A stretch of DNA of 64,000 bases from a virus. The DNA is taken from the IMG/VR virus record IMGVR_UViG_3300023184_000025, positions 186,001 to 250,000 of that record; one strand, written 5' to 3'. Below are positions 1-64,000 of this stretch, piece after piece. Under the pieces are notes generated by a model. That model did no database searches. It saw only the letters and a list, made by a program, of their open reading frames with translations, and was not told where the DNA came from. Position 1 is the stretch's first letter, and each line of letters starts with the position of its first letter. The position numbers and the translations under genes were made by a program.

Positions 1-600
1 ATTGGTAGTTATAGTGGTATTTGCAATTAATATATTGCCAATTGTGGTATTTCCTGGTAGATTTGTAGTTCCAAGTAATCCTGAATATTGATAACCCGCT
101 ACATAAACCACATTTCCTGCTGTGAGTACTGTGGGAATAGTTTCGCCTATGAAGTTTAACACTCCGGATTGTGTATCAAGGTAATATTCACCCACACCAC
201 CAATACCAGCAGAAAATATCTGTGTACCAGTTGATTCAATATTGGCAGCGGCGCTGGGTCCAACAAATACTTTTGGCAGCCAGGTAGCGCCAAATTCTTG
301 TGGAATCCAGTACGTTTTGTTGGTTAACCAAGTGGGTCTGATGGCACCAATAGGCGGGACTGTGGTATCTGGAGTACATTCAATTGCTCCGCTATTTCTA
401 TAGGCAGTGGTAATTCCGGCAATTGCCTGGGCAGTATTTCCAATTTGATCAGACTGCACCCATACAATATCGCCACGCAACAAAGGTGGACTAGCAATAC
501 TTTCGTTTGACGCACTCTTGGTTGCGGAGTTGGCAGTTTTTGCAACGCCTTGCAGTTTCTTAAAGAGTAAGTCAACGTATTGTGCAATTGAGACTGCCAT
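1..600 (-). CDS. Virion structural protein, N-terminal part (runs off left edge)
   Basis: An open frame reads from an ATG at 600 down to base 1 with no stop, so 200 residues are visible and the C-terminus lies outside the window. It begins MAVSIAQYVDLLFKKL and continues with an alanine/serine/asparagine-rich stretch, then a Tyr/Trp-containing part (TWLTNKTYWIP), a style typical of tail-fibre or neck-associated proteins of marine T4-like phages. The ATG shares one base with the TAA of the upstream gene (TAATG), indicating translational coupling within the minus-strand fibre operon. No enzymatic motif is seen. The structural role is inferred from composition and neighbours; the exact part is unknown. 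Confidence 0.7.
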   Translation of the reverse strand, partial: MAVSIAQYVDLLFKKLQGVAKTANSATKSASNESIASPPLLRGDIVWVQSDQIGNTAQAIAGITTAYRNSGAIECTPDTTVPPIGAIRPTWLTNKTYWIPQEFGATWLPKVFVGPSAAANIESTGTQIFSAGIGGVGEYYLDTQSGVLNFIGETIPTVLTAGNVVYVAGYQYSGLLGTTNLPGNTTIGNILIANTTITTN

Positions 601-2666
601 TAATTACTCGCCGCGTTAAGTGATAGGCCAGTTACTGACTGTCCAGATGCAAGAGCAATTCTCACATAGATTTCGTTTGTTGCTGTGCTTGAACTTGATA
701 CTGTTCCAAACGTGCAAGTCTTGTTTGTGCTTGCGGTGTTTACGTTGGGAACAACCACGCCTCCAAGGGCACAGCCGTTTGATCCGTTACCTGGACTATT
801 AACACCAGGGTAGCCAGCACCAGCATAAGCAGTGGTCATACTAATCCATCCGTTGGCACTAGAACTTGAATCAATAACCGATCCTGGTAGTGCTACCCAC
901 ATACCAGCAACATTACCAGCATAGGTAATATCAAATTTTGATACGTTGGTACGCACAAATTTAATTGTAAAGTATTGTGTGCCTGTGCGTCCAGCACTTA
1001 GATTAGGACCTGCAGGCAGGTATCCTGTTGAATAATTGGTTTGATCGTGCTTGAGAACACCGGCTGATCCTGATCCAACTACCGTGGCATCATATGTTTG
1101 TAAAGTACTTGATTGGCTGTTAAATGCTGCCTCACTGCCGGTGTATGTTGGATTATTCACTGATCCAGGATTGATAATTCTATATGCATTACCTGATCCG
1201 GTGCCAACACTGGTAACAATGACATTTCCTTCGTCAATGGCAGTGGCAGAGCCTGACTTGTACAGAACTATATTGCCCAGCGCCGAAGTCAAAGTCAGTG
1301 TGCCCGAGCTGTAGCTGTTGTTAACTGTAATACTTGGGCCAGTTGAACTGGCACCAAACCCAGTGGTCACTGTGGCAGTGGTTGAGAATGAAGCTGATGC
1401 AAATGAGTTTAGAACATTGCTGCCAATGTTGCTGGCATTGTAGTTGACTGATGCAGGTGCCGCAAAAGCGCCGCCTGATGATCCTGTGGCCAACACATTT
1501 GATGTTGGATAAGTGTTGCCACTGACATTGGCCACATTTGCAGAAATTGCAAATTGATTTGCATTGGTAAAGTGAGGAATAGTACTACTGTACAACAAAG
1601 TAGTTGACCCCGGAGGAGTCATTGTGGCTACACTAAAACTTGGGGTTGCAGGACTTGAGTTGTCATAGTACCAGCTGGGGGTGTTTGTGTTTCCTGTAGC
1701 AGAGTCTGCTATGTATATTTCGTTCCAGCCTGCTGGAGCAACTGTGCCTGAAATTGCTGACGAGAACACATACCAAAATCCAGCCGCAATGTTGGCATTG
1801 GCAGAATTATAATCAAAGTTGTTGGTAATAACCAAGTTGCCGCCGTAGGTGCCGTTGGCAGTTGGGCTGGCTCCTGCGTTCAGTGTCACTGTGCCCACAT
1901 TTGCACCGTTACGAACAGCAGTGATTATGCCAGTGTCGCCTGGCCCAACTGTGCTGATAGTGTTGGTAGCATATGTGGCAGCTCTACGCACTGATGTCAC
2001 TGTTGCACCAGCGGCTACAGATTTATTGGCGCCTGGCGTATTGTCCACCTGAGTGATGTTGGCCATGCGATATGTGGACAAGCTTGATATTGAAAGTGTC
2101 TGGCTGCCAGGAAAATTACTTGGAGATGCTGGTACTAGTTTGCCTAGTACTGTGTTGAGTTGTGCAATGCCGTCGGTCACTGTTGTGGTTGTAGTCATTG
2201 TCACTGCATTACTGGTCAGATTACCAAGACTAGGTGTGCCCAAATCAATGGTATTGCCTATCACACCTGTTAAGTTTCCTGGGTCACTCCAAAAAACATT
2301 TCCTGTACCGTCGGTTGTAAACAAATAATTTGCGGCACCACCAGTAATTTTTATATTGGCATTGGACCCTAAAGTTAATAATCCTGATTGGGCCGAGATG
2401 GCATTTGCTGATAAAGTCACACCGTTTCCGGTGATATTACCAGTACCGGTGATAATACCGTTGCCAAAATTTAAATTGCCAACACTGATATTGCCAGCTA
2501 TGTCAGTATTACCAACAACATTCAATGTGGCAGTTGGTGCATTGGTGTTGATGCCCAGGCGAGTGTTGGTAATGTCAAAAAATACCAAGTTCCCCTGTAC
2601 AGAAAGATTTGAGCCTCTCTGTAGGTTGTCTTGAAGTATATTACCAGAAATCTTATTGATAGACAT
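600..2666 (-). CDS. Large tail-fibre-like structural protein
   Basis: The 688-residue product is rich in Gly, Asn, Thr, Ser and Val. It opens with a pattern common in phage fibres (SVQGNLVFFDITNTRLGIN, then TATLNVVGNTDIAGNISVGN), in which short beta-strands alternate with G-N turns and repeats of the form GN(I/V)xGN follow. This composition suggests a fibrous beta-structured trimer. No receptor-binding or protease domain is recognised. The start ATG lies one base beyond the stop of the upstream 133-residue gene, and the stop overlaps the start of the next fibre gene, so the set is one operon. Tail-fibre function is inferred. Confidence 0.7.
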   Translation of the reverse strand: MSINKISGNILQDNLQRGSNLSVQGNLVFFDITNTRLGINTNAPTATLNVVGNTDIAGNISVGNLNFGNGIITGTGNITGNGVTLSANAISAQSGLLTLGSNANIKITGGAANYLFTTDGTGNVFWSDPGNLTGVIGNTIDLGTPSLGNLTSNAVTMTTTTTVTDGIAQLNTVLGKLVPASPSNFPGSQTLSISSLSTYRMANITQVDNTPGANKSVAAGATVTSVRRAATYATNTISTVGPGDTGIITAVRNGANVGTVTLNAGASPTANGTYGGNLVITNNFDYNSANANIAAGFWYVFSSAISGTVAPAGWNEIYIADSATGNTNTPSWYYDNSSPATPSFSVATMTPPGSTTLLYSSTIPHFTNANQFAISANVANVSGNTYPTSNVLATGSSGGAFAAPASVNYNASNIGSNVLNSFASASFSTTATVTTGFGASSTGPSITVNNSYSSGTLTLTSALGNIVLYKSGSATAIDEGNVIVTSVGTGSGNAYRIINPGSVNNPTYTGSEAAFNSQSSTLQTYDATVVGSGSAGVLKHDQTNYSTGYLPAGPNLSAGRTGTQYFTIKFVRTNVSKFDITYAGNVAGMWVALPGSVIDSSSSANGWISMTTAYAGAGYPGVNSPGNGSNGCALGGVVVPNVNTASTNKTCTFGTVSSSSTATNEIYVRIALASGQSVTGLSLNAASN

Positions 2667-2667
2667 A

Positions 2668-3069
2668 TTATATTGTAGTACTGTGAATTACAGAAATTGG
2701 TTCACCGTCTGGAGGAGGTGACGTGAACATAATATCATATCCACCATTTACTGTGTATGCACTGGTAGAATCTTGATAAATGCTGCCAACAAAAACAATA
2801 ATCTGCGAAGCTGAGCTTTCTTCAATGCTCATGGTAAAGATTGAAGTTGTTCCGTCGCCAACAAAAGAATCTACCACGTAGTCAACTTCTCCAGGAGCTG
2901 TTAAATTAATAAACTGTGTTCCGTTAAAAAATTCAATTGAGGCCAGGTCGGTATTGTATCTAATCAATCCAAATACCGGAGTTAGAGGTCTATTAATAGT
3001 ACTACCTGTTGGTAATACAACACCTGAACTACCTGACTGTAGTTGACGATTTTTAACAAATGTTCCCAT
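2668..3069 (-). CDS. Small virion structural protein, fibre-associated
   Basis: The 133-residue protein starts MGTFVKNRQLQSGSSGVVLPTG and contains the pattern RPLTPVFGLIRYNTDLASIEFFNGTQ. This resembles the short fibre-tip segment in which a protein describes a flat beta-sheet before a variable end. The C-terminal half has FVGDGTTSIFTM followed by a VxVGSIYQ-like strand, a pattern that recurs in baseplate and fibre beta-sandwich domains, including those of the giant gene in this window. The start overlaps the upstream stop (TAATG). No enzymatic motif is visible. Confidence 0.6.
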   Translation of the reverse strand: MGTFVKNRQLQSGSSGVVLPTGSTINRPLTPVFGLIRYNTDLASIEFFNGTQFINLTAPGEVDYVVDSFVGDGTTSIFTMSIEESSASQIIVFVGSIYQDSTSAYTVNGGYDIMFTSPPPDGEPISVIHSTTI

Positions 3070-3383
3070 TAAATTGTTGTGTAACTTACTACAATGTTTA
3101 ACGTTGTGTTAAGATTGGCAACAGCCTGAACAGTATCGCCTGTGTTTAACAGCAGTTTTTCACCGCCGGTATACAACTGGTAAGTGTCTCTGGCTGTGAT
3201 TTCTAAATTTGTTAAAATTTGATTTTGTGTATTGGCTGTGCCGCCTGACGGAACAACGTGTACATTGGCCAGTGCATTGCCAGACGTATAGTTGTTGATA
3301 GTTAACCAGGTGATAGCAGTATTTCCTGAGCTGGCATACACATTGCCAACTGTGTTTCCAACTAGTGATGTTGAGATTGTCAT
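3069..3383 (-). CDS. Small beta-rich virion protein
   Basis: The 104-residue protein is rich in Thr, Asn and Val (MTISTSLVGNTVGNVYASSG). It carries an alternating pattern that would form a beta-sandwich (VHVVPSGG, then YQLYTGGEKLLLNTGDTV). The last part is typical of small head-decoration or fibre-adaptor proteins that many phages encode beside fibre genes. A Shine-Dalgarno-like AAGGAA lies before the ATG at 3383. The stop overlaps the following gene's start. Function is not known; the location supports a virion role. Confidence 0.55.
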   Translation of the reverse strand: MTISTSLVGNTVGNVYASSGNTAITWLTINNYTSGNALANVHVVPSGGTANTQNQILTNLEITARDTYQLYTGGEKLLLNTGDTVQAVANLNTTLNIVVSYTTI

Positions 3384-3392
3384 TTTGATTCC

Positions 3393-4004
3393 TTAAAATA
3401 TAATAGCATATACAATGGCTTTGCCTTTGCTGACTAGTTCGTCATCAACAGTTGAGCTTTTGACATACAACCCAGTACCGCCGCCACCTTCGGCTTTGTT
3501 ATAAACAGCTACTGAATTGGCCACCGATGATGGGCTTGTGCCAATATTGCCATAAATTTGATGTCCTTGAATTGTCAACTTTGATGTTGCATAATCATAG
3601 GTAAGTTTTACATTGGCACCAAAATTATTATTGTCATTGAACTGTATCTGAGTGTTTGAACCAGCTGCCGTGCTTACAACATTACCTGTGGCAATGTTGG
3701 TCCAGGTAGTGTTATCTGGAGATGTCTGCCAGGTTCCAGAAGTAGTGTTCCAGCGTAGGCCAGCGTAGGTGTTTGATGTTTTTTGGGCAATGATACCAAT
3801 ATTGGAATATGCTCCACTGTTGTTGGCCGCTAGTGTAATGAATGGATCTGTAATGTCAAGTTCAGTGGTATCAATGTAGGTAATATTACCCACAACATCA
3901 AGGTTACCTTGTATTTTAACTGTGTTAGTTTGAATATGTACATTGTCATCTGAGTTTACAGTAACAATGTAATAATCACCATCTGAGCGTTTGTAAGTAG
4001 ACAT
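3393..4004 (-). CDS. Tail-fibre-like protein
   Basis: The 203-residue protein begins MSTYKRSDGDYYIVTVNSDDNV, then LDVVGNITYIDTTELDI and an N-A-G-rich stretch (ITLAANNSGAYSNIGI), a signature style of tail-fibre proteins in marine T4-like phages. A W-N-T-T-S-G-T-W segment follows. It shares the GNI/VVGN beta-turn vocabulary with the larger fibre gene downstream, suggesting they belong to the same appendage. AAAGGATC before the ATG is a fair ribosome binding site, and an AATAAATA late-promoter-like motif lies about 20 bases upstream. Confidence 0.65.
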   Translation of the reverse strand: MSTYKRSDGDYYIVTVNSDDNVHIQTNTVKIQGNLDVVGNITYIDTTELDITDPFITLAANNSGAYSNIGIIAQKTSNTYAGLRWNTTSGTWQTSPDNTTWTNIATGNVVSTAAGSNTQIQFNDNNNFGANVKLTYDYATSKLTIQGHQIYGNIGTSPSSVANSVAVYNKAEGGGGTGLYVKSSTVDDELVSKGKAIVYAIIF

Positions 4005-4589
4005 TTAGAGATCCTTTGGATTATTTATTCGGGTTACAAAGTCTGTAAACGGTAGATGAGTCAGGTTTGGCAAGTTATCAAACTCCTTGATCGGCGAAGT
4101 TGTATCTCCTTGAACTCTGTAAAAGGTTACATTTTTATACTCTCTCATTATGGATGCCATTTGCTTGGCCCAATTGCCTGTAAACGTTGGATACCCGTCA
4201 GATTTCTTATAAAACTCAGTGTTAGCATACAGGTTATTAAACTTGCCTGCTTCAGACGGACCCATGTCAAATCCCAGCAAATATATTGGATTATTAAAAT
4301 CTTCTGCCGCTATGGACATGGCAATGGGCCCTGAGCTAAATCCGTAATATTTTTTCTGAATTTGAATTGCACCAAGGCTGGGAATTGGTTTACGTGTATA
4401 AAATCTATGTTTGGCACTATAACCCGATTCTTGTATTAGCTGACTGATTGGTGTGTCTGTAGCAACCAAAACTGTGGGTGTATCTGTGCGATACAATGCA
4501 TTGCATCCGTAGACAGGACCCAGCGTTGTTAGATACTTTACATCAATCGGGCGTCTACTTACACCATTGCCTAAAACAAATGCGGCCAT
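4005..4589 (-). CDS. GNG-motif protein, possibly glycosyltransferase-like
   Basis: The 194-residue protein starts MAAFVLGNGVSRRPID, followed by YGCNALYR and VATDTP. A Gly-Asn-Gly-Xaa-Ser start followed by CNxxYR resembles the N-terminus of DUF115/MptE-like and sialyltransferase (GT42)-like folds, where it forms a nucleotide-binding loop. The later YLLGFDMGPS is the kind of strand-loop seen in those folds. This is the only non-fibrous protein in the minus-strand fibre cluster, so a role in decorating virion or host surface glycans is plausible but inferred. Its ribosome binding site is enclosed in the preceding terminator-like hairpin (separate entry). Confidence 0.5.
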   Translation of the reverse strand: MAAFVLGNGVSRRPIDVKYLTTLGPVYGCNALYRTDTPTVLVATDTPISQLIQESGYSAKHRFYTRKPIPSLGAIQIQKKYYGFSSGPIAMSIAAEDFNNPIYLLGFDMGPSEAGKFNNLYANTEFYKKSDGYPTFTGNWAKQMASIMREYKNVTFYRVQGDTTSPIKEFDNLPNLTHLPFTDFVTRINNPKDL

Positions 4590-4624
4590 AAAAAAATCCT
4601 CCTAACTATGTAGCTGGGAGGATT
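4590..4624 (-). terminator. Terminator-like hairpin that also encloses the next gene's ribosome binding site
   Basis: On the minus strand an 8-bp stem AATCCTCC/GGAGGATT (4617-4624 with 4595-4602, 14-base loop) is followed by seven Ts, the form of an intrinsic terminator, 16 bases after the stop of the 4641-5303 gene. The 3' arm contains AGGAGG, the ribosome binding site of the gene starting at 4589, and the T-tract forms its spacer. One hairpin could therefore both end upstream transcription and limit translation of the next gene. Confidence 0.65.
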
Positions 4625-4640
4625 CTGAACGGTTAACAAA

Positions 4641-5303
4641 TTAAGGTGTGTAATTCTCAACAACACCAAGCGGAAGAGTTACGCCAATTGTACCAGACTT
4701 GATCTGACTGCCTTCGTCGGTGAAGAAGTTAACTGCATATCGATTATCACTGTAATCCAATGCAAACTTGTTTGTTAATTTTGCAATGGTTACTGACGTG
4801 CTATCTCCGTATTCTAGAGCAATGCTCATAAAACCAGAGGCTGGAGTTGCATCATCAACCAACACACAAATACCAACAAGGTATACAACACCAGTAGTTC
4901 CTAGGCCGGCGCCACTCACTGTGGCTGTAAAAACATCGCCACTTTGTGCATTTGCTGGACCACCAAGAGCTCGCCAATTGGTGTTACCAGCTGAGTTGAT
5001 GTAGTAAGTGTTACCAGCAACAATATCTTCATCTTGAATTGCTGTAGGAGCAGCCACCATGTACTTTGTGTTGCCCTTTTGACGAATAATAAATGCGCTA
5101 CGATATTGGCTGTCACCAGGGATATAAGCTGTACATTTAACAACAGGGTATGCTGCCGACGATACATCACTTGAACCGCCAACAACACCCAAGAACTGGT
5201 CACTGTTAAAAGTAGATGAGTACACAGGATCAGTCAACGCTGACCACATGTTAAAACCAATATCTTTGGTTGTTGATTTTTTAGTTTTTAGAGGACGACC
5301 CAT
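4641..5303 (-). CDS. Virion structural protein, basic N-terminus
   Basis: The 220-residue protein starts MGRPLKTKKSTTKDIGFNMW and then becomes a neutral beta-rich chain (VVKCTAYIPGDSQYRSAFIIRQKG, then DIVAGNTYYINSAGNTNWRALGG). Lysine-rich starts of this type followed by a beta domain occur in small structural proteins of marine T4-like phages. AAGGAG lies eight bases before the ATG. Upstream are a CATAAATA late-promoter motif (5400-5407) and a small hairpin, and the gene is followed by a terminator-like hairpin, so it may be a highly expressed single-gene unit. The exact virion location is not known. Confidence 0.6.
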   Translation of the reverse strand: MGRPLKTKKSTTKDIGFNMWSALTDPVYSSTFNSDQFLGVVGGSSDVSSAAYPVVKCTAYIPGDSQYRSAFIIRQKGNTKYMVAAPTAIQDEDIVAGNTYYINSAGNTNWRALGGPANAQSGDVFTATVSGAGLGTTGVVYLVGICVLVDDATPASGFMSIALEYGDSTSVTIAKLTNKFALDYSDNRYAVNFFTDEGSQIKSGTIGVTLPLGVVENYTP

Positions 5304-5375
5304 TTTGTTTTCTCCTTAAAGAAGTCCGATGCGGGTTCTAGCCGCTACGCTGTTGGGTATTAATCATCAGCATAA

Positions 5376-5391
5376 AACGCAGAATTGCGTT
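5376..5391 (-). other. Small hairpin between late promoter and structural gene
   Basis: AACGCA/TGCGTT is a 6-bp stem with a GAAT loop on the plus strand. On the minus strand it is followed by TTTTATG, so it might be a weak terminator for the gene ending at 5408 or a leader hairpin of the gene starting at 5303. It lies just downstream of the late-promoter-like motif. Confidence 0.3.
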
Positions 5392-5399
5392 GTGTCTAA

Positions 5400-5407
5400 T
5401 ATTTATG
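5400..5407 (-). promoter_or_regulatory. T4-type late promoter candidate (CATAAATA)
   Basis: The minus strand reads CATAAATA, matching the T4 late consensus TATAAATA at seven of eight positions. It lies about 95 bases before the structural gene starting at 5303 and just after the end of the gene at 5408. Late genes of T4-like phages are read from this motif by RNA polymerase carrying gp55, which is encoded in this window. Confidence 0.45.
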
Positions 5408-6070
5408 TTAAACTTCTATTTCCCAACTCATGCTATATGTGTACACAAATATAGGTTGAGCAATTGCATTAGATTGATATTCTCTATTGGAATTATTGCT
5501 GGTTGTGCTGTGTTCGCATCTGCAGGAAAATTCGCGAGTGGTAAATGTGTCTTGGGCACCGCCGGTGACATTGGCTCCTTGAATTACATAAGTTGCATCT
5601 GGGGAGTTATAGTTCAACAAGTACGGATCCATATCCCTGTCTCCGAGATCGGTAGTGGTTAAGCCTTTATAAAAAACTCCTATTGAGTTCCATGAGTTGC
5701 TGTTTGGTTGACGATTGACTTGCCAGTGTCCTGTTACTAGAATTCTACATTGGCTGGCTGGATATGTTTGGCTGGTGTCTGGATTGGTGTATGACTGTAG
5801 AGAATTACCAATTACTGCTATAGGCCAGTTTATTCCTTTAACATGTAATATCCCTGAAGATTCAGGTTTGATCTTTTGTGCTGGTTGACCGTAGCTGAAT
5901 TCTCCCACAGCTTTATCGGGCCAACTAAGGCTAACACCAAAAGTTGCTCCGTCGTTGTATCCTTGTTCACTGAAACGCCAGCGAGCTTGATTTTCAATTG
6001 CAAGACCGTTTGATGCTGTTAGTTGGGCAGTACCTGAGTATCCCGGGGGTGTATAAAATATTTTGGCCAC
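5408..6070 (-). CDS. Hypothetical virion-associated protein
   Basis: The 220-residue product is read from a GTG at 6070 (MAKIFYTPPGYSG). It is rich in aromatic and polar residues with predicted beta-strands and contains a Cys pair (FSCRCEHS). No known domain is recognised. It is the most upstream gene of the minus-strand fibre module and has a TTAAATA motif just before the start. The composition (many Asn, Ser, Thr, Tyr) fits a virion or fibre protein. The next ATG is far inside the frame, so GTG is the likely start. Confidence 0.5.
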   Translation of the reverse strand: MAKIFYTPPGYSGTAQLTASNGLAIENQARWRFSEQGYNDGATFGVSLSWPDKAVGEFSYGQPAQKIKPESSGILHVKGINWPIAVIGNSLQSYTNPDTSQTYPASQCRILVTGHWQVNRQPNSNSWNSIGVFYKGLTTTDLGDRDMDPYLLNYNSPDATYVIQGANVTGGAQDTFTTREFSCRCEHSTTSNNSNREYQSNAIAQPIFVYTYSMSWEIEV

Positions 6071-6091
6071 AACACTATTTAACCAAAATTA

Positions 6092-6120
6092 TTGACAATA
6101 TTGCCTAAATAGTTTACACT
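6092..6120 (+). promoter_or_regulatory. Sigma70-like promoter
   Basis: A perfect -35 box TTGACA (6092-6097) and a -10-like TACACT (6115-6120) are separated by 17 bases. Transcription would begin near 6127, just before the ATG at 6138. This would let the unmodified host polymerase express the GIY-YIG-like gene early, unlike the surrounding late virion genes. Confidence 0.55.
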
Positions 6121-6137
6121 AAACAAAAGGATTTTAA

Positions 6138-6788
6138 ATGCAAGACCTTGCAAGAATACTTGCACAAAATATACGTACTGGTTCAGGAAATCATGGCCTT
6201 ACTGAAGAACAATTATATCAAGTTTTTACTCACTGTGATAACGTAAATCAACTGGCCTACAGTTTGTTTAAGTGTGCTGAGATCAGCGGCAAGTCTGCAT
6301 TTACTGCACAGGTAACTGCAACATCAAAGCCCTGCCTAACAGAATTTACAACCTGGCATCAAATTGACGAATCCTGGAGTGAGTCTTGGGGGTTTGACAA
6401 ATCTCATCCGGGCTGTTACATATACGGAATTTTTGAAAATGGTGCGCCGGTTGGTTCAGCTGATCTACTAGATCCAGCAGTGATTTATATTGGAGAAAGC
6501 AGAGCTACCAGCAGAAACAGCATGCTCGGTAGGCGTACAGACTTTAAAGGAACAGTAAGAAATCCAAGACTCAGTCCATATGGTTGTGGTACGGTGTTTA
6601 AAGAAAAATTTAGTCTAGATAAAATTGATCACGTTTATCAATCTTATCTTCCTATGCATCCCAGCTATTGTAAAGAAATAGAATTAGATTTGTTAGTAGA
6701 ATTTTACAAGAAATACAATGCAATACCTGCTTGTAATCCCAGTCTGGATCTGGTCAAAGTTAAAAAAATTTTAAAGATTGATGTATGA
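6138..6788 (+). CDS. GIY-YIG-like nuclease-domain protein
   Basis: The 216-residue protein has a likely GIY-YIG core around residues 92-145. GCYIYGIFENG resembles the first strand (GIY part), VIYIGESR the YIG part with its following Arg, and GRRTDF the next helix. In the family these bind metal and cleave DNA or RNA. The N-terminal 90 residues are helical and unassigned. The gene sits between head and fibre modules on the opposite strand with its own sigma70-like promoter, behaviour typical of a mobile homing-type nuclease or a late-acquired gene. It overlaps the next gene's start (ATGA). Nuclease activity is inferred; a full catalytic set was not verified. Confidence 0.55.
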   Translation: MQDLARILAQNIRTGSGNHGLTEEQLYQVFTHCDNVNQLAYSLFKCAEISGKSAFTAQVTATSKPCLTEFTTWHQIDESWSESWGFDKSHPGCYIYGIFENGAPVGSADLLDPAVIYIGESRATSRNSMLGRRTDFKGTVRNPRLSPYGCGTVFKEKFSLDKIDHVYQSYLPMHPSYCKEIELDLLVEFYKKYNAIPACNPSLDLVKVKKILKIDV

Positions 6789-7117
6789 ACAAAAATATTA
6801 AAGCAGGCAGTGATATTCACGCAGGTGACGGTGACTATTCAGAAGGCACACAAGAAGAATATGAGAATTTTGTAAAGATACGCAATCAATCATTGCTCAA
6901 GACAAGACTTCAAAAATTTGAAAAAGACAGTGGACTTGACATATACAGTATTGGAGCAAAAAGAGACATGTGGGATTCTAGACTTGAAAAGTTTGCTCAG
7001 TTGATTGCACAGGATTGTGCTGGCGTTTGTGACCTATATGCCATGCCCGACGGCACCAGTGAAACAGCAGTAATTTTATCTCTTGCAATAAAACACAGAT
7101 ATAGTGCCAAAGGGTGA
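6785..7117 (+). CDS. Small conserved phage protein
   Basis: The 110-residue protein shows no catalytic motif. Its C-terminal half contains DSRLEKFAQLIAQDCAGVCD, a helix pattern common in small accessory proteins of T4-like and other phages, where FAxLIxxxC precedes a short tail. It overlaps the previous gene by four bases (ATGA), so the two are co-translated. A bidirectional terminator follows at 7196-7217. Function is not known. Confidence 0.5.
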   Translation: MNKNIKAGSDIHAGDGDYSEGTQEEYENFVKIRNQSLLKTRLQKFEKDSGLDIYSIGAKRDMWDSRLEKFAQLIAQDCAGVCDLYAMPDGTSETAVILSLAIKHRYSAKG

Positions 7118-7195
7118 TAGGTCGTTAAATTTAATTATTGTCTAGGCCTCTACTGTTTGACCAACAATATGTGCTAGAATTTTTAGTAGTAAAGA

Positions 7196-7217
7196 AAAAG
7201 GGCCTTTCGGCCCTTTT
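7196..7217 (-). terminator. Strong intrinsic terminator after gp23
   Basis: A 9-bp stem AAAAGGGCC/GGCCCTTTT with a four-base loop, read GAAA on the minus strand, is followed there by TTTTTCTTT. It ends transcription of the head operon after gp23. On the plus strand the stem is followed by TTTTCCTTCTT, so it may also stop the short plus-strand operon ending at 7117. Confidence 0.85.
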
Positions 7218-7247
7218 CCTTCTTCCCATCCCTGGGTAGTTCTCTGA

Positions 7248-7559
7248 TTAGGAGAATGATAGGTTTGATACAGCAATCTCGCCAACATAGTCACCAGCGT
7301 TACCGAAAGAACTTGCTGTGTTAGTAAGTTCAATGTAACCGTAACGTGTCATGAATGACACGACTGGTTCGAATGTTGATGGATCAAGCACAACACCACT
7401 GCTCATCAACGGAATGTATGGGCAGTAGAATGCGGCTGCGTCAGCTTCTGAAGAACCTTTGTAACCAACCAACACAGGTGTTGAGTCAGATGCATAAGAG
7501 TCAACGAACACACGCATTGCGCCGTTCAATGTACCAACAAACTTGGTGTTTGTAGGTGC
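7248..7559 (-). CDS. 23: Major capsid protein gp23, C-terminal part beyond an in-frame stop
   Basis: This stretch continues the gp23 frame directly after the TAA at 7560-7562. It encodes about 103 residues beginning APTNTKFVGTLNGAMRVF. It contains the conserved C-terminal capsid pattern FYCPYIPLMSSGVVLDP and ends VGEIAVSNLSFS. No ribosome binding site is seen for independent expression; possible internal starts are TTG at 7529 and ATG at 7517. Taken alone it cannot fold as a capsid subunit. It is best read as the rest of an interrupted gene, or as one intact gene with a base error, giving a full product of about 405 residues. Confidence 0.8.
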   Translation of the reverse strand, partial: APTNTKFVGTLNGAMRVFVDSYASDSTPVLVGYKGSSEADAAAFYCPYIPLMSSGVVLDPSTFEPVVSFMTRYGYIELTNTASSFGNAGDYVGEIAVSNLSFS

Positions 7560-8465
7560 TTAAAATGTGCCTTCTGTAGTACGAGCAAACGCACTAGTTG
7601 TAGCAGACTGAAGAACAGTCAAACTAGCTGGAGATACAACAGCCCAGTTACCAGCACCACGACGTGTGCGTTGAGCGATCAAGTTAGCAACACGGTTGAT
7701 CAGAACTGCCAATGCGGCATGCTCGTCACCAACGAATGTAGCTGTACCTGATACAGTAGCTTGGTTGTATGTGAACTCAGTAGAAGCCAGTGAGCGCAAG
7801 CTCAATAGGATCTCTTGGTCAATCTCAGCTGTAATTTCTTGTGCAAGAGCTGCCATAATTTCGGCTTCAACATCAATACCGTGCATAGCTTGTGCATCTT
7901 GAGCTGCCTCAAATGTCCAACGAGCTTGCAATTTACGTGTTTTGGCTTCAACGGCTTGTTTCAAGATCTGAACGCTGATCTGACGACCACCGTTGCCTTC
8001 AAGGGTTGATGTTGGAGCACCAGCATAACCTTGAGCGGCTGTTTGTGTTGTTGCGGCGTTATCAGCACCGCGAGCGCCTGCAGAGTATGCAACAGCAATC
8101 TTGAATGGTGATAATGCTTCTTCACCAGCAACTACAGAAGTAGCGGCTGCTGATTGGTCAGTCATTGTAGACGCATAGCGTACACGCAGAGTGTGGATTT
8201 GACCAACTGGTCCTGTCATTGGTTGTACACCAACCAACTCGTTAGCAATAACTGTTGGCATGACACGACGGATAACTGGAAGAATCACACGGTTAAGTGT
8301 GGCAATGTTACCTGCTGATGTTGAACCAGCACTTGCGTTTTCTTTCAGGTACTTACGTGTATTCTCTAGGATCACGTTCATCGAGTTGCGACGATTACCT
8401 TTTAGACCTTCGAGCAGGGCTTCTTTAGTCTCGTCCCAACGACCTTCTAATAATTCTTGTGACAT
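7560..8465 (-). CDS. 23: Major capsid protein gp23, N-terminal part ending at an in-frame TAA
   Basis: The 301-residue frame starts at an ATG with a good ribosome binding site (AAGGAGAC). It matches T4-like gp23: an N-terminal basic helix before the prohead protease cleavage region, then LPVIRRVMPTVIANELVGVQPMTGPVG, and a late stretch ending ARTTEGTF. Translation meets TAA at 7560-7562, but the same frame continues with the rest of gp23. A single G to T change in a GAA codon would create this stop. It is the last gene of the gp20-gp23 head operon and forms the hexamers of the capsid. Other genes here use TAA as a normal stop. Confidence 0.88.
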   Translation of the reverse strand: MSQELLEGRWDETKEALLEGLKGNRRNSMNVILENTRKYLKENASAGSTSAGNIATLNRVILPVIRRVMPTVIANELVGVQPMTGPVGQIHTLRVRYASTMTDQSAAATSVVAGEEALSPFKIAVAYSAGARGADNAATTQTAAQGYAGAPTSTLEGNGGRQISVQILKQAVEAKTRKLQARWTFEAAQDAQAMHGIDVEAEIMAALAQEITAEIDQEILLSLRSLASTEFTYNQATVSGTATFVGDEHAALAVLINRVANLIAQRTRRGAGNWAVVSPASLTVLQSATTSAFARTTEGTF

Positions 8466-8484
8466 TTAAGTCTCCTTAATTTTC

Positions 8485-9573
8485 TTAATTCAGTCCTGCT
8501 AAACGCTTGATATCGATAACATTGTTTTTATCTTGTTCAATTGTTCTGACTGTTTTATCACCAGTTACAACACTAACACTCTCACTAATCACCTTTTTAG
8601 CTTTTGGTGTAGAATTAGCTAGTACAGCTGGTAAGTACTTTTCGTAGGCGTTTGTCAAACGGTTAGTTTGGACGCTTTCCAGTAAGTTTTTCATGACTTC
8701 ACGCTTCTCTTCGTTTAGAGGAGAAAGCAATTCCTCCATAGTACCTTGACGTACATTGGATTCTTTGATCATTCGAACTTCACGCTCTTTGGATTCAACT
8801 AAAACTTTAGCATCCTTGGCGATTCTTGTGGCTTCCGCCAGTTGACGTTCTTTTTCTGCGATTACATTGTGCAGTTTACGCATTTCAACTTTCTCATTTA
8901 AATGAGTGTTGCTGAATTCGGCTGCATACGCTTCAAAGATTTTACGTCCAAAGTTATTCTCGCGAGCAACTTTGATATCTTCATTTAACTGTGATAGTTC
9001 AGCTTTTAGATGATGACTAACAGCTTGGCTCATCTTAGCGGCACTTTCTTTTACGAAACGTGACTTTAAGCTTTCCAATTTTGCACGAGCTTCGCGGACC
9101 AACCGAACTTTTGTTTCCACAACGTCCTGTTTATCTTTTGCAAACTCCTGGATCTCTTCTGCAAGAGCCATAACAATGAATTTTTCTAGTTTTTCTAGTC
9201 CTTCATTGTGTGCTTTACGGTCTTTACGTAGTTCGCCAATTTCTTCAGCAAGTTTAGAAACCATAAAGTTGTTGAACTTTGTGGCGCTTTCTTTCATCTT
9301 ACCTTGGAACTTAACGCGATCTTCAGCAAGACTACGCTTTTCAGCGGACACTTGCTCAAGTTCTACTTTGAGACCTTCTGTTACCATGCGATCTAGAGCT
9401 TCTACCATTACAGTCTTATCATGCTCATAGCGTTGTGCAAACTCTTCACGTAGTTCTGCACGTACCATCTCACGTGTCTCATTTAGCTTGGCTTCCCAAG
9501 CTTCAGAGATCTCGCTACGAGTTTCCTCGTTGATCAGGTCGCTATCTAATAACGGTTTAATAGCATCTAGCAT
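8485..9573 (-). CDS. 22: Prohead core scaffold protein gp22
   Basis: The 362-residue protein is almost wholly helical and charged, rich in Glu, Lys, Ala and Arg, with long heptad-like stretches (for example LAEEIGELRKDRKAHNEGLE). That is the expected form of the main internal scaffold, which is digested by the gp21 protease before packaging. Its place between the protease and gp23 matches T4 order. T4 gp22 is 269 residues, so this one is longer. GGAGAA precedes the ATG. The tail (NNVIDIKRLAGLN) may contact capsid subunits, an inference. Confidence 0.85.
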   Translation of the reverse strand: MLDAIKPLLDSDLINEETRSEISEAWEAKLNETREMVRAELREEFAQRYEHDKTVMVEALDRMVTEGLKVELEQVSAEKRSLAEDRVKFQGKMKESATKFNNFMVSKLAEEIGELRKDRKAHNEGLEKLEKFIVMALAEEIQEFAKDKQDVVETKVRLVREARAKLESLKSRFVKESAAKMSQAVSHHLKAELSQLNEDIKVARENNFGRKIFEAYAAEFSNTHLNEKVEMRKLHNVIAEKERQLAEATRIAKDAKVLVESKEREVRMIKESNVRQGTMEELLSPLNEEKREVMKNLLESVQTNRLTNAYEKYLPAVLANSTPKAKKVISESVSVVTGDKTVRTIEQDKNNVIDIKRLAGLN

Positions 9574-9583
9574 GCGATTCTCC

Positions 9584-10210
9584 TCAAATCTTGAGATCTT
9601 TGATGAGCTTAGTAATTTCGCCCTTCAAATATCTCTGTACTTTGTTGTCCTGGCCAGCGTCACGTGCTATTTCTAGCACACGATGTCCGTATTTCATATT
9701 CATCAAGCCTTCATAGATGGCTTTTGGATATGCGTTAGGCGCACTGGGTTGGGCAACCACATCTACAGTAACTATTTCAAAGTCACTGACATGTCCGTTG
9801 GCCTCGTTTACGTTTCCGGAACCGCGGCTCGAAACTCCTAATTTAACACCACTTTCCAACATAGTTTTAACTAGTTGACCCATTGGTGTTGGTAAAATTT
9901 TTAACTTTCCGAATCCGTTTGGACCATCCATCCACATAGATGTGATCATATGGCTAACTCGGTCAAGATTAATTTTAAGATCGTCTGGGTGATCTACTTC
10001 ACCCATAACAGAATAGCCATTGGTAATCTGTTCATTTAACGTGCCAACAGCACGTTCAATTTCGTTAACTGGGTACACACGTTCGTTGGCGTTTTTAACT
10101 CCGCCCTGAATGCAGATTCCTACCATGTGGAGATCCTTACCTTCACCCGAGCCTTCAACAATAATGTTGGCCTGGTTAAAGGTAAGATTTTCTCTAAGGT
10201 AAAGAGCCAT
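9584..10210 (-). CDS. 21: Prohead maturation protease gp21
   Basis: The 208-residue protein has the expected length (T4: 212). Family signatures are visible: a strand-loop GEVDHPDD with the likely catalytic His74, and GVSSRGSG (residues 125-132) with the likely catalytic Ser127 or Ser128. NGYSVMGEVDHP and SDFEIVTVDVVAQPSAP are typical neighbours. The enzyme cleaves scaffold, core proteins and the gp23 N-terminus during capsid maturation. It lies between core protein and scaffold in T4 order, with a short GGT-type ribosome binding site before the ATG. Confidence 0.92.
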   Translation of the reverse strand: MALYLRENLTFNQANIIVEGSGEGKDLHMVGICIQGGVKNANERVYPVNEIERAVGTLNEQITNGYSVMGEVDHPDDLKINLDRVSHMITSMWMDGPNGFGKLKILPTPMGQLVKTMLESGVKLGVSSRGSGNVNEANGHVSDFEIVTVDVVAQPSAPNAYPKAIYEGLMNMKYGHRVLEIARDAGQDNKVQRYLKGEITKLIKDLKI

Positions 10211-10222
10211 TACCTGTTGTCC

Positions 10223-11038
10223 TTACTTGCCAATTACTGGCTTAGTATTAACACCAGCGGCTTGGCCTAATTGTGGCTTTGTAGCTGGAGTTGGTCTTTG
10301 AGTTGATTGTGCTGGTGTGTTACCAACTTTACCAATCAAGTCTTTAGTGGCGTTTTTGTATGCGGCTGTGTCGTGATGACCACCTTCGTTAGCACCGGCA
10401 TGCACTGGCTTGGCCATTGCACCACGTGCGCCACTGTTGGCAGCTACTACACTTTTCTTGTTGTTAGCTTCTTCACTGTTGTTTGGTTTTGCAACAGCTT
10501 TTAAAGTAACAGCTTCCTGGAACATACCTTCAGTTTCAAACTCGTCATCAACAACTTCTTCGTCGCTCATGCCGTCGTCACCCATGTCGTCCATTCCGCC
10601 CATGTCATCCATGTCATCCATGTCATCACTGCCTTCGTCGTCACCCATTAGGCTTTCAAATTCGGCCATTAGTTCGTCTAGTTTGTCTTCAAGGTTAACC
10701 ACACGGTCTTCAAGATTTTCTGCAGACTCTTCGTCTTCCATGCCTTCTTCGCCGTCGTCTTCGCCTTCAAAGCTTAAACCTTCTTCTTCAACTTCAATAT
10801 CATCAATCAGATCGTCGGCTTGATCACCGCCCATGTCGGCTTCGTCAAGTTCTTCTTCTGATTCATCTAATTCTTCGCCATCGGACTCTTCGTCTTTAGC
10901 TTCTTCAAGGTCCTCTTCTTCCATCATTTCTTCATAGATGGCACGACTTTTTTCTACAACAATGTTGTGGAAAAGCTCGCGAGCTTTGTCAGTTTCGTCA
11001 TTAATGACGTATTCAATTAATTGTTCAAATTTACTCAT
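10223..11038 (-). CDS. Acidic prohead core protein (gp67/gp68-like)
   Basis: The chosen start is the ATG at 11038, which has a strong GGAGG six bases upstream; an upstream in-frame TTG at 11050 would put that site inside the gene. The product (271 residues) begins MSKFEQLIEYVINDETDKA, then has a helix (LFHNIVVEKSRAIYEEMM) followed by a very long Asp/Glu/Met-rich low-complexity stretch (for example DDMDDMGGMDDMGDDG) and a basic, Ala/Pro/Gln-rich tail. Such acidic proteins sit in the prohead core and are removed by the protease. The location between protease and portal equals that of T4 gp67/gp68. Confidence 0.75.
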   Translation of the reverse strand: MSKFEQLIEYVINDETDKARELFHNIVVEKSRAIYEEMMEEEDLEEAKDEESDGEELDESEEELDEADMGGDQADDLIDDIEVEEEGLSFEGEDDGEEGMEDEESAENLEDRVVNLEDKLDELMAEFESLMGDDEGSDDMDDMDDMGGMDDMGDDGMSDEEVVDDEFETEGMFQEAVTLKAVAKPNNSEEANNKKSVVAANSGARGAMAKPVHAGANEGGHHDTAAYKNATKDLIGKVGNTPAQSTQRPTPATKPQLGQAAGVNTKPVIGK

Positions 11039-11150
11039 AAGATCCTCCAATGTAAATGGCTCTGTGCTTTATTTAAGACAGATGCAATAAACTGGGCAGT
11101 TATATAGTAAATTTTTGCACTTTTTGACAGAAATATTAAAATTTTGTCAA

Positions 11151-11369
11151 TTATGCCATTGGTTGCGCCGGAGGGGCATATTGTTGCTGAACTTTTTTAA
11201 GTTTTTCTTTGAACTCATAGGTACGAACATCGTTCATACGTCGAAGCTTATTAATCTGTCGTAGAGTTAACTTAGTCTTGCGAAGGTCTCCTAATTTGGG
11301 TTGGGAGTTGTCTTGTGCAAGGTCTTGATAAGCGTCTGGGCTACGTTGATAAACTTCATTTAATATCAT
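11151..11369 (-). CDS. Small conserved head-cluster protein
   Basis: The 72-residue protein is basic and helical, with KTKLTLRQINKLRRMNDVR in the middle and a Gln/Pro-rich tail. It occupies the position of T4 gp67 between portal and core protein genes, but is positively charged, unlike T4 gp67, so that identity is uncertain. It starts nine bases after the portal stop, and a GATAAATA sequence lies directly before it. A role in prohead assembly is inferred from position only. Confidence 0.55.
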   Translation of the reverse strand: MILNEVYQRSPDAYQDLAQDNSQPKLGDLRKTKLTLRQINKLRRMNDVRTYEFKEKLKKVQQQYAPPAQPMA

Positions 11370-11377
11370 AATGATAT

Positions 11378-13147
11378 TTATCCTGCTGGTGTAGGACCAG
11401 GTGGTGTGATACCTGCGGCAGGCTGAGATCCAGGGGCCAGGCCAGCTTCTGCACCAAGATCTGGAGTTGCTTGCGCATCAGCCATTTCTTCACCGGTTTG
11501 AATATCAGTTTCAAAATCAGCTGGTGTAACGCCCACACTACGTAGATCCTGACCAGTTGAGCCCGGAGCATCAGGTTGTGCTCGCTCTTGATGCCAGAGT
11601 TCTTCATTTTCTGCAATTTCTTCTTCGGACAAGCCAAGGTAACGTTTTAATAAGAAACGTTTTGCTAGATAAGGAACTTGTTCTAATGCACCAAACGTGC
11701 TGACTCTTGTGGTATCTAATTCAGCTTCGCGGTAACTGGCAAAGTTCTGTGGCGGATTAAACTCAATACTGAATAGCCCTGAGTCAATATTAAATCCTCT
11801 CCAACGCATGAACATTTTGAATTCATCGTCAAGTTTTTCTACAACTAAACGCTGTAGTCGTTCACAGTACTGGTTAAAACGGTATTCTTGTATGAGCGCA
11901 GTACCCACACGACCATCATTCATTGGACGGTCGCTGTCGTCAGGACCAGTGGGTAAGTAACTGCTGGGCACACGCAACCCACGACACATCTTGTTGTTAA
12001 AATACTTTAAATCGTCAATTTCGCCAAGATTTGAACCACCAGGTAATGTATCTACGCTACTGCCACGACCGTCTGCTGTTTGTGGAAAGAAGTAATCTTC
12101 GTTGATACTCAACGGGTTATAGCTCGAATCCATGACATTTTGTCCGCCACCGGTATGACTAGGAATTCTACGTTGGTGAATTTCGTTTTTAACTCGTTCA
12201 ACAAAGGCCATAGCCATGTGACTTGGCATGTTACCCACATCAATTTTAAAAATTCTACGTTCTGGTGCACGACTCACACGATAGATCAGCACTGAATCTT
12301 CTAGCAGTTCTTTTTGCTTGAACACACGGAAAATTGTTTCCAGTACACTCATACCAAACGGCCAATAAAAGTCTAGGCCTTCACTTAAACTCAGGTGTAC
12401 TACATGTTTTGCATCAATAACTGTTTCGTTCATTGCGGCACTAAATCTATTACCGCCCGACCCGCCCGCACCAGCATTGGGTGCTGAATAGTTGTAAGGT
12501 GCTGTGTATCCAGTTGACGGTGGATTACTCTGAAAATCTGTTGTGGTTTTAACTGCTATTGAAAGATTTTGAAAGTTGGGATTGATGTCGCGAATTACAT
12601 ACTGTTCGGGTCGTTTGCCTTCGCTTTCGTTCACAATCACACGAGCCACTTTGGTCATGTCTACCCAGTACATTTCAAATGTTTCTGGATCGCGCACAAA
12701 CACTTGATCTCCGTATTTTAATGTGTTACGGAAAATACGGAACATGCGCTGATCTAACTTATTGAGCTTGACCCATTGCTGAAGCTGTTGCTTGATAATA
12801 CTAATTTCATTGTCTGTGGGAGTTTCGTTGTACTGTACTTCAAAAGGAGTTGAGTTGTTTTCGTTCTTTTGAGTAGAAAATTCTGCCAGAATATCAAGAC
12901 AAGCATTGATTTCACTGTCACTGTCCATGTTTTCGTATTGGTTATAACGCTCAACACGATTTGGATGGCCAGTGTAGACTTCTGGTAATCTGCTGGCATA
13001 GTTTCTATAAACAATGTCAGCATGTCCTTTCATGGGATCTTGACCATTGTTACGACCGTAGCCAGGAAGTCCATCTGAACCTTTTCCTGATAGAGGACTT
13101 AGTTCACCATTTGAGTTAGCAACTTTAAAATATTTTTTCCAAGACAT
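11378..13147 (-). CDS. 20: Portal vertex protein gp20
   Basis: The 589-residue protein begins MSWKKYFKVANSNGELS and has typical gp20 patterns: NRVERYNQYENMDSDSEINA near the start, VHLSLSEGLDFYWPFGMS, and the conserved C-terminal block from PMNDGRVGTALIQ through the NPPQNFASYRE part. Twelve copies form the portal ring through which DNA is packaged and to which the tail joins. The length is close to T4 (524) with an added Ala/Pro/Gly-rich C-terminal tail. A GGTAAATA late-type motif lies eight bases before the ATG. Confidence 0.93.
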   Translation of the reverse strand: MSWKKYFKVANSNGELSPLSGKGSDGLPGYGRNNGQDPMKGHADIVYRNYASRLPEVYTGHPNRVERYNQYENMDSDSEINACLDILAEFSTQKNENNSTPFEVQYNETPTDNEISIIKQQLQQWVKLNKLDQRMFRIFRNTLKYGDQVFVRDPETFEMYWVDMTKVARVIVNESEGKRPEQYVIRDINPNFQNLSIAVKTTTDFQSNPPSTGYTAPYNYSAPNAGAGGSGGNRFSAAMNETVIDAKHVVHLSLSEGLDFYWPFGMSVLETIFRVFKQKELLEDSVLIYRVSRAPERRIFKIDVGNMPSHMAMAFVERVKNEIHQRRIPSHTGGGQNVMDSSYNPLSINEDYFFPQTADGRGSSVDTLPGGSNLGEIDDLKYFNNKMCRGLRVPSSYLPTGPDDSDRPMNDGRVGTALIQEYRFNQYCERLQRLVVEKLDDEFKMFMRWRGFNIDSGLFSIEFNPPQNFASYREAELDTTRVSTFGALEQVPYLAKRFLLKRYLGLSEEEIAENEELWHQERAQPDAPGSTGQDLRSVGVTPADFETDIQTGEEMADAQATPDLGAEAGLAPGSQPAAGITPPGPTPAG

Positions 13148-13154
13148 AGTGTTA

Positions 13155-13162
13155 TATTTACC
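13155..13162 (-). promoter_or_regulatory. Late-promoter-like motif before gp20 (GGTAAATA)
   Basis: GGTAAATA on the minus strand matches six of eight bases of the T4 late consensus. It ends eight bases before the gp20 start codon at 13147. If used, the transcript would begin about at the start codon, so leaderless or near-leaderless translation would be implied. It could also be a chance AT-rich spacer. Confidence 0.35.
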
Positions 13163-13163
13163 G

Positions 13164-16100
13164 TTAGTTTTGACTTACTTGAAGTATTTTACTACTGATA
13201 TTAACATTGTCTCGTTGAGCCTGTACCATTTCTTGGATGGCACCAATCAACTCAGGTGTCACTGCATTGCCTTGAGTAGACTGTTGGGTGAACATTTCTT
13301 TAAAAGAATTTGTAAACTTTTCTAGTATTCCTGTAACTTTATCTTCTGTGGCAGTCTGTGTATTTTCCTGCAGACCTTTGACTAGTTCTGTGATTACTTT
13401 TGAATTTTCATCAAATAAGTTTTGCTTGCCAACTTCGCCTGTTTGCCAATCTCCAGTGCCCCAGCCTGTTCTAATCTGTTGCCGTTTGACATAATCTTCA
13501 GCTAACACTTCCATTCTAGACAACGGGTCTTCAATACTGCCGCCGGCCATTTTTCCAGCCTTGATTGCGGCACTATCCTGTTGTCTAATCATTTCTCTGA
13601 TTAGATCGTACTGGCCTCTCAGTGCTTTTGATTCTTCGGTTTGTGGGCCGTTTAGTCCTTGCACACCAATGTCGTTTTGTGCTGAAAATACTTTTCCTTC
13701 CGGTGTTGCCAACATGGCCCGCATGAAATCGCCAGGTTCCATTTTGCCATAGTTGAACTGTTTTTTCATCTCTGGCATGGCAGCAAACATTTCGTCTACT
13801 GCCATACTGAGCTTATCAGCAACACTTCCTAATTCAATAGCAAGGCCACCGCTTTGCTTGTCTACAGTCATTCCGGGGATTAATGTTCTAAATGCATCTC
13901 CGTATGTTTCGACTAATTGTTGTATGCTAGGCGGTTCAAATTTAACTGGTTCAATTGACAACGACTTGGACATGTCCCTGATTGCACTGGTAATTTGATC
14001 ACCAATGGTGTTTCTGTCAGGTGCCAGTGATGTAGTCATTTCATCAACAATATTAGATATGTCAATGCTGTCTGATTTTGACGGGTTCAAAGTTTTGAAC
14101 ATGTCTTTGTATGCTTCAATCAACTGCTGTCTATCCGGCTTGTCAAATTTAACTGGTATGCTCTTACCATCTGACATTGGAATAACTGCTTCTGTGCCGT
14201 GCAATGTTGCAGGATATCCTTTTGTTGGTCCTGAAAATACACCACCATCTGCCGCAGATACAATTTTTCCAGTTTTAAATCCTTCAACTCTGCTGATGGC
14301 TTCTAGCATCTGTTGACGCTGACCTGAATCAAGTTGATTTAATATAGTACTAGGATCAACGCCAACTGCACCCGCTACAGATTTAATATAAGCCGCTGTG
14401 TTGTTTTCATTGGGAGGTGCATATCTGCTAAGGGCATCAGTAATGCTTAAATTAGCATATTTTGATTTTAATCCAAACAGCAACTCTTCTTTGGCTTTGG
14501 TTCCATCGGCTAGTGTTGGAAATACTGCAAAGCGTCCGTCAGACCCAACTGCGCCAAACGACCGTGCAAATGCACCCATTTCTAGGTTGCCAGGATTATT
14601 GTTTCTCCAGTTACGTACACCTTCTCTGCGTTGCTTTTCGTCGTCTGTGGCTTGTACTTCTGTGAATCCTGGACCTGATCCTGTTACTGCTTTAATAGGT
14701 TTGTCTGTAGTAGCTTTGCCACCCATTGATCTGGTTTCAGGTCCGGTGCCTCCGCCAGGCTTACCTTGTGCCCCTGGCCCTACTGGTTCTCCACCACTAT
14801 AACCACTGCCGCGGCCTGCACCGGCGGTGCTAGTTCCTGGAGGACCAGCAGGTGCTGCCTGACCACCGCCTAAATATTTCTTAGTACCGGCATCGCCACG
14901 CCCAGTTTTTTCTAGTTCTGCAGTATCTGATGCAACACGTTCTTCTTTGGCTGCTCCGGCAATGCCTTTAATACGTGAACCTACGCTTTTAACCCCAACC
15001 AAACTAACTACATCACCCAGTGCATCGCCAAGATTTTCAATTGCTTTTGCAGTGGCAATACTAGCTTTTTCTGTTAGTTTGGCTTTTTCCCAATTGGCAT
15101 CGTCTTGCTTTGCAACTAGTTCTGCTCGTGATTTTTGATCAGCTAACAATTTGTCAGGATTCACTGCTAGGTCCGCCGCGGACACCGCGGTATCAGCCGC
15201 TGTTCGTCCAGGTCCTGCGCCGTCAGATGCACCACCAGCACCACCAGCAATTCCCGGAATTTCTATTCCTGTGGTCTTAGAAACAAATTTTAAGAATTCA
15301 TTTAATGAAGTTGTAAATCCAGAAATAGCAGTGGCCGCTGCCGGCATCAGTGTGAAGCCTAGATTTTGAATCTGCCGACTCATCTGCTCCATGTTTTTCT
15401 GAGCTTCAACTGTTTTGTTAGTTAACTCGTCTTGTCCAGCAACCTGTGCATCCTGCGCTTTTTTAGCTTTTAATACACCGTCAGCCATTGTGGCATTGTT
15501 TAGGTCACTGAGTTCTGAATATTTTAAGAACGTGCCTGTGCCGTCACCTAATGCCTTGGAATAATCTCGCTGAGTTTGAACGTTGTCTCGTGTGGCATTC
15601 TGTAACTCTTGTATAGCTTGATCTCTAGTGATTTCCCCAGCTTTTAGTCGTTCAATGATATCTGGCAGTTGACCTGCGGTGCTGTTAAATCCTTTTATTG
15701 CGGCATCGCTATTTGTCATGCCCGTTGATTGGTCACGAATTGCCTGCCCTAGTTCAGGAGCAATTTTACTAATCTGAGTTTGGAAGTCTAACAGTTCTTT
15801 GGCAGCGTCTTCTTGACCATTGGCCACCATTTCGTCATACTGAGCACGGAATCTACCTTCGCTGAGTGCCGCATCCTGTTGAGCTTGAATTTCTTTTCTG
15901 CTCATGCCAGTTAACTTGGTCAACTGATCTAGTTCTTTGGCGTATTCTACAGCACCTTGTGATAGTTGCTTTTGTGTCTTGTTCTGTGCTAGACCAAGTC
16001 GTGTTTGCTGTGCAACATAAGCAGCCGATGCTTCGCCTATTGTATCTGCACTAAAACCAATTCTACGTAGTTCGTCGCCGGCTTTGCTGTCAACAATACC

Positions 16101-16652
16101 ACCAACAATCTTGCTAAATTCATCAGCACCATCAGCAGTTAGCCCACGGAATCTGGCTAAGGAAGCTGAATTTTCTTTGATTGATTTTTGGAAGCCGTTT
16201 AGGCTCATGCCAGAACGTAGGAACTGCTCCTGAACGCCGGACATGCCTTTGGCAGTTACTGCACCTACGTCACTTAAATCTTGGAATGTTTGAGTAGTTT
16301 TCTGTAACTGCTCAATGACAAATTTTGTACTTTCAGCGGTGACTTTTACAGCCGCGCTCATTGCTTCGCCAGCAAACGGTATGGCTTTGGCCATACCTCC
16401 CAGTGCATTACTAACCGAATCAATTAAGGGATTTAACTGTGTAAATCCTTTTGATCCATCTCCTATATCAGCGGTGAATCGGCCCAGTGATTTGGTTACT
16501 TCTTTTGAACCTTCTTTCAGCGCCAATTTAAATTGATCTAAATTTTTACTAGATCCGTTTAGAGCCGTGTTTAATTTTTTCAACTCTTCATCGGTGAGCT
16601 GGGCACCAGATCTAAGTTTGTCAAAGAGGGCTTGTAATTCTTGTTCGTCCAT
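13164..16652 (-). CDS. Tail tape-measure-like protein with embedded lytic transglycosylase-like domain
   Basis: The 1162-residue protein starts MDEQELQALFDKLRSGAQLT and is mostly helical, with hydrophobic Ala/Gly-rich stretches in the first 120 residues and long amphipathic helices, as in tail tape measures. A Gly/Ala/Pro/Thr-rich linker lies around residues 580-660. Residues about 680-795 hold a separate domain starting RNWRNNNPGNLE, with DGRFAVFPTLADG, LSRYAPPNENNTAAYI and a closing helix; this matches phage virion-associated transglycosylase-like domains that act on cell wall murein. T4 gp29 has 590 residues and lacks this. The start has no clear ribosome binding site, and a CATAAATA motif lies about 25 bases upstream. 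Confidence 0.75.
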   Translation of the reverse strand: MDEQELQALFDKLRSGAQLTDEELKKLNTALNGSSKNLDQFKLALKEGSKEVTKSLGRFTADIGDGSKGFTQLNPLIDSVSNALGGMAKAIPFAGEAMSAAVKVTAESTKFVIEQLQKTTQTFQDLSDVGAVTAKGMSGVQEQFLRSGMSLNGFQKSIKENSASLARFRGLTADGADEFSKIVGGIVDSKAGDELRRIGFSADTIGEASAAYVAQQTRLGLAQNKTQKQLSQGAVEYAKELDQLTKLTGMSRKEIQAQQDAALSEGRFRAQYDEMVANGQEDAAKELLDFQTQISKIAPELGQAIRDQSTGMTNSDAAIKGFNSTAGQLPDIIERLKAGEITRDQAIQELQNATRDNVQTQRDYSKALGDGTGTFLKYSELSDLNNATMADGVLKAKKAQDAQVAGQDELTNKTVEAQKNMEQMSRQIQNLGFTLMPAAATAISGFTTSLNEFLKFVSKTTGIEIPGIAGGAGGASDGAGPGRTAADTAVSAADLAVNPDKLLADQKSRAELVAKQDDANWEKAKLTEKASIATAKAIENLGDALGDVVSLVGVKSVGSRIKGIAGAAKEERVASDTAELEKTGRGDAGTKKYLGGGQAAPAGPPGTSTAGAGRGSGYSGGEPVGPGAQGKPGGGTGPETRSMGGKATTDKPIKAVTGSGPGFTEVQATDDEKQRREGVRNWRNNNPGNLEMGAFARSFGAVGSDGRFAVFPTLADGTKAKEELLFGLKSKYANLSITDALSRYAPPNENNTAAYIKSVAGAVGVDPSTILNQLDSGQRQQMLEAISRVEGFKTGKIVSAADGGVFSGPTKGYPATLHGTEAVIPMSDGKSIPVKFDKPDRQQLIEAYKDMFKTLNPSKSDSIDISNIVDEMTTSLAPDRNTIGDQITSAIRDMSKSLSIEPVKFEPPSIQQLVETYGDAFRTLIPGMTVDKQSGGLAIELGSVADKLSMAVDEMFAAMPEMKKQFNYGKMEPGDFMRAMLATPEGKVFSAQNDIGVQGLNGPQTEESKALRGQYDLIREMIRQQDSAAIKAGKMAGGSIEDPLSRMEVLAEDYVKRQQIRTGWGTGDWQTGEVGKQNLFDENSKVITELVKGLQENTQTATEDKVTGILEKFTNSFKEMFTQQSTQGNAVTPELIGAIQEMVQAQRDNVNISSKILQVSQN

Positions 16653-16662
16653 AATGTAGGTG

Positions 16663-16684
16663 TATAAGTACTGATATATTTATG
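16663..16684. promoter_or_regulatory. Divergent late promoters for the tape-measure gene (-) and gp26 (+)
   Basis: The minus strand has CATAAATA (16677-16684), 25 bases before the tape-measure start at 16652. The plus strand has TATAAGTA (16663-16670), 24 bases before gp26 at 16695. Each matches seven of eight bases of the T4 late consensus. Their close back-to-back arrangement would let one region drive two late operons. Confidence 0.45.
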
Positions 16685-16694
16685 GTACCCAAAC

Positions 16695-17537
16695 ATGACA
16701 CAAACAGCTAACCCACTAAAGCAATACTTTAGACAACCGGCAATCTATATTAGATTGCCATCAAAAGGTAAATTCTGGAATAGTGAAGCAATTACTATTC
16801 CGCCCAATCAGGAAATTCCCATTTACCCAATGACCGCAGTTGATGAAATCACTACCAGAACACCCGATGCTTTGTTCAACGGGTCTGCCATGGTTAAGAT
16901 TTTTGAAAGTTGTTGTCCAAACATTAAAGATGCATGGCAGGTACCTAGTCTAGACGTTGATACGTTATTGGTAGCAATACGTATTGCCACTTACGGTCAT
17001 GGCATGGACATAGGTACCAAATGCCCCAGTTGTGAAAACGAAGATGAATATCAAATTGATCTTCGAGTAGTACTTGAAAATATTAATTCTCCTGACTATG
17101 ATGTTCCAGTCAAAATTGGAGACTTAGAAGTGTATTTTAAACCAATGACCTATCAGGAATTAAATTCAAATAGTCAGATTCAATTTGAAGATCAAAAACT
17201 AGTAGCAATGTTTCAGAATGCAGAAATACCCGAAGAAGAAAAACTAAAGCAGTTGGGCGAAGCATTTTTAAAAATTACCAGTCTTACAATTAGAAGCATT
17301 GCTCAGAGTATTGGCGTAATTAAAACACCAGGTGCTCAGGTCAACGAACAAGAATTTATTGTTGAGTTTTTGAACAACTGTGAAAAATCTGCGTTTGGTG
17401 CAATACGTGACCGTGCAATTCAACTCAAACAAGAAGCTGAACTAAAACCAATTAAAATTAAATGTACCAATTGTAGTAATGAGTATGATCAAAACTTTAC
17501 ATTGGATATGTCAAATTTTTTCGATTCCAACTCTTGA
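16695..17537 (+). CDS. 26: Baseplate hub protein gp26
   Basis: The 280-residue protein carries two zinc-ribbon-like Cys pairs: CPSC (residues about 112-115) and CTNC near the C-terminus, flanking a helical middle. PSKGKFWNSEAI near the start, MTAVDEITTRTPDALFNGSA and LLVAIRIATYGHGMDI are the conserved pattern of the T4 gp26/gp51 baseplate family. It takes part in hub assembly. It is the first gene of a plus-strand operon with a late-promoter-like motif upstream, and its TGA overlaps the next gene's TTG start. Confidence 0.82.
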   Translation: MTQTANPLKQYFRQPAIYIRLPSKGKFWNSEAITIPPNQEIPIYPMTAVDEITTRTPDALFNGSAMVKIFESCCPNIKDAWQVPSLDVDTLLVAIRIATYGHGMDIGTKCPSCENEDEYQIDLRVVLENINSPDYDVPVKIGDLEVYFKPMTYQELNSNSQIQFEDQKLVAMFQNAEIPEEEKLKQLGEAFLKITSLTIRSIAQSIGVIKTPGAQVNEQEFIVEFLNNCEKSAFGAIRDRAIQLKQEAELKPIKIKCTNCSNEYDQNFTLDMSNFFDSNS

Positions 17538-17752
17538 GCCTGGACTCTGACCGCGTCATCAAGCTTGTTGACCGGATGGAAAAAGAGTGTGATCAAATAC
17601 GTGAAGAGTCCATAAAGTTTGCATGGTACATGCGCGGCGGCCTGTCCTATGAGGATGCCATGTCGTTGGCACCAAACGAAAGAAAAATTATCAATAATTT
17701 GATTAAAGATAATTTAGACACTACTAAAAAATCTGGATTACCTTTCTTCTAA
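17534..17752 (+). CDS. Small baseplate-hub-associated protein (gp51-like)
   Basis: The 72-residue helical protein contains FAWYMRGGLSYEDAMSLAPN and ends KKSGLPFF, a pattern seen directly after gp26 in marine T4-like phages and often annotated as gp51-like. T4 gp51 itself is 249 residues, so equivalence is uncertain. The only upstream in-frame start is a TTG overlapping the gp26 stop; an ATG at 17576 would give a 58-residue product. The stop overlaps the following ATG (TAATG). Confidence 0.55.
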   Translation: MSLDSDRVIKLVDRMEKECDQIREESIKFAWYMRGGLSYEDAMSLAPNERKIINNLIKDNLDTTKKSGLPFF

Positions 17753-18258
17753 TGGAACTAGAACAAGTCAGACAAGATATAGAACTGTGGATTACAAACT
17801 TCTTAGAAGTTCCACATCCTGCATTAGGGGGATTTTCTCCTTGTCCTTATGCACGGTCAGCACGAGTAAAGAACAGCTATGCAGTTTATCTTGGAGCCGA
17901 TCCTTACTACGATCTTAAAAATTGTGGGCGTCAAGGCATGGGCAACCGAGAAGTTATTATCTATGTGTACGATCCAACAGAATGGTCACACGATATGCTT
18001 GCTGGTAGTATTGAATTGGTTAACAAGGAAGTACTGTTACCTAGAGACATGCTGGCACTAGAAGATCACCCAGATGATGTTGAAATGATCAATGGTGTGT
18101 GCATGAATCAAGGCACGTATGCATTAGCATTGGTACAAAGTCTAAGTGATTTAAACATCAAAGCCAAGCAAATGGCTGACAAAGGATTTTATCACAACTG
18201 GCCCGAAGACTATCTACAAGGCCTGTTTCACCACAGACAAGATCCAAGGAACCCATAA
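17752..18258 (+). CDS. Conserved hypothetical protein at head of cargo operon
   Basis: The 168-residue protein contains VPHPALGGFSPCPYARSARV, then strand patterns (REVIIYVYDPT) and a late YALALVQSLSDLN helix, giving an alpha/beta fold. The CPxAR-like part recalls DUF1415-type proteins (FCPFA) but a match is not certain. It overlaps the preceding gene (TAATG) and the amidinotransferase-like gene after it (TAATG), so all are translated from one message. Function is not known; the context suggests it serves the same pathway as the downstream enzymes. Confidence 0.5.
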   Translation: MELEQVRQDIELWITNFLEVPHPALGGFSPCPYARSARVKNSYAVYLGADPYYDLKNCGRQGMGNREVIIYVYDPTEWSHDMLAGSIELVNKEVLLPRDMLALEDHPDDVEMINGVCMNQGTYALALVQSLSDLNIKAKQMADKGFYHNWPEDYLQGLFHHRQDPRNP

Positions 18259-19487
18259 TGTATAGTGTACATCAACCCTGGGATCCGTTGCAAGTTTGTG
18301 TAGTGGGCAAAAGTTATCCTCCTGAGTTTTATAGCTTTATAAAAAATACACGATTACGCAGTTTGTTTGAACGTATTGCTACCGAAACCGAAGAAGACTT
18401 TGTAAATCTTGTGACATTGCTTGAAAAGTTCAATGTAAAGGTTGTAAGACCAAATGTACCCACAGTACAACTAGATCGGTTACTGACACAAAACCGACGG
18501 ATACCCGGTCCTGTTAGTATGATTCCAAGAGATCAAATGATCATGATTGGATCTGACTTTTTTGTGTTTCCATACGACAACATCAGCATAAAATCGTCCG
18601 GTCGAAGTATCATGCCTCCTAGTAATTGGACTAAAAAAAATTACAACAATTTCAAAGGGCCAGATTGGCCACAAGAATTTACTCCATTTGATCAGCTGCC
18701 AGTTTGGATACAAGAAGAATGTAAAAACTTTTTTCAGTTTGAGTTCAAGCCTGGTGACAATTCTGACGAAATTATATCCAAAGCCAGTGAGTTCGACTGG
18801 TGGGAACCAGTTACCAATCTTGTGAAGTCAGCCGGTAATCCAATAATTGAAAATCAATATCATGATATATTAAATCAAATTCCAACTAATGGAATCACCC
18901 GTATTGGAAAAGATTTATTTTTTGGGATATCTGAATCTGCCGATATCGACAAAATCAAAAAACTAACTGAACATTTTTTTCCAGACTTTAGAAATCATAT
19001 TGTGACCACTGGTGGACATATCGACGGTTGTTTTACTCCTGTTAAGCCTGGTCTTATTGTGAGTATAGAAGATATGCCTACCTATGCAGATACATTTCCT
19101 GGATGGGAAGTTGTATACCTAAGCGGAGAAGGCTGGAACAAAGTGAGATCATTTTTGGACCTTAAAGAAAAAAATCAAGGGCGTTGGTGGATCAAGGGTA
19201 GTGAATACGATGACGAACTGATTGAATATGTAGAAACATGGTTACAAGATTGGGTAGGGTATGTTGAGGAAAGTGTGTTTGATGTAAATATCCTTGTGAT
19301 CAATCAACAAAACGTGATTGTCAACAGCTACAATGAAAAAGCATTTGATGCTTTTGAACGTCACAATATAACTCCTCACATTTGCCCTTTAAGACACAGA
19401 TACTTCTGGGACGGTGGTGTACATTGTGTTACCTTGGACCTGGACCGAAAAGGTATCCAGCAAGATTTTTTTCCGGATAGAATATGA
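18258..19487 (+). CDS. Amidinotransferase-family (glycine amidinotransferase-like) enzyme 1
   Basis: The 409-residue protein has the marks of the AGAT/arginine deiminase-like fold: an opening strand (QVCVVGKSYPPEF), IPRDQM with Asp92, TTGGHIDG with His254 and Asp256, and GGVHCVTLDL near the end with Cys390, the expected nucleophile. In the family this Cys attacks the guanidino group of arginine and passes an amidino group to an amine such as glycine. The length fits AGAT. An insertion around residues 100-190 separates it from the second paralogue in this operon. The start overlaps the upstream stop, and the end overlaps the next gene (ATGA). The true acceptor is not known. Confidence 0.8.
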   Translation: MYSVHQPWDPLQVCVVGKSYPPEFYSFIKNTRLRSLFERIATETEEDFVNLVTLLEKFNVKVVRPNVPTVQLDRLLTQNRRIPGPVSMIPRDQMIMIGSDFFVFPYDNISIKSSGRSIMPPSNWTKKNYNNFKGPDWPQEFTPFDQLPVWIQEECKNFFQFEFKPGDNSDEIISKASEFDWWEPVTNLVKSAGNPIIENQYHDILNQIPTNGITRIGKDLFFGISESADIDKIKKLTEHFFPDFRNHIVTTGGHIDGCFTPVKPGLIVSIEDMPTYADTFPGWEVVYLSGEGWNKVRSFLDLKEKNQGRWWIKGSEYDDELIEYVETWLQDWVGYVEESVFDVNILVINQQNVIVNSYNEKAFDAFERHNITPHICPLRHRYFWDGGVHCVTLDLDRKGIQQDFFPDRI

Positions 19488-19927
19488 CTTATCAATTTGC
19501 CAGAATTGACCTAGATAAAACCAATTACCTACCCACTGTTGGTTGGAATTACATCACTGATCGTGATGAAACCACACTCAACAAGCTAGATGAAATATAC
19601 AAGTACTACTGTACCTACAAACATTTTTCATCAGTAATGCCTATATTTCACAGTCGCTATCAAGATCCAATGGCTGACATCATTGGCTACTACGACAACG
19701 CTGAACTGGTTGCATTTAGCCTGATACGTAGATTTGATCAGTATAACGCACAATGTGACCAATTTGCTTGGACCTATCATCGACCCAAAATGCGCCTGGG
19801 AATTGAAACAATGAAAACAGAATGTGCTATCTATAAACAGCGTGGTTTTAAATTTTTATACTTAGAGCAAGCACATTTATACAAACAAGATATTGATGGC
19901 TTTGAGATATTAGGTCCGTTGGTGTAA
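19484..19927 (+). CDS. GNAT-like acetyltransferase-family protein
   Basis: The 147-residue protein shows strands and turns like a small GNAT fold: IIGYYDNAELVAFSLIRRFD as the central beta-hairpin, then MRLGIETMKTECAIYKQRGFK and YLYLEQ-like strand FLYLEQA. A clear Q/RxxGxG/A CoA-binding loop is not seen, so acetyl-CoA binding is uncertain. It sits between two amidinotransferase-like genes with overlapping starts (ATGA and TAATG). A role in modifying their product is possible but inferred. Confidence 0.45.
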   Translation: MTYQFARIDLDKTNYLPTVGWNYITDRDETTLNKLDEIYKYYCTYKHFSSVMPIFHSRYQDPMADIIGYYDNAELVAFSLIRRFDQYNAQCDQFAWTYHRPKMRLGIETMKTECAIYKQRGFKFLYLEQAHLYKQDIDGFEILGPLV

Positions 19928-20898
19928 TGTATCAGATTAACAGCGAATGGCATAGACTAAAAACCTGTGTGGTTGGACGTAGTTGGAGTCCTGAGTTTTA
20001 TAGTTGGGTCAAAAACGTTGAGATTCGAAATTATTTTGAAACAATTGCCAGTGAAACCAATCAAGACCTAGATACACTGGCAGTTAATCTGAATGCCTTT
20101 GGAGTACACACGCTTAGGCCAACAGCAGATGTTGTTGATGTTGATGTTAACAATCTACCAAAAGCGCCGTTGGCTCCTAGAGATCATTTGTTGATGCTGG
20201 GGAATAAACTTGTTAAATCATTTTACAATAACACAAATCCAGATTTTTATAAAAACATTTCAGATCATGTGATTGATCAGGGTAATCAAGAAATAGAAGT
20301 TAATCTGCCATCAGTGTGTGGTGCCACTGTTTATCAATTGACCGATCGCGTATTTTTTTCTAATAATAAATCAGCTCATGAGTTTTTACACAATAAAATC
20401 AACAATAAAAAACTAACAGCTTTTCATCAGGAAGGACACATAGATGGATGGTTTTGTCCAGTAACGCCAGGATTGATTATAGCCAATGATGATCCGGTAA
20501 ATCATGAACTGCTAGAATTATTTTTTAAAATGTATTTCAATAACTGGGAAATAGTTTATATCAGACCTAGCTTAGAAAAATTACCATCATTTAAAAATTG
20601 GCAAGCAAGGCATACTGGATCTTGGTGGTTGCCAGGGCAAGAAAGCAATATCAAACTTATTGAGTTTGTTGATTGTTACTTTAAAAATTCGTTGGGTTAT
20701 GTAGCAGAAACTGTGTTTGAATTAAACATGTTGATCATTGACGATAAAAATGCAGTGATCAGTGGCTACAATCAACAAATATTTGATGCACTCAAAAGGC
20801 ATCAAGTTACTCCGCATGTTTCACAATTTAGACACAAGTGTTTTTGGGACAATGGTCTACATTGTGTAACTAGCGATCTTCACAGAGAGAAAATATAA
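19927..20898 (+). CDS. Amidinotransferase-family enzyme 2 (shorter paralogue)
   Basis: The 323-residue protein is a paralogue of the enzyme at 18258-19487. The N-termini align closely (TCVVGRSWSPEFYSWVKN here), and the same functional residues appear: APRD with Asp86, EGHIDG with His171 and Asp173, and GLHCVTSDL with Cys313. It lacks most of the insertion seen in the first copy. Two intact active-site sets argue for two functions, such as successive or different acceptors, or a heteromer, rather than decay. The gene overlaps the GNAT-like gene by one base and is followed at once by a DUF6614-like gene. Confidence 0.78.
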   Translation: MYQINSEWHRLKTCVVGRSWSPEFYSWVKNVEIRNYFETIASETNQDLDTLAVNLNAFGVHTLRPTADVVDVDVNNLPKAPLAPRDHLLMLGNKLVKSFYNNTNPDFYKNISDHVIDQGNQEIEVNLPSVCGATVYQLTDRVFFSNNKSAHEFLHNKINNKKLTAFHQEGHIDGWFCPVTPGLIIANDDPVNHELLELFFKMYFNNWEIVYIRPSLEKLPSFKNWQARHTGSWWLPGQESNIKLIEFVDCYFKNSLGYVAETVFELNMLIIDDKNAVISGYNQQIFDALKRHQVTPHVSQFRHKCFWDNGLHCVTSDLHREKI

Positions 20899-20899
20899 A

Positions 20900-21235
20900 A
20901 TGGATTTGTATACAATTTGGGCAGATAAAGAAGGCGACATCTCAGACCTAGACTGGGTCAACGGAATGAAGAGTTTTTTTGATCATTTGATTACAGAAGG
21001 TAAAATGGAGAGCTATAGAATTACTCGTTGTAAAATGGGATTCCGTAGTATTGCCGATATGCCAGAATGGATGATACTTATGGAGTTCCGAGACATGGGA
21101 CAAATGGACAATGCTTTCAAACGAGTAGCACCACTCAAAGGAGAACTCGAAGAGAAACATAGAAGTTTTAATCAGTTTGTTAGTGGCACTATTCAACACG
21201 CATTGTTTAGAGATTGGCCAGATACTAACTTATAA
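20900..21235 (+). CDS. DUF6614-like small protein
   Basis: The 111-residue protein begins MDLYTIWADKEGDISDLDWVN, with SYRITRCKMGFRSI, a middle strand (WMILMEFRDMGQMDNAF) and an end ALFRDWPD. This pattern is that of DUF6614, a small alpha/beta family of unknown function with a ferredoxin-like or dimeric barrel look. It ends the cargo operon. Association with the amidinotransferases suggests a partner in the same process, an inference. Confidence 0.6.
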   Translation: MDLYTIWADKEGDISDLDWVNGMKSFFDHLITEGKMESYRITRCKMGFRSIADMPEWMILMEFRDMGQMDNAFKRVAPLKGELEEKHRSFNQFVSGTIQHALFRDWPDTNL

Positions 21236-21687
21236 CGGCTTTATGAGAACTTCGTTGAAGTTCTATTGATTTCGCTATCGCTCATCAATATTATTATAAA
21301 CATCGAACGAAGTGAGATTACAGTTATTATCCAGATTCTTTGGTCACACTTTGCCCGCACAGGGCAAAGATTGAAAGCATTATCCGAGTTCGAATAGCCA
21401 CATAGCGTTACAACATTACAGAGGCGGTTGTCCGGTACCTCGAGTTGTGTCTTTATACAACGGCAATTAATATAATATACGCTAACATACTATATTAACC
21501 TGCTACATCACTGTAGCGTCTTTTTAGCCTTTAAATTCTTTTCAAACAATCAAACCGCGGCAATTAGCGATCGTCGTCCTGTCAAGGATAGTGATTGAGT
21601 GCTTGCTAGAGCGGCAAGACTTCCGTCCCTGCGATCCGAGATCCAGGTCTAGGGCACATGAAATTGACCTGTGCAAGTCGTAACTAC
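21236..21687. other. Structured non-coding gap between convergent operons
   Basis: This is the only gap above 300 bases in the window. No gene-sized frame is seen on either strand. It holds several stems: AGAACTTC/GAAGTTCT (21246-21264, three-base loop), ATTGAT/ATCAAT (21265-21289), CTTTGCCC/GGGCAAAG (21349-21369), the terminator at 21502-21525, and small stems at 21602-21618 and 21627-21654. The segment 21249-21256 (ACTTCGTT) could instead pair with 21306-21313 (AACGAAGT), giving two exclusive folds. The nonamer CGGCAATTA occurs twice. Candidates are a small RNA, a long 3' leader or a regulatory site. No tRNA, tmRNA or intron core was recognised. Confidence 0.45.
21502..21525 (+). terminator. 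Intrinsic terminator of the amidinotransferase operon
   Basis: GCTACA/TGTAGC forms a 6-bp stem with a TCAC loop, followed by GTCTTTTT. It lies about 270 bases after the last gene of the plus-strand operon, leaving a long untranslated tail or a separate small RNA upstream of it. Confidence 0.55.
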
Positions 21688-22116
21688 TTAAATTTTGTTT
21701 AAAATATGGGAGCCGTGTACTCTAACTTGTATGTGGCCATTGTAATAATCTTTTGATTCTAATACTCGTCTACTGAATTGTTCTCTTGCCTCAATGTAAC
21801 TACATTCCGATTTGGAGTTGCAATAATAAAGTATTTCTCTGGTGAAGTTTTCGGTGCCTAGTTTGATTACGTCTGCGGTTAATTCTGGGCTTGACCCGTA
21901 GTACTCTCTCCAATCTGAGTCGACCTTTGATCGTATCTTCTTCCGCTTTTTAATGCCGTTTTTTTGTGTTACTGTTTTGTATGTGGTTTTTGAAAATTTT
22001 GCGAGTTTTTTGCCTATGTACTTGCGACCAGTGAGATTACATGTGATCAAGTAAACAAATCCAACACACTCTTCGGGCAATGTCTCAACTGGGGTGTCTT
22101 GAAATAGCCATGTCAT
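21688..22116 (-). CDS. GIY-YIG-like putative endonuclease
   Basis: The 142-residue protein has a GIY-YIG core in residues 15-60: GFVYLITCNLTGRKYIGKK, with Tyr in both motifs and a following Lys-rich insert, then DWREYYGSSPEL, and GTENFTREILYYC, ending with EAREQF containing the expected Glu. This is the small stand-alone type common in T4-like phages, which may nick DNA in replication or repair or act as a homing nuclease. It is the most downstream gene of the minus-strand replication cluster. A separate stop-to-start gap of about 60 bases parts it from the radical SAM gene. Confidence 0.75.
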   Translation of the reverse strand: MTWLFQDTPVETLPEECVGFVYLITCNLTGRKYIGKKLAKFSKTTYKTVTQKNGIKKRKKIRSKVDSDWREYYGSSPELTADVIKLGTENFTREILYYCNSKSECSYIEAREQFSRRVLESKDYYNGHIQVRVHGSHILNKI

Positions 22117-22178
22117 ATGTTGTATGTGATTTATCCTTGCTGTATAGTTATCATCTCCGTTGATCTTAGTGTAAAAAT

Positions 22179-23756
22179 TTAGTGGAAATCTAATAAGGTT
22201 TCTAAGTTTTCAAAATCCTGAGTATTGATGACATTCTTGTCAAGGTTTTGTAAAATATTATATAAAATTTGTAACTCTTCTCTGTTACGAGTCTGTGGCC
22301 ATCCTAGTTTTACACTTACTTCGTGTAATTCTAATCGACGACGTATGCGTTCTTTTAGTGTTAGTGTTGGGTTCAATTCATTTACCCATCCAAATCCTAG
22401 TGCAATGTCACGAAGACCCTGTGGTAGATTGTGAAACCGTTTGGCAAAGTCTGGATCAGTGATTAGTTTTACTTTTGAATCACCGGCTAGCTTGCCTTCT
22501 TCTCGGAACATACCGGTGTACCCCCAACGTACCATGTGAATCACTCCTGCTCGAGCATATTTTTGATACCGGTGTAAAAACTCAATGTTGTAGTTGTGAT
22601 CTTCCAATGTCTCAACAGGATACCCAACAAACATTAAACAAACATTTTTAATTCCATAGTATGCAGACTGTGCAAAATGGAAATCAATATCTGCATTGCT
22701 ATGATTTTTACCCATGTGTTTTCTAACATGTGGACTGTAAGATTCAAATCCAGTGACCAGCATATTACAACCGGCCTTGGCCATTAACTCCCAGTCTTTT
22801 TCAGTTTGATCAAATCTTGTTCTACAAATAAACTGTCCAAGATATTTTATTGGTTCTAAACTTGCATCTTGTTTTTTAGCCTCTACCAATTGACGATTTA
22901 CTTCTCTCCACATTTTCATATTACCGTTGATTAGACTGTCGGTAAAGTGAAAGAGATTAACATTATATTTTTTCTTTCCGTTGATAATTTCTTTTACAAT
23001 ATCATCGGCACTACGAGAAGTATATGTTGGCCACATGTCAGAAATACTACAAAATTTACAATTCCTAACACACCCTCTTGATGCAGTGATATAAATTCCT
23101 GGCTCAGATGTGTAATAGTAATTTGATGGGTCAATGCCTTCATATTCAGGATGCGGCAGCTTGTCTAATTTACGAATTTGAACTGCTGGGTTTCCGTTAA
23201 CTCCGTTAGAATTATCGTTACCATTTAATAATTCAATGATGGCCTGTTCACCTTCTCCTTGGATATAGTAATCAACCAATCCGGTCTTTAGTGCATAGTC
23301 AGCAAACGTTGTAGAATCCAATGCCAGCGGGTTCTCGGTTAAATTTGGCAAACTTCCTGGCCAAGCATAGCTACCTGCTCCGCCTATGACAATTTTACAG
23401 TTTAATTGATCTCGTACCTTCTGCAACATCACACTGGCAGGAATAACACTAAATCTAGTAAACACAGAAATCCCAACCATGTCAGGATTAAACTTGTCTA
23501 CAGTTGTTAAAAATTGATCAATTGTATCATTTAATATTTGTTGAGTTGCAGGTTCTAGTGTATATTTTTTGCAACGCCAGTATTGTTCAAGTTCAACCCA
23601 CACATCTGTGCTTACATTGCTGTGTAAAAACAAATTAAAATCATACACGTTACATTCCCAACCAGCACTACGTACACAAGCACTTATGGCCGCGGCGGCG
23701 GCTGGTGGTCTTTCTAACTCTTGACTTGGTACGTTGATGAATGCAAATCGTTTCAT
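22179..23756 (-). CDS. Radical SAM protein with cobalamin-binding-like N-terminal domain
   Basis: The 525-residue protein contains the radical SAM [4Fe-4S] motif CxxxCxxC as Cys229, Cys233 and Cys236 (RGCVRNCKFCSI). Before it lies a B12-binding-like Rossmann domain (residues 1-175), with FNPDMVGISVFT, IVIGGAGSYAWPG and VDYYIQGEGE. The GFESYS and FVGYPVET parts are typical of the radical SAM barrel. Such enzymes often add methyl groups or sulfur to unreactive carbons. The N-terminal domain lacks an evident DxHxxG cobalamin ligand, so B12 use is uncertain. It overlaps its upstream partner gene (ATGA). Substrate is not known. Confidence 0.82.
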   Translation of the reverse strand: MKRFAFINVPSQELERPPAAAAAISACVRSAGWECNVYDFNLFLHSNVSTDVWVELEQYWRCKKYTLEPATQQILNDTIDQFLTTVDKFNPDMVGISVFTRFSVIPASVMLQKVRDQLNCKIVIGGAGSYAWPGSLPNLTENPLALDSTTFADYALKTGLVDYYIQGEGEQAIIELLNGNDNSNGVNGNPAVQIRKLDKLPHPEYEGIDPSNYYYTSEPGIYITASRGCVRNCKFCSISDMWPTYTSRSADDIVKEIINGKKKYNVNLFHFTDSLINGNMKMWREVNRQLVEAKKQDASLEPIKYLGQFICRTRFDQTEKDWELMAKAGCNMLVTGFESYSPHVRKHMGKNHSNADIDFHFAQSAYYGIKNVCLMFVGYPVETLEDHNYNIEFLHRYQKYARAGVIHMVRWGYTGMFREEGKLAGDSKVKLITDPDFAKRFHNLPQGLRDIALGFGWVNELNPTLTLKERIRRRLELHEVSVKLGWPQTRNREELQILYNILQNLDKNVINTQDFENLETLLDFH

Positions 23757-24292
23757 AGCTGTATTAGTTCTTTTATTTTTTCTACTAGATCCTCACAGGG
23801 ATCTAAACTGCCACGAAACTTCCAAACACGATCAGGATCTTTTTCTAAGAAACCAATGACTTCTCGTTTATTTTTTTCTTCAAAATACCAATCCCAAAAA
23901 TTAGAAACCCAATTAAATTCTATTGTTCCGGGAAAATTATATTGATATGGGCTAGTAATAGTTATCGGAGAGTCTGGAAACTGTTGTAGATACCCGCTAA
24001 AGTAATCAGGGTAATAAACAAAATCAGTTAGTATCCAAGGTTCTAGTTTGATTTGATTGCATCTAATATTAAGGATTCTAAATTCTGTATCAGCAACAAT
24101 ATTACCATCACTGTCTATTACCGTATCGTTTTCTGTCTTGCCGCCAAACACAAGTTTTAATTGTCCTAGGTCTTGAATAATAAATTTAACATACATCAAT
24201 GGATCTAACAGGTGTGTCTTCTGGTCGTCAACCTGTAGGTACCCTGGCGTGCGACCTTGCGATGATGCTAGTTCCAATTCAAATTCAAGCAT
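23753..24292 (-). CDS. Hypothetical protein paired with the radical SAM gene
   Basis: The 179-residue protein has a beta-rich first half (MLEFELELASSQGRTPGYL, then IRCNQIKLEPWILTDFVYYPDYFSG) and a helical Trp/Asp/Lys-rich C-terminus (FWDWYFEEKNKREVIGFLE). No known family is recognised. It lies four bases from gp46's stop and overlaps the radical SAM start by ATGA, so translation of the two is coupled. It could be the substrate or helper of the radical SAM enzyme, an inference. Confidence 0.45.
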   Translation of the reverse strand: MLEFELELASSQGRTPGYLQVDDQKTHLLDPLMYVKFIIQDLGQLKLVFGGKTENDTVIDSDGNIVADTEFRILNIRCNQIKLEPWILTDFVYYPDYFSGYLQQFPDSPITITSPYQYNFPGTIEFNWVSNFWDWYFEEKNKREVIGFLEKDPDRVWKFRGSLDPCEDLVEKIKELIQL

Positions 24293-24296
24293 ACTG

Positions 24297-26060
24297 TTAT
24301 TCTAGCTCTGTGTCATTGTTGTAGGATGTAAATCCGTTTTCTTTTACAACACGTAAAATATTCTCTACACGACCAGCAAGCTCATCTCTGTGACTTACTA
24401 ACCAAATACTTTTATGACGTTCTCTACTCATCTTTTTAAGTAGTGCAAGACTGTTTTCAACACCCTGGGTATCCATACCTGAATCAACAAGTTCGTCAAT
24501 GAATAATACATTGATTGGATGATATAAACTTTCCCAAACGTCTCGGAATGCCCACGACATGGACAATATAAGTCGATTGCGCTCACCACGCGACAAATTA
24601 TCAAAGTCTAGATCACGACCCAGTTCGGTAATCTCAACACTGAGATCATTTTGAAATACAACCTGATGCGGCAATCCAATTTTATCTAGATAGTGTGTGA
24701 GTCGAGCATTTAAATAACTTAAATTTTGCTCAATAATCTTTTTACGAATAAAACTATCTTTTGAAGTCAACAACTTCAACAAGAAGTCTTGATGTTCTTG
24801 CATTCTAGTTAGATCATTTAATCCAACATAGTCAACAACCTGCAATGCTTGTTCTTGCATGTCGGTAATTTGTTCAGCATACGGATCTTGTTCTTGTTGC
24901 TTGCTATCAATCTGTGTTTGTAGGTTGGCCAATGTAGCACGATGATGAATAGCATCTTCTTCGTTGTCATAGAACATGGTCGGAGGTTTGCCAACTGCGC
25001 CAATGTCATTTAACTCGTTTTGAATTTCACTAACTTCGGTAGTTTGCTCGGTGCATCGTGTTCTTGCATCAGCTAAGTCAGTGCGTTTATTAGTCAACAC
25101 TTGCTCGTGTTTCTCATCATGAAATGCCTGTCCGCAGGTGTGACAGGTATGTGCTTCTAATGATACAATCTCATCAGACAATTTTTTAATTGTTTTTTCT
25201 TCGCGTTGAACTTCTAGTTTTGCTCGACTTAACTTAGACTGTAAGTCGTTGAATGTTTTTCTTCTGTTATCCCAGGCAGTATGTTCACGATGTGCAGTAA
25301 TTTCTGCATCGATGTCAATCTCTTGTAGTGCTTCCAATGCCGTTTGTAGTTTAGTAAGTTCTTCAGCTCGCTTGGTAATCCACAATGTTTGTCTACGCTT
25401 CAAACTGTCAATTTGTTCTTCAATCCTTTTGTTTGCTTCTTGAACTGCACGTATTCTAAACTCTTCCTGACTGATAGAGTCCTTGGTTTCTCTGTTTAAT
25501 TCTTTAATGCGTTCAGCCTTTTCACTCAGCAACGTTATTCCCAACAACTGTTCAATCAAGGTTCGCTGATCGTTGGCTTTGAGACTTAAAAAAGGTTCAG
25601 TATAAGTGTTAAGTGCTAGAATATGTCTAAACATATCGTGACTCATACCAAGTATGTGTTCAATGGCATCCTGTGTTTCTCTGCTGTCTCCTTGACTGTC
25701 GTCGGTGATTTCTTGTTCTTGGCTGTTTACATAAAACTTCAATACGTTGGGTTTTCGTCCGCGCTCAATTCGATAATCTTTACCACTCACTTCAAAATCT
25801 AAACTAACCAACATATTTTTGCCATTGGTCTTGTTTACAAGATTGTCTTTGCGAATATTAGTTAATGCTTGCCCATATAGAGAATAGCTGAGAGCATTGA
25901 TAATAGTAGTTTTGCCTGTGCCATTACGACTGCCGTCACCACCTAGATCAAGATTCTCACCTAGCACAAGTGTAAGATCTTTACGATCAAAATCAACATC
26001 CTGAGTAGAATTACCCACGCTCATAAAGTTTTTAACAGTCAAAGTTTTAATATTAATCAC
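24297..26060 (-). CDS. 46: Recombination endonuclease subunit gp46 (SMC/Rad50-like ATPase)
   Basis: The 587-residue protein starts VKNFMSVGN after a short strand. It has a Walker A GSRNGTGKTT (residues 43-52), a long coiled coil with a zinc hook CHTC (Cys306, Cys309) near the middle, an ABC signature LSRGERNRL near residue 497 and a Walker B ending VLFIDELVDSG. With gp47 it forms the Mre11-Rad50-like complex that resects DNA ends for recombination-dependent replication. Length is close to T4 gp46 (560). Translation begins at a GTG; a strong sigma70-like promoter ends only seven bases upstream. Confidence 0.95.
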   Translation of the reverse strand: MINIKTLTVKNFMSVGNSTQDVDFDRKDLTLVLGENLDLGGDGSRNGTGKTTIINALSYSLYGQALTNIRKDNLVNKTNGKNMLVSLDFEVSGKDYRIERGRKPNVLKFYVNSQEQEITDDSQGDSRETQDAIEHILGMSHDMFRHILALNTYTEPFLSLKANDQRTLIEQLLGITLLSEKAERIKELNRETKDSISQEEFRIRAVQEANKRIEEQIDSLKRRQTLWITKRAEELTKLQTALEALQEIDIDAEITAHREHTAWDNRRKTFNDLQSKLSRAKLEVQREEKTIKKLSDEIVSLEAHTCHTCGQAFHDEKHEQVLTNKRTDLADARTRCTEQTTEVSEIQNELNDIGAVGKPPTMFYDNEEDAIHHRATLANLQTQIDSKQQEQDPYAEQITDMQEQALQVVDYVGLNDLTRMQEHQDFLLKLLTSKDSFIRKKIIEQNLSYLNARLTHYLDKIGLPHQVVFQNDLSVEITELGRDLDFDNLSRGERNRLILSMSWAFRDVWESLYHPINVLFIDELVDSGMDTQGVENSLALLKKMSRERHKSIWLVSHRDELAGRVENILRVVKENGFTSYNNDTELE

Positions 26061-26066
26061 AGTTGT

Positions 26067-26095
26067 ATTATACAGTATTTTAAGAGAAAAGCCAA
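26067..26095 (-). promoter_or_regulatory. Sigma70-like promoter of gp46
   Basis: Minus strand TTGGCT (26090-26095) and TATAAT (26067-26072) are spaced by 17 bases. The start of transcription would be close to the GTG at 26060, giving a leaderless or very short leader. It gives gp46 its own promoter, separate from the gp47 unit upstream. Confidence 0.6.
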
Positions 26096-26130
26096 TGATC
26101 TAATAACCAGTGGCATGTTGATTGGCAAAA

Positions 26131-27084
26131 TTATTTGACTTCAAGTTTAAAGTTGTCAATGCCCTGGTGAATCCTTGTTTGTTCACCGCGCATAAATCTA
26201 GCAACCTTCTCGGCATTTAAATCCTCAACGGTACTATACAATAAAAAAGAACGAGCAGTTTTTACCTTGCTACTGGTGTTATAAACCTTAATTAAATCCT
26301 GTTGAATGGTATTAATCCTTGACTGTGATATCGACCGGTCAATAAAAAACCCAACCCATGCGGTGTGATTACCAACTACATCCTTACCAGTTAGCTCTTT
26401 TAGTGTTGGTAAGTTTGGATAATCGGAATTTCTTTTATTTGACAACACAGCATGGTATTTAATTTTACCACCTTTTTCAAGTTCTTTTGTTGATCCAAAT
26501 GTGGCAAAAGAAAATGTTAATGTTTGGGTAGATACATCAACAAACCAATTTCCGTATTGTACATATGGTGCATGAATAGATTTACTGCCAACGCTAGTTA
26601 CAAGTTCCATGCCTGCAATTTGTGGCGGAGAACCAATGCTCCAACTTCCAAATGTTGGATTTTGTTTAATTGCGGATTGTAGATCAGCAAATGTTTCGTA
26701 TTTTGGAGAACTAAACAATACTAACTCGCTTAGTCCGTCAAATGATAATGGAAATAACTGATCGACCACAGCAGTATTTTTACTCAGATGTGGAAAAGAA
26801 AGATAGTTGTCAATTGGTAATAGTGCAATACTGTTTTCTTTATCATGGAAGTGTGCATTAGCGGCCACAATACCGTTGCCACCTGGTCGGTTGTCAACCA
26901 GGACTGAAGTTTTCCAAAGAGCTGACAATTCTTCAGCATATTCTCTAACAACCTTGTCTGGACCTGATCCTGCTGGCACAGCCACAATAATCTTAAAGGG
27001 TGCCCGTGGAGGATCGTTTTGAGCATGTGCAGAGTTAAATACTAATCCAATGGATAAAAGAATAGTTCCTAATATGTTTTTCAT
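26131..27084 (-). CDS. TctC/Bug-family periplasmic substrate-binding protein
   Basis: The 317-residue protein has a signal peptide (Lys at position 2, hydrophobic core, AHA-like cleavage near residue 21). The mature part has the Bug/TctC signature: FKIIVAVPAGSGPDKVVREY, VDNRPGGNGIVAA, and a later GNHTAWVGFF. Family members bind small carboxylates in the periplasm for tripartite TctABC transporters; no TctA or TctB membrane gene is in the window. In a phage it is an unexpected cargo gene. It overlaps the ANL gene by ATGA and lies between gp47 and gp46. Possible roles are improving carboxylate uptake by the host or a receptor-like use; both are inferred. Confidence 0.85.
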   Translation of the reverse strand: MKNILGTILLSIGLVFNSAHAQNDPPRAPFKIIVAVPAGSGPDKVVREYAEELSALWKTSVLVDNRPGGNGIVAANAHFHDKENSIALLPIDNYLSFPHLSKNTAVVDQLFPLSFDGLSELVLFSSPKYETFADLQSAIKQNPTFGSWSIGSPPQIAGMELVTSVGSKSIHAPYVQYGNWFVDVSTQTLTFSFATFGSTKELEKGGKIKYHAVLSNKRNSDYPNLPTLKELTGKDVVGNHTAWVGFFIDRSISQSRINTIQQDLIKVYNTSSKVKTARSFLLYSTVEDLNAEKVARFMRGEQTRIHQGIDNFKLEVK

Positions 27085-28541
27085 TTTTTTAAATTCCTAA
27101 AATAATTTCGTAACACCGACATATTAACTTTAAATCCGCTATAATTATCTTTGTGCAATTTAGCATAGTTGTTAAACTGTAAATGTCGAAACTTCTGTCT
27201 CATTGTTAAATTTAGTTTTTCAAATTCAACATCGCCGCTCCAGACAGCAAGATACAATTTTTGATTTGATGCATCAACGCAAATATCAAAGTCTCCATCA
27301 CAATAAGGAACAACAGTTTCATGTAGTTCAGGGATTGTAAAATATATTTCGTTGATTCTAAATAAATTTTCTCGACCCTTGTGTATGTAACCTGTGATGT
27401 TATCTCCAATTAGCGTATCTTCGACAACTATATCTTTGATATCAATTGACTTAGCAGTGACAGAAATCCTATTCTCTACACTGGAGATTGTAAAAAAATC
27501 TCCATCTGTCGGTGGATACCAATCAGGGCGATAGTTGGAAAGATCTTGATCTTTTTTAATGTGCTTGACAAATAACGGCCCAAATGTTTCGTTAGTTCCA
27601 AATAAACTTACAATATTTTGAATGTTTGTTTTGTTGGCCAGTGTAATATACTCAGGCTTTACGTGAAACCCTCCCACAATAAAATCAACATTGTGATCAA
27701 ACTGAATATTTTTATTAGTCATAGATAATAAAATTTCATCCAATAGTCCTTTGTATGACAATGCAATTTTGCTAATTTTTTCTTGTCTAACCAGATCAAT
27801 AAACTCATCAATATTATCCCATCTTCCTAAAGGAAAGCTATAATGCTTTGATGATCCTATCATTGCTGGAAGAAAATGAGTCAATAAAATAAAAGAATGA
27901 TGTAGGTTTCTAGTATGACAAACAGAATTGTTACGATACTCCATTACATCAATATTTCGAACAGAAATGCGATAAAGTTGTTTATGCGTATACTTTAATA
28001 TTTTTGGTTCGCCTGTGGTACCGCTAGTAGTTGTTTGAACAAGAACAGAATCGGGCGTGGCAAGAATGTTTGTTGACAGGTGCTTGTATAATTCGTGATC
28101 TTTAATTTTGTAATCAAAAAATATCTTTTCGTTTAGAATTTTTTTACAGTAACGCTTGCCCATTGCAACTATTTTTGGTTGCTCCATATTGATATCATCA
28201 AATATCGCAAGATCAAATAACCCAGACTCTTTAGTCATAACTTCAAGATGTTCAACATATCCAGTGTTGTTGTATGCTTTTTCTGGAGGTGTTATCATTT
28301 CTATTCCAAGTTCTGCAGCCGCAAAAAAAAGACTAGAATATAAGAACCCCACAGTTGAATCATAGATGCACATTGTATTTCCGGAACGCAATCCATAACC
28401 TTCATATAAAACAATTTTCCAAAAATTAATAGCATCATTGAACTTATTAAAGTCATAACTTGTTAATTCTTTAGAATGCAATTCTGCAAATTGGATATTG
28501 GGGTGAATAAAACTTCTGGTAATTAAATCGATATGGTTCAT
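27081..28541 (-). CDS. ANL-superfamily adenylate-forming enzyme (acyl-CoA synthetase-like)
   Basis: The 486-residue protein has the ANL P-loop TTTSGTTGEPK (residues 170-180), which binds the ATP phosphates, the A5-type FGTNETFG (314-321), an A7/A8-like segment GYIHKGRENLFRIN (385-398), and an end FKVNMSVLRNYF that recalls the A10 lysine region. These enzymes activate a carboxylate as an acyl-adenylate and pass it to CoA or a carrier. The length fits. Start one base after the gp47 stop and overlap with the TctC-like gene suggest one message: uptake of a carboxylate and its activation. The substrate is not known. No carrier protein is recognised. Confidence 0.82.
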   Translation of the reverse strand: MNHIDLITRSFIHPNIQFAELHSKELTSYDFNKFNDAINFWKIVLYEGYGLRSGNTMCIYDSTVGFLYSSLFFAAAELGIEMITPPEKAYNNTGYVEHLEVMTKESGLFDLAIFDDINMEQPKIVAMGKRYCKKILNEKIFFDYKIKDHELYKHLSTNILATPDSVLVQTTTSGTTGEPKILKYTHKQLYRISVRNIDVMEYRNNSVCHTRNLHHSFILLTHFLPAMIGSSKHYSFPLGRWDNIDEFIDLVRQEKISKIALSYKGLLDEILLSMTNKNIQFDHNVDFIVGGFHVKPEYITLANKTNIQNIVSLFGTNETFGPLFVKHIKKDQDLSNYRPDWYPPTDGDFFTISSVENRISVTAKSIDIKDIVVEDTLIGDNITGYIHKGRENLFRINEIYFTIPELHETVVPYCDGDFDICVDASNQKLYLAVWSGDVEFEKLNLTMRQKFRHLQFNNYAKLHKDNYSGFKVNMSVLRNYFRNLKK

Positions 28542-28542
28542 A

Positions 28543-29559
28543 TTAAAGACTCTGGTAAATGTTCAGCAGTAACTTGGAATCGTAAAATTCAGATTCAATG
28601 TCAGTGATCTGCTGTGTGACAATTTGATCAACACTTTCAAACTTAATTTCACCAGGCGCAAGGTCCAGAGTTAAATCTTGATTTTTAACTGAGATTAGGC
28701 CAATTTCTCTAATGGCATGTTTTTGCATGAACGTTTCTTTGATGAAGTTAGCTTCTTCGTAGCTGATATCAATGTCAAGCTGAATACGCACATGCATGTT
28801 ATCACCAAGCAAGGTGTTATTTTCATCCAGCAGTTCACTGAGTTTGTAAACACGATACCTTGGTTGATTACTCCATGCATGATATTCTACAGGTTTGCCC
28901 CATTCTAAAATAGCACATCCACGTTTGTCATCGCCTGCATCGGCAAAATTATGTGGGAAACAGTTGCCGATGTAATTGATGTTTTGTCTTTTTTGTCTTA
29001 GGTGAAAATGACCGCTGTATACTTCTTCAACACCTGTAAAGTGTTCTGCCTGTAGTTCGCCATGATCAGGCATCTCTACCATGGCATTCATTTTAAAATG
29101 TGGTAATTCAAAATGTCCGAAAACATATTTAGCTGACAGTTTTGAAATGCGCTTGTGATCGTCTCCCACCAACCACGGAGCAATAACTACATCGCCTTGC
29201 TTGAACCAATCGTTGACAATCTGTATGTTGGGTAGATGCTTGGCCCATTCAGCGCCGTGAATGTCTCGCTTGTCTCTGTAGTATAGGTCGTGATTGCCTG
29301 GAATAAAATAAAACTGATCAAATGCTTTGGATAGTTTTTCCAACGCTCGTAGACTAAAGTTTAGGGTCTGTAGATTAATACTGGCTCTGTGATGATGCCA
29401 ATCTCCAAGGAACATGCCAGTTTCACAACCTTGTTCCTTGGCTTTGGCAATAAACCAGTCAATAAAATTTTCACAGTCTTGGTTGTGAGCCAGACTATTT
29501 GACTTTAGTCCAAAATGAATATCAGTACAAATAGCCGTTTTACGAAATAGATTAGTCAT
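28543..29559 (-). CDS. 47: Recombination nuclease subunit gp47 (Mre11-like)
   Basis: The 338-residue protein (T4: 339) shows metallophosphatase motifs in order: CTDIHFG (Asp13, His15), FLGDWHHH, IPGNHD, FGHFELPHF and SGHFHLR. These residues bind two metal ions for DNA cleavage. It is the partner of gp46. In this genome two cargo genes stand between gp47 and gp46. It begins 12 bases after the gp55 stop, so early transcription from the gp55 promoter would cover it. Confidence 0.95.
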   Translation of the reverse strand: MTNLFRKTAICTDIHFGLKSNSLAHNQDCENFIDWFIAKAKEQGCETGMFLGDWHHHRASINLQTLNFSLRALEKLSKAFDQFYFIPGNHDLYYRDKRDIHGAEWAKHLPNIQIVNDWFKQGDVVIAPWLVGDDHKRISKLSAKYVFGHFELPHFKMNAMVEMPDHGELQAEHFTGVEEVYSGHFHLRQKRQNINYIGNCFPHNFADAGDDKRGCAILEWGKPVEYHAWSNQPRYRVYKLSELLDENNTLLGDNMHVRIQLDIDISYEEANFIKETFMQKHAIREIGLISVKNQDLTLDLAPGEIKFESVDQIVTQQITDIESEFYDSKLLLNIYQSL

Positions 29560-29571
29560 CTATTGATTATA

Positions 29572-30522
29572 CTACTCATCTTGGCTAGATACAACCAGTT
29601 CGGACAATGCAGCCGTGCCAGCTTCATCTAGACTAGATACAACCGGACCGGACAATGCAGCCATGCCAGCCTTGCCAGAATTTTGTCGAGTCCAACTTGG
29701 GTTTAGTCCGTTGATTTCTAAAATATCATCACGGATGTTCTGCATTTTTTTCTCAATGTTCAAGACACGAGTAAAGCTATTAGTGATAGCGGCAGTATAA
29801 TACGCAAAAGGGTTCTGCGATTTTGATTCATCAAATTGCAGTCCAATTTGACTGAGTTGTAACAGGGCTTGTCCCCGCATTTCTTCGTTGTAGGTGTACC
29901 CACGCCAGTTGCTCCTTGTTGCATATCTTTCACATAACTTCATAAACATTGTGGCCAGCTTACGAGTCATAGTACCGTGATCACGACTGTATTCTCCAGT
30001 TTCAAAATCCCCCTTCCAGTGGCTTCGACCCACAACGTAAGGTATTTTTTGATCTGTGAGTCGATAATGCCAAAACGGTGGAAAATTAACACGAACATGT
30101 GTTGGATCACCCACAGGCTCAACTTCTGCAATTTCATCAGGCACAGAGTCAACTATGTCTTCTTGTAAATCTAAAATATCTTCAAGCTTGCGTTTTTTTT
30201 GCTGGCTTTTTGGAATCTTCTTGGGAGCCATTGGTATGTGATCCCAACAGGTGATTCTGAACACAAGATCAGTATTGGGAATTTTCTTTTGGTCAATGAC
30301 CTCACCTGTTTCACGTTTGATACGATCTGCACGATTTTTACGTGCATCGACTATGGTGCGCTGATTGATCTTGTCTACGCTGGGCAAGATAACATCATAC
30401 TGATGGTCGGTTACTGGATCTAAATAACTACAGTAAGTGTTTTTGCTTAAATGGATTTCTTTTAAAATATCTCTGTTGTTGAGATAGTTAACCTTTGCAG
30501 GGGGTTTAACAATTAAAGTCAT
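29572..30522 (-). CDS. 55: Late transcription sigma factor gp55, with duplicated C-terminal tail
   Basis: The 316-residue protein begins MTLIVKPPAKVNYLNNRDI and has a sigma-like helix set around residues 195-270 (TRKLATMFMKLCERYATRSN, GYTYNEEMRGQALLQLSQIG, NPFAYYTAAITNSFTRVLN), the gp55 signature. It directs polymerase to TATAAATA promoters. It is longer than T4 gp55 (185) because of an acidic insert near residues 105-150 and a tail made of a 16-residue tandem duplication (AGMAALSGPVVSSLDE and AGTAALSELVVSSQDE). T4 gp55 ends with a sliding-clamp-binding motif; the tail is where that would be. A strong sigma70-like promoter lies upstream. Confidence 0.85.
   Translation of the reverse strand: MTLIVKPPAKVNYLNNRDILKEIHLSKNTYCSYLDPVTDHQYDVILPSVDKINQRTIVDARKNRADRIKRETGEVIDQKKIPNTDLVFRITCWDHIPMAPKKIPKSQQKKRKLEDILDLQEDIVDSVPDEIAEVEPVGDPTHVRVNFPPFWHYRLTDQKIPYVVGRSHWKGDFETGEYSRDHGTMTRKLATMFMKLCERYATRSNWRGYTYNEEMRGQALLQLSQIGLQFDESKSQNPFAYYTAAITNSFTRVLNIEKKMQNIRDDILEINGLNPSWTRQNSGKAGMAALSGPVVSSLDEAGTAALSELVVSSQDE
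29585..29680 (-). repeat. Tandem repeat of 48 bases in the gp55 tail
   Basis: Two copies, 29585-29632 and 29633-29680, share CTAGATACAACC at their left ends and GGACAATGCAGCC in the middle, with a few base differences. The period is 16 codons, so reading frame is kept and a 16-residue unit is duplicated at the gp55 C-terminus. Confidence 0.8.
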
Positions 30523-30552
30523 TTTGTTGGTATACTCCTAAGAATGTATTTA

Positions 30553-30580
30553 ATTGTAGCACAAATACAACAGTTGTCAA
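30553..30580 (-). promoter_or_regulatory. Strong sigma70-like promoter of the gp55-gp47 unit
   Basis: Minus strand TTGACA (30575-30580) and TACAAT (30553-30558) are spaced by 16 bases. AGGAG lies shortly before the gp55 ATG at 30522. It would allow the host holoenzyme to make gp55 before late genes turn on. Confidence 0.7.
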
Positions 30581-30612
30581 CCATTATCTTTAACTACGCC
30601 GTTTTTATTTAC

Positions 30613-30620
30613 GGTAAATA
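30613..30620 (+). promoter_or_regulatory. Late-promoter-like motif of the baseplate operon (GGTAAATA)
   Basis: GGTAAATA lies 18 bases before the ATG at 30639, with AGGATAA as ribosome binding site between. It matches six of eight bases of the T4 late consensus and is well placed to drive the long baseplate operon. Confidence 0.45.
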
Positions 30621-30638
30621 TGTTTATAGGATAACAAT

Positions 30639-32399
30639 ATGTCTGACAATCTCATTAATGCCTCTAACAAAGCACAGTTGGCCGCACAACAACAGGCTAA
30701 AGATACCAACTCTTTAAATGCTCAACAGGCCGGGTTGCTTCTTGCCTCTACAAAAGTGCTGGCACAAAGTAGCAATGAGTTTGCCACGATTCCACAAGGT
30801 CTAGCTAACGCAATTGACAACGCAAAAGCAGACCCAGCAGTATGGAATTCGTTTACAACAGAAGAAAAAGCCCAACTATTAGTTGACCGTGAAGATTATT
30901 TAAAACAGGCTGCTACTTTTAGAGAACAATCGGTTGTGATAAACAAGGAAGTTGCGCAGTTAGAAGCTGAACTAACTCAGATGACTTTTAACGGCGAAAA
31001 ACTAGATACTAACATTCAGCTGACCGAAGACACTCTCAGAGCAAATGCGGGTGTTCCTGCAGATTTTACAATATCCTCTGCTAGTACAATTGACGATACG
31101 GCCAGCGAAGCAGATCCTTTGATCCCTCCTCCTTTGGGACAAGTAAACTCAGAGTTTACAGAACTAACTGAGGCTGAAACTGCGGCACTATTTGAATCAG
31201 GGGACCCGGCAGCAGTAGATCAAAATTTTATTGATGCCAACGCAGAACCAGAGAACTTTGATCCTCAAGACGTAGACGAATTTGATGGAATTGATACACA
31301 AATTGCCGCAAACGAAAATGCACTACAAGAACCCGATCAGTTGTCTCCAGATGAAGTCGAAGAGTACCTTGCCACAGTCAACAATGAAGAAGTTGAAAAC
31401 GCAGAACCGGACGCTGTGGATGAATTTGATGGTATCGACGAACAAATTCGTGCAAATGAAAACGCACTCGAAGAACCACCATTGCTGTCACCAGAAGAAG
31501 TTGATGCTGAACTAGATGCTGCCGCGGCCGCAGGTGACCTTGAATTTCCAAATGTTGACCCCAATGATTTTGATGGCGAGCGTGAGTATGCCACACGATC
31601 TCTTGCGCAAAAACAAGCAACACTACAAGCCCAGAGAAAACAGGCCAATGATGGTGATTGGCGTGTAAAACTCAGACTAGCACCAAGTGCCAGTTATTTG
31701 TACAAAGCAGAAGAGCCAGGAATCCTACAACCACTGGCAGTCACAGATGGAGTGGTGTTTCCTTACACTCCACAGATCAACACCAACTACCAGGCCAACT
31801 ATTCAACTTACGATTTAACACACAGCAACTATCGCGGATACTTTTATCAAAACAGCTACGTTGGCGAGATTGCTATACAAGCAACTTTCACAGCACAAGA
31901 CACTTACGAAGCAAATTACCTGCTGGCAGTGATACATTTTTTCCGTAGCGTTACCAAAATGTTCTATGGTCAAGATGCTGAACGAGGGGCACCTCCTCCA
32001 CTGGTATATCTACAAGGTCTGGGCCAATACCAATTTAACCTGGCACCTTGTGTGGTCAGTCAGTTTACATATAATTTACCCACTGATGTTGACTACATTC
32101 GCGCAGGCAGCACAAACATCAACGGCACTGATTTACAGTTTCGCAGAGACAGACAAAACCTGCCAACAAACCCATTTTCATCAGCCTGGCAGAGATTGAC
32201 CACTGCTGGATTGAGCAAAGGCGGATTGTTTAGTCCTCCGGCACCAGCAACTCTGGGCACAGATAGACCAACGTATGTTCCAACCAAAATTGATCTAAGC
32301 CTCACGCTATTGCCAATGCAGAGTAGAGAACAAGTCAGTAAACAGTTTAGTCTCAAGCAATTTGCCAATGGCGATTTACTAAAAGGAGGATTCTGGTAA
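30639..32399 (+). CDS. Baseplate protein, tail-tube-cap (gp48)-like, with acidic repeat insert
   Basis: The 586-residue protein has a helical Ala/Gln-rich N-terminus, an acidic middle, and a conserved C-terminal half starting DWRVKLRLAPSASYLYKAEE, with YRGYFYQNSYVGEIAI, LLAVIHFFRSVTKMFYGQD and LVYLQGLGQYQFN. That half is the gp48/gp54-like cap pattern of marine T4-like phages and lies just before gp53. T4 gp48 is 364 residues, so the first 340 or so residues are extra. The acidic part contains a repeat: VDEFDGIDTQIAANENAL and VDEFDGIDEQIRANENAL, 49 codons apart. Identity with gp48 rests on pattern and gene order. Confidence 0.62.
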   Translation: MSDNLINASNKAQLAAQQQAKDTNSLNAQQAGLLLASTKVLAQSSNEFATIPQGLANAIDNAKADPAVWNSFTTEEKAQLLVDREDYLKQAATFREQSVVINKEVAQLEAELTQMTFNGEKLDTNIQLTEDTLRANAGVPADFTISSASTIDDTASEADPLIPPPLGQVNSEFTELTEAETAALFESGDPAAVDQNFIDANAEPENFDPQDVDEFDGIDTQIAANENALQEPDQLSPDEVEEYLATVNNEEVENAEPDAVDEFDGIDEQIRANENALEEPPLLSPEEVDAELDAAAAAGDLEFPNVDPNDFDGEREYATRSLAQKQATLQAQRKQANDGDWRVKLRLAPSASYLYKAEEPGILQPLAVTDGVVFPYTPQINTNYQANYSTYDLTHSNYRGYFYQNSYVGEIAIQATFTAQDTYEANYLLAVIHFFRSVTKMFYGQDAERGAPPPLVYLQGLGQYQFNLAPCVVSQFTYNLPTDVDYIRAGSTNINGTDLQFRRDRQNLPTNPFSSAWQRLTTAGLSKGGLFSPPAPATLGTDRPTYVPTKIDLSLTLLPMQSREQVSKQFSLKQFANGDLLKGGFW

Positions 32400-32698
32400 T
32401 GGCTGTTTACGACGCAACCAGTCCGTACTTTAACACAAAGTATACGCAATTCTATCTGGACATGATGGCTAATAGATCATTGCCAAAAGAAAATGACGAC
32501 AAACTATTTCGCATAAATCAAACATATCAGTACAGACCAGATTTGCTGGCCTTTGACTTGTATGAAAACGCTGGCCTTTGGTGGGTTTTCTATCAACGTA
32601 ACCCAAACACACTACAAGCCCCACCCTGGGACTTTGAAGCAGGAAAAAAGATTTACGTTCCTAAAATTACTACCTTACGTGCCGCACTAGGATTTTAA
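32399..32698 (+). CDS. 53: Baseplate wedge protein gp53
   Basis: The 99-residue protein shows the gp53/LysM-like pattern: RPDLLAFDLYENAGLWWVFYQRN, then PPWDFEAGKKIYVPK. gp53 closes baseplate wedges in T4, where it is longer (196 residues). The start overlaps the upstream stop (TAATG), and the stop lies directly before the next ATG. Confidence 0.85.
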   Translation: MAVYDATSPYFNTKYTQFYLDMMANRSLPKENDDKLFRINQTYQYRPDLLAFDLYENAGLWWVFYQRNPNTLQAPPWDFEAGKKIYVPKITTLRAALGF

Positions 32699-35632
32699 AT
32701 GGCAACTATACCACCAGACGATGGTCCGGATAGCGCCGGACAAATTATTATTAATGCACAAGTCGCACAAGACGACGGCGCCAACTTTACTCAACCTAAC
32801 ACAACTGTCAGTTACCTAAACAATGAAGGGGAAATTGTTCCAGGGCCAGAAGATCTAACAGATACCAATGCTGACAGTTACAATGATGACGCAGACTTTG
32901 GCACTGATGCTAACACCAGAGAAATAAGCGACACCCAGACTATACCTCCTCCCACTGCTGAACCTTCCATGCCTGAAGAAGGGTTACAAGGAGAAAACAA
33001 CGAGGAAGCAGCCAATGGCACACTTGCTGAAGACATAGCAGGCCGTCCAGTACCGTCAAGATCATTAGGACCATTTGCTGCCGGTGACGACCAAACAAAC
33101 CCAACACGAGCAACACTAAACAATTTATTTGGCGCCAATAAAATTACACCCAAGCCCAACGAACTCAGTAAGTTTGTTTCTTATACTTATAGTATCAGCA
33201 TGTATCTTCTGGGTCCTGACGAGTTTAAAAATATGGTGCGCACCAAGCGTAAAACAGTTCCCGGTCACCAACTGCTGATACAAAGTGGAGGAGCACCTGT
33301 GTCATCAGGCCTTACTACCACATCAAGTGTCCCACTGTCTTTTGACGTTGAAGAAATGACCAGTGCATTGTTAAATCCTCAACAGGCATCGCTGGGCAGA
33401 AATCAATTTTTTCCTTTGGATTTTTATATTGAAGACGTAAAGCTTGAGGGCGTGTTAAATGGCAAAGGCACCAACTCTGCACACAATACCACCAAGATGA
33501 TGTTTAAAATTCTTGAACCCAATGGTATCAGTTTACTAGACAATTTATATGCGGCAACTCAACAGTATGTTGGAAAAAAGACCGGCGGCAAACAAAACTA
33601 TTCAGCACAGAACTTTTTAATGGTAATTCGTTTTTATGGTTATGACAGTAACGGAACACTAGTCAAAGGATCAGGTAACAAGAGTCCAGATGGATATACT
33701 GATTCTAATGCCATCATTGAAAAGTTTATTCCTTTTCAGTTTACCGGAATTAAATTTCGTATTGCCAACAAATTAACCGAGTACGAATGCGAAGCAGTTT
33801 GCCCACAAAATTTAATTGCTTCTGGCCAGGCTCGTGGAGTAATACCTTATAATGTTGAATTAACATCAACGTCTTTAAAAGAACTGTTAGTCGGCAATGC
33901 CAGCTACTCAACCATAAATCAAACAGGCGGCACCAATGGTCGTGAGCCAAACTCTGATACTGGCCCTCAATATTCTGCAGGGGCAGGCCGCGGAAGCACA
34001 GCTGGTCTACCACAAGCACAACCCGAAGAAGGTGTAATGGTTGTTGGAGAAAACGGAGTTGAAGGAACCAGCACAGTAAATGCAGGAACTAGCTCAACTC
34101 AAAATTCAGCTCCGCCAAAAGCCAGCGCCGCTCCTAACCCAACTATTGTGTCCGGGCTAGTTAATGCATTAAACAAATACGAACAAGAAAAAGTTAAAAA
34201 AGGAATTTTTGATGTTCCTGACCAATACGAAATTATAATCACTAATTCAATTCTAGAAAGTGCTAAAGTTATCCCGCCCGGTCAAACCAATAAAAAGAAT
34301 ACTCCAATGGTACAAGCAACCACTGCTGATCAACAAGCACTGGGCGAAAAACAAAGTATGAATACCACTGGAAAAACAACCAGTATTCTAGCAGGTAAAA
34401 GCATTGTGCAGTTTATAGATGAAGTGGCAAGAACTAGCAGTTACATCACTGACCAACAGACCAAGATCATTGATCCAGTTACAGACAAAGAAAAACCACA
34501 AGGTGTACCTGGTAAGATCATGGGATGGTATCGCATTGGCCTTGAAGCCACACCAATCAAGTACGACGAAAAACGCCGAGACTATGCTTATAAAATTACC
34601 TACCAACTGAGCCCTTATGCTGTGTCTGATGTTAAAAGTGATTACTTTCCAACTAGTGCATTTAAAGGAACACACAAAAAATACAGCTATTGGTTCACTG
34701 GTGAGAACAACGAAATACTAGATTTTAATCAAGACTACAACTATCTCTATTACATTGTTTCTAACACTAAACAAAAACCACCTACTAGATTAGTTGATTA
34801 TCGTGAATACGAAAAACGTGCATTTCAGCCTCGAAGCAATCAGACTGATCAAGGCATTGAAGGTCGTGTGAATGAACCAGGCGCCAACGCTGCCGATTAC
34901 CTGTATAGTCCAGCTGACCTAAGCAGAGCACGATTAACCATTGTTGGAGACCCAGCATGGATTCAACAAGGAGAATTGTGGTCAGGTGTTGCCGGCCTAA
35001 GATTTAACTACGGACCTTTCCTGGCTGATGGAACTATCAATACAGAGAGTCAAGAAGCATTGTTTGAAGTTTCGTTTAACAAGCCAGTTGACTATAATTT
35101 AAACACAGGTATTATGGATCCAGGTTCACAGAACTACAATGCAAATCGCAGTATTGGACGAGCTGGAGACGCAAGACACAGTTATGTTTACAAAGCAGTT
35201 AAAATTGTCAGTAACTTTAACCGCGGCCGGTTTACACAAGATTTAGAAGGTGTGTTGGTTACGTTTCCTGTGCCTGACGGTCTGGCACAACAGATTGCTG
35301 AACAAAATGCTGAAGCAAACCAGCAGGCAAGATCTACATCAGCAGGAACATCTCGCACAAGAAGTATGTCTGGAGCAAACTCTGAAGAAGTTGACAACTC
35401 AGCAGAAGAGTATGATGACACTTACAATGAGTCAATAAGTGATGACACCGCCGGGGATGAATTGGACACTGGCAGTGAATATTACGATGACCAAGAACCT
35501 GATTATGCCGAAGCAGATCAGCCTCCAGATTCAGGTGGCGAAGATGTAGGTGTACCTCAAGATTTTCAAGCTGAGGAAGAAGACGGAAATGTCACAGAAA
35601 CGCCGTCACAAATTATGGATAGAGAGTACTAA
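32699..35632 (+). CDS. Large baseplate structural protein (VrlC-like)
   Basis: The 977-residue protein has an acidic, low-complexity N-terminus (about 130 residues), then FVSYTYSISMYLLGPDEFKN, LLIQSGGAPVSSG, FPLDFYIEDVKLEGVL, NGISLLDNLYAATQ and FIPFQFTGIKFRIANK; and a C-terminus again acidic and rich in Asp/Glu/Tyr. This middle pattern is found in baseplate or hub proteins of marine T4-like phages often annotated VrlC. Its place between gp53 and gp5 fits a hub or wedge role. A match to T4 gp27 is possible but was not shown. Confidence 0.6.
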   Translation: MATIPPDDGPDSAGQIIINAQVAQDDGANFTQPNTTVSYLNNEGEIVPGPEDLTDTNADSYNDDADFGTDANTREISDTQTIPPPTAEPSMPEEGLQGENNEEAANGTLAEDIAGRPVPSRSLGPFAAGDDQTNPTRATLNNLFGANKITPKPNELSKFVSYTYSISMYLLGPDEFKNMVRTKRKTVPGHQLLIQSGGAPVSSGLTTTSSVPLSFDVEEMTSALLNPQQASLGRNQFFPLDFYIEDVKLEGVLNGKGTNSAHNTTKMMFKILEPNGISLLDNLYAATQQYVGKKTGGKQNYSAQNFLMVIRFYGYDSNGTLVKGSGNKSPDGYTDSNAIIEKFIPFQFTGIKFRIANKLTEYECEAVCPQNLIASGQARGVIPYNVELTSTSLKELLVGNASYSTINQTGGTNGREPNSDTGPQYSAGAGRGSTAGLPQAQPEEGVMVVGENGVEGTSTVNAGTSSTQNSAPPKASAAPNPTIVSGLVNALNKYEQEKVKKGIFDVPDQYEIIITNSILESAKVIPPGQTNKKNTPMVQATTADQQALGEKQSMNTTGKTTSILAGKSIVQFIDEVARTSSYITDQQTKIIDPVTDKEKPQGVPGKIMGWYRIGLEATPIKYDEKRRDYAYKITYQLSPYAVSDVKSDYFPTSAFKGTHKKYSYWFTGENNEILDFNQDYNYLYYIVSNTKQKPPTRLVDYREYEKRAFQPRSNQTDQGIEGRVNEPGANAADYLYSPADLSRARLTIVGDPAWIQQGELWSGVAGLRFNYGPFLADGTINTESQEALFEVSFNKPVDYNLNTGIMDPGSQNYNANRSIGRAGDARHSYVYKAVKIVSNFNRGRFTQDLEGVLVTFPVPDGLAQQIAEQNAEANQQARSTSAGTSRTRSMSGANSEEVDNSAEEYDDTYNESISDDTAGDELDTGSEYYDDQEPDYAEADQPPDSGGEDVGVPQDFQAEEEDGNVTETPSQIMDREY

Positions 35633-37872
35633 TGGCTGATAATATTCAACGTACCAAAGGCCGCGGAGAAGGCTATAAGTTTGATCGCGGCGGTACCCCT
35701 GCTGAGTTTGGGCCGTACATTGGCAGGATCATGAACAACGTGGACCCTACCAGGTCTGGACGACTGCAAGTTTATATTGAACAGTTTGGCGGAAGTAACC
35801 CTAAAGATAAAAGTCTTTGGCGTACGGTAAGTTATGTCCCACCATTTTACGGAGTTACTCCTCACACAGGAACCAATGTTGGAACTGGAACATTTACTGG
35901 TAATCAACAGAGTTATGGCATGTGGTTTACTCCTCCAGACGTTGGTACCAGAGTCATTTGTATATTTGTTGCCGGCGATCCAAACCAAGGATATTATATT
36001 GGTTGTGTTCCTGAAGAAGGAATTACCCACATGCTGCCAGCAATTGGTTCTAGTAAAAAATTTCAATTGTCGGACAGTCAGAAAGCATTGCTTGGATCAG
36101 CTACACAGTTACCAGTGACAGAAATCAACAATACCAATTTAAAAATTTCTGAAAATCCACGATTCTTTGATCAAGCCAAGCCAGTACACTCAGTTGTTGC
36201 CGCAGAAATGCTACAACAAGGATTAATTAATGATACAGTACGTGGACCAATTAATAGCAATAGCCAGAGAGAAAGCCCGTCAAGCGCCTACGGTATAACA
36301 ACTCCGGGTCGACCGATTTATCAAGGTGGACTTGCTGAGTCTGATATTAAACAAAAATTACAAAGTGGTGCAGTAAAACCACAAGACTTAAAAATAATTG
36401 CTCGTCGTGGTGGTCATAGCATTGTCATGGATGACGGAGACCTTGAAGGTAAAGATAACTTAGTTCGTATTCGTACCAGCAAAGGTCACCAAATCACAAT
36501 GAGTGACGACGGCAACTGTTTTTATATTGTGCATGCCAACGGCCAAACCTGGATTGAGCTAGGGGTTGAAGGCACAGTTGATGTGTACGCTACAAATTCT
36601 GTAAATGTGCGAACACAAGGAACAATTAACCTTCATGCAGACAAAGATGTTAACATCTATGCCAAAGAAAACTTCAACGTTAAAGCCAGCGCAATTAAAA
36701 TTGAAGGGGACAAGTCTTTTGACTTGTTGTCAACTAGTGCTATCAAGATGTACAGCAAAGCCGATATTGGAATCACAGCTGACGGCTCGTTGGTACTTAA
36801 AAATGGCAGTTCAGGTGGATGGGATGCTGGTGATAGTTTGGTATTGGTAGCAGGCACAATTGATTTAAATGGTGGTACTGCACCTTCTCCTCCAGAAAAT
36901 CCAAAACCGTTTACAGAATACGAGCTGCCTGATACCTCGTTTGGTTCTTCAGGATGGACATCAACTCCAGGCAAGCTTAAAACAATTGTTACCAGAGCAC
37001 CTACACACGAACCTTGGCCTGCACACAATACAGGGGTATCTGCTGATGTGAGTTTTGATGGCGAAGGCGGAGATGGCGGTAATGTTGTTGAAACAGTAGC
37101 AGATGTTGCTGGTGGCGGAACAGTTGAAACACCAGCAGAAATGACTGTGACCGAAACTGATAATCAGTTGATTTCAAACCCAATCAACTCAGCTGACTTC
37201 TTAAGTCAAGCACCTGCAGAAATTAGCCTAGGTAGCCTGGATAAAAGCCAGGTTACTGGATTGTTGGCATCAGCATCAGGATCAACTGGACTTAAATTAG
37301 ACTCAGTCGATCCTACAAAAGGAATTGGCAAATACGGTCTAAGTCCTAAACAACTAGAGGATTCAGGATTTTTAAAGCCAGGAACAGTACAGCAATATCT
37401 GTCAGATCCTGCTAAACTGCAATCAGTGTTGGCTAGTCCAACAGTTTGGACCGGCAAAGGCGGAGTAGGTAACTTGAGTAAGTTGTTGTCCAGCGATAAC
37501 ATACAAAACATGGCACAGCAAGAACTCATGACAGGTGCGCTAGCCGGACTTAAATCCTCTGGACTGGCCACAGGTAAAGAAAGCCCAGCACAATTAGCAG
37601 CCTTGGTACAAAGCACAACAAAGTTTGGTATTGATGCTACCAAAGCCTGGAGCACAGGCAATGCACCGGCAGCCATTGCTTCTGAATTTAATAATCTGGC
37701 CAAGAGTGCTAGTCAAGCCGCGTCATTTGTTACTGCCAAAGCTGGTGAGCTTGGCGCAGTTGGGCAACAGGTTGTAAATGCAGTTGGTACGGTAAAACGT
37801 GCTGGTCTTGACAAAGCACTGACAAGCATACTTGGTGATCCAAAAATCCCAACACCAGGATTTGGTGGATGA
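35632..37872 (+). CDS. 5: Baseplate hub spike gp5 (VgrG-like)
   Basis: The 746-residue protein has an OB-fold near residues 25-125: GPYIGRIMNNVDPTRSGRLQ, then WRTVSYVPPFYG and MWFTPPDVGTRVICIFVAG with YYIGCVPE. A beta-helix follows around residues 270-410, with repeats like VDVYATNSVNVRTQGTI and VNIYAKENFNVKA, forming the membrane-piercing needle. The C-terminal 200 residues are helical (KYGLSPKQLEDSGFL). The lysozyme domain of T4 gp5 is not seen; cell-wall cutting may fall to the tape-measure domain. Starts with a TAATG overlap. Confidence 0.82.
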   Translation: MADNIQRTKGRGEGYKFDRGGTPAEFGPYIGRIMNNVDPTRSGRLQVYIEQFGGSNPKDKSLWRTVSYVPPFYGVTPHTGTNVGTGTFTGNQQSYGMWFTPPDVGTRVICIFVAGDPNQGYYIGCVPEEGITHMLPAIGSSKKFQLSDSQKALLGSATQLPVTEINNTNLKISENPRFFDQAKPVHSVVAAEMLQQGLINDTVRGPINSNSQRESPSSAYGITTPGRPIYQGGLAESDIKQKLQSGAVKPQDLKIIARRGGHSIVMDDGDLEGKDNLVRIRTSKGHQITMSDDGNCFYIVHANGQTWIELGVEGTVDVYATNSVNVRTQGTINLHADKDVNIYAKENFNVKASAIKIEGDKSFDLLSTSAIKMYSKADIGITADGSLVLKNGSSGGWDAGDSLVLVAGTIDLNGGTAPSPPENPKPFTEYELPDTSFGSSGWTSTPGKLKTIVTRAPTHEPWPAHNTGVSADVSFDGEGGDGGNVVETVADVAGGGTVETPAEMTVTETDNQLISNPINSADFLSQAPAEISLGSLDKSQVTGLLASASGSTGLKLDSVDPTKGIGKYGLSPKQLEDSGFLKPGTVQQYLSDPAKLQSVLASPTVWTGKGGVGNLSKLLSSDNIQNMAQQELMTGALAGLKSSGLATGKESPAQLAALVQSTTKFGIDATKAWSTGNAPAAIASEFNNLAKSASQAASFVTAKAGELGAVGQQVVNAVGTVKRAGLDKALTSILGDPKIPTPGFGG

Positions 37873-37889
37873 TTTCTAAGATCCACCAA
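37862..37889 (+). terminator. Hairpin at the end of gp5, possible weak terminator
   Basis: TTGGTGGAT/ATCCACCAA forms a 9-bp stem with a ten-base loop that covers the gp5 stop. No T-tract follows, so termination would be weak; it may protect the mRNA end. Confidence 0.35.
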
Positions 37890-37906
37890 CCCCACGAAAA
37901 ATAACC

Positions 37907-37914
37907 AATAAATA
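37907..37914 (+). promoter_or_regulatory. Late-promoter-like motif before gp25 (AATAAATA)
   Basis: AATAAATA matches seven of eight bases of the T4 late consensus and ends five bases before the gp25 ATG at 37920. A transcript from it would be leaderless. Confidence 0.4.
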
Positions 37915-37919
37915 ATAGC

Positions 37920-38294
37920 ATGCCTACATTTATTGGTTTCAGTACTATCAATCAGTATAAAAAATTTACTCTGGTCGACTTTGAGTTAATCAAACGAGAC
38001 CTTGCAAATGCTCTTAACATTCAGCAAGGCGAGTTGCCCGGACGTCCAGGTTATGGTACCACAATCTGGAGTTTTATATTTGAAAATCAAACCCCCGAAA
38101 CTGAACGCGGTATTCTTGCTGAATTACAACGTGTAGCAGGTGGTGACCCAAGAATTTATCTATCAGATGCATCAGTTTACCCACAGCTTAATGGGTTACT
38201 AATTGAAGTTGCAGTACAAGTAGTAGGGAGTTCAACAGCAGAAAGATTGGCCATATTCTTTGACCAAGAAACTCGTAGAGCAAGTTTTGTCTAA
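37920..38294 (+). CDS. 25: Baseplate wedge protein gp25
   Basis: The 124-residue protein (T4: 132) has the gp25 pattern: RDLANALNIQQGELPGRPGYGTT, then NQTPETERGILAELQRVA and a final strand set (NGLLIEVAVQVVG). It is lysozyme-like in fold only and links wedge to tail tube; it is shared with type VI secretion. The gene precedes gp6 as in related phages. Confidence 0.92.
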   Translation: MPTFIGFSTINQYKKFTLVDFELIKRDLANALNIQQGELPGRPGYGTTIWSFIFENQTPETERGILAELQRVAGGDPRIYLSDASVYPQLNGLLIEVAVQVVGSSTAERLAIFFDQETRRASFV

Positions 38295-38315
38295 AACTAC
38301 CCAGTTTATACAAAC

Positions 38316-38323
38316 CATAAATA
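38316..38323 (+). promoter_or_regulatory. T4-type late promoter candidate before gp6 (CATAAATA)
   Basis: CATAAATA matches seven of eight bases of the late consensus. It lies 18 bases before the ATG at 38342, and GTGAGAGA in between may serve as ribosome binding site. Confidence 0.5.
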
Positions 38324-38341
38324 TGAAAACAGTGAGAGAAT

Positions 38342-41300
38342 ATGGCAAAGACAGCAAGACAAACAGCAATATTTGGAGTTGAGGACTGGAAGAGATTATA
38401 CCAGACCTACCGCGAGGCCGACTTTCAAAGCTACGACTTTGAAACACTACGCAAGAGCTTTGTTGACTACCTGAGACTTTATTATCCAGAAACCTTCAAT
38501 GACTACATTGAAAGTTCAGAATTTATTGCATTACTCGACGTTATGGCCTTTATGGGACAGAGTCTTGCATTCCGTAATGATCTAAACACTCGCGAAAACT
38601 TTATGGACACCGCTGAACGTCGTGACAGCGTTGTTCGTCTTGCCAATCTTATAAGTTATACCCCAAAGCGTAACGAAGCCGCTCAGGGATTTTTAAAAGT
38701 ATTCTCTGTGTCAACCACAGAAAATGTTGTTGACTACAACGGAATTAATCTTTCAAATGTTACCATTGACTGGAACGACCCGACAAACCCAAATTGGTTT
38801 GAACAACTAACACTGATCATCAATGCCAGTCTAGTAGACAGTCAGAAATACGGACGTCCAGGCAACAAGCAAACACTACTAGGTATTGACACTTCTGAAT
38901 ATGCAATTAATCTAGTGCCTGGGTTTTTACCTGTTATTCCTTATACCACCCCAGTAGATGGCGTTAACATGCCTTTTGAAGCAGTAAGCGGAACCAGTCA
39001 AGGCAAAGACTACATCTATGAACCAGCACCTCGACCAAATGGTGTATTTAATGTTGTGTACCGCAACGACTCACTGGGATATGGCAGCGAAAACACTGGA
39101 TTCTTTTTCTTGTTCAAACAAGGTGTATTACAAAACCAAGACTTTAACCTAGCCGAAGCACTTCCTAACCGCACAGTCAATATCAATATTGAAGGTATCA
39201 ATAATCAAGACTATTGGCTATATCAACTGGACAATATTGGTTCTATTGCCACTGAGTGGAAATATGTTGAAAGTGTCTATGCTGCCGCACTTGAACAGCT
39301 TGCACCCGATCAACGCAAAATTTATTCTATTACAAGTCGAACCAATGATCAGATCACACTGACATTTGGTGACGGAGTGTTTAGCGAAGTCCCTGTTGGA
39401 TTTTATCGTACCTATGTTCGTGCCAGCAATGGATTAAAATATATTATTAATCCTGAGGAAATGCAGAGCATTTCTTTGCCTATCAGTTATATTAGCCGTA
39501 CAGGAAGACTAGAAACTATCACATTCACATGTGGTATCACTACCCCAGTGAGCAATGCCGCTCCTCGAGAAACCATTGACGAAATTAAACAACGTGCGCC
39601 TGCTCGTTACTACACACAGAACCGTATGGTCAACGGCGAAGATTATAATAACTTTCCGTTTACTCTGTATAATAGCATTATCAAAAGCAAGGCAGTGGCA
39701 CGTTCTAGTACAGGCACCAGCAGATATGTAGATTTCACTGATATCACCGGCAAGTACAGTTCCACTAACATTTTTGCATCTGATGGCGTATTATATCGTC
39801 AGAACGTATTGCCAAGCTTTGATTTTGCATGGATTAATCGCAACGACATTGTTGATACTATTGCCAACAGCATAGAACCTATACTACCTAGTCGTAGTAT
39901 GCAACAGTTTTACTATGAAAACTATCCTCGTCCAAGTTTATCTGTTTTAAATTTTGCGTGGAATCAAAGTACCACCGTGGTTAAAGAAACCACAGGATAT
40001 TTTTATGTTGGCACACCTGCTGCCCCACAGTCTATTGGTAGCTATGCCAGCAACAATGCCAAATACCTAACACAAGGGTCACTGATTAAATTTGTTGCAC
40101 CTACTGGTTATTTCTTTGACACAAACAACAAGTTAGTTGTTGGAGTTCCAGTACGTGGTGATGAAAAATTAGTTATTTGGGCAACAATCATGGCAGTGGT
40201 GTTAGACGGAACTAACCAGGGCCTGGGCAACTTTCCTGATGGAACTGGACCAGTTATTTTAAACAATTTTGTACCCACTGGCGCACTTGCAGTTGAAGTA
40301 ATTCCTAAATTCATTGACGATTTACCAAGCACAATTCGACAACAGATGTTACAACAAATTGAGTTGTTTAGAAACTTTGGGTTGGGTTATAACAACTTAA
40401 CAGCAACGTGGTACTTAATTACCAGCTCAAATCTACACCAAGATGCTCCGTTTAGCCTTTCGTATGCACAAAACACCGAAGGACTAAATCTTGATGCTTC
40501 CTGGCTAATTCAATTTATTACCAACGGTGTTTCTTATACTGTGGTTTCTCGTGGCCTGGATTATATTTTTGCCAGTGTATTACAAACACGTTTTACTTTT
40601 GATGGCAATGAAAACATCTATGACAGCCGCACTGGATTAGTAATTAATGATTTTATAAGAGTATTAAAAACAAACTCAAAACCAGACAGTAACCAACCGT
40701 TGACCAGTGATATAACCATGGACATTATTGCACAACCAGTGCAGAGCGACGGCTATGCCAACGACTACGAAGTTGTTGTTAGCTATGTTGATTCTGATGC
40801 TGACGGAGTTGCAGATAACCCAGACTTCTTTGATGAGATTGTTGCACCTGATGTTGACCCTAATTCAAAATTGGTATTTTTAAAACAAACAGTTGACTTT
40901 GATAATCTAGAAAGATATCTGCCGGTTGAGCCGGGTATTGTAAATTCCCAATATGCAACCAAAGATGATATTGAAGTGGTTAAAACTCAATTCATTAGCG
41001 GACAAGTATTTTATGCGTATACAGAAAAAGTTTTTTACGAGTTAGTCTTTACAGTAGTAAATGGAAATGTACAACGTACATTGGTCCAGTCAAATATCTA
41101 CAGAGCTAGAATTGGCAGACAAACACTTGGGTTTCAATATAGACATAATAGTCCATTGACTAACATTATTGATCCAGGAACAACAAATATTATTGACTTA
41201 TATTTGGTAGTTGAAGAGTATTATATTGCTTATCAAAATTATATTAAAGATACTACTGGTACTGTTCCTGAACCAAACCCGCCAACAATTTCAGAGCTGT

Positions 41301-41815
41301 CAACCGCCTACGCTAAACTAGATGACTATAAGATGATTTCAGACAATCTGGTTCCTAACACAGTGATCTTTAAGCCATTATTTGGTCCCAAAGCCGCCAC
41401 ACAATTACAAGCAACAATTAAAGTTGTTAAAGCACCAAAAGTAACAGCCACAGTCAGCGAAATTAAGAGTCAAGTTGTTGCAAATGTAAACAATTATTTT
41501 ACCATTGATAAATGGGATTTTGGCGATAGCTTTTACTTCTCTGAATTGGCTGCATACCTACATAAACAAATGGGTTCTATTATTAGTTCTGTGGTTCTTG
41601 TCCCACTAAACCCATTAAAGAGTTTTGGTGATTTATATGAAATTAGATCAGCGCCAAATGAAATTTTTGTGAATGGTGCTACAGTGGCTGACGTTCAAGT
41701 GATTGATGCACTAACACAAAGTAACATTCAAAGTCAAACTCCGGTATCAGGGTTATACCCTGTCAGCACCACTGGAAGATTAAACAGCACACTAAGTCAG
41801 ACGGGTGAATATTAA
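38342..41815 (+). CDS. 6: Baseplate wedge protein gp6
   Basis: The 1157-residue protein starts with KRLYQTYREADFQSYDFETL, followed by SSEFIALLDVMAFMGQSLAF, NDLNTRENFMDTAERRDSVV and NLISYTPKRNEAAQGF, the clear N-terminal pattern of gp6. Middle and C-terminal parts are beta-rich (DQITLTFGDGVFSEVPVGF). gp6 forms the inner ring of the baseplate with gp7. T4 gp6 is 660 residues; the extra length lies in the middle and end. The stop overlaps the next gene's start (TAATG). Confidence 0.92.
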   Translation: MAKTARQTAIFGVEDWKRLYQTYREADFQSYDFETLRKSFVDYLRLYYPETFNDYIESSEFIALLDVMAFMGQSLAFRNDLNTRENFMDTAERRDSVVRLANLISYTPKRNEAAQGFLKVFSVSTTENVVDYNGINLSNVTIDWNDPTNPNWFEQLTLIINASLVDSQKYGRPGNKQTLLGIDTSEYAINLVPGFLPVIPYTTPVDGVNMPFEAVSGTSQGKDYIYEPAPRPNGVFNVVYRNDSLGYGSENTGFFFLFKQGVLQNQDFNLAEALPNRTVNINIEGINNQDYWLYQLDNIGSIATEWKYVESVYAAALEQLAPDQRKIYSITSRTNDQITLTFGDGVFSEVPVGFYRTYVRASNGLKYIINPEEMQSISLPISYISRTGRLETITFTCGITTPVSNAAPRETIDEIKQRAPARYYTQNRMVNGEDYNNFPFTLYNSIIKSKAVARSSTGTSRYVDFTDITGKYSSTNIFASDGVLYRQNVLPSFDFAWINRNDIVDTIANSIEPILPSRSMQQFYYENYPRPSLSVLNFAWNQSTTVVKETTGYFYVGTPAAPQSIGSYASNNAKYLTQGSLIKFVAPTGYFFDTNNKLVVGVPVRGDEKLVIWATIMAVVLDGTNQGLGNFPDGTGPVILNNFVPTGALAVEVIPKFIDDLPSTIRQQMLQQIELFRNFGLGYNNLTATWYLITSSNLHQDAPFSLSYAQNTEGLNLDASWLIQFITNGVSYTVVSRGLDYIFASVLQTRFTFDGNENIYDSRTGLVINDFIRVLKTNSKPDSNQPLTSDITMDIIAQPVQSDGYANDYEVVVSYVDSDADGVADNPDFFDEIVAPDVDPNSKLVFLKQTVDFDNLERYLPVEPGIVNSQYATKDDIEVVKTQFISGQVFYAYTEKVFYELVFTVVNGNVQRTLVQSNIYRARIGRQTLGFQYRHNSPLTNIIDPGTTNIIDLYLVVEEYYIAYQNYIKDTTGTVPEPNPPTISELSTAYAKLDDYKMISDNLVPNTVIFKPLFGPKAATQLQATIKVVKAPKVTATVSEIKSQVVANVNNYFTIDKWDFGDSFYFSELAAYLHKQMGSIISSVVLVPLNPLKSFGDLYEIRSAPNEIFVNGATVADVQVIDALTQSNIQSQTPVSGLYPVSTTGRLNSTLSQTGEY

Positions 41816-44800
41816 TGGCAATACGCAGACGTACAATTGACCTTCTACCAGAGATTTTTCGCACAGACACAAACCGAAAGTTTTTGTCTGCTACGTTAGA
41901 TCAACTGACACAAGAACCTATCACAAAGAAAACACAAGGTTATGTAGGCCGTCGTGTTGGCCCTGGGGTGAACCCTGCAGATTATTATGTCACAGAGCCA
42001 ACGGCCATAAGAACAAATTATCAGCTCGAACCAGGTATTATTTTCTTAAAACCTGATACTAGCACAGCCATTGACGCAATCACATATCCAGGCATGGTTG
42101 ATGCATTAGAGTTACAAAATGCCAATGTTACCAAACAAGATAGACTCTTTGAAAGCCAGTATTATTCTTGGGATCCTTTCTGCGACTTTGATAAGTTTTC
42201 AAATTATAGTCAGTACTACTGGCTACCACAAGGGGTAGACAGCGTTGACATCAGCACAACTGAAGTTCCACTAACTGACACTTGGGAAGTAACTCGCGGA
42301 ACTGACGATTACACATTTAGCGACGTTCGGGGCAAAGATCCAATCATTACCGTTGCACGTGGCGGCAGTTATCAATTCACAGTGAATCAACCTGGTAGTA
42401 ATTTCTGGATTCAAGCTGAGCCAGGCATTAATGGCCGGTTATCAGCAACTCCAAATATTAGCAGTAGAGGTGTACTCGGTGTAGTCAACAATGGTGAAGA
42501 CCAGGGCACAGTCACTTTTAATGTTCCGTTGAAAACTGCTCAGGACTTTTACTACAACTTAAATGATATCGGCAGCGTTGACCTTGTAACAACCTTAAAC
42601 TTTAATCAGATTAATAACATCTCTGTTGCGCAGTTCTTGCAACAATTTCCAAATGGAATTGACGGTACCACCAACCTCAATAACAAAACTGTTATTTTTC
42701 TAAACAGGAATTCAGATGCTGAATCGGGCGGCTGGCAATTAACTACACCATTTGACCCATTGGTTCGTACAGTACCTAATCAGGTTGGTACATCTATTAG
42801 CTACGATATAAACGGAGAGCCCTATGATTATGTTCCCTATGAAACACTTACGGATATAATTGTCAGTGGTGAACCTGATCCATTAGATGGCCAGCCAGGC
42901 AGCTACGACAGCATTTTATTTGATCAGACAACAGATATCACATCACAAGCACAGCGTTATAGTGTTTGGCAAATTCAATATATTTCCGAAACTGGACTAG
43001 ATCCATATATTCGTCTGTCCAGTATACTGCCTGTGAATAATCTCAGTAAGTTTAAAATCTTGTTCGGAGAAACTTATAGCAGTACTTCATGGTATAAGAA
43101 TGCATCGGGCTATTTTGAGCAAATTCCTTTACTGACAGCAGTACTCAACACGCTGTGGTATCAAGACAGTACTAATCCTGAAATTTTTGGACAAATACGA
43201 CTAATTGATGCCGAGCAAGTAGAACCAATTGATATCAATGACATCATTGGCGCTAAAAATTACATTAGTCAAAATGGTGTTGAGTTTACCAATGGATTAA
43301 AAGTTCAATTTCGTGGACCCACAATCCCTGCTGGCTATCAGGATCTAGAATACTATGTTGAAGGTGTTGGCACCGGACCGGGCATTTCTGCTCGAGTTGG
43401 ATTTATTGACGGAGAAGCTTATTTTGGTGCCTGGCATCTTAAAGGTAATCAAAAAATCACAGGAACAATACGTCAGACTGACGTGTATCAACAATATATC
43501 TATGATACCGTGGAAGAAAGTCTGCTCAATATTGGCACCGGTGAAACAACTGGTACACCATTGGCAACCAGTGGCGTAGCAGGAGCACCAAGAGGCAATG
43601 GTATTATTTTAATTCCAGTTAGCGAACTAGTAACTCCAGAAACATATACCAAAAGTGAAACTATTCCTTATGATTTTACATCATACGATTCTACTCCCTG
43701 GGATGCTAGTTTAAATGCGCCAACGGTGCCTGATTACATTACAATAAATCGTGCAAGCCAGGATAGAAATGCCTGGAGTCGTAGCAATCGTTGGTTCCAC
43801 AAAGATGTTATTAATGCCACTGCTGAATACAATAATCAGGTGGCAGTTATAGATAATAATTATAGAGCAAAACGCCCAATTATTGAATTCCGTGCCAACA
43901 TTGATTTATACAATAACGGAACACAGGCCAAACCACCAGTTAACATTGTTGACTTTGCCATCACAGATGCATTCAGCAATATCAACGGCCAACGAGGCTA
44001 TAGCACTGATGGGTATACATTTATTGATGGAAGCCTTGTGATTTTTGCCAACGATTCAGATGCAACTGTACGCAATAGAATCTACAAAGTTAAGTTTATT
44101 GATACCACAGGCACGGGAGCTAAAATTATTGACTTAATCCCAGTTATCAACAGTCAAGCATTGGTAAATCAAACTGTTGTTTGTCTAAGCGGCAATACAC
44201 AGCAAGGAAAAAGCTATTGGTTTGACGGAGTATCTTGGTACGAAGCACAGGAAAAAATTGGAGTTAACCAACCACCGTTGTTTGATGTGTTTGACCCTGA
44301 TGGAGTAAGTTTTGGCAATCGTGCAGTTTACCCTAGTTCAACATTTACAGGGTCAAGATTGTTTGGATACGGAGTAGGAACCACATCGTCAGTAGACGTT
44401 GTGCTTGGTTTTTCTTTAAAATATTTGAATATTAATAATCTTGGTGACATTGTATTTGAAAATTACTTGTACAACGATACTTTTATCTATGTCAAAGATA
44501 ACATAAGTTCAGAATTAAAAGTAAGCACTGGGTTTGTTAGAGAATATATTGACCGTGTATCGTTTACCGAAGTGATCGGCTGGCAAAAAGCGGCAGCAGA
44601 AAACCGCAGCCGCCAAATATTTAGATTTACATACAACGGTGAAAACTTAAAACTAGATGTGCCCGTGACAACTACATCAGTGTTCCCAGCAGTACAGATG
44701 TTTATTGAAGGTGTGTTTGTTGACCCAACCAAGTATTCAGTTACTATTAATGGGCAAAATACCATAATTGAATTGGCCACTACTCCTGCACTTGGCACAA

Positions 44801-47800
44801 TAATTGAACTACAAGTACTGAGCAACTATGCAAGTAAAGTCGGATTCTATGAAGTTCCGTTAAATCTTGAAAATAATCCTCTTAACGAAAACAGCGGATC
44901 GTATACTCTTGGCACAATCAGAACCCACTATGAAAGTATTGGGCAAAATCTTAAAAATATTGTCGGACCAATCAATGGCGCAAATAACACTCGAGATCTT
45001 GGAGATTTAATTCCGTACGGTGACAACATCGTGCAACACTCTGCTCCACTGGCACTAACAGGTGTATTCCTTAGAGAACAACAATACGAGTTGTTTAATT
45101 CTTTAAGATTTAACAGTCAAGAATACACAAAATATAAATCATTGTTGCTGGACTTGGCTGCCAAAGGAAATTACATTAACTTAACACCAACTCAGGTGTT
45201 GGATTCTGTACTACAAGAAATTTCAATAGGCCGATCAAATCTGTCTCCATTCTACTGGAGTGACATGATTCCCAGCGGAGAAACATACGCTGAAATAACA
45301 TACACATATTCGTTTACCAGCGACAGTACATTTGATCTATCAACAATTTATAATTTTACATCTTCAAACTACCACAGCGTATTAGTTTACTTAAACGGAA
45401 ATATACTAACTCGTGAGTATGATTATACAGTATCTGCAGATTCTCCTACAATGACAATCACAGCAACTTTAGCCGTTGGGGATGTCATTAAAATTCGCGA
45501 ATATAACACAACCTATGGTAGTTACGTTCCAAACACACCAACAAAAATTGGATTATATCCAGCATTCAAGCCATCTATGTTTGTGTCAGACACCTATGTT
45601 AATTCAACAGAAGTAATACAAGGACATGACGGCAGTATTACTGTAGCATTTGGAGATTTCCGAGATCAAGTGTTATTAGAATTCGAAACACGAATCTTTA
45701 ATAACTTAAAAATTATCAGTGAAATTCCAATAACCCTAGACGACGTCATGCCCGGACAATTTAGAACCACTGAATATTCTCTTACTGAAATTAACAATAT
45801 TCTCAGCGAAGATTTTTTAAGCTGGGTAGGATGGAATAAACTTGACTACAATACTCAGTTTTATGTACCATTAAATCCGTTCACATATAATTACAGCCAG
45901 AGTGCAAACAAGTTAGATAATCAACCACTGTTGGGTAACTGGCGCGGCAATTACTTGTATTTTTACGATACAATTACTCCTAATACAACCCCCTGGGAAA
46001 TGCTTGGATTTAGTCAGCAACCATATTGGTGGGAAGCAGAATACGGTCCTGCGCCATACACATCAGGAAACTTGGTATTATGGGATGATCTTGAAAAGGG
46101 CCTAATCAAAGACCCAGTCGGTTACTATGTTGACCCACGATATGTACGTCCTGGGCTAACTCAGGTTATCCCGTCAGGGTCGGAAGGAGAGTTAACCAGC
46201 CCATTTAATTCAATAGTTGGAAATTTTGACCAAACCAGTTTCAGACGTAGTTGGGTGTTTGGCGATGATGGCCCAGTAGAGTCAGCCTGGCGCACCAGTA
46301 GCGCCTGGGCATTTGCTGTAATGCGATTATTGGCATTAACTAAACCCGCTAAGTTTTTTGCATTATTTGCCGACAGAGATCGTTATGTATATGATTCTGC
46401 ACATGAGCAATATCTATGGGACAATCGTTACCGTCTTGATGCTAAAAATCTAGAACCGTTATATGGTAACGGTGTCAGCAAAGCCAGCTATATTGACTGG
46501 ATCATTGACTACAATCGTCAGCGAGGTATTAATAGTACAACAGGATTAACTGATTCATTATATAACATTGATGTACGGCTCTGCTGGAGAATGGCTGCAT
46601 TTAGCGATAAAAATTATTTAAAAATTTATACTGAACGCTCTACACCAAACAGTTTAAATGCAAGTTTAATGTTGCCCGATGAGAGCTATCAATTATTACT
46701 ATATAAAAACCAACCTTTCTCAAAGATTGTCTACAGCTCTATTGTTGTACAAAGCTCTGAGGACGGTTGGGCTGTGTATGGCTACAGTAACAATGCTCCT
46801 TACTTTAATATATTAGTATCAAAACCAAGCGGAAAGACCCTCACCATTTCTGCCAACGGCGTTAATATCAGTGTTCCAGTTGAATATTCAGACACAGTGG
46901 CCGAAGTTCCATACGGATATGCATTTACTAACAAGGCCGCAGTCTGCGATTTTATTTTAAGCTATGGTAAACTTCTTGAAACTCAGGGTTTGATTTTTGA
47001 AAATAGAGAAAACGGTTCTGCTCTTAACTGGCAACAAATGGCTCAAGAATTTGTGTACTGGAGCAATCAGGGATGGGCACCAGGTGCAATTATCAATCTT
47101 AACCCAGCGGCAACATCAATTTCTGTTACACGGCCAGGCGCAGTGGTAGAAAGCCTAGTGCCAGTTACTATCGATAACATTATTTTAAATCAAAATCGTA
47201 CACCTGTTCCTGGAACTGATCTACAAATTGATCGTTTTGGTAATACATTTAAAGTTTCTAGTTTAACTTCAAACACTATTAACTTTTTAAATTTAAAATT
47301 TACTGCCTACGAACACCTTGCAATTCTTGACAATACCAGCATTTTTGCTGACTTGATATATCAACCGGTGACCGGCGCACGTCAAAGTCGAGTTCGAGTT
47401 TTTGGCACACTAAGTGGTGACTGGAACGGTACAGTTGATGCCCCAGGGTTTGTGTTAAACCAGGACAACATTGTGGCCTGGATACCAAATAAAAAATACG
47501 CCAAGGGTGAAATTGTATTATTTAAAAATGAATACTGGAGTGCAAGTACAATAATTCAGCCGTCACAGGAATTCAATTATTCTGTTTGGATTAAAAGTGA
47601 TTATGGACAAATACAAAAAGGCCTGCTGCCAAATGCCGCCAATGACAGCAACCAGCTGGCACAAGCATACAGCATTTATAGCGCAAACTTAGAACGTGAT
47701 GTTGATTTATTCAGTTATGGGTTGATTGGTTTCCGTCCTCGCGAATACATGCAGGCCCTTAATCTTACCGATGTAAGTCAGGTTAACCTATACCAGTCGT

Positions 47801-50800
47801 TCTTGGGAACAAAAGGTACTCCACGTGCCGCAGAAATTTTTAGCTTTGCCAATCTAGGCAAAGAAATTGCACAGTATGACATTTATGAATACTGGGCCGT
47901 GCAACGCAGTACCTACGGTGCCAATGCCAATCGTAGCTATTTTGAGTTATTATTGAATCAGGCATTGTTGCCCAGCGATCCTTCGTTGATTGAAATTATT
48001 TTACCAACACAAGAATCGCCTGCGGATCAAACAGTACTTTTGCAAAATATCTGGAAAGAAAGTTACAAACTAACATCCACAGACATTTTGCCAACAACTA
48101 CAGACAATTTTAGTGTTACTCGTTTGCCAATTGCTGGCTACGTAAATTTTGATGATGCAGATATTACCTGCTTCAGCTTAGAAAATCCTCAGACCATTGC
48201 TGACAGCTTGCCATCTATTGGAGTTGGTACAACAATTTGGGTTGCTAAAACCAATTCCTATGATTGGAACATATATCGTGTTGGTAAAGTTCCAGGAACA
48301 ATTACCACAGTCACAGATAACTTAAACGATCGTGCCGCAGTTACATTTACTAAAGAACACAATTTGTCTGTGGGTGATTTTATAATTATCAAAGGGTTTG
48401 ATGTAGCAATTGACGGAGTTTACAACATATTAGCTGTTCCTACCCTGACCACAGTATTAATTTATTATACTTTTACTGGAGGGTTGACTACACTAACTGG
48501 TACAGGAATTCCATTTACACTAGTAAGTTCACGATTTAAACAAGCATCAGACTTGGCCAATAATCCAATATCGTCTCAATTGGTACCTGGTGCTATGGCC
48601 TGGATTGATGACAACGGAATTGAAAACAAGTGGTCAGTGATTGAAAAAACAAGCCCGTTTGAACTCAAAACAATTTTAACGCCAGCAATTAGCGTTGAAA
48701 ATTCACGATTTGGTGCCAGTGTAAGCCAAGGTTTTGAAAATATTGGTGCGCTGGTTGGTGCTCCAGGATACAATCCCAACAACGATGTTAATGTTCCCGG
48801 CGGAGTTTATAGTTATGTTAAAGCTGAAAATGATCAATACGTTCAAAACATACTGCTTCAACTAGGGGCTACCAATACTGTTGGCTACGGAAATGCCATT
48901 GATATTGGTGGACAAAATTGGGCCGCTGCCGGTGCCAGCGAAAGCAATAACAAGCAAGGCTATGTTGGTGTAATTTATCAATATCCTTCTAGCAATGTAT
49001 TTGAACAACGTCAACTGTTAGTTTCTCCTGATCAGGATTTTGGTCAAGGAGAGTTTGGTTACAGCGTTGCAGTCAGTGCCAATGATCAATGGATGTACAT
49101 TGGCGCACCAGGCAACAATAAAGTATATGCGTTTACTCAAGTTGATATACCAGAACAAAGAGTCAGATACATCACCGACGGTGTGAGCTATGTTTACAAC
49201 TATAATAATAGTATTATTATCAACAGCGACGAACAAATAACAGTAACGCTGGGTGATGAGATTTTAGTATACGGTGCTGATTATACAGTCACACTAGAAA
49301 ATGTAGTTCTTGGTACTGTTCCAACCGCTGGTCTTCCGCTGGTTATTACACGTAACAGTTCAGTTAATCTTGATCAACAGGTTTATTATAATGTTACACA
49401 AGACGTAACATCAGGGTCGGGGTCAGGAGCTGAATTTACCATCTGGAGAAATCGTGGTGTATACTATGTGACATTAACTTCACCGGGCACAGCCTATGCA
49501 GTTGGTAACACAATTGTCATTGATGCCACAACCATTGGTGGTGGTACAAGTCCTGCCAATGACTTAACAATTACAGTGACTGCTGTAGTGTCGGGTGGCA
49601 TAGTTTCATTCACACAGTCCGGCAGTGGAGTTTCAAATACTTCAGTATTTCCACTTGATCCTTACTTGTACACCGCCACAGATATCTTTTCATTCAGTGT
49701 CACAGTTAACGGACAACTGTACAGACCGTTTATTGACTATGATTTCAACAGTGACAGCGCACTAAGCTCACTGGATTTGGTGTTTAACACCATTCCACCT
49801 GCAGACTCATCAATCACAGCAACAAGTAAAAGTTACTATACATTTGTAACTGCTCTTACTGTTCCAGGATTGGTCAACACAGCAAGGTTTGGTCAGAGTG
49901 TGGTTACACCAAAGACCGGTGGTACTGTGATCATTGGAGCACCAAATGCAACCGAGGCCGGACAAGCCTATGTGTTTGATCGAGTAGTAGAAAGATTTAT
50001 TGTTACAGATTCAACAGTTACTTCTTATACAACTACAGACACTCTTGTTGGTCCAACCACAGTTACTTTAAATGGTGCGTTTTTATTAAACACCGACGGA
50101 AACATTGACGGAACATTCTCAGTAGCTGGAAATACTGTAACAATTACAACCGCTTTAAATGTTGGTGACATCATAGAAATTAATGTAAATCAATTTAATC
50201 TAATCCAAACTGTAGAAGATGAAGATCAAACAGCATTTGCTAATTTTGGATATACAATCGAACAATGTTTAAGTGGTTGTAATTTGTTTGTGGGATCACC
50301 ACTTGATGGTGACCGTAGTCCACAGGGTGGCGCAGTTGATTATTACATTAATCAGAGCGGAATGTACGGAACTACCACTACTACTGTGGCCAATCCAACA
50401 TTGGCCCCCGGAGATTCTATACGTATTAACAATACTGTGGTTGAGTGCTCAGGAACAACTGTTGCAGAGTTGGCTGCTGATATCACTGCCGCTAATATTC
50501 CAAACGTAACAGTTTCAATTATTCCCAATGTTGAATTATTTGGGGATGGAACAACAAAAATATTTGATGTTGGGAACATATATTCAAACGCATATTCGTA
50601 CACTCCGGTAGTGTATGTAAGAAATGTATTTCAAACGTTGAATGTTAACTACACTTATAGCAGTGATAGCAAACAAATTACATTTATGCTTGCCCCTGGG
50701 GTATACGATCCCATCAGAGTTGTAGCAGGAAGATTAACCATTGGAGTTAAAAACTTTGAAGCATCAACGCCTTCTTACAGACTAACAGTATTACCATGTG

Positions 50801-53800
50801 TTGGTCCTTTATTTGATGCTCTTGGAATTAATACGTATGTCTGGTTGCAAGATATCTACCCGCCAGTGATACAAGATTATGCTAATTTTGGCAAGGCAAT
50901 TTCTATCAACACAGAAAGTACAATGTTAATCATTGGCGCACCAAATGGATCAATTGTTGCACCAACAACATTTGATAATGGCACCACGTACTTTGATGAT
51001 TACAGCAGTAATTTCTTTGATCCTGTTAAACAAAGTGGAGTGGTCTACGAGTATGATTTCTTACCGTCGGCCAACCCAAGTGCCACAAATCCTGGAAGAT
51101 GGGTATTTGGTCAGCAGTTATTTGAAGATACAATTGAATCACTGGATGCGCTAGGAGCGGCAGTTGATTACACATCAGGACATATCTTTGTTGGTGCACC
51201 CGGTGCAGACCTAGGCGATAGCCAGGTTAACTATGGCAAAGTATTGCAGATTGAAAACCCAACAAGATCACAGTCCTGGACAGTTAAACATATTCAACAA
51301 CCAATGGTTGATATAGCATCAATGAACACAGTATTCATGTATGATCGTGTGACTGGTGCTGCCAAAAACTATTTTGACTTCTTTAATCCATTGCAAGGTC
51401 GAATGCTAGGCGTGATTGAACAAAACGTTGATTACACAGGTGCAGTTGATCCTGCCGCATATAATGTTGGCACAGTGAATAACTATGGAAGTAGCTGGGC
51501 TCAGGAACGTGTTGGAAAAATCTGGTGGGACACAACCAATGTTCGATTCATTGACCCCAACCAAAACGATATTGTATATGCAAGTCGGCGCTGGGGACAG
51601 ATTTTCCCAGGTAGCTCTGTTGATGTTTACCAGTGGACTGCCACAGATGTAGCACCAGTTAACTATACAGGACCAGGAACGGTGTATGCCACTGACCAAT
51701 ATGTAGTTACTTCTTCGTTGAATGAACAAGGTGTGTTTGTCACCACTTACTACTTTTGGGTAAAAGGAATTACCACAGTTAGTAAGACTGCAAGAAAAAC
51801 ATTAAGTCCTGAAGCAATCACACGATACATTGAAAATCCACGTGCTAGTGGAATTCCATACATTGCTCCAATTAATGCAAGCACTATTGCAATTTACAAC
51901 GGCCTAGGTTTTATTTCAGCCCAGGATACTGTGCTACACACTGAATTTGACAGAGAACAAACCGAAAACGAAGTTCACGTTGAGTACCAGTTGATTCCTC
52001 AGGACCGCCCTGACGGATTCTTGATTGATTCATTGTATCGTAAACTACAAGACAGTTTCTGTGGAGAAGACACAGCAGGTAGTCCTGTACCTGATCCGTT
52101 TTTAAGTCCGAGCGAAAAATACGGTGTACAGTTCCGTCCACGCCAAAGTATGTTTGTCAACAGATTTTTGGCTTTACAAAACTATCTGCAACGTAGTAAC
52201 ACAATTTTAGTTCAGTATCCAATTGCAGAAAACAGAAATTTATCTTTGTTAAACAGCGAAGAACCACAGCCGTCGGTGGCTTCTGGCGCCTGGGATAAAC
52301 GTGTTGCCAATATTGAAGAACTAAGCTATCAGAATCTAGCCGAGGTGCCATTTGGATACACGTATCTAGTAGAAAGCGACAGTACCAACAATGGTTTATG
52401 GACAATCTACGAAACAACTCCGGGATTTATTCCTGGAGAGAAAGTGTTATCGTTGATCCGTGTACAAAGTTATAATACTAAAAAGTATTGGAACTATATC
52501 AACTGGTATCGCCCAGGTTATAACCCACTAACTAGAATTTTAATGGAAATTCCAACATATTCTGCGTTAACAACAATCTCAGTTCCCAACGGAAGTAGTA
52601 TTAAAATTACTGCAAATGCCCAAGGCAAATGGGAAATTTATTTGCTTGAAAGTGGAGTGTGGAATAGGGTTGGATTACAAGACGGAACAATTGAATTTTC
52701 TGCCACACTATGGAATTACTCAATTGGACGGTTTGGATTTGATGTTGAGGTTTTTGATGCTCAATATTACGACCAGGAACCAGTAACTGAAACACGCAAA
52801 ATTATACAGAGTATAAATCAAGAATTATTTGTTGGTGATTTATTAATTGAACGTAATCGACTATTGATATTGATGTTCAATTATATATTGTCCGAACAAG
52901 AAGCACCAGTATGGATAACCAAGACCAGCTTAATTGATGTTGATCATACCGTGCGCAATCTTGAGCCATACCAAATTTATCGTGCAGACAATCAAGACTT
53001 TGTGCTGAACTATATTCAAGAAGTAAAACCTTACCATACACAGATCAGAGAGTTTAATCTGCGTTATCAAGGAAACGATATTTTCCAGGGAAGTTTAACT
53101 GACTTTGATGTCCCGGCATACTATAACACAACTCAGAATAAATTTATCAGCCCAATACTTGAGTACAACGGACTAATTTATTCTGACTCAGACTCACTGG
53201 CTCCTGTTACTGACCCAGTGTGGTCAACTTGGCCGTTTACTCAGTGGGTTAATAATTATCTATTAAGCATAGAAAATGTTACCATTGTCAATGGCGGCTC
53301 CGGTTATACTATTGCACCCGATGTGATTGTTACCGGTGATTGTCAGACGCCAGCAGTGATGACAGCATTAATTAATAGTGCTGGTAAAGTAGTTGCAATT
53401 GAAATTATCAACCCAGGTGTTGGTTATCAGACCACTGCAATCGTTACCTTATCTGGTGGCAACGGATCTGGCGCCACAGTAGTTGCTGTAATGGGCAATG
53501 CAATGGTGCGTGAGTTAACCACCACAATTAAATACGATCGTTGTCAATACAGCAGTATAGTTGTTGATTGGGAACCCAACGTTAATTACAGCAACGGCAC
53601 ATTAGTGCGTTATGATAATCGTGTTTGGATAGCTGATTCAAGCGACAGCACTGGGGTGCAAAGCAGTACATTTGACCCATCACAGTGGGAAATAAGACCA
53701 GCCGGTGAGTTGCAAGGCGCTGACCGTACCATGGGATATTATGTTCCAACTGCCAACGAACCAGGACTTGATCTTGGACTATTAATCTCTGGGGTAACGT

Positions 53801-56097
53801 ATCCTGGAGTACAGGTTGCCGCGCCCAGCTTTGCATCAAACACCGGCTACGATGTTGGTAATTATGATATCAATCCGTTTGATAACATCTCAGTTGGACC
53901 CGACGGCCAACCAAGCTACGATCCTGCTATACTTGATGCAATCTATGAAAGCGAATTTATAGACAGTTATCTGGGTATTCGCCCAACTGATGTCAATGTA
54001 GTTGGCGGAGAATTCATTGACACTTATTCGAGTTATGCCCCAGAAGAATTAGTACCAGGTGCAATTTTTGATACTCTGGATATTCGTGTGGTAACTACGC
54101 CCGGATCTGACTGGGACCATAATGGTCATGGATTCCCAATAGTTGTTGTGGCGTACACATATGACGGAATCGACAATGACTTCAGCTTTGCTGGTCTAGT
54201 TGATTATCCTGATCAAGTACGTGTGTGGAATGCAACAACTGGGCAACAATTAGTTCTTGGAGACCATTACATTGTTAATTGGGTAGCAAGAACAATAACA
54301 GTTACATCGAATATTTCCACAGGCGATAATGTTTCTATCAGCGTGTACGGCATTGGTGGCGGCAATCAATTGTACAAATATGCATTTAATGGTGCAGTGG
54401 TCAATGACGGAATTATAATTCCAATTGGTTATGATTTAATAGCTACATTTGCAATTTTTGTCAATGGAGAATTAGACACAGACTTTACATTTACACCCAC
54501 AGACGATGTTCGCGGCCTGCCATCAACATTGTTGACATTGAACAATACCTATCAAGTGTCTGATCTTGTGGTAGTAACTGCAATGGGGTACACAGCCGGT
54601 ACTACAAATTATACGTATCAATGGAGCACTCCACTGACACAATACATTGTGGCCGATGGAACAACGTTATCGTTCACACTATCTGAGAGTTTGTCAGGAA
54701 CTAATCCAGCAAACATCATTGTTGAGAAAAATGGTAATCGAGTTCGACCAGCTGAAAGTGCTGAATATATTTCTGATGGATCAAGTCTAGAGTACTACTT
54801 GCCAAATAGAGGAGCATATAGTCAATCACTAGTGGCTGACAATGATGTTGCAGTTTACATTGATACTGTGCCATTAATTCTTGGTGTTGGTTATGTAGTT
54901 AATCCGTATGTTGCTGGTAACGATAGAACCATCACTCTGAGTGCATTGCCTAGTATTGGATCAACGGTGTTGATCTCGGTGAGAACTGCATCTCCATACT
55001 ATCTCAGCGGCAACCAATTGATCTTTAGACCCGCTGGCGGAGTTATTCCAGTAGCAGGAGATATAATCAGTGTTACAACATTTAACGATACAGCACAACA
55101 AGAATTGTTAACTCAGGTGTTTGTTGGTCCTGAAACACAAGGCACGGTAATAACAGAAAGCTATGACGAAACAGTCTATGATTTAGGAACAATTAATAAT
55201 GACCCAGGATCTTATGATTATAGCGAAGGTATTTTGATTCAAACTAATAAATTTGATACTGGTAGACCTATTGCCAACGGCGCCCGCGTGATTGTAACAC
55301 TCAACGGAAGATACTTGTTTGAAAACAATGATTATTATGTTGACGGACAATATATTATCATTGCAGGACCACCAATTGGAGCTGCCGCAGTTGTGACCAT
55401 TGCTAGTTATACAGACAGCGTTATTCCAGGTGGCATTGAATTCCGTATATTCCAAGACATGCGAGGCCTACAAACTACCTATAGAGTCACCACCGACACA
55501 TCGACTGTGCTGGTACAGCCAGTACAAGAAAACGACGACATAATTTATGTCGACGATGCCACACATCTAGGTGATCCAGATTTACCAAATGGTATTTTTG
55601 GTATTGTGGTAATTGACGGTGAACGAATTACCTATCGATATAAAGACACAGGGTTGAATACTATCAGCGGTCTGCGTCGAGGCACGGCCGGTACCGCTGT
55701 TGCCAATCACCAGGTTGGTGATTCTGTAATTAATTCAGGATTCTCAAATGCCCTACCATCTGAATATCAAGATAAAATAGTTTATCAGAATTATCTGTCA
55801 GGCGGCGATCAAACTGTTTTTGTTGCTGAAAATATCAGTTTAACTGGCGATATAAACACTCTTGAAAATACTGTACAAGTGTATATTGCCGGAACACTAC
55901 AACATGGTGGGTACACAGTAAATTCTATTGCTCCAGTAACAGTCGAGTTTGATACTGCACCAGTACAAAATTATCAAGTTTCTATACAGGTACGTCAAGG
56001 AAAGAGTTGGTACGAACCTGGGGAAAGTACTGCAAGCAACGGGCAAGCACTACAAGTCACCGATACCCAGGCAGCAAGGTTTATCATGGGCGAATAA
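41815..56097 (+). CDS. Giant gp7-like baseplate wedge protein with FG-GAP beta-propeller
   Basis: One uninterrupted frame encodes 4760 residues, against 1032 for T4 gp7. The start (LLPEIFRTDTNRKFLSATLD, then DPFCDFDKFSNYSQYYWLPQ) is the conserved N-terminus of large wedge proteins placed after gp6 in marine T4-like phages. Many beta-sandwich modules of the form DGxxxxFxL...VxVNGxxL...DYTV occur. Residues about 2297-3150 contain seven FG-GAP-like repeats (FGASV...VGAPG and similar), the count of a full integrin-type propeller. Near residue 3820 there are Gly-Tyr repeats (NGGSGYTIAPDVIVTG). The end is an acidic-helical tail (DTQAARFIMGE). gp7 identity is by position and N-terminal pattern. Confidence 0.78.
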   Translation: MAIRRRTIDLLPEIFRTDTNRKFLSATLDQLTQEPITKKTQGYVGRRVGPGVNPADYYVTEPTAIRTNYQLEPGIIFLKPDTSTAIDAITYPGMVDALELQNANVTKQDRLFESQYYSWDPFCDFDKFSNYSQYYWLPQGVDSVDISTTEVPLTDTWEVTRGTDDYTFSDVRGKDPIITVARGGSYQFTVNQPGSNFWIQAEPGINGRLSATPNISSRGVLGVVNNGEDQGTVTFNVPLKTAQDFYYNLNDIGSVDLVTTLNFNQINNISVAQFLQQFPNGIDGTTNLNNKTVIFLNRNSDAESGGWQLTTPFDPLVRTVPNQVGTSISYDINGEPYDYVPYETLTDIIVSGEPDPLDGQPGSYDSILFDQTTDITSQAQRYSVWQIQYISETGLDPYIRLSSILPVNNLSKFKILFGETYSSTSWYKNASGYFEQIPLLTAVLNTLWYQDSTNPEIFGQIRLIDAEQVEPIDINDIIGAKNYISQNGVEFTNGLKVQFRGPTIPAGYQDLEYYVEGVGTGPGISARVGFIDGEAYFGAWHLKGNQKITGTIRQTDVYQQYIYDTVEESLLNIGTGETTGTPLATSGVAGAPRGNGIILIPVSELVTPETYTKSETIPYDFTSYDSTPWDASLNAPTVPDYITINRASQDRNAWSRSNRWFHKDVINATAEYNNQVAVIDNNYRAKRPIIEFRANIDLYNNGTQAKPPVNIVDFAITDAFSNINGQRGYSTDGYTFIDGSLVIFANDSDATVRNRIYKVKFIDTTGTGAKIIDLIPVINSQALVNQTVVCLSGNTQQGKSYWFDGVSWYEAQEKIGVNQPPLFDVFDPDGVSFGNRAVYPSSTFTGSRLFGYGVGTTSSVDVVLGFSLKYLNINNLGDIVFENYLYNDTFIYVKDNISSELKVSTGFVREYIDRVSFTEVIGWQKAAAENRSRQIFRFTYNGENLKLDVPVTTTSVFPAVQMFIEGVFVDPTKYSVTINGQNTIIELATTPALGTIIELQVLSNYASKVGFYEVPLNLENNPLNENSGSYTLGTIRTHYESIGQNLKNIVGPINGANNTRDLGDLIPYGDNIVQHSAPLALTGVFLREQQYELFNSLRFNSQEYTKYKSLLLDLAAKGNYINLTPTQVLDSVLQEISIGRSNLSPFYWSDMIPSGETYAEITYTYSFTSDSTFDLSTIYNFTSSNYHSVLVYLNGNILTREYDYTVSADSPTMTITATLAVGDVIKIREYNTTYGSYVPNTPTKIGLYPAFKPSMFVSDTYVNSTEVIQGHDGSITVAFGDFRDQVLLEFETRIFNNLKIISEIPITLDDVMPGQFRTTEYSLTEINNILSEDFLSWVGWNKLDYNTQFYVPLNPFTYNYSQSANKLDNQPLLGNWRGNYLYFYDTITPNTTPWEMLGFSQQPYWWEAEYGPAPYTSGNLVLWDDLEKGLIKDPVGYYVDPRYVRPGLTQVIPSGSEGELTSPFNSIVGNFDQTSFRRSWVFGDDGPVESAWRTSSAWAFAVMRLLALTKPAKFFALFADRDRYVYDSAHEQYLWDNRYRLDAKNLEPLYGNGVSKASYIDWIIDYNRQRGINSTTGLTDSLYNIDVRLCWRMAAFSDKNYLKIYTERSTPNSLNASLMLPDESYQLLLYKNQPFSKIVYSSIVVQSSEDGWAVYGYSNNAPYFNILVSKPSGKTLTISANGVNISVPVEYSDTVAEVPYGYAFTNKAAVCDFILSYGKLLETQGLIFENRENGSALNWQQMAQEFVYWSNQGWAPGAIINLNPAATSISVTRPGAVVESLVPVTIDNIILNQNRTPVPGTDLQIDRFGNTFKVSSLTSNTINFLNLKFTAYEHLAILDNTSIFADLIYQPVTGARQSRVRVFGTLSGDWNGTVDAPGFVLNQDNIVAWIPNKKYAKGEIVLFKNEYWSASTIIQPSQEFNYSVWIKSDYGQIQKGLLPNAANDSNQLAQAYSIYSANLERDVDLFSYGLIGFRPREYMQALNLTDVSQVNLYQSFLGTKGTPRAAEIFSFANLGKEIAQYDIYEYWAVQRSTYGANANRSYFELLLNQALLPSDPSLIEIILPTQESPADQTVLLQNIWKESYKLTSTDILPTTTDNFSVTRLPIAGYVNFDDADITCFSLENPQTIADSLPSIGVGTTIWVAKTNSYDWNIYRVGKVPGTITTVTDNLNDRAAVTFTKEHNLSVGDFIIIKGFDVAIDGVYNILAVPTLTTVLIYYTFTGGLTTLTGTGIPFTLVSSRFKQASDLANNPISSQLVPGAMAWIDDNGIENKWSVIEKTSPFELKTILTPAISVENSRFGASVSQGFENIGALVGAPGYNPNNDVNVPGGVYSYVKAENDQYVQNILLQLGATNTVGYGNAIDIGGQNWAAAGASESNNKQGYVGVIYQYPSSNVFEQRQLLVSPDQDFGQGEFGYSVAVSANDQWMYIGAPGNNKVYAFTQVDIPEQRVRYITDGVSYVYNYNNSIIINSDEQITVTLGDEILVYGADYTVTLENVVLGTVPTAGLPLVITRNSSVNLDQQVYYNVTQDVTSGSGSGAEFTIWRNRGVYYVTLTSPGTAYAVGNTIVIDATTIGGGTSPANDLTITVTAVVSGGIVSFTQSGSGVSNTSVFPLDPYLYTATDIFSFSVTVNGQLYRPFIDYDFNSDSALSSLDLVFNTIPPADSSITATSKSYYTFVTALTVPGLVNTARFGQSVVTPKTGGTVIIGAPNATEAGQAYVFDRVVERFIVTDSTVTSYTTTDTLVGPTTVTLNGAFLLNTDGNIDGTFSVAGNTVTITTALNVGDIIEINVNQFNLIQTVEDEDQTAFANFGYTIEQCLSGCNLFVGSPLDGDRSPQGGAVDYYINQSGMYGTTTTTVANPTLAPGDSIRINNTVVECSGTTVAELAADITAANIPNVTVSIIPNVELFGDGTTKIFDVGNIYSNAYSYTPVVYVRNVFQTLNVNYTYSSDSKQITFMLAPGVYDPIRVVAGRLTIGVKNFEASTPSYRLTVLPCVGPLFDALGINTYVWLQDIYPPVIQDYANFGKAISINTESTMLIIGAPNGSIVAPTTFDNGTTYFDDYSSNFFDPVKQSGVVYEYDFLPSANPSATNPGRWVFGQQLFEDTIESLDALGAAVDYTSGHIFVGAPGADLGDSQVNYGKVLQIENPTRSQSWTVKHIQQPMVDIASMNTVFMYDRVTGAAKNYFDFFNPLQGRMLGVIEQNVDYTGAVDPAAYNVGTVNNYGSSWAQERVGKIWWDTTNVRFIDPNQNDIVYASRRWGQIFPGSSVDVYQWTATDVAPVNYTGPGTVYATDQYVVTSSLNEQGVFVTTYYFWVKGITTVSKTARKTLSPEAITRYIENPRASGIPYIAPINASTIAIYNGLGFISAQDTVLHTEFDREQTENEVHVEYQLIPQDRPDGFLIDSLYRKLQDSFCGEDTAGSPVPDPFLSPSEKYGVQFRPRQSMFVNRFLALQNYLQRSNTILVQYPIAENRNLSLLNSEEPQPSVASGAWDKRVANIEELSYQNLAEVPFGYTYLVESDSTNNGLWTIYETTPGFIPGEKVLSLIRVQSYNTKKYWNYINWYRPGYNPLTRILMEIPTYSALTTISVPNGSSIKITANAQGKWEIYLLESGVWNRVGLQDGTIEFSATLWNYSIGRFGFDVEVFDAQYYDQEPVTETRKIIQSINQELFVGDLLIERNRLLILMFNYILSEQEAPVWITKTSLIDVDHTVRNLEPYQIYRADNQDFVLNYIQEVKPYHTQIREFNLRYQGNDIFQGSLTDFDVPAYYNTTQNKFISPILEYNGLIYSDSDSLAPVTDPVWSTWPFTQWVNNYLLSIENVTIVNGGSGYTIAPDVIVTGDCQTPAVMTALINSAGKVVAIEIINPGVGYQTTAIVTLSGGNGSGATVVAVMGNAMVRELTTTIKYDRCQYSSIVVDWEPNVNYSNGTLVRYDNRVWIADSSDSTGVQSSTFDPSQWEIRPAGELQGADRTMGYYVPTANEPGLDLGLLISGVTYPGVQVAAPSFASNTGYDVGNYDINPFDNISVGPDGQPSYDPAILDAIYESEFIDSYLGIRPTDVNVVGGEFIDTYSSYAPEELVPGAIFDTLDIRVVTTPGSDWDHNGHGFPIVVVAYTYDGIDNDFSFAGLVDYPDQVRVWNATTGQQLVLGDHYIVNWVARTITVTSNISTGDNVSISVYGIGGGNQLYKYAFNGAVVNDGIIIPIGYDLIATFAIFVNGELDTDFTFTPTDDVRGLPSTLLTLNNTYQVSDLVVVTAMGYTAGTTNYTYQWSTPLTQYIVADGTTLSFTLSESLSGTNPANIIVEKNGNRVRPAESAEYISDGSSLEYYLPNRGAYSQSLVADNDVAVYIDTVPLILGVGYVVNPYVAGNDRTITLSALPSIGSTVLISVRTASPYYLSGNQLIFRPAGGVIPVAGDIISVTTFNDTAQQELLTQVFVGPETQGTVITESYDETVYDLGTINNDPGSYDYSEGILIQTNKFDTGRPIANGARVIVTLNGRYLFENNDYYVDGQYIIIAGPPIGAAAVVTIASYTDSVIPGGIEFRIFQDMRGLQTTYRVTTDTSTVLVQPVQENDDIIYVDDATHLGDPDLPNGIFGIVVIDGERITYRYKDTGLNTISGLRRGTAGTAVANHQVGDSVINSGFSNALPSEYQDKIVYQNYLSGGDQTVFVAENISLTGDINTLENTVQVYIAGTLQHGGYTVNSIAPVTVEFDTAPVQNYQVSIQVRQGKSWYEPGESTASNGQALQVTDTQAARFIMGE
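48694..51250 (+). repeat. Seven FG-GAP-like protein repeats inside the giant wedge gene
   Basis: Repeat cores begin near 48703 (FGASV), 48883 (YGNAI), 49053 (FGYSV), 49884 (FGQSV), 50246 (FGYTI), 50887 (FGKAI) and 51150 (LGAAV). Each is followed by a GAP-like turn (VGAPG, AAGAS, IGAPG, IGAPN, VGSPL, IGAPN, VGAPG). Spacing is uneven because other beta domains are inserted, mainly between the third and fourth repeats. In integrins such repeats make a seven-blade propeller that binds ligands and metal. Confidence 0.75.
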
Positions 56098-56101
56098 ACG
56101 T

Positions 56102-56109
56102 GGTAAATA
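56102..56109 (+). promoter_or_regulatory. Late-promoter-like motif (GGTAAATA)
   Basis: GGTAAATA ends four bases before the ATG of the 50-residue gene at 56114. It matches six of eight bases of the T4 late consensus and is very close to the start. Confidence 0.3.
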
Positions 56110-56113
56110 AAGT

Positions 56114-56266
56114 ATGATTCAACAAACGCAACCAACTAAACCCGCTGGCCAGCAGGCGCAAAATCCTGCTCCAAAACCCAACGAAACCGGGGCGTTCAGC
56201 ATAGAAGGTCATATCAAAATATTTGACCCGACCACTAAAGAAACTTTTGTGGAGAAACGAGCATGA
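56114..56266 (+). CDS. Small protein, partial paralogue of the next gene's N-terminus
   Basis: This 50-codon frame begins MIQQTQPTKPAGQQAQNPAP, a Gln/Pro-rich linker, then FSIEGHIKIFDPTTKETFVE. The second part matches the start of the following protein (VEGFLKIHDPNSKEIFVDK). Its TGA overlaps the next ATG (ATGA). The conserved sequence and coupling support it as a real gene, probably a fragment or adaptor derived by duplication. Confidence 0.6.
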   Translation: MIQQTQPTKPAGQQAQNPAPKPNETGAFSIEGHIKIFDPTTKETFVEKRA

Positions 56267-56868
56267 TGTCTTTGGGTCCTGTTTTGGTCGAGGGATTTTT
56301 AAAAATCCACGATCCTAATTCTAAAGAAATATTTGTAGACAAGCATAATGCTATTCATTATGAAAATATGAGTATTGCGCTGGCACAGAGCATTGCCAAT
56401 AAAAATCTTGGTTTCATTTATGCTATGGCATTTGGTAACGGTGGAGCATCAGTAGACCCCACAGGTGTAATTACATATTTGCCGCCAAATACCACTGGTC
56501 AGAATGCTGACTTATATAATCAAACATACCTAAAAGTAGTAGATGATAATTCTCCTGCTAATACTGATCCAACAAGAAACAATTTAACAGTTTTACATAC
56601 ATCTGGCAAAGTTTACACCGACGTTTTAGTAACTTGTTTACTAGACTATGGCGAGCCAGCTGGACAACAGGCCTTTGATAATTCAACTAATTTCAACGGC
56701 GAATTTGTGTTTGACGAGCTAGGATTAAAAGCCTGGGAAGGTGCAAATGATAATTTGATGTTAATTACTCATGTTATTTTTCACCCAGTACAAAAGAGTT
56801 TGAATAGGCAGATTCAAATTGACTATACTGTACGAATCCAGACTCTAACTAACTTGAGTTCAGCATAA
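56263..56868 (+). CDS. Virion structural protein downstream of the giant wedge gene
   Basis: The 201-residue protein starts MMSLGPVLVEGFLKIHDPNS, then AIHYENMSIALAQSIANKNL, a middle FGNGGASVDPTG and a C-terminal FDELGLKAWEG with IDYTVRIQT. This arrangement (GHxLIxDxxTxExxxxKxNAIHxENMS-like) is a standing structural protein of marine T4-like phages near fibre genes. It may be a baseplate or fibre-attachment part; which one is not known. A perfect late promoter follows between it and the fibre gene. Confidence 0.6.
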   Translation: MMSLGPVLVEGFLKIHDPNSKEIFVDKHNAIHYENMSIALAQSIANKNLGFIYAMAFGNGGASVDPTGVITYLPPNTTGQNADLYNQTYLKVVDDNSPANTDPTRNNLTVLHTSGKVYTDVLVTCLLDYGEPAGQQAFDNSTNFNGEFVFDELGLKAWEGANDNLMLITHVIFHPVQKSLNRQIQIDYTVRIQTLTNLSSA

Positions 56869-56888
56869 ATATGAGTAGAGAATTCTGC

Positions 56889-56896
56889 TATAAATA
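56889..56896 (+). promoter_or_regulatory. T4-type late promoter (TATAAATA, perfect match)
   Basis: TATAAATA lies 24 bases before the ATG at 56921, with AGGATGGAG as ribosome binding site between. All eight bases match the T4 late consensus. A second copy, CATAAATA, lies at 56864-56871, overlapping the stop of the upstream gene. Confidence 0.7.
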
Positions 56897-56920
56897 CTAT
56901 CAGGATGGAGTGAATTAAAC

Positions 56921-58351
56921 ATGGCATATACAATCAATTTAACTGATGGATCAATCTTTGCAACAATTGCAGATGGTACCATCAATACTAGTTCTAGCAT
57001 GACCCTAGTGGGTAAAAACTACGCTGGTTACGGTGAGTTTTTAGACGAAAACTTTGTACACTTGTTAGAAAATGGAGCAAATACTGTTGCACCTGGTGCA
57101 CCTTTAACTGGACAACTTTGGTGGGATAAAACTACTGCCACAATGAAAGTGTACAACGGTACAACATTCAAAGTTATTTCGGCTTCAACTGCAAGTTCTA
57201 CAGCACCAACTAGTAACGTAGCTGGAGATTTATGGTTTGACACAGTAAATCAACAACTCAAAGCCTACAACGGTAGCGCCTTTATTTTAATTGGTCCAGC
57301 ATCAACTGCTGGGCAAGGAACGTCAGGAGCTGTGGTCGAAACAGTAACAGATAACGTTTCAATAGACCACGTGGTTGTTAAACTATACGTTGAAGATACT
57401 GTGGTTGGTATTGTTTCAAAAGATGCAACATTCACTCCACAAGTTGCAATCACTGGATTCAGCACAGTTGGCCCAGGCATACAACTAAGCACCACTGTTT
57501 CAAGTGCATTGTTCCGTGGAAGTGCTACTAATGCACAAACACTAGATGGGCTTGACAGCACAGACTTTTTAAGTGCCGTCAGCAATGATACAACTTCAGG
57601 AACACTGGGCATCTTAAATGACACAGGATTAACTGTTGGCGCTGATCAGGATGCAAAACTTTCTGTAACAACAGCCACTTCAGAAGTTGTTCTTCAAAAT
57701 CAAACACAAGATGCCAACCTAACACTCAAAGTCAATGACGGCGGTGTAGTAACCACAGTTCTGGCAGTAAACGGTGCAACGTCAGCTGTGTCTATTCCAA
57801 CTACTCTTGCAGTAACAGGTAATGTCACTGGTGGAAACCTAAGTGTAACCACTGGTTCTGTGACACTTGGTAGCATTGTAAATGCTGCCGGCAACGGTGT
57901 TGGTAACATTGGTTCAACCAGTGGTTACTTTAATACTGTATTTGCCAAGGCAACTTCAGCTCAATATGCCGACGTTGCTGAACGTTTTGCGTCAGACACT
58001 ACCTATCCAGCTGGAACAGTTGTTGAGCTTGGCGGCATTGCCGAAATCACTGTTTCTCTTACTGAATTGTCAGAAAATGTGTTTGGCGTTATAAGTACAC
58101 AAGCAGCCTATCTAATGAATTCGGCTGCTGGAACAGACGAAACACATCCACCAATTGCAATGACAGGTAGAGTTCCGGTTCGTGTGGTTGGTATGGTTCG
58201 TAAAGGCGACAGATTAGTTTCAGCAGGTTTTGGGTCGGCTCGTTCAGCCAAACCTGGAGAAGCTTCGGCATTTAATGTCATCGGTCGTTCTTTAGAAGAC
58301 AAATTAGACATCAACGAAGGCACAGTAGAAGCCATTGTTGCAACCAAATAA
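56921..58351 (+). CDS. Tail-fibre protein with conserved C-terminal autoprocessing-like domain
   Basis: The 476-residue protein starts MAYTINLTDGSIFATIADGT and has two copies of a GxLWWD/GDLWFD-type motif (GQLWWDKTTATMKVYNG and GDLWFDTVNQQLKAYNG), a common fibre repeat. A beta-strand-rich middle follows (VTGNVTGGNLSVTTGSVTLG). The last 130 residues (YADVAERFASDTTYPAGTVV, then PIAMTGRVPVRVVG and EASAFNVIGRSLED) match the C-terminal fibre domain related to Peptidase_G2/intramolecular chaperones. It is probably a receptor-binding fibre. It has its own perfect late promoter. Confidence 0.75.
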   Translation: MAYTINLTDGSIFATIADGTINTSSSMTLVGKNYAGYGEFLDENFVHLLENGANTVAPGAPLTGQLWWDKTTATMKVYNGTTFKVISASTASSTAPTSNVAGDLWFDTVNQQLKAYNGSAFILIGPASTAGQGTSGAVVETVTDNVSIDHVVVKLYVEDTVVGIVSKDATFTPQVAITGFSTVGPGIQLSTTVSSALFRGSATNAQTLDGLDSTDFLSAVSNDTTSGTLGILNDTGLTVGADQDAKLSVTTATSEVVLQNQTQDANLTLKVNDGGVVTTVLAVNGATSAVSIPTTLAVTGNVTGGNLSVTTGSVTLGSIVNAAGNGVGNIGSTSGYFNTVFAKATSAQYADVAERFASDTTYPAGTVVELGGIAEITVSLTELSENVFGVISTQAAYLMNSAAGTDETHPPIAMTGRVPVRVVGMVRKGDRLVSAGFGSARSAKPGEASAFNVIGRSLEDKLDINEGTVEAIVATK

Positions 58352-58372
58352 AAATAACTAGGACAACAGAAA

Positions 58373-59359
58373 ATGACGTACTCATCAGGTCAACTAATTC
58401 AAGCAACCGATTATAACGGTTTTGTTAGCACCACAGCAGGTGCCAACGTTAACGATCTTTGGGCGGCAGGGTCAACTGACAAGGGATACGGTCAGAGTTC
58501 TTTGTCAACAGTGAGCGCCCTTGGAACAGTCACAGCTACTCAGTGGGCAACACTGGTCAACACCATATCAAGTATGGCTAGCCACACGGGCACAGGAATT
58601 ACATCAAGATCAGCCCCTACTGCTGGTAATACAATTAACATCTTATCAAATTTAAACACAGATTTGACCAACTTGACCACCAACAGAGGTAATGCAGTTG
58701 GCAGTGGAACTCAGTATACTGCCTGGACAGGCACAAGTGCAAAAACTTCAGGAACTGGTTCGGGTGCGTCTGCTTGGACAATCACATTTACACATACTGT
58801 TCAATTTGCATCAGCAGATGCCGCACGTTACTTTTGGAATGCAGGCGGCCTAGTCAAATGGCAAGTTGGCAAGTCATCAACTGGCACAGTAGCCGATACT
58901 GAATGGAATGACTTGGCCAGCACATTGACTGGTAGCATCTTTATCTCTGGACGAGTCAACAGCACCTCACAGACCATTAATGGTACAAGTTATACTGGCA
59001 CCACAAAATCAGGTGGATCAGGATCACCCAACGTGTTAGCAACCACCACTGGATGGTATCAATTATCAACCGGCGATACCACAATATACAGACAGTATGC
59101 TGATACTGCACCGTATACCAATCAATACATTCAGCTCAATGCTAGAACAGCTGGATCAGGAACACAGTTGGTATTAACAACAACCTGGGTTGATCCAGGC
59201 AGTGGTTTTGGACCTGATAACATCAGTGGCGGGTCAGACAGCTCTGGTGTATCTTTTGGCTCTGCTCCAGCTACACTTGTATCATATATTCCACCATCAA
59301 CAACCTATCTTACTTCAGCCTCCTGGGGAACCCCAACTGTGGCTGCCACAGTATCTTAA
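58373..59359 (+). CDS. Fibre-associated structural protein
   Basis: The 328-residue protein, rich in Thr, Ser, Gly and Ala, starts MTYSSGQLIQATDYNGFVST and has aromatic patterns FTHTVQFASADAARYFWNAGG and SGRVNSTSQTING. The start recalls fibre or structural proteins that in marine phages follow the fibre gene. No enzyme motif is visible. Its end is followed by an intrinsic terminator, so it closes the late operon begun at 56889. Confidence 0.6.
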   Translation: MTYSSGQLIQATDYNGFVSTTAGANVNDLWAAGSTDKGYGQSSLSTVSALGTVTATQWATLVNTISSMASHTGTGITSRSAPTAGNTINILSNLNTDLTNLTTNRGNAVGSGTQYTAWTGTSAKTSGTGSGASAWTITFTHTVQFASADAARYFWNAGGLVKWQVGKSSTGTVADTEWNDLASTLTGSIFISGRVNSTSQTINGTSYTGTTKSGGSGSPNVLATTTGWYQLSTGDTTIYRQYADTAPYTNQYIQLNARTAGSGTQLVLTTTWVDPGSGFGPDNISGGSDSSGVSFGSAPATLVSYIPPSTTYLTSASWGTPTVAATVS

Positions 59360-59377
59360 TATTGTAACGATCTTACC

Positions 59378-59406
59378 AAAAGGGCCTCCGGGCCCTTTAC
59401 TTTTTT
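59378..59406 (+). terminator. Strong intrinsic terminator after the fibre operon
   Basis: AAAGGGCC/GGCCCTTT forms an 8-bp stem with a TCCG loop, followed by ACTTTTTT. The stem is nearly the same as that of the terminator after gp23 (7196-7217). Confidence 0.85.
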
Positions 59407-59418
59407 CAATATATCCTG

Positions 59419-59424
59419 TATAAT
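59419..59424 (+). promoter_or_regulatory. Possible sigma70-like -10 box of the sugar-enzyme operon
   Basis: TATAAT lies eight bases before the ATG at 59432. The best -35 candidate with a 17-base spacer is TTTACT (59396-59401), which overlaps the preceding terminator. The promoter is thus uncertain. Confidence 0.3.
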
Positions 59425-59431
59425 TGACTGT

Positions 59432-59740
59432 ATGAATAATGACAACTTGATTGCACATTCACGTGCTCGCTTTGACCATGCAGCCGCAAAACGTATCCTT
59501 AAAGAAAAGTACCAGAGCAAAATGATATTTGCCTATAACGGTGGAATGTGGCAAGCAGGTCCTGAGCTATTGACATTGATACATGCCTGCCCAGTCGACG
59601 ATGATATTGTAATTTTAGATTTATATGGTAATCCTGTAAAAATTAACCCAACAGAATTACAACACTTGGCTCTTGGTCGTTGGCAAGAACAAATGAATGC
59701 ATGGTTGATTGAGCATGAAGAATTAGGCAAAAAAAGATGA
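59432..59740 (+). CDS. Small conserved phage protein
   Basis: The 102-residue protein is helix-strand-helix with LKEKYQSKMIFAYNGGMWQA, a pattern (KEKYxSxxxFAxNGGMW) that recurs in T4-like phages of marine bacteria. The rest, VDDDIVILDLYGNPVKINPTEL, forms strands. It overlaps the following glycosyltransferase-like gene (ATGA). Function is not known. Confidence 0.55.
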   Translation: MNNDNLIAHSRARFDHAAAKRILKEKYQSKMIFAYNGGMWQAGPELLTLIHACPVDDDIVILDLYGNPVKINPTELQHLALGRWQEQMNAWLIEHEELGKKR

Positions 59741-60543
59741 CAACCGGGGCGTTGATATTTGCATTCAACAACAGCGATATTGATTATCTTGCTCTGGCAG
59801 CCTGGTCAGCTGACAATATAAAACGTCACCTGGGTATTCCTGTGGCAGTAGTAACTGATGTTTTAGAATCAGACCATCTTGACAAATTTGATCATGTGAT
59901 CACTGCATCAACTGATGCTGGCGGCCATCGTTTCTTTGATGATATTGGCAAGTCTGTGCCCTGGTTTAATTCTAATAGAACTGATGCATACAGCCTAAGC
60001 CCTTGGGATAACACATTGGTACTTGATGCCGATTATGTAGTAGCTAGTAATCAATTAAAATGTGTATTAAATACAACTCAAAACTTTTTATGTCATCGTT
60101 GGTCATACGATCTTACAGGCACACAAGACTTTGAAGATTTAAATTACTTTGGTCGATACAAAATGCCCATGTGGTGGGCCACAGTGATGTATTTTAAACG
60201 CGGCCAAGAATCACAGTTGATTTTTGAATCAATGACAATGATTAAACAAAATTGGCAACATTATAAAAATATCTATGGAACAGGTAGGTCTGTTTATCGT
60301 AACGACCATGCACTAAGTATTTCTCTTTGCATGTTAAATGGACACACAATCGATCATTCAACCATTCCTTGGAGTTTGGCCAGCGTGACGCCTTCGCACA
60401 AACTGTCAGAGATTGGTCGAGACTATTATAAGATTGATTTTAAAAACAGTGAGGGGAAACCTCGTTGGGTGGATATTAAAAACTGTGATTTTCATGCCAT
60501 GGGTAAACAACAACTGGGAGTTATTGTTGCCAATCCTTGCTGA
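59737..60543 (+). CDS. Glycosyltransferase-like protein 1 (GT-A type)
   Basis: The 268-residue protein has a GT-A-like start (GALIFAFNNSDIDYLALAAW, then IPVAVVTD) and a DxD-type motif LVLDADYVV near residue 98, which in this fold binds a metal and the nucleotide sugar. Later parts (KMPMWWATVMYFKRG, HRWSYDLTG) are typical of viral sugar transferases of this kind. It is the first of three related genes and overlaps the small gene before it. The acceptor may be host lipopolysaccharide or a phage glycan. Confidence 0.65.
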   Translation: MTTGALIFAFNNSDIDYLALAAWSADNIKRHLGIPVAVVTDVLESDHLDKFDHVITASTDAGGHRFFDDIGKSVPWFNSNRTDAYSLSPWDNTLVLDADYVVASNQLKCVLNTTQNFLCHRWSYDLTGTQDFEDLNYFGRYKMPMWWATVMYFKRGQESQLIFESMTMIKQNWQHYKNIYGTGRSVYRNDHALSISLCMLNGHTIDHSTIPWSLASVTPSHKLSEIGRDYYKIDFKNSEGKPRWVDIKNCDFHAMGKQQLGVIVANPC

Positions 60544-61306
60544 ACGTGGTTATCTTATTCCGGCAATTGACACTGACTCTGTTGACTATTTGAGTTGTGC
60601 TGTACAACTTGCTAGATCTATTCGCCAGTGGCATCCAGATGCCAATATATCTGTGCTGTCAGTAAAACGATGTAGTGACCCTGTGTTTGATCATGTGATT
60701 CCGTTGCCACATGGTGACCTAGGAGGATATGCCAACGACTGGCAAGTATTTGCCGCTAGCCCTTATAGACAAACTATTAAACTAGAAGCAGACATGATTG
60801 CCGCCAGCCCAATTGACCATTGGTGGACCTTGTTTGAACACCAAGATGTAGCAATTAGTCAAGGCTGTAGAGATTTTTACGGACAGATAAGTAAGTCAAG
60901 ATATTACAGAAAAGTTTTTGATTCTAACAACTTACCTGATGTTTACAATGCTATAACTTACTGGCGTGTAAGCCAAACAGCCAGAGAATTTTTTGATTTA
61001 GTAAGGGCAATATTTTCTGACTGGGATTCCTTTAAAAAATTATTGAAATTCCCTGATACTACCCCCACAACTGATTTAGTATATGCTATGGCCGCCAAAA
61101 TAGTTGGTATTGAGCATTGTACACTACCAATAAACTTTGGTCCTAAAATTGTTCATATGAAGCGTTACATCATACCCACGCATACCAGTGATTGGAGCAA
61201 AGAATTAATCTGGGAAAATGCCAATCCAGGACTAAGGATACATACAATTACACAAAGTGGATTTTTTCATTATCACATAAAAGATTGGGTCACAGCCGTT
61301 GAATGA
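60527..61306 (+). CDS. Glycosyltransferase-like protein 2
   Basis: I choose the TTG at 60527, with GGGAG six bases upstream, because the product then begins MPILAERGYLIPAIDTDSVDYLSC, in line with the start of the previous protein; a longer reading back to 60413 would overlap the upstream gene by 131 bases. The 259 residues contain ANISVLSVK and TIKLEADMIAASPID, the second a DxD-like strand, and a late LPINFGPKIVHMKRY. It is probably a paralogue of the preceding gene. The overlap is then 17 bases. Confidence 0.6.
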   Translation: MPILAERGYLIPAIDTDSVDYLSCAVQLARSIRQWHPDANISVLSVKRCSDPVFDHVIPLPHGDLGGYANDWQVFAASPYRQTIKLEADMIAASPIDHWWTLFEHQDVAISQGCRDFYGQISKSRYYRKVFDSNNLPDVYNAITYWRVSQTAREFFDLVRAIFSDWDSFKKLLKFPDTTPTTDLVYAMAAKIVGIEHCTLPINFGPKIVHMKRYIIPTHTSDWSKELIWENANPGLRIHTITQSGFFHYHIKDWVTAVE

Positions 61307-61646
61307 AACTACAGAAAATTTTTGGAAAGCATTCAATGAATGGGATCCACCGCCACCAAAACCAATATTTCATCGGTTATATCATGATGATGCAGGTCTT
61401 CCTTTATTTTATAGCATGGAGGATGTGCCAGGTAATTATATTGAAATTGACAGAGAAACATTTTCCTCGTTGCCAAGTAATGTTCGAGTAGTCGACAATA
61501 AATTAACCTACATAAAACACACTATCACTAATAAATTGGTTCCTGGAGACACAGGAACACCCTGTGATCCTAGAGATATCTGTGTTGTTGTAGATAATTC
61601 TATACCTAATATAAAATGGAGTTTAAGAACCAATGAAACAAGTTGA
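61299..61646 (+). CDS. Small conserved protein of the sugar-enzyme operon
   Basis: The 115-residue protein is read from a TTG at 61299, overlapping the previous stop. It contains WDPPPPKPIFHRLYHDDAG, LFYSMEDVPGNYIEID and CDPRDICVVVD, which form a pattern I know from small proteins of marine T4-like phages. The ATG at 61303 is in another frame and gives only 62 residues with no such pattern. Function is not known. Confidence 0.6.
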   Translation: MNETTENFWKAFNEWDPPPPKPIFHRLYHDDAGLPLFYSMEDVPGNYIEIDRETFSSLPSNVRVVDNKLTYIKHTITNKLVPGDTGTPCDPRDICVVVDNSIPNIKWSLRTNETS

Positions 61647-62559
61647 TATTGCTGATCTTGATGTGATTTACCTCAGCTATGATGAGCCACTCAAAGAAGA
61701 ATTCTGGGTTAAGATTAAGAACATGGTTCCTTGGGCAAAACGTGTTGATGGGGTCAACGGTTCGGATGCCGCACACAAAGCCGCCGGCGACGCCAGCGAA
61801 ACAGAACGATTTATTTTGATCGACGGCGACAATTTACCCGATTCAAGATTTTTTAATCTAACATTAGATTTAAAAGATTGCAATGAACCTAATTCAGTGT
61901 TTCGTTGGAGAGCACGTAATCATATCAACGGATTAATGTACGGCAATGGCGGATTAAGTTCCTGGACTCGAGAATTTGTGTGGAATATGAAAACTCACGA
62001 AAACACTGATGGTCGAGATGAGAGTCTTGTTGAGTTTTGCTTTGAACCCAATTATTTTGCCATGTACGATTGTTACAGTACCACCTATCCAAACGGAACG
62101 TCGTTTCAGGCCTGGCGAGCAGGATTTAGAGAAGGCGTCAAGATGTGCCTGGACAAAGGTCATAAACCATCAGTGGCTGAATTTAGAGATCGTGTACATA
62201 AACGTAATTTTGATCATCTTACAATTTGGCATAATGTAGGAACCGATGCTGAAAACGGCGCCTGGGCCATTGCTGGCAGTAGAATGGGTACTTACATGAC
62301 TATGCTAACTGATTGGGATTATCGGCTAGTTCAAAATTTTGATGCGTTAGCAACCTTGTGGGATACTGTTAAAGACCACACTCCGGAAATTGTGTTTGAT
62401 AGAATTGCCAACGAATTAAATCAACAATTAGATTTACCTGTTATTGTTTTGGGTCGAGAAGAAAGTGAATTTTTTAAACATCATTACCTAAGCAATTGGC
62501 ACAATCGCGGCGTTATGGTACGAGAAATTGATGTTATTCGAAGTCAAGAAGGCTGGTAA
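61633..62559 (+). CDS. Glycosyltransferase-like protein 3
   Basis: The 308-residue protein starts with LDVIYLSYDEP, then WAKRVDGVNGSDAAHKAAGD, and a DxD-type motif FILIDGDNLPD near residues 61-70. The rest has Trp-rich conserved parts (FRWRARNHINGLMYGNGGLS). This arrangement is a common GT-A-like family in marine phages. It overlaps the preceding gene by 14 bases, and its 3' end overlaps that of the convergent SGNH gene by 26 bases. Confidence 0.68.
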   Translation: MKQVDIADLDVIYLSYDEPLKEEFWVKIKNMVPWAKRVDGVNGSDAAHKAAGDASETERFILIDGDNLPDSRFFNLTLDLKDCNEPNSVFRWRARNHINGLMYGNGGLSSWTREFVWNMKTHENTDGRDESLVEFCFEPNYFAMYDCYSTTYPNGTSFQAWRAGFREGVKMCLDKGHKPSVAEFRDRVHKRNFDHLTIWHNVGTDAENGAWAIAGSRMGTYMTMLTDWDYRLVQNFDALATLWDTVKDHTPEIVFDRIANELNQQLDLPVIVLGREESEFFKHHYLSNWHNRGVMVREIDVIRSQEGW

Positions 62560-63244
62560 TAGCGTTGGCCAGGTCTTGATGTGCTTGCGGCCCGTAGTGA
62601 AAGTTATCTCTTGCTTTATCTGATTGAGTTAATGGCGGGATTACATTATCTCCTAATACATCGTAGTCAACTGCCTGGTCATGCCAATTTGGGATGAAGC
62701 TATGTACTAATTTGATATTTTTAGCTAACAAACATATTTTTTTAAAATTTGTAAACCAATTACTAAAGTTTTCTTCTGAAGAATAAAATGGCTCGCACTC
62801 TGTCCGTTCGTCATCAAACCAGGCAGATTCAGGTCGCTCTCTGCGATGACTAAATGTATAATGTACAATTATAGCACTAGGGTGAAACAATGTTAGTAAC
62901 TGTTGAAGTTTTCTTGCAATCCAGTCATTACTTGCTCCGTTTAAGCTAAAATTTAAAACTTGATGTGATAGATGTTGCTCAATGAGATCAGCATACCGTT
63001 TGTTATTATTAACACCTAGTCCTAGAGTAAAACTATCACCTAGTACCAGTATTGCATTAGGATTAAAGGTTGAAACATTGTGTGTTCTAAATCCTATTTC
63101 GTTAAATTGATAAGTTACAGATGGATGTTGCTTGAATACTTGACGATTTGGGCAATGTTCTAAACTGTCTAATCCTAGCTCTGTAGCATGCATGCCAGTA
63201 TAAAAAGGAATATTGATATATTGTTTGACAAGATCTGCATACAT
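62534..63244 (-). CDS. SGNH/GDSL-family hydrolase
   Basis: The start is placed at the ATG at 63244, giving 236 residues; a TTG at 63259 would collide with the start codon of the divergent gene. Block I is ILVLGDSFTLG with Ser71, block II-III NFSLNGASNDW with Asn102, and block V DNFH with Asp213 and His216, so the catalytic Ser-His-Asp set is present. Such enzymes remove acyl groups, often acetyl groups of sugars. Beside three glycosyltransferase-like genes, a role in trimming sugar esters is likely but inferred. Confidence 0.78.
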   Translation of the reverse strand: MYADLVKQYINIPFYTGMHATELGLDSLEHCPNRQVFKQHPSVTYQFNEIGFRTHNVSTFNPNAILVLGDSFTLGLGVNNNKRYADLIEQHLSHQVLNFSLNGASNDWIARKLQQLLTLFHPSAIIVHYTFSHRRERPESAWFDDERTECEPFYSSEENFSNWFTNFKKICLLAKNIKLVHSFIPNWHDQAVDYDVLGDNVIPPLTQSDKARDNFHYGPQAHQDLANAITSLLDFE

Positions 63245-63249
63245 AAATA
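63242..63249 (+). promoter_or_regulatory. Late-promoter-like motif in a divergent start region (CATAAATA)
   Basis: CATAAATA lies ten bases before the ATG at 63259, matching seven of eight bases of the T4 late consensus. It overlaps the start codon of the SGNH gene on the other strand, so use of one gene may interfere with the other. Confidence 0.4.
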
Positions 63250-63258
63250 TTTTTCTCA

Positions 63259-64000
63259 ATGAACGTTCTAATACTTACCCCCGATCGAGTAGGCTCTACT
63301 TTATTACAAAGATTGATAACAATCTACGCTAATGTCAATGAAAATTATGAGCCATTGACTATTAATTTACATGAGTTAACTAATGGCTTAGTGAGATACG
63401 ACCATGAAACATTTAATAGAAAAGTACTGGGCAAAAAAGCTGATGGTTGGGGATACCATCAAACTCTGCAGACTATTTCAGGATTAATTGACAATTGCGG
63501 CCATGATGTAGTAAGCCGTTTAGCTCACTATCATTTAAAAAATCGTAAAGATAACACAAGTGATCAATTGGCATTTTACAAATATCTCAATGAAAATTTT
63601 TATATTATTGCGGCCCGTCGAGAAAATTTATTTGAGCATGCAATGAGCTGGTGCATTGCGGTTGAGTCTAAAAAATTAAATGTATACTCGTTTGATGAAA
63701 AGTTTAAGACCTACAATGATATATTAAAAAATCCAGTTACCGTACAGGCTGAAATGATCAAGAAGTACCTAACACAGTACAGAGAATACATGGACTGGGT
63801 AGACAACCATTTTCAAGTCAACAGTTATTTTGAGTACGAACGTAATTTACCCAATATTGAAGAGTACATATTTAATTTAAGAGTTTTTCAAAAATATACA
63901 AAACCTCTTACCTGGGCCGACCGTTGGGACATATCCTGGAAGGATTGGAATCAAATGCATTACCTGTTAAGCTTAGTGCCGTTTGATCATAAATTTTCTC
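63259..64000 (+). CDS. Sulfotransferase-like protein, N-terminal part (runs off right edge)
   Basis: An open frame of 247 codons runs from an ATG at 63259 to the right edge without a stop. The start MNVLILTPDRVGSTLLQRLI has the P-loop-like form PxxxGSTLL of the 5'-phosphosulfate-binding site of sulfotransferases. A later YIIAARRENLFEHAMSW matches the second, 3'-phosphate-binding region (an Arg followed by a Ser-containing helix). This kind of protein is common in marine T4-like phages beside glycosyltransferases. Enzyme activity is inferred; the C-terminus is unseen. Confidence 0.65.
   Translation, partial: MNVLILTPDRVGSTLLQRLITIYANVNENYEPLTINLHELTNGLVRYDHETFNRKVLGKKADGWGYHQTLQTISGLIDNCGHDVVSRLAHYHLKNRKDNTSDQLAFYKYLNENFYIIAARRENLFEHAMSWCIAVESKKLNVYSFDEKFKTYNDILKNPVTVQAEMIKKYLTQYREYMDWVDNHFQVNSYFEYERNLPNIEEYIFNLRVFQKYTKPLTWADRWDISWKDWNQMHYLLSLVPFDHKFS

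Follow-up and report, generated by a model that had tools for sequence, protein, structure and literature searches.

In this 345-kb T4-like jumbo phage contig, the gp23-like major capsid protein gene is interrupted by a single in-frame TAA. This stop almost certainly reflects either a wrong base in the assembly or an isolated lethal mutation, rather than a novel mode of decoding. We consider an error in the consensus base of one assembled record to be the best explanation, with a probability of roughly 0.75. The actual gp23 would then have a continuous frame and yield a 405-residue capsid protein by ordinary translation, the TAA would be without function, and most of the phage molecules sampled would carry a sense codon at codon 302. 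The window analyzed is a 64-kb stretch corresponding to bases 186001-250000 of the parent virus record G000 (345,154 bp), in which the base at the stop site is identical.

The capsid gene lies on the minus strand (7248..8465) and comprises 405 codons plus a terminal TAA. Its frame opens with an ATG at 8465, preceded by an AAGGAG Shine-Dalgarno sequence, runs through 301 sense codons (the intact upstream part, 7563..8465), is broken at codon 302 by the TAA (7560..7562), and then continues through 103 sense codons (the intact downstream part, 7251..7559) to close in the same frame at the TAA at 7248-7250. The codon before the stop is TTT and the codon after it is GCA, both as given in the initial annotation, whose description of the interrupted frame was confirmed. 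The conserved C-terminus which that annotation had placed beyond the stop was likewise recovered, with the post-stop frame reaching up to 99% amino-acid identity to relatives; a chance alignment of open reading frames was rejected on this ground. An intron, intein or insertion at the stop was also rejected, as the gene has the same length and reading frame as its relatives.

When read through the stop, the product matched the Pfam family Gp23 (PF07068) with an E-value of 5e-99 over residues 54-383, a match which spans the stop, covers most of the domain (profile positions 1-354 of 376) and scores 332.6 bits against a curated cut-off of 24.4. The protein belongs to a jumbo-phage branch close to Vibrio phage 2.275.O, Asteriusvirus and Eneladusvirus, with alignment identities of 69% to Vibrio phage 2.275.O and 64-66% to Salmonella phage SD-15_S21 and Serratia phage BF; it differs from these T4-like relatives in the one in-frame TAA, which is in none of them. 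The gene order of the surrounding head cluster, all on the minus strand, is that of T4-like phages: an intact gp20-like portal protein (11378..13147) and an intact gp21-like prohead protease of the Peptidase_S77 family (9584..10210), both assigned by Pfam, are followed by a prohead core or scaffold-like protein of 362 aa (8485..9573) and then by the capsid gene. The core protein had no Pfam match and is named by position only; in phages BF and S-RIM2 a scaffold gene also precedes gp23. The interruption at this one site means that the record is broken; in all other respects the gene is whole, and its family membership stands. Elsewhere in the window, a single plus-strand open reading frame of 4760 aa (41815-56097) is very long for a phage gene.

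To compare codon 302 across relatives, 80 IMG/VR loci were gathered using peptide patterns which excluded that codon. Glutamate was present at the site in 80/80 of these loci and a stop in 0/80, so that the alignment to related gp23 sequences which the initial annotation had proposed as a check also placed the TAA one substitution away from the family codon, in keeping with the single-base origin suggested there. A separate comparison of 207 matches holds duplicates as well as loci picked with a pattern that itself specified the Glu codon, and the unbiased figure is therefore 80 of 80. The same glutamate is present in the cultured relatives Vibrio phage 2.275.O, Salmonella phage SD-15_S21 and Serratia phage BF, and the position varies in the more distant XacN1, S-RIM2 and T2. 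The closest relatives share about 94-96% DNA identity across the head region, and their gp23 differs by three residues and the stop. The stop is the only gp23 residue absent from every relative; each of the other 404 was seen in at least one. Degenerate scans for any stop codon within the surrounding motif returned nothing from IMG/VR, nor from a collection of bacterial and archaeal genomes, whereas at least 120 stretches of IMG/VR carried this motif with Glu in place of the stop; these scans may omit the genome of the window itself and its nearest neighbours, so a twin of the record could be missed. The relative L127 (IMGVR_UViG_3300023206_000019) bears two copies of the capsid motif, one on each strand of a 4-kb contig, and has a stop where codon 399 aligns; it is perhaps a chimeric assembly.

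The 103 codons beyond the stop are conserved as strongly as the rest of gp23 and carry a signature of purifying selection. Codons 303-405 showed no nonsynonymous changes when compared with L002 (7 synonymous), L009 (31 synonymous) or L008 (70 synonymous), indicating that selection acted on this tail up to a very recent time. Such a pattern would not be seen if this part of the gene had gone untranslated for an appreciable period. Since no nonsynonymous change is found in the tail and all other residues are known from relatives, the stop would have to be extremely recent, not real, or translated through.

With respect to the first two of these, the change turns TTTG into TTTT and so lengthens a short homopolymer; this is consistent with a sequencing error, albeit as weak evidence. 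Against a base error, the rest of the contig looks clean and its overall error rate is not obviously high. A scan for broken genes was made by comparing the genome with six related genomes, with homology over about 221 kb. The gp23 stop was the only flagged break backed by more than two of the six, being backed by five, and was the only in-frame stop in this genome found in a gene supported by several relatives. The other flagged breaks rest on one or two relatives, and several are wrong-strand open reading frames, such as G003|189-488, which is antisense within the capsid gene. An apparent frameshift near G000:96000 involves a short open reading frame with a TTG start and one supporting relative. 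As a baseline for assemblies of this kind, the near-clonal relatives G001 and G003 were compared, and were 99.996% identical over 72 kb with three base differences. All three were nonsynonymous and one was nonsense: a lone in-frame TAA (L119; G003:57011) in a 383-codon gene that is otherwise open, where G001 has TTA. Isolated false or unfixed stops therefore do occur in such assemblies, although this baseline is one pair and gives a rough rate only.

A real and very recent nonsense mutation, with the sequenced molecules derived from a defective or minority genome and the change lethal on its own, is the strongest of the alternatives but is unlikely. Such a genome could have been sampled as DNA, or briefly sustained by a co-infecting intact phage. 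A single substitution suffices for this explanation, the conservation of the tail requires only that the change be recent, and the apparently clean state of the rest of the genome is consistent with it. In T4, gp23 is essential, as established by gene 23 amber mutants. No second gp23 copy was found in the parent record, which has one major capsid gene only, and an allele carrying the stop should for both of these reasons be rare. An assembly, however, normally reports the majority base, and the allele was present in no other scanned viral contig. The classical T4 gene 23 amber mutants, in which a single nonsense codon likewise lies within the gene for the major head protein, were obtained by laboratory selection on suppressor hosts, whereas here the stop is ochre, occurs in an environmental consensus sequence and has no known suppressor. 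The initial annotation had listed a base error, a mutant minority, a defective genome and read-through as the possible causes. This was the right list, although read-through found no support, and what is left is an error versus a private nonfunctional mutant.

There is next to no support for translation through the stop, the recoding of TAA or a split capsid. Programmed read-through, or decoding of the TAA by a suppressor tRNA, yielding a short capsid protein alongside the full-length one, is highly improbable. While the frame past the stop is open and conserved, as read-through would require, no relative shares a stop at this site, and the RNA around it folded no better than shuffled sequences (z -0.64), giving no sign of a stimulating structure. 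None of the 28 tRNAs of the parent record has an anticodon pairing with UAA (TTA). TAA also terminates 227 of the 346 open reading frames of at least 100 aa, 34 of which have G as the next base, as does the gp23 stop; together with the lack of a UAA-reading tRNA, this upholds the argument against a changed code made in the initial annotation. Phages that read TAG or TGA as an amino acid resemble the present case in having an in-frame stop in a structural gene (PMC9523058, PMC13037316). In those phages, many genes contain in-frame stops and a suppressor tRNA is often present (PMC9523058, PMC13037316), whereas the present stop is a single TAA, a codon not depleted as a terminator here, and the phage has no suppressor tRNA of its own. 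Among 10,754 jumbo phages surveyed, recoding of TAA was found in none (PMC13037316). It is extremely improbable that this one capsid UAA is decoded at a useful efficiency by the phage or its host, through a host suppressor or strong read-through, so that two capsid forms are produced. The chance that gp23 is made as two polypeptides by re-initiation, which then assemble together, is smaller again and close to nil: both parts are intact and in-frame ATG, GTG and TTG codons occur after the stop, but the internal starts tested within 62 codons of it lack the Shine-Dalgarno motif that precedes the true start, no relative is split, and the break sits inside the gp23 domain, with T4 gp23 chains of solved structure aligning on both sides.

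We thus return to a consensus base error as the preferred explanation: the stop was seen in no other scanned record, frame and length are otherwise intact, and the recoding apparatus looked for was not found. These data caution that, where an environmental assembly shows an isolated in-frame stop within an essential gene of a phage, this is not evidence of recoding, and a function for the gp23 stop should not be sought. Most of the question is settled without reads by the residue found at codon 302 in relatives, the selection seen in the tail, the tRNA set and the near-clonal baseline.

The 28 tRNA genes of the parent record cover most amino acids and are located at G000:293608-307992 (L104 and L105), outside the window; no tRNA genes were found within the 64-kb window itself. 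Also outside the window, on the minus strand at G000:287900-288233 (L104:7900-8233), the phage carries a circularly permuted, two-piece tmRNA with the tag ANDEQFALAA, which matched the Rfam families beta_tmRNA (120 bits) and tmRNA_permuted (112 bits). Two-piece tmRNAs are already known from aquatic phages (PMC9004378). A permuted tmRNA is also present in the relative G003, where the tag is ANDSQFALAA, and the presence of this permuted form hints at a betaproteobacterial host.
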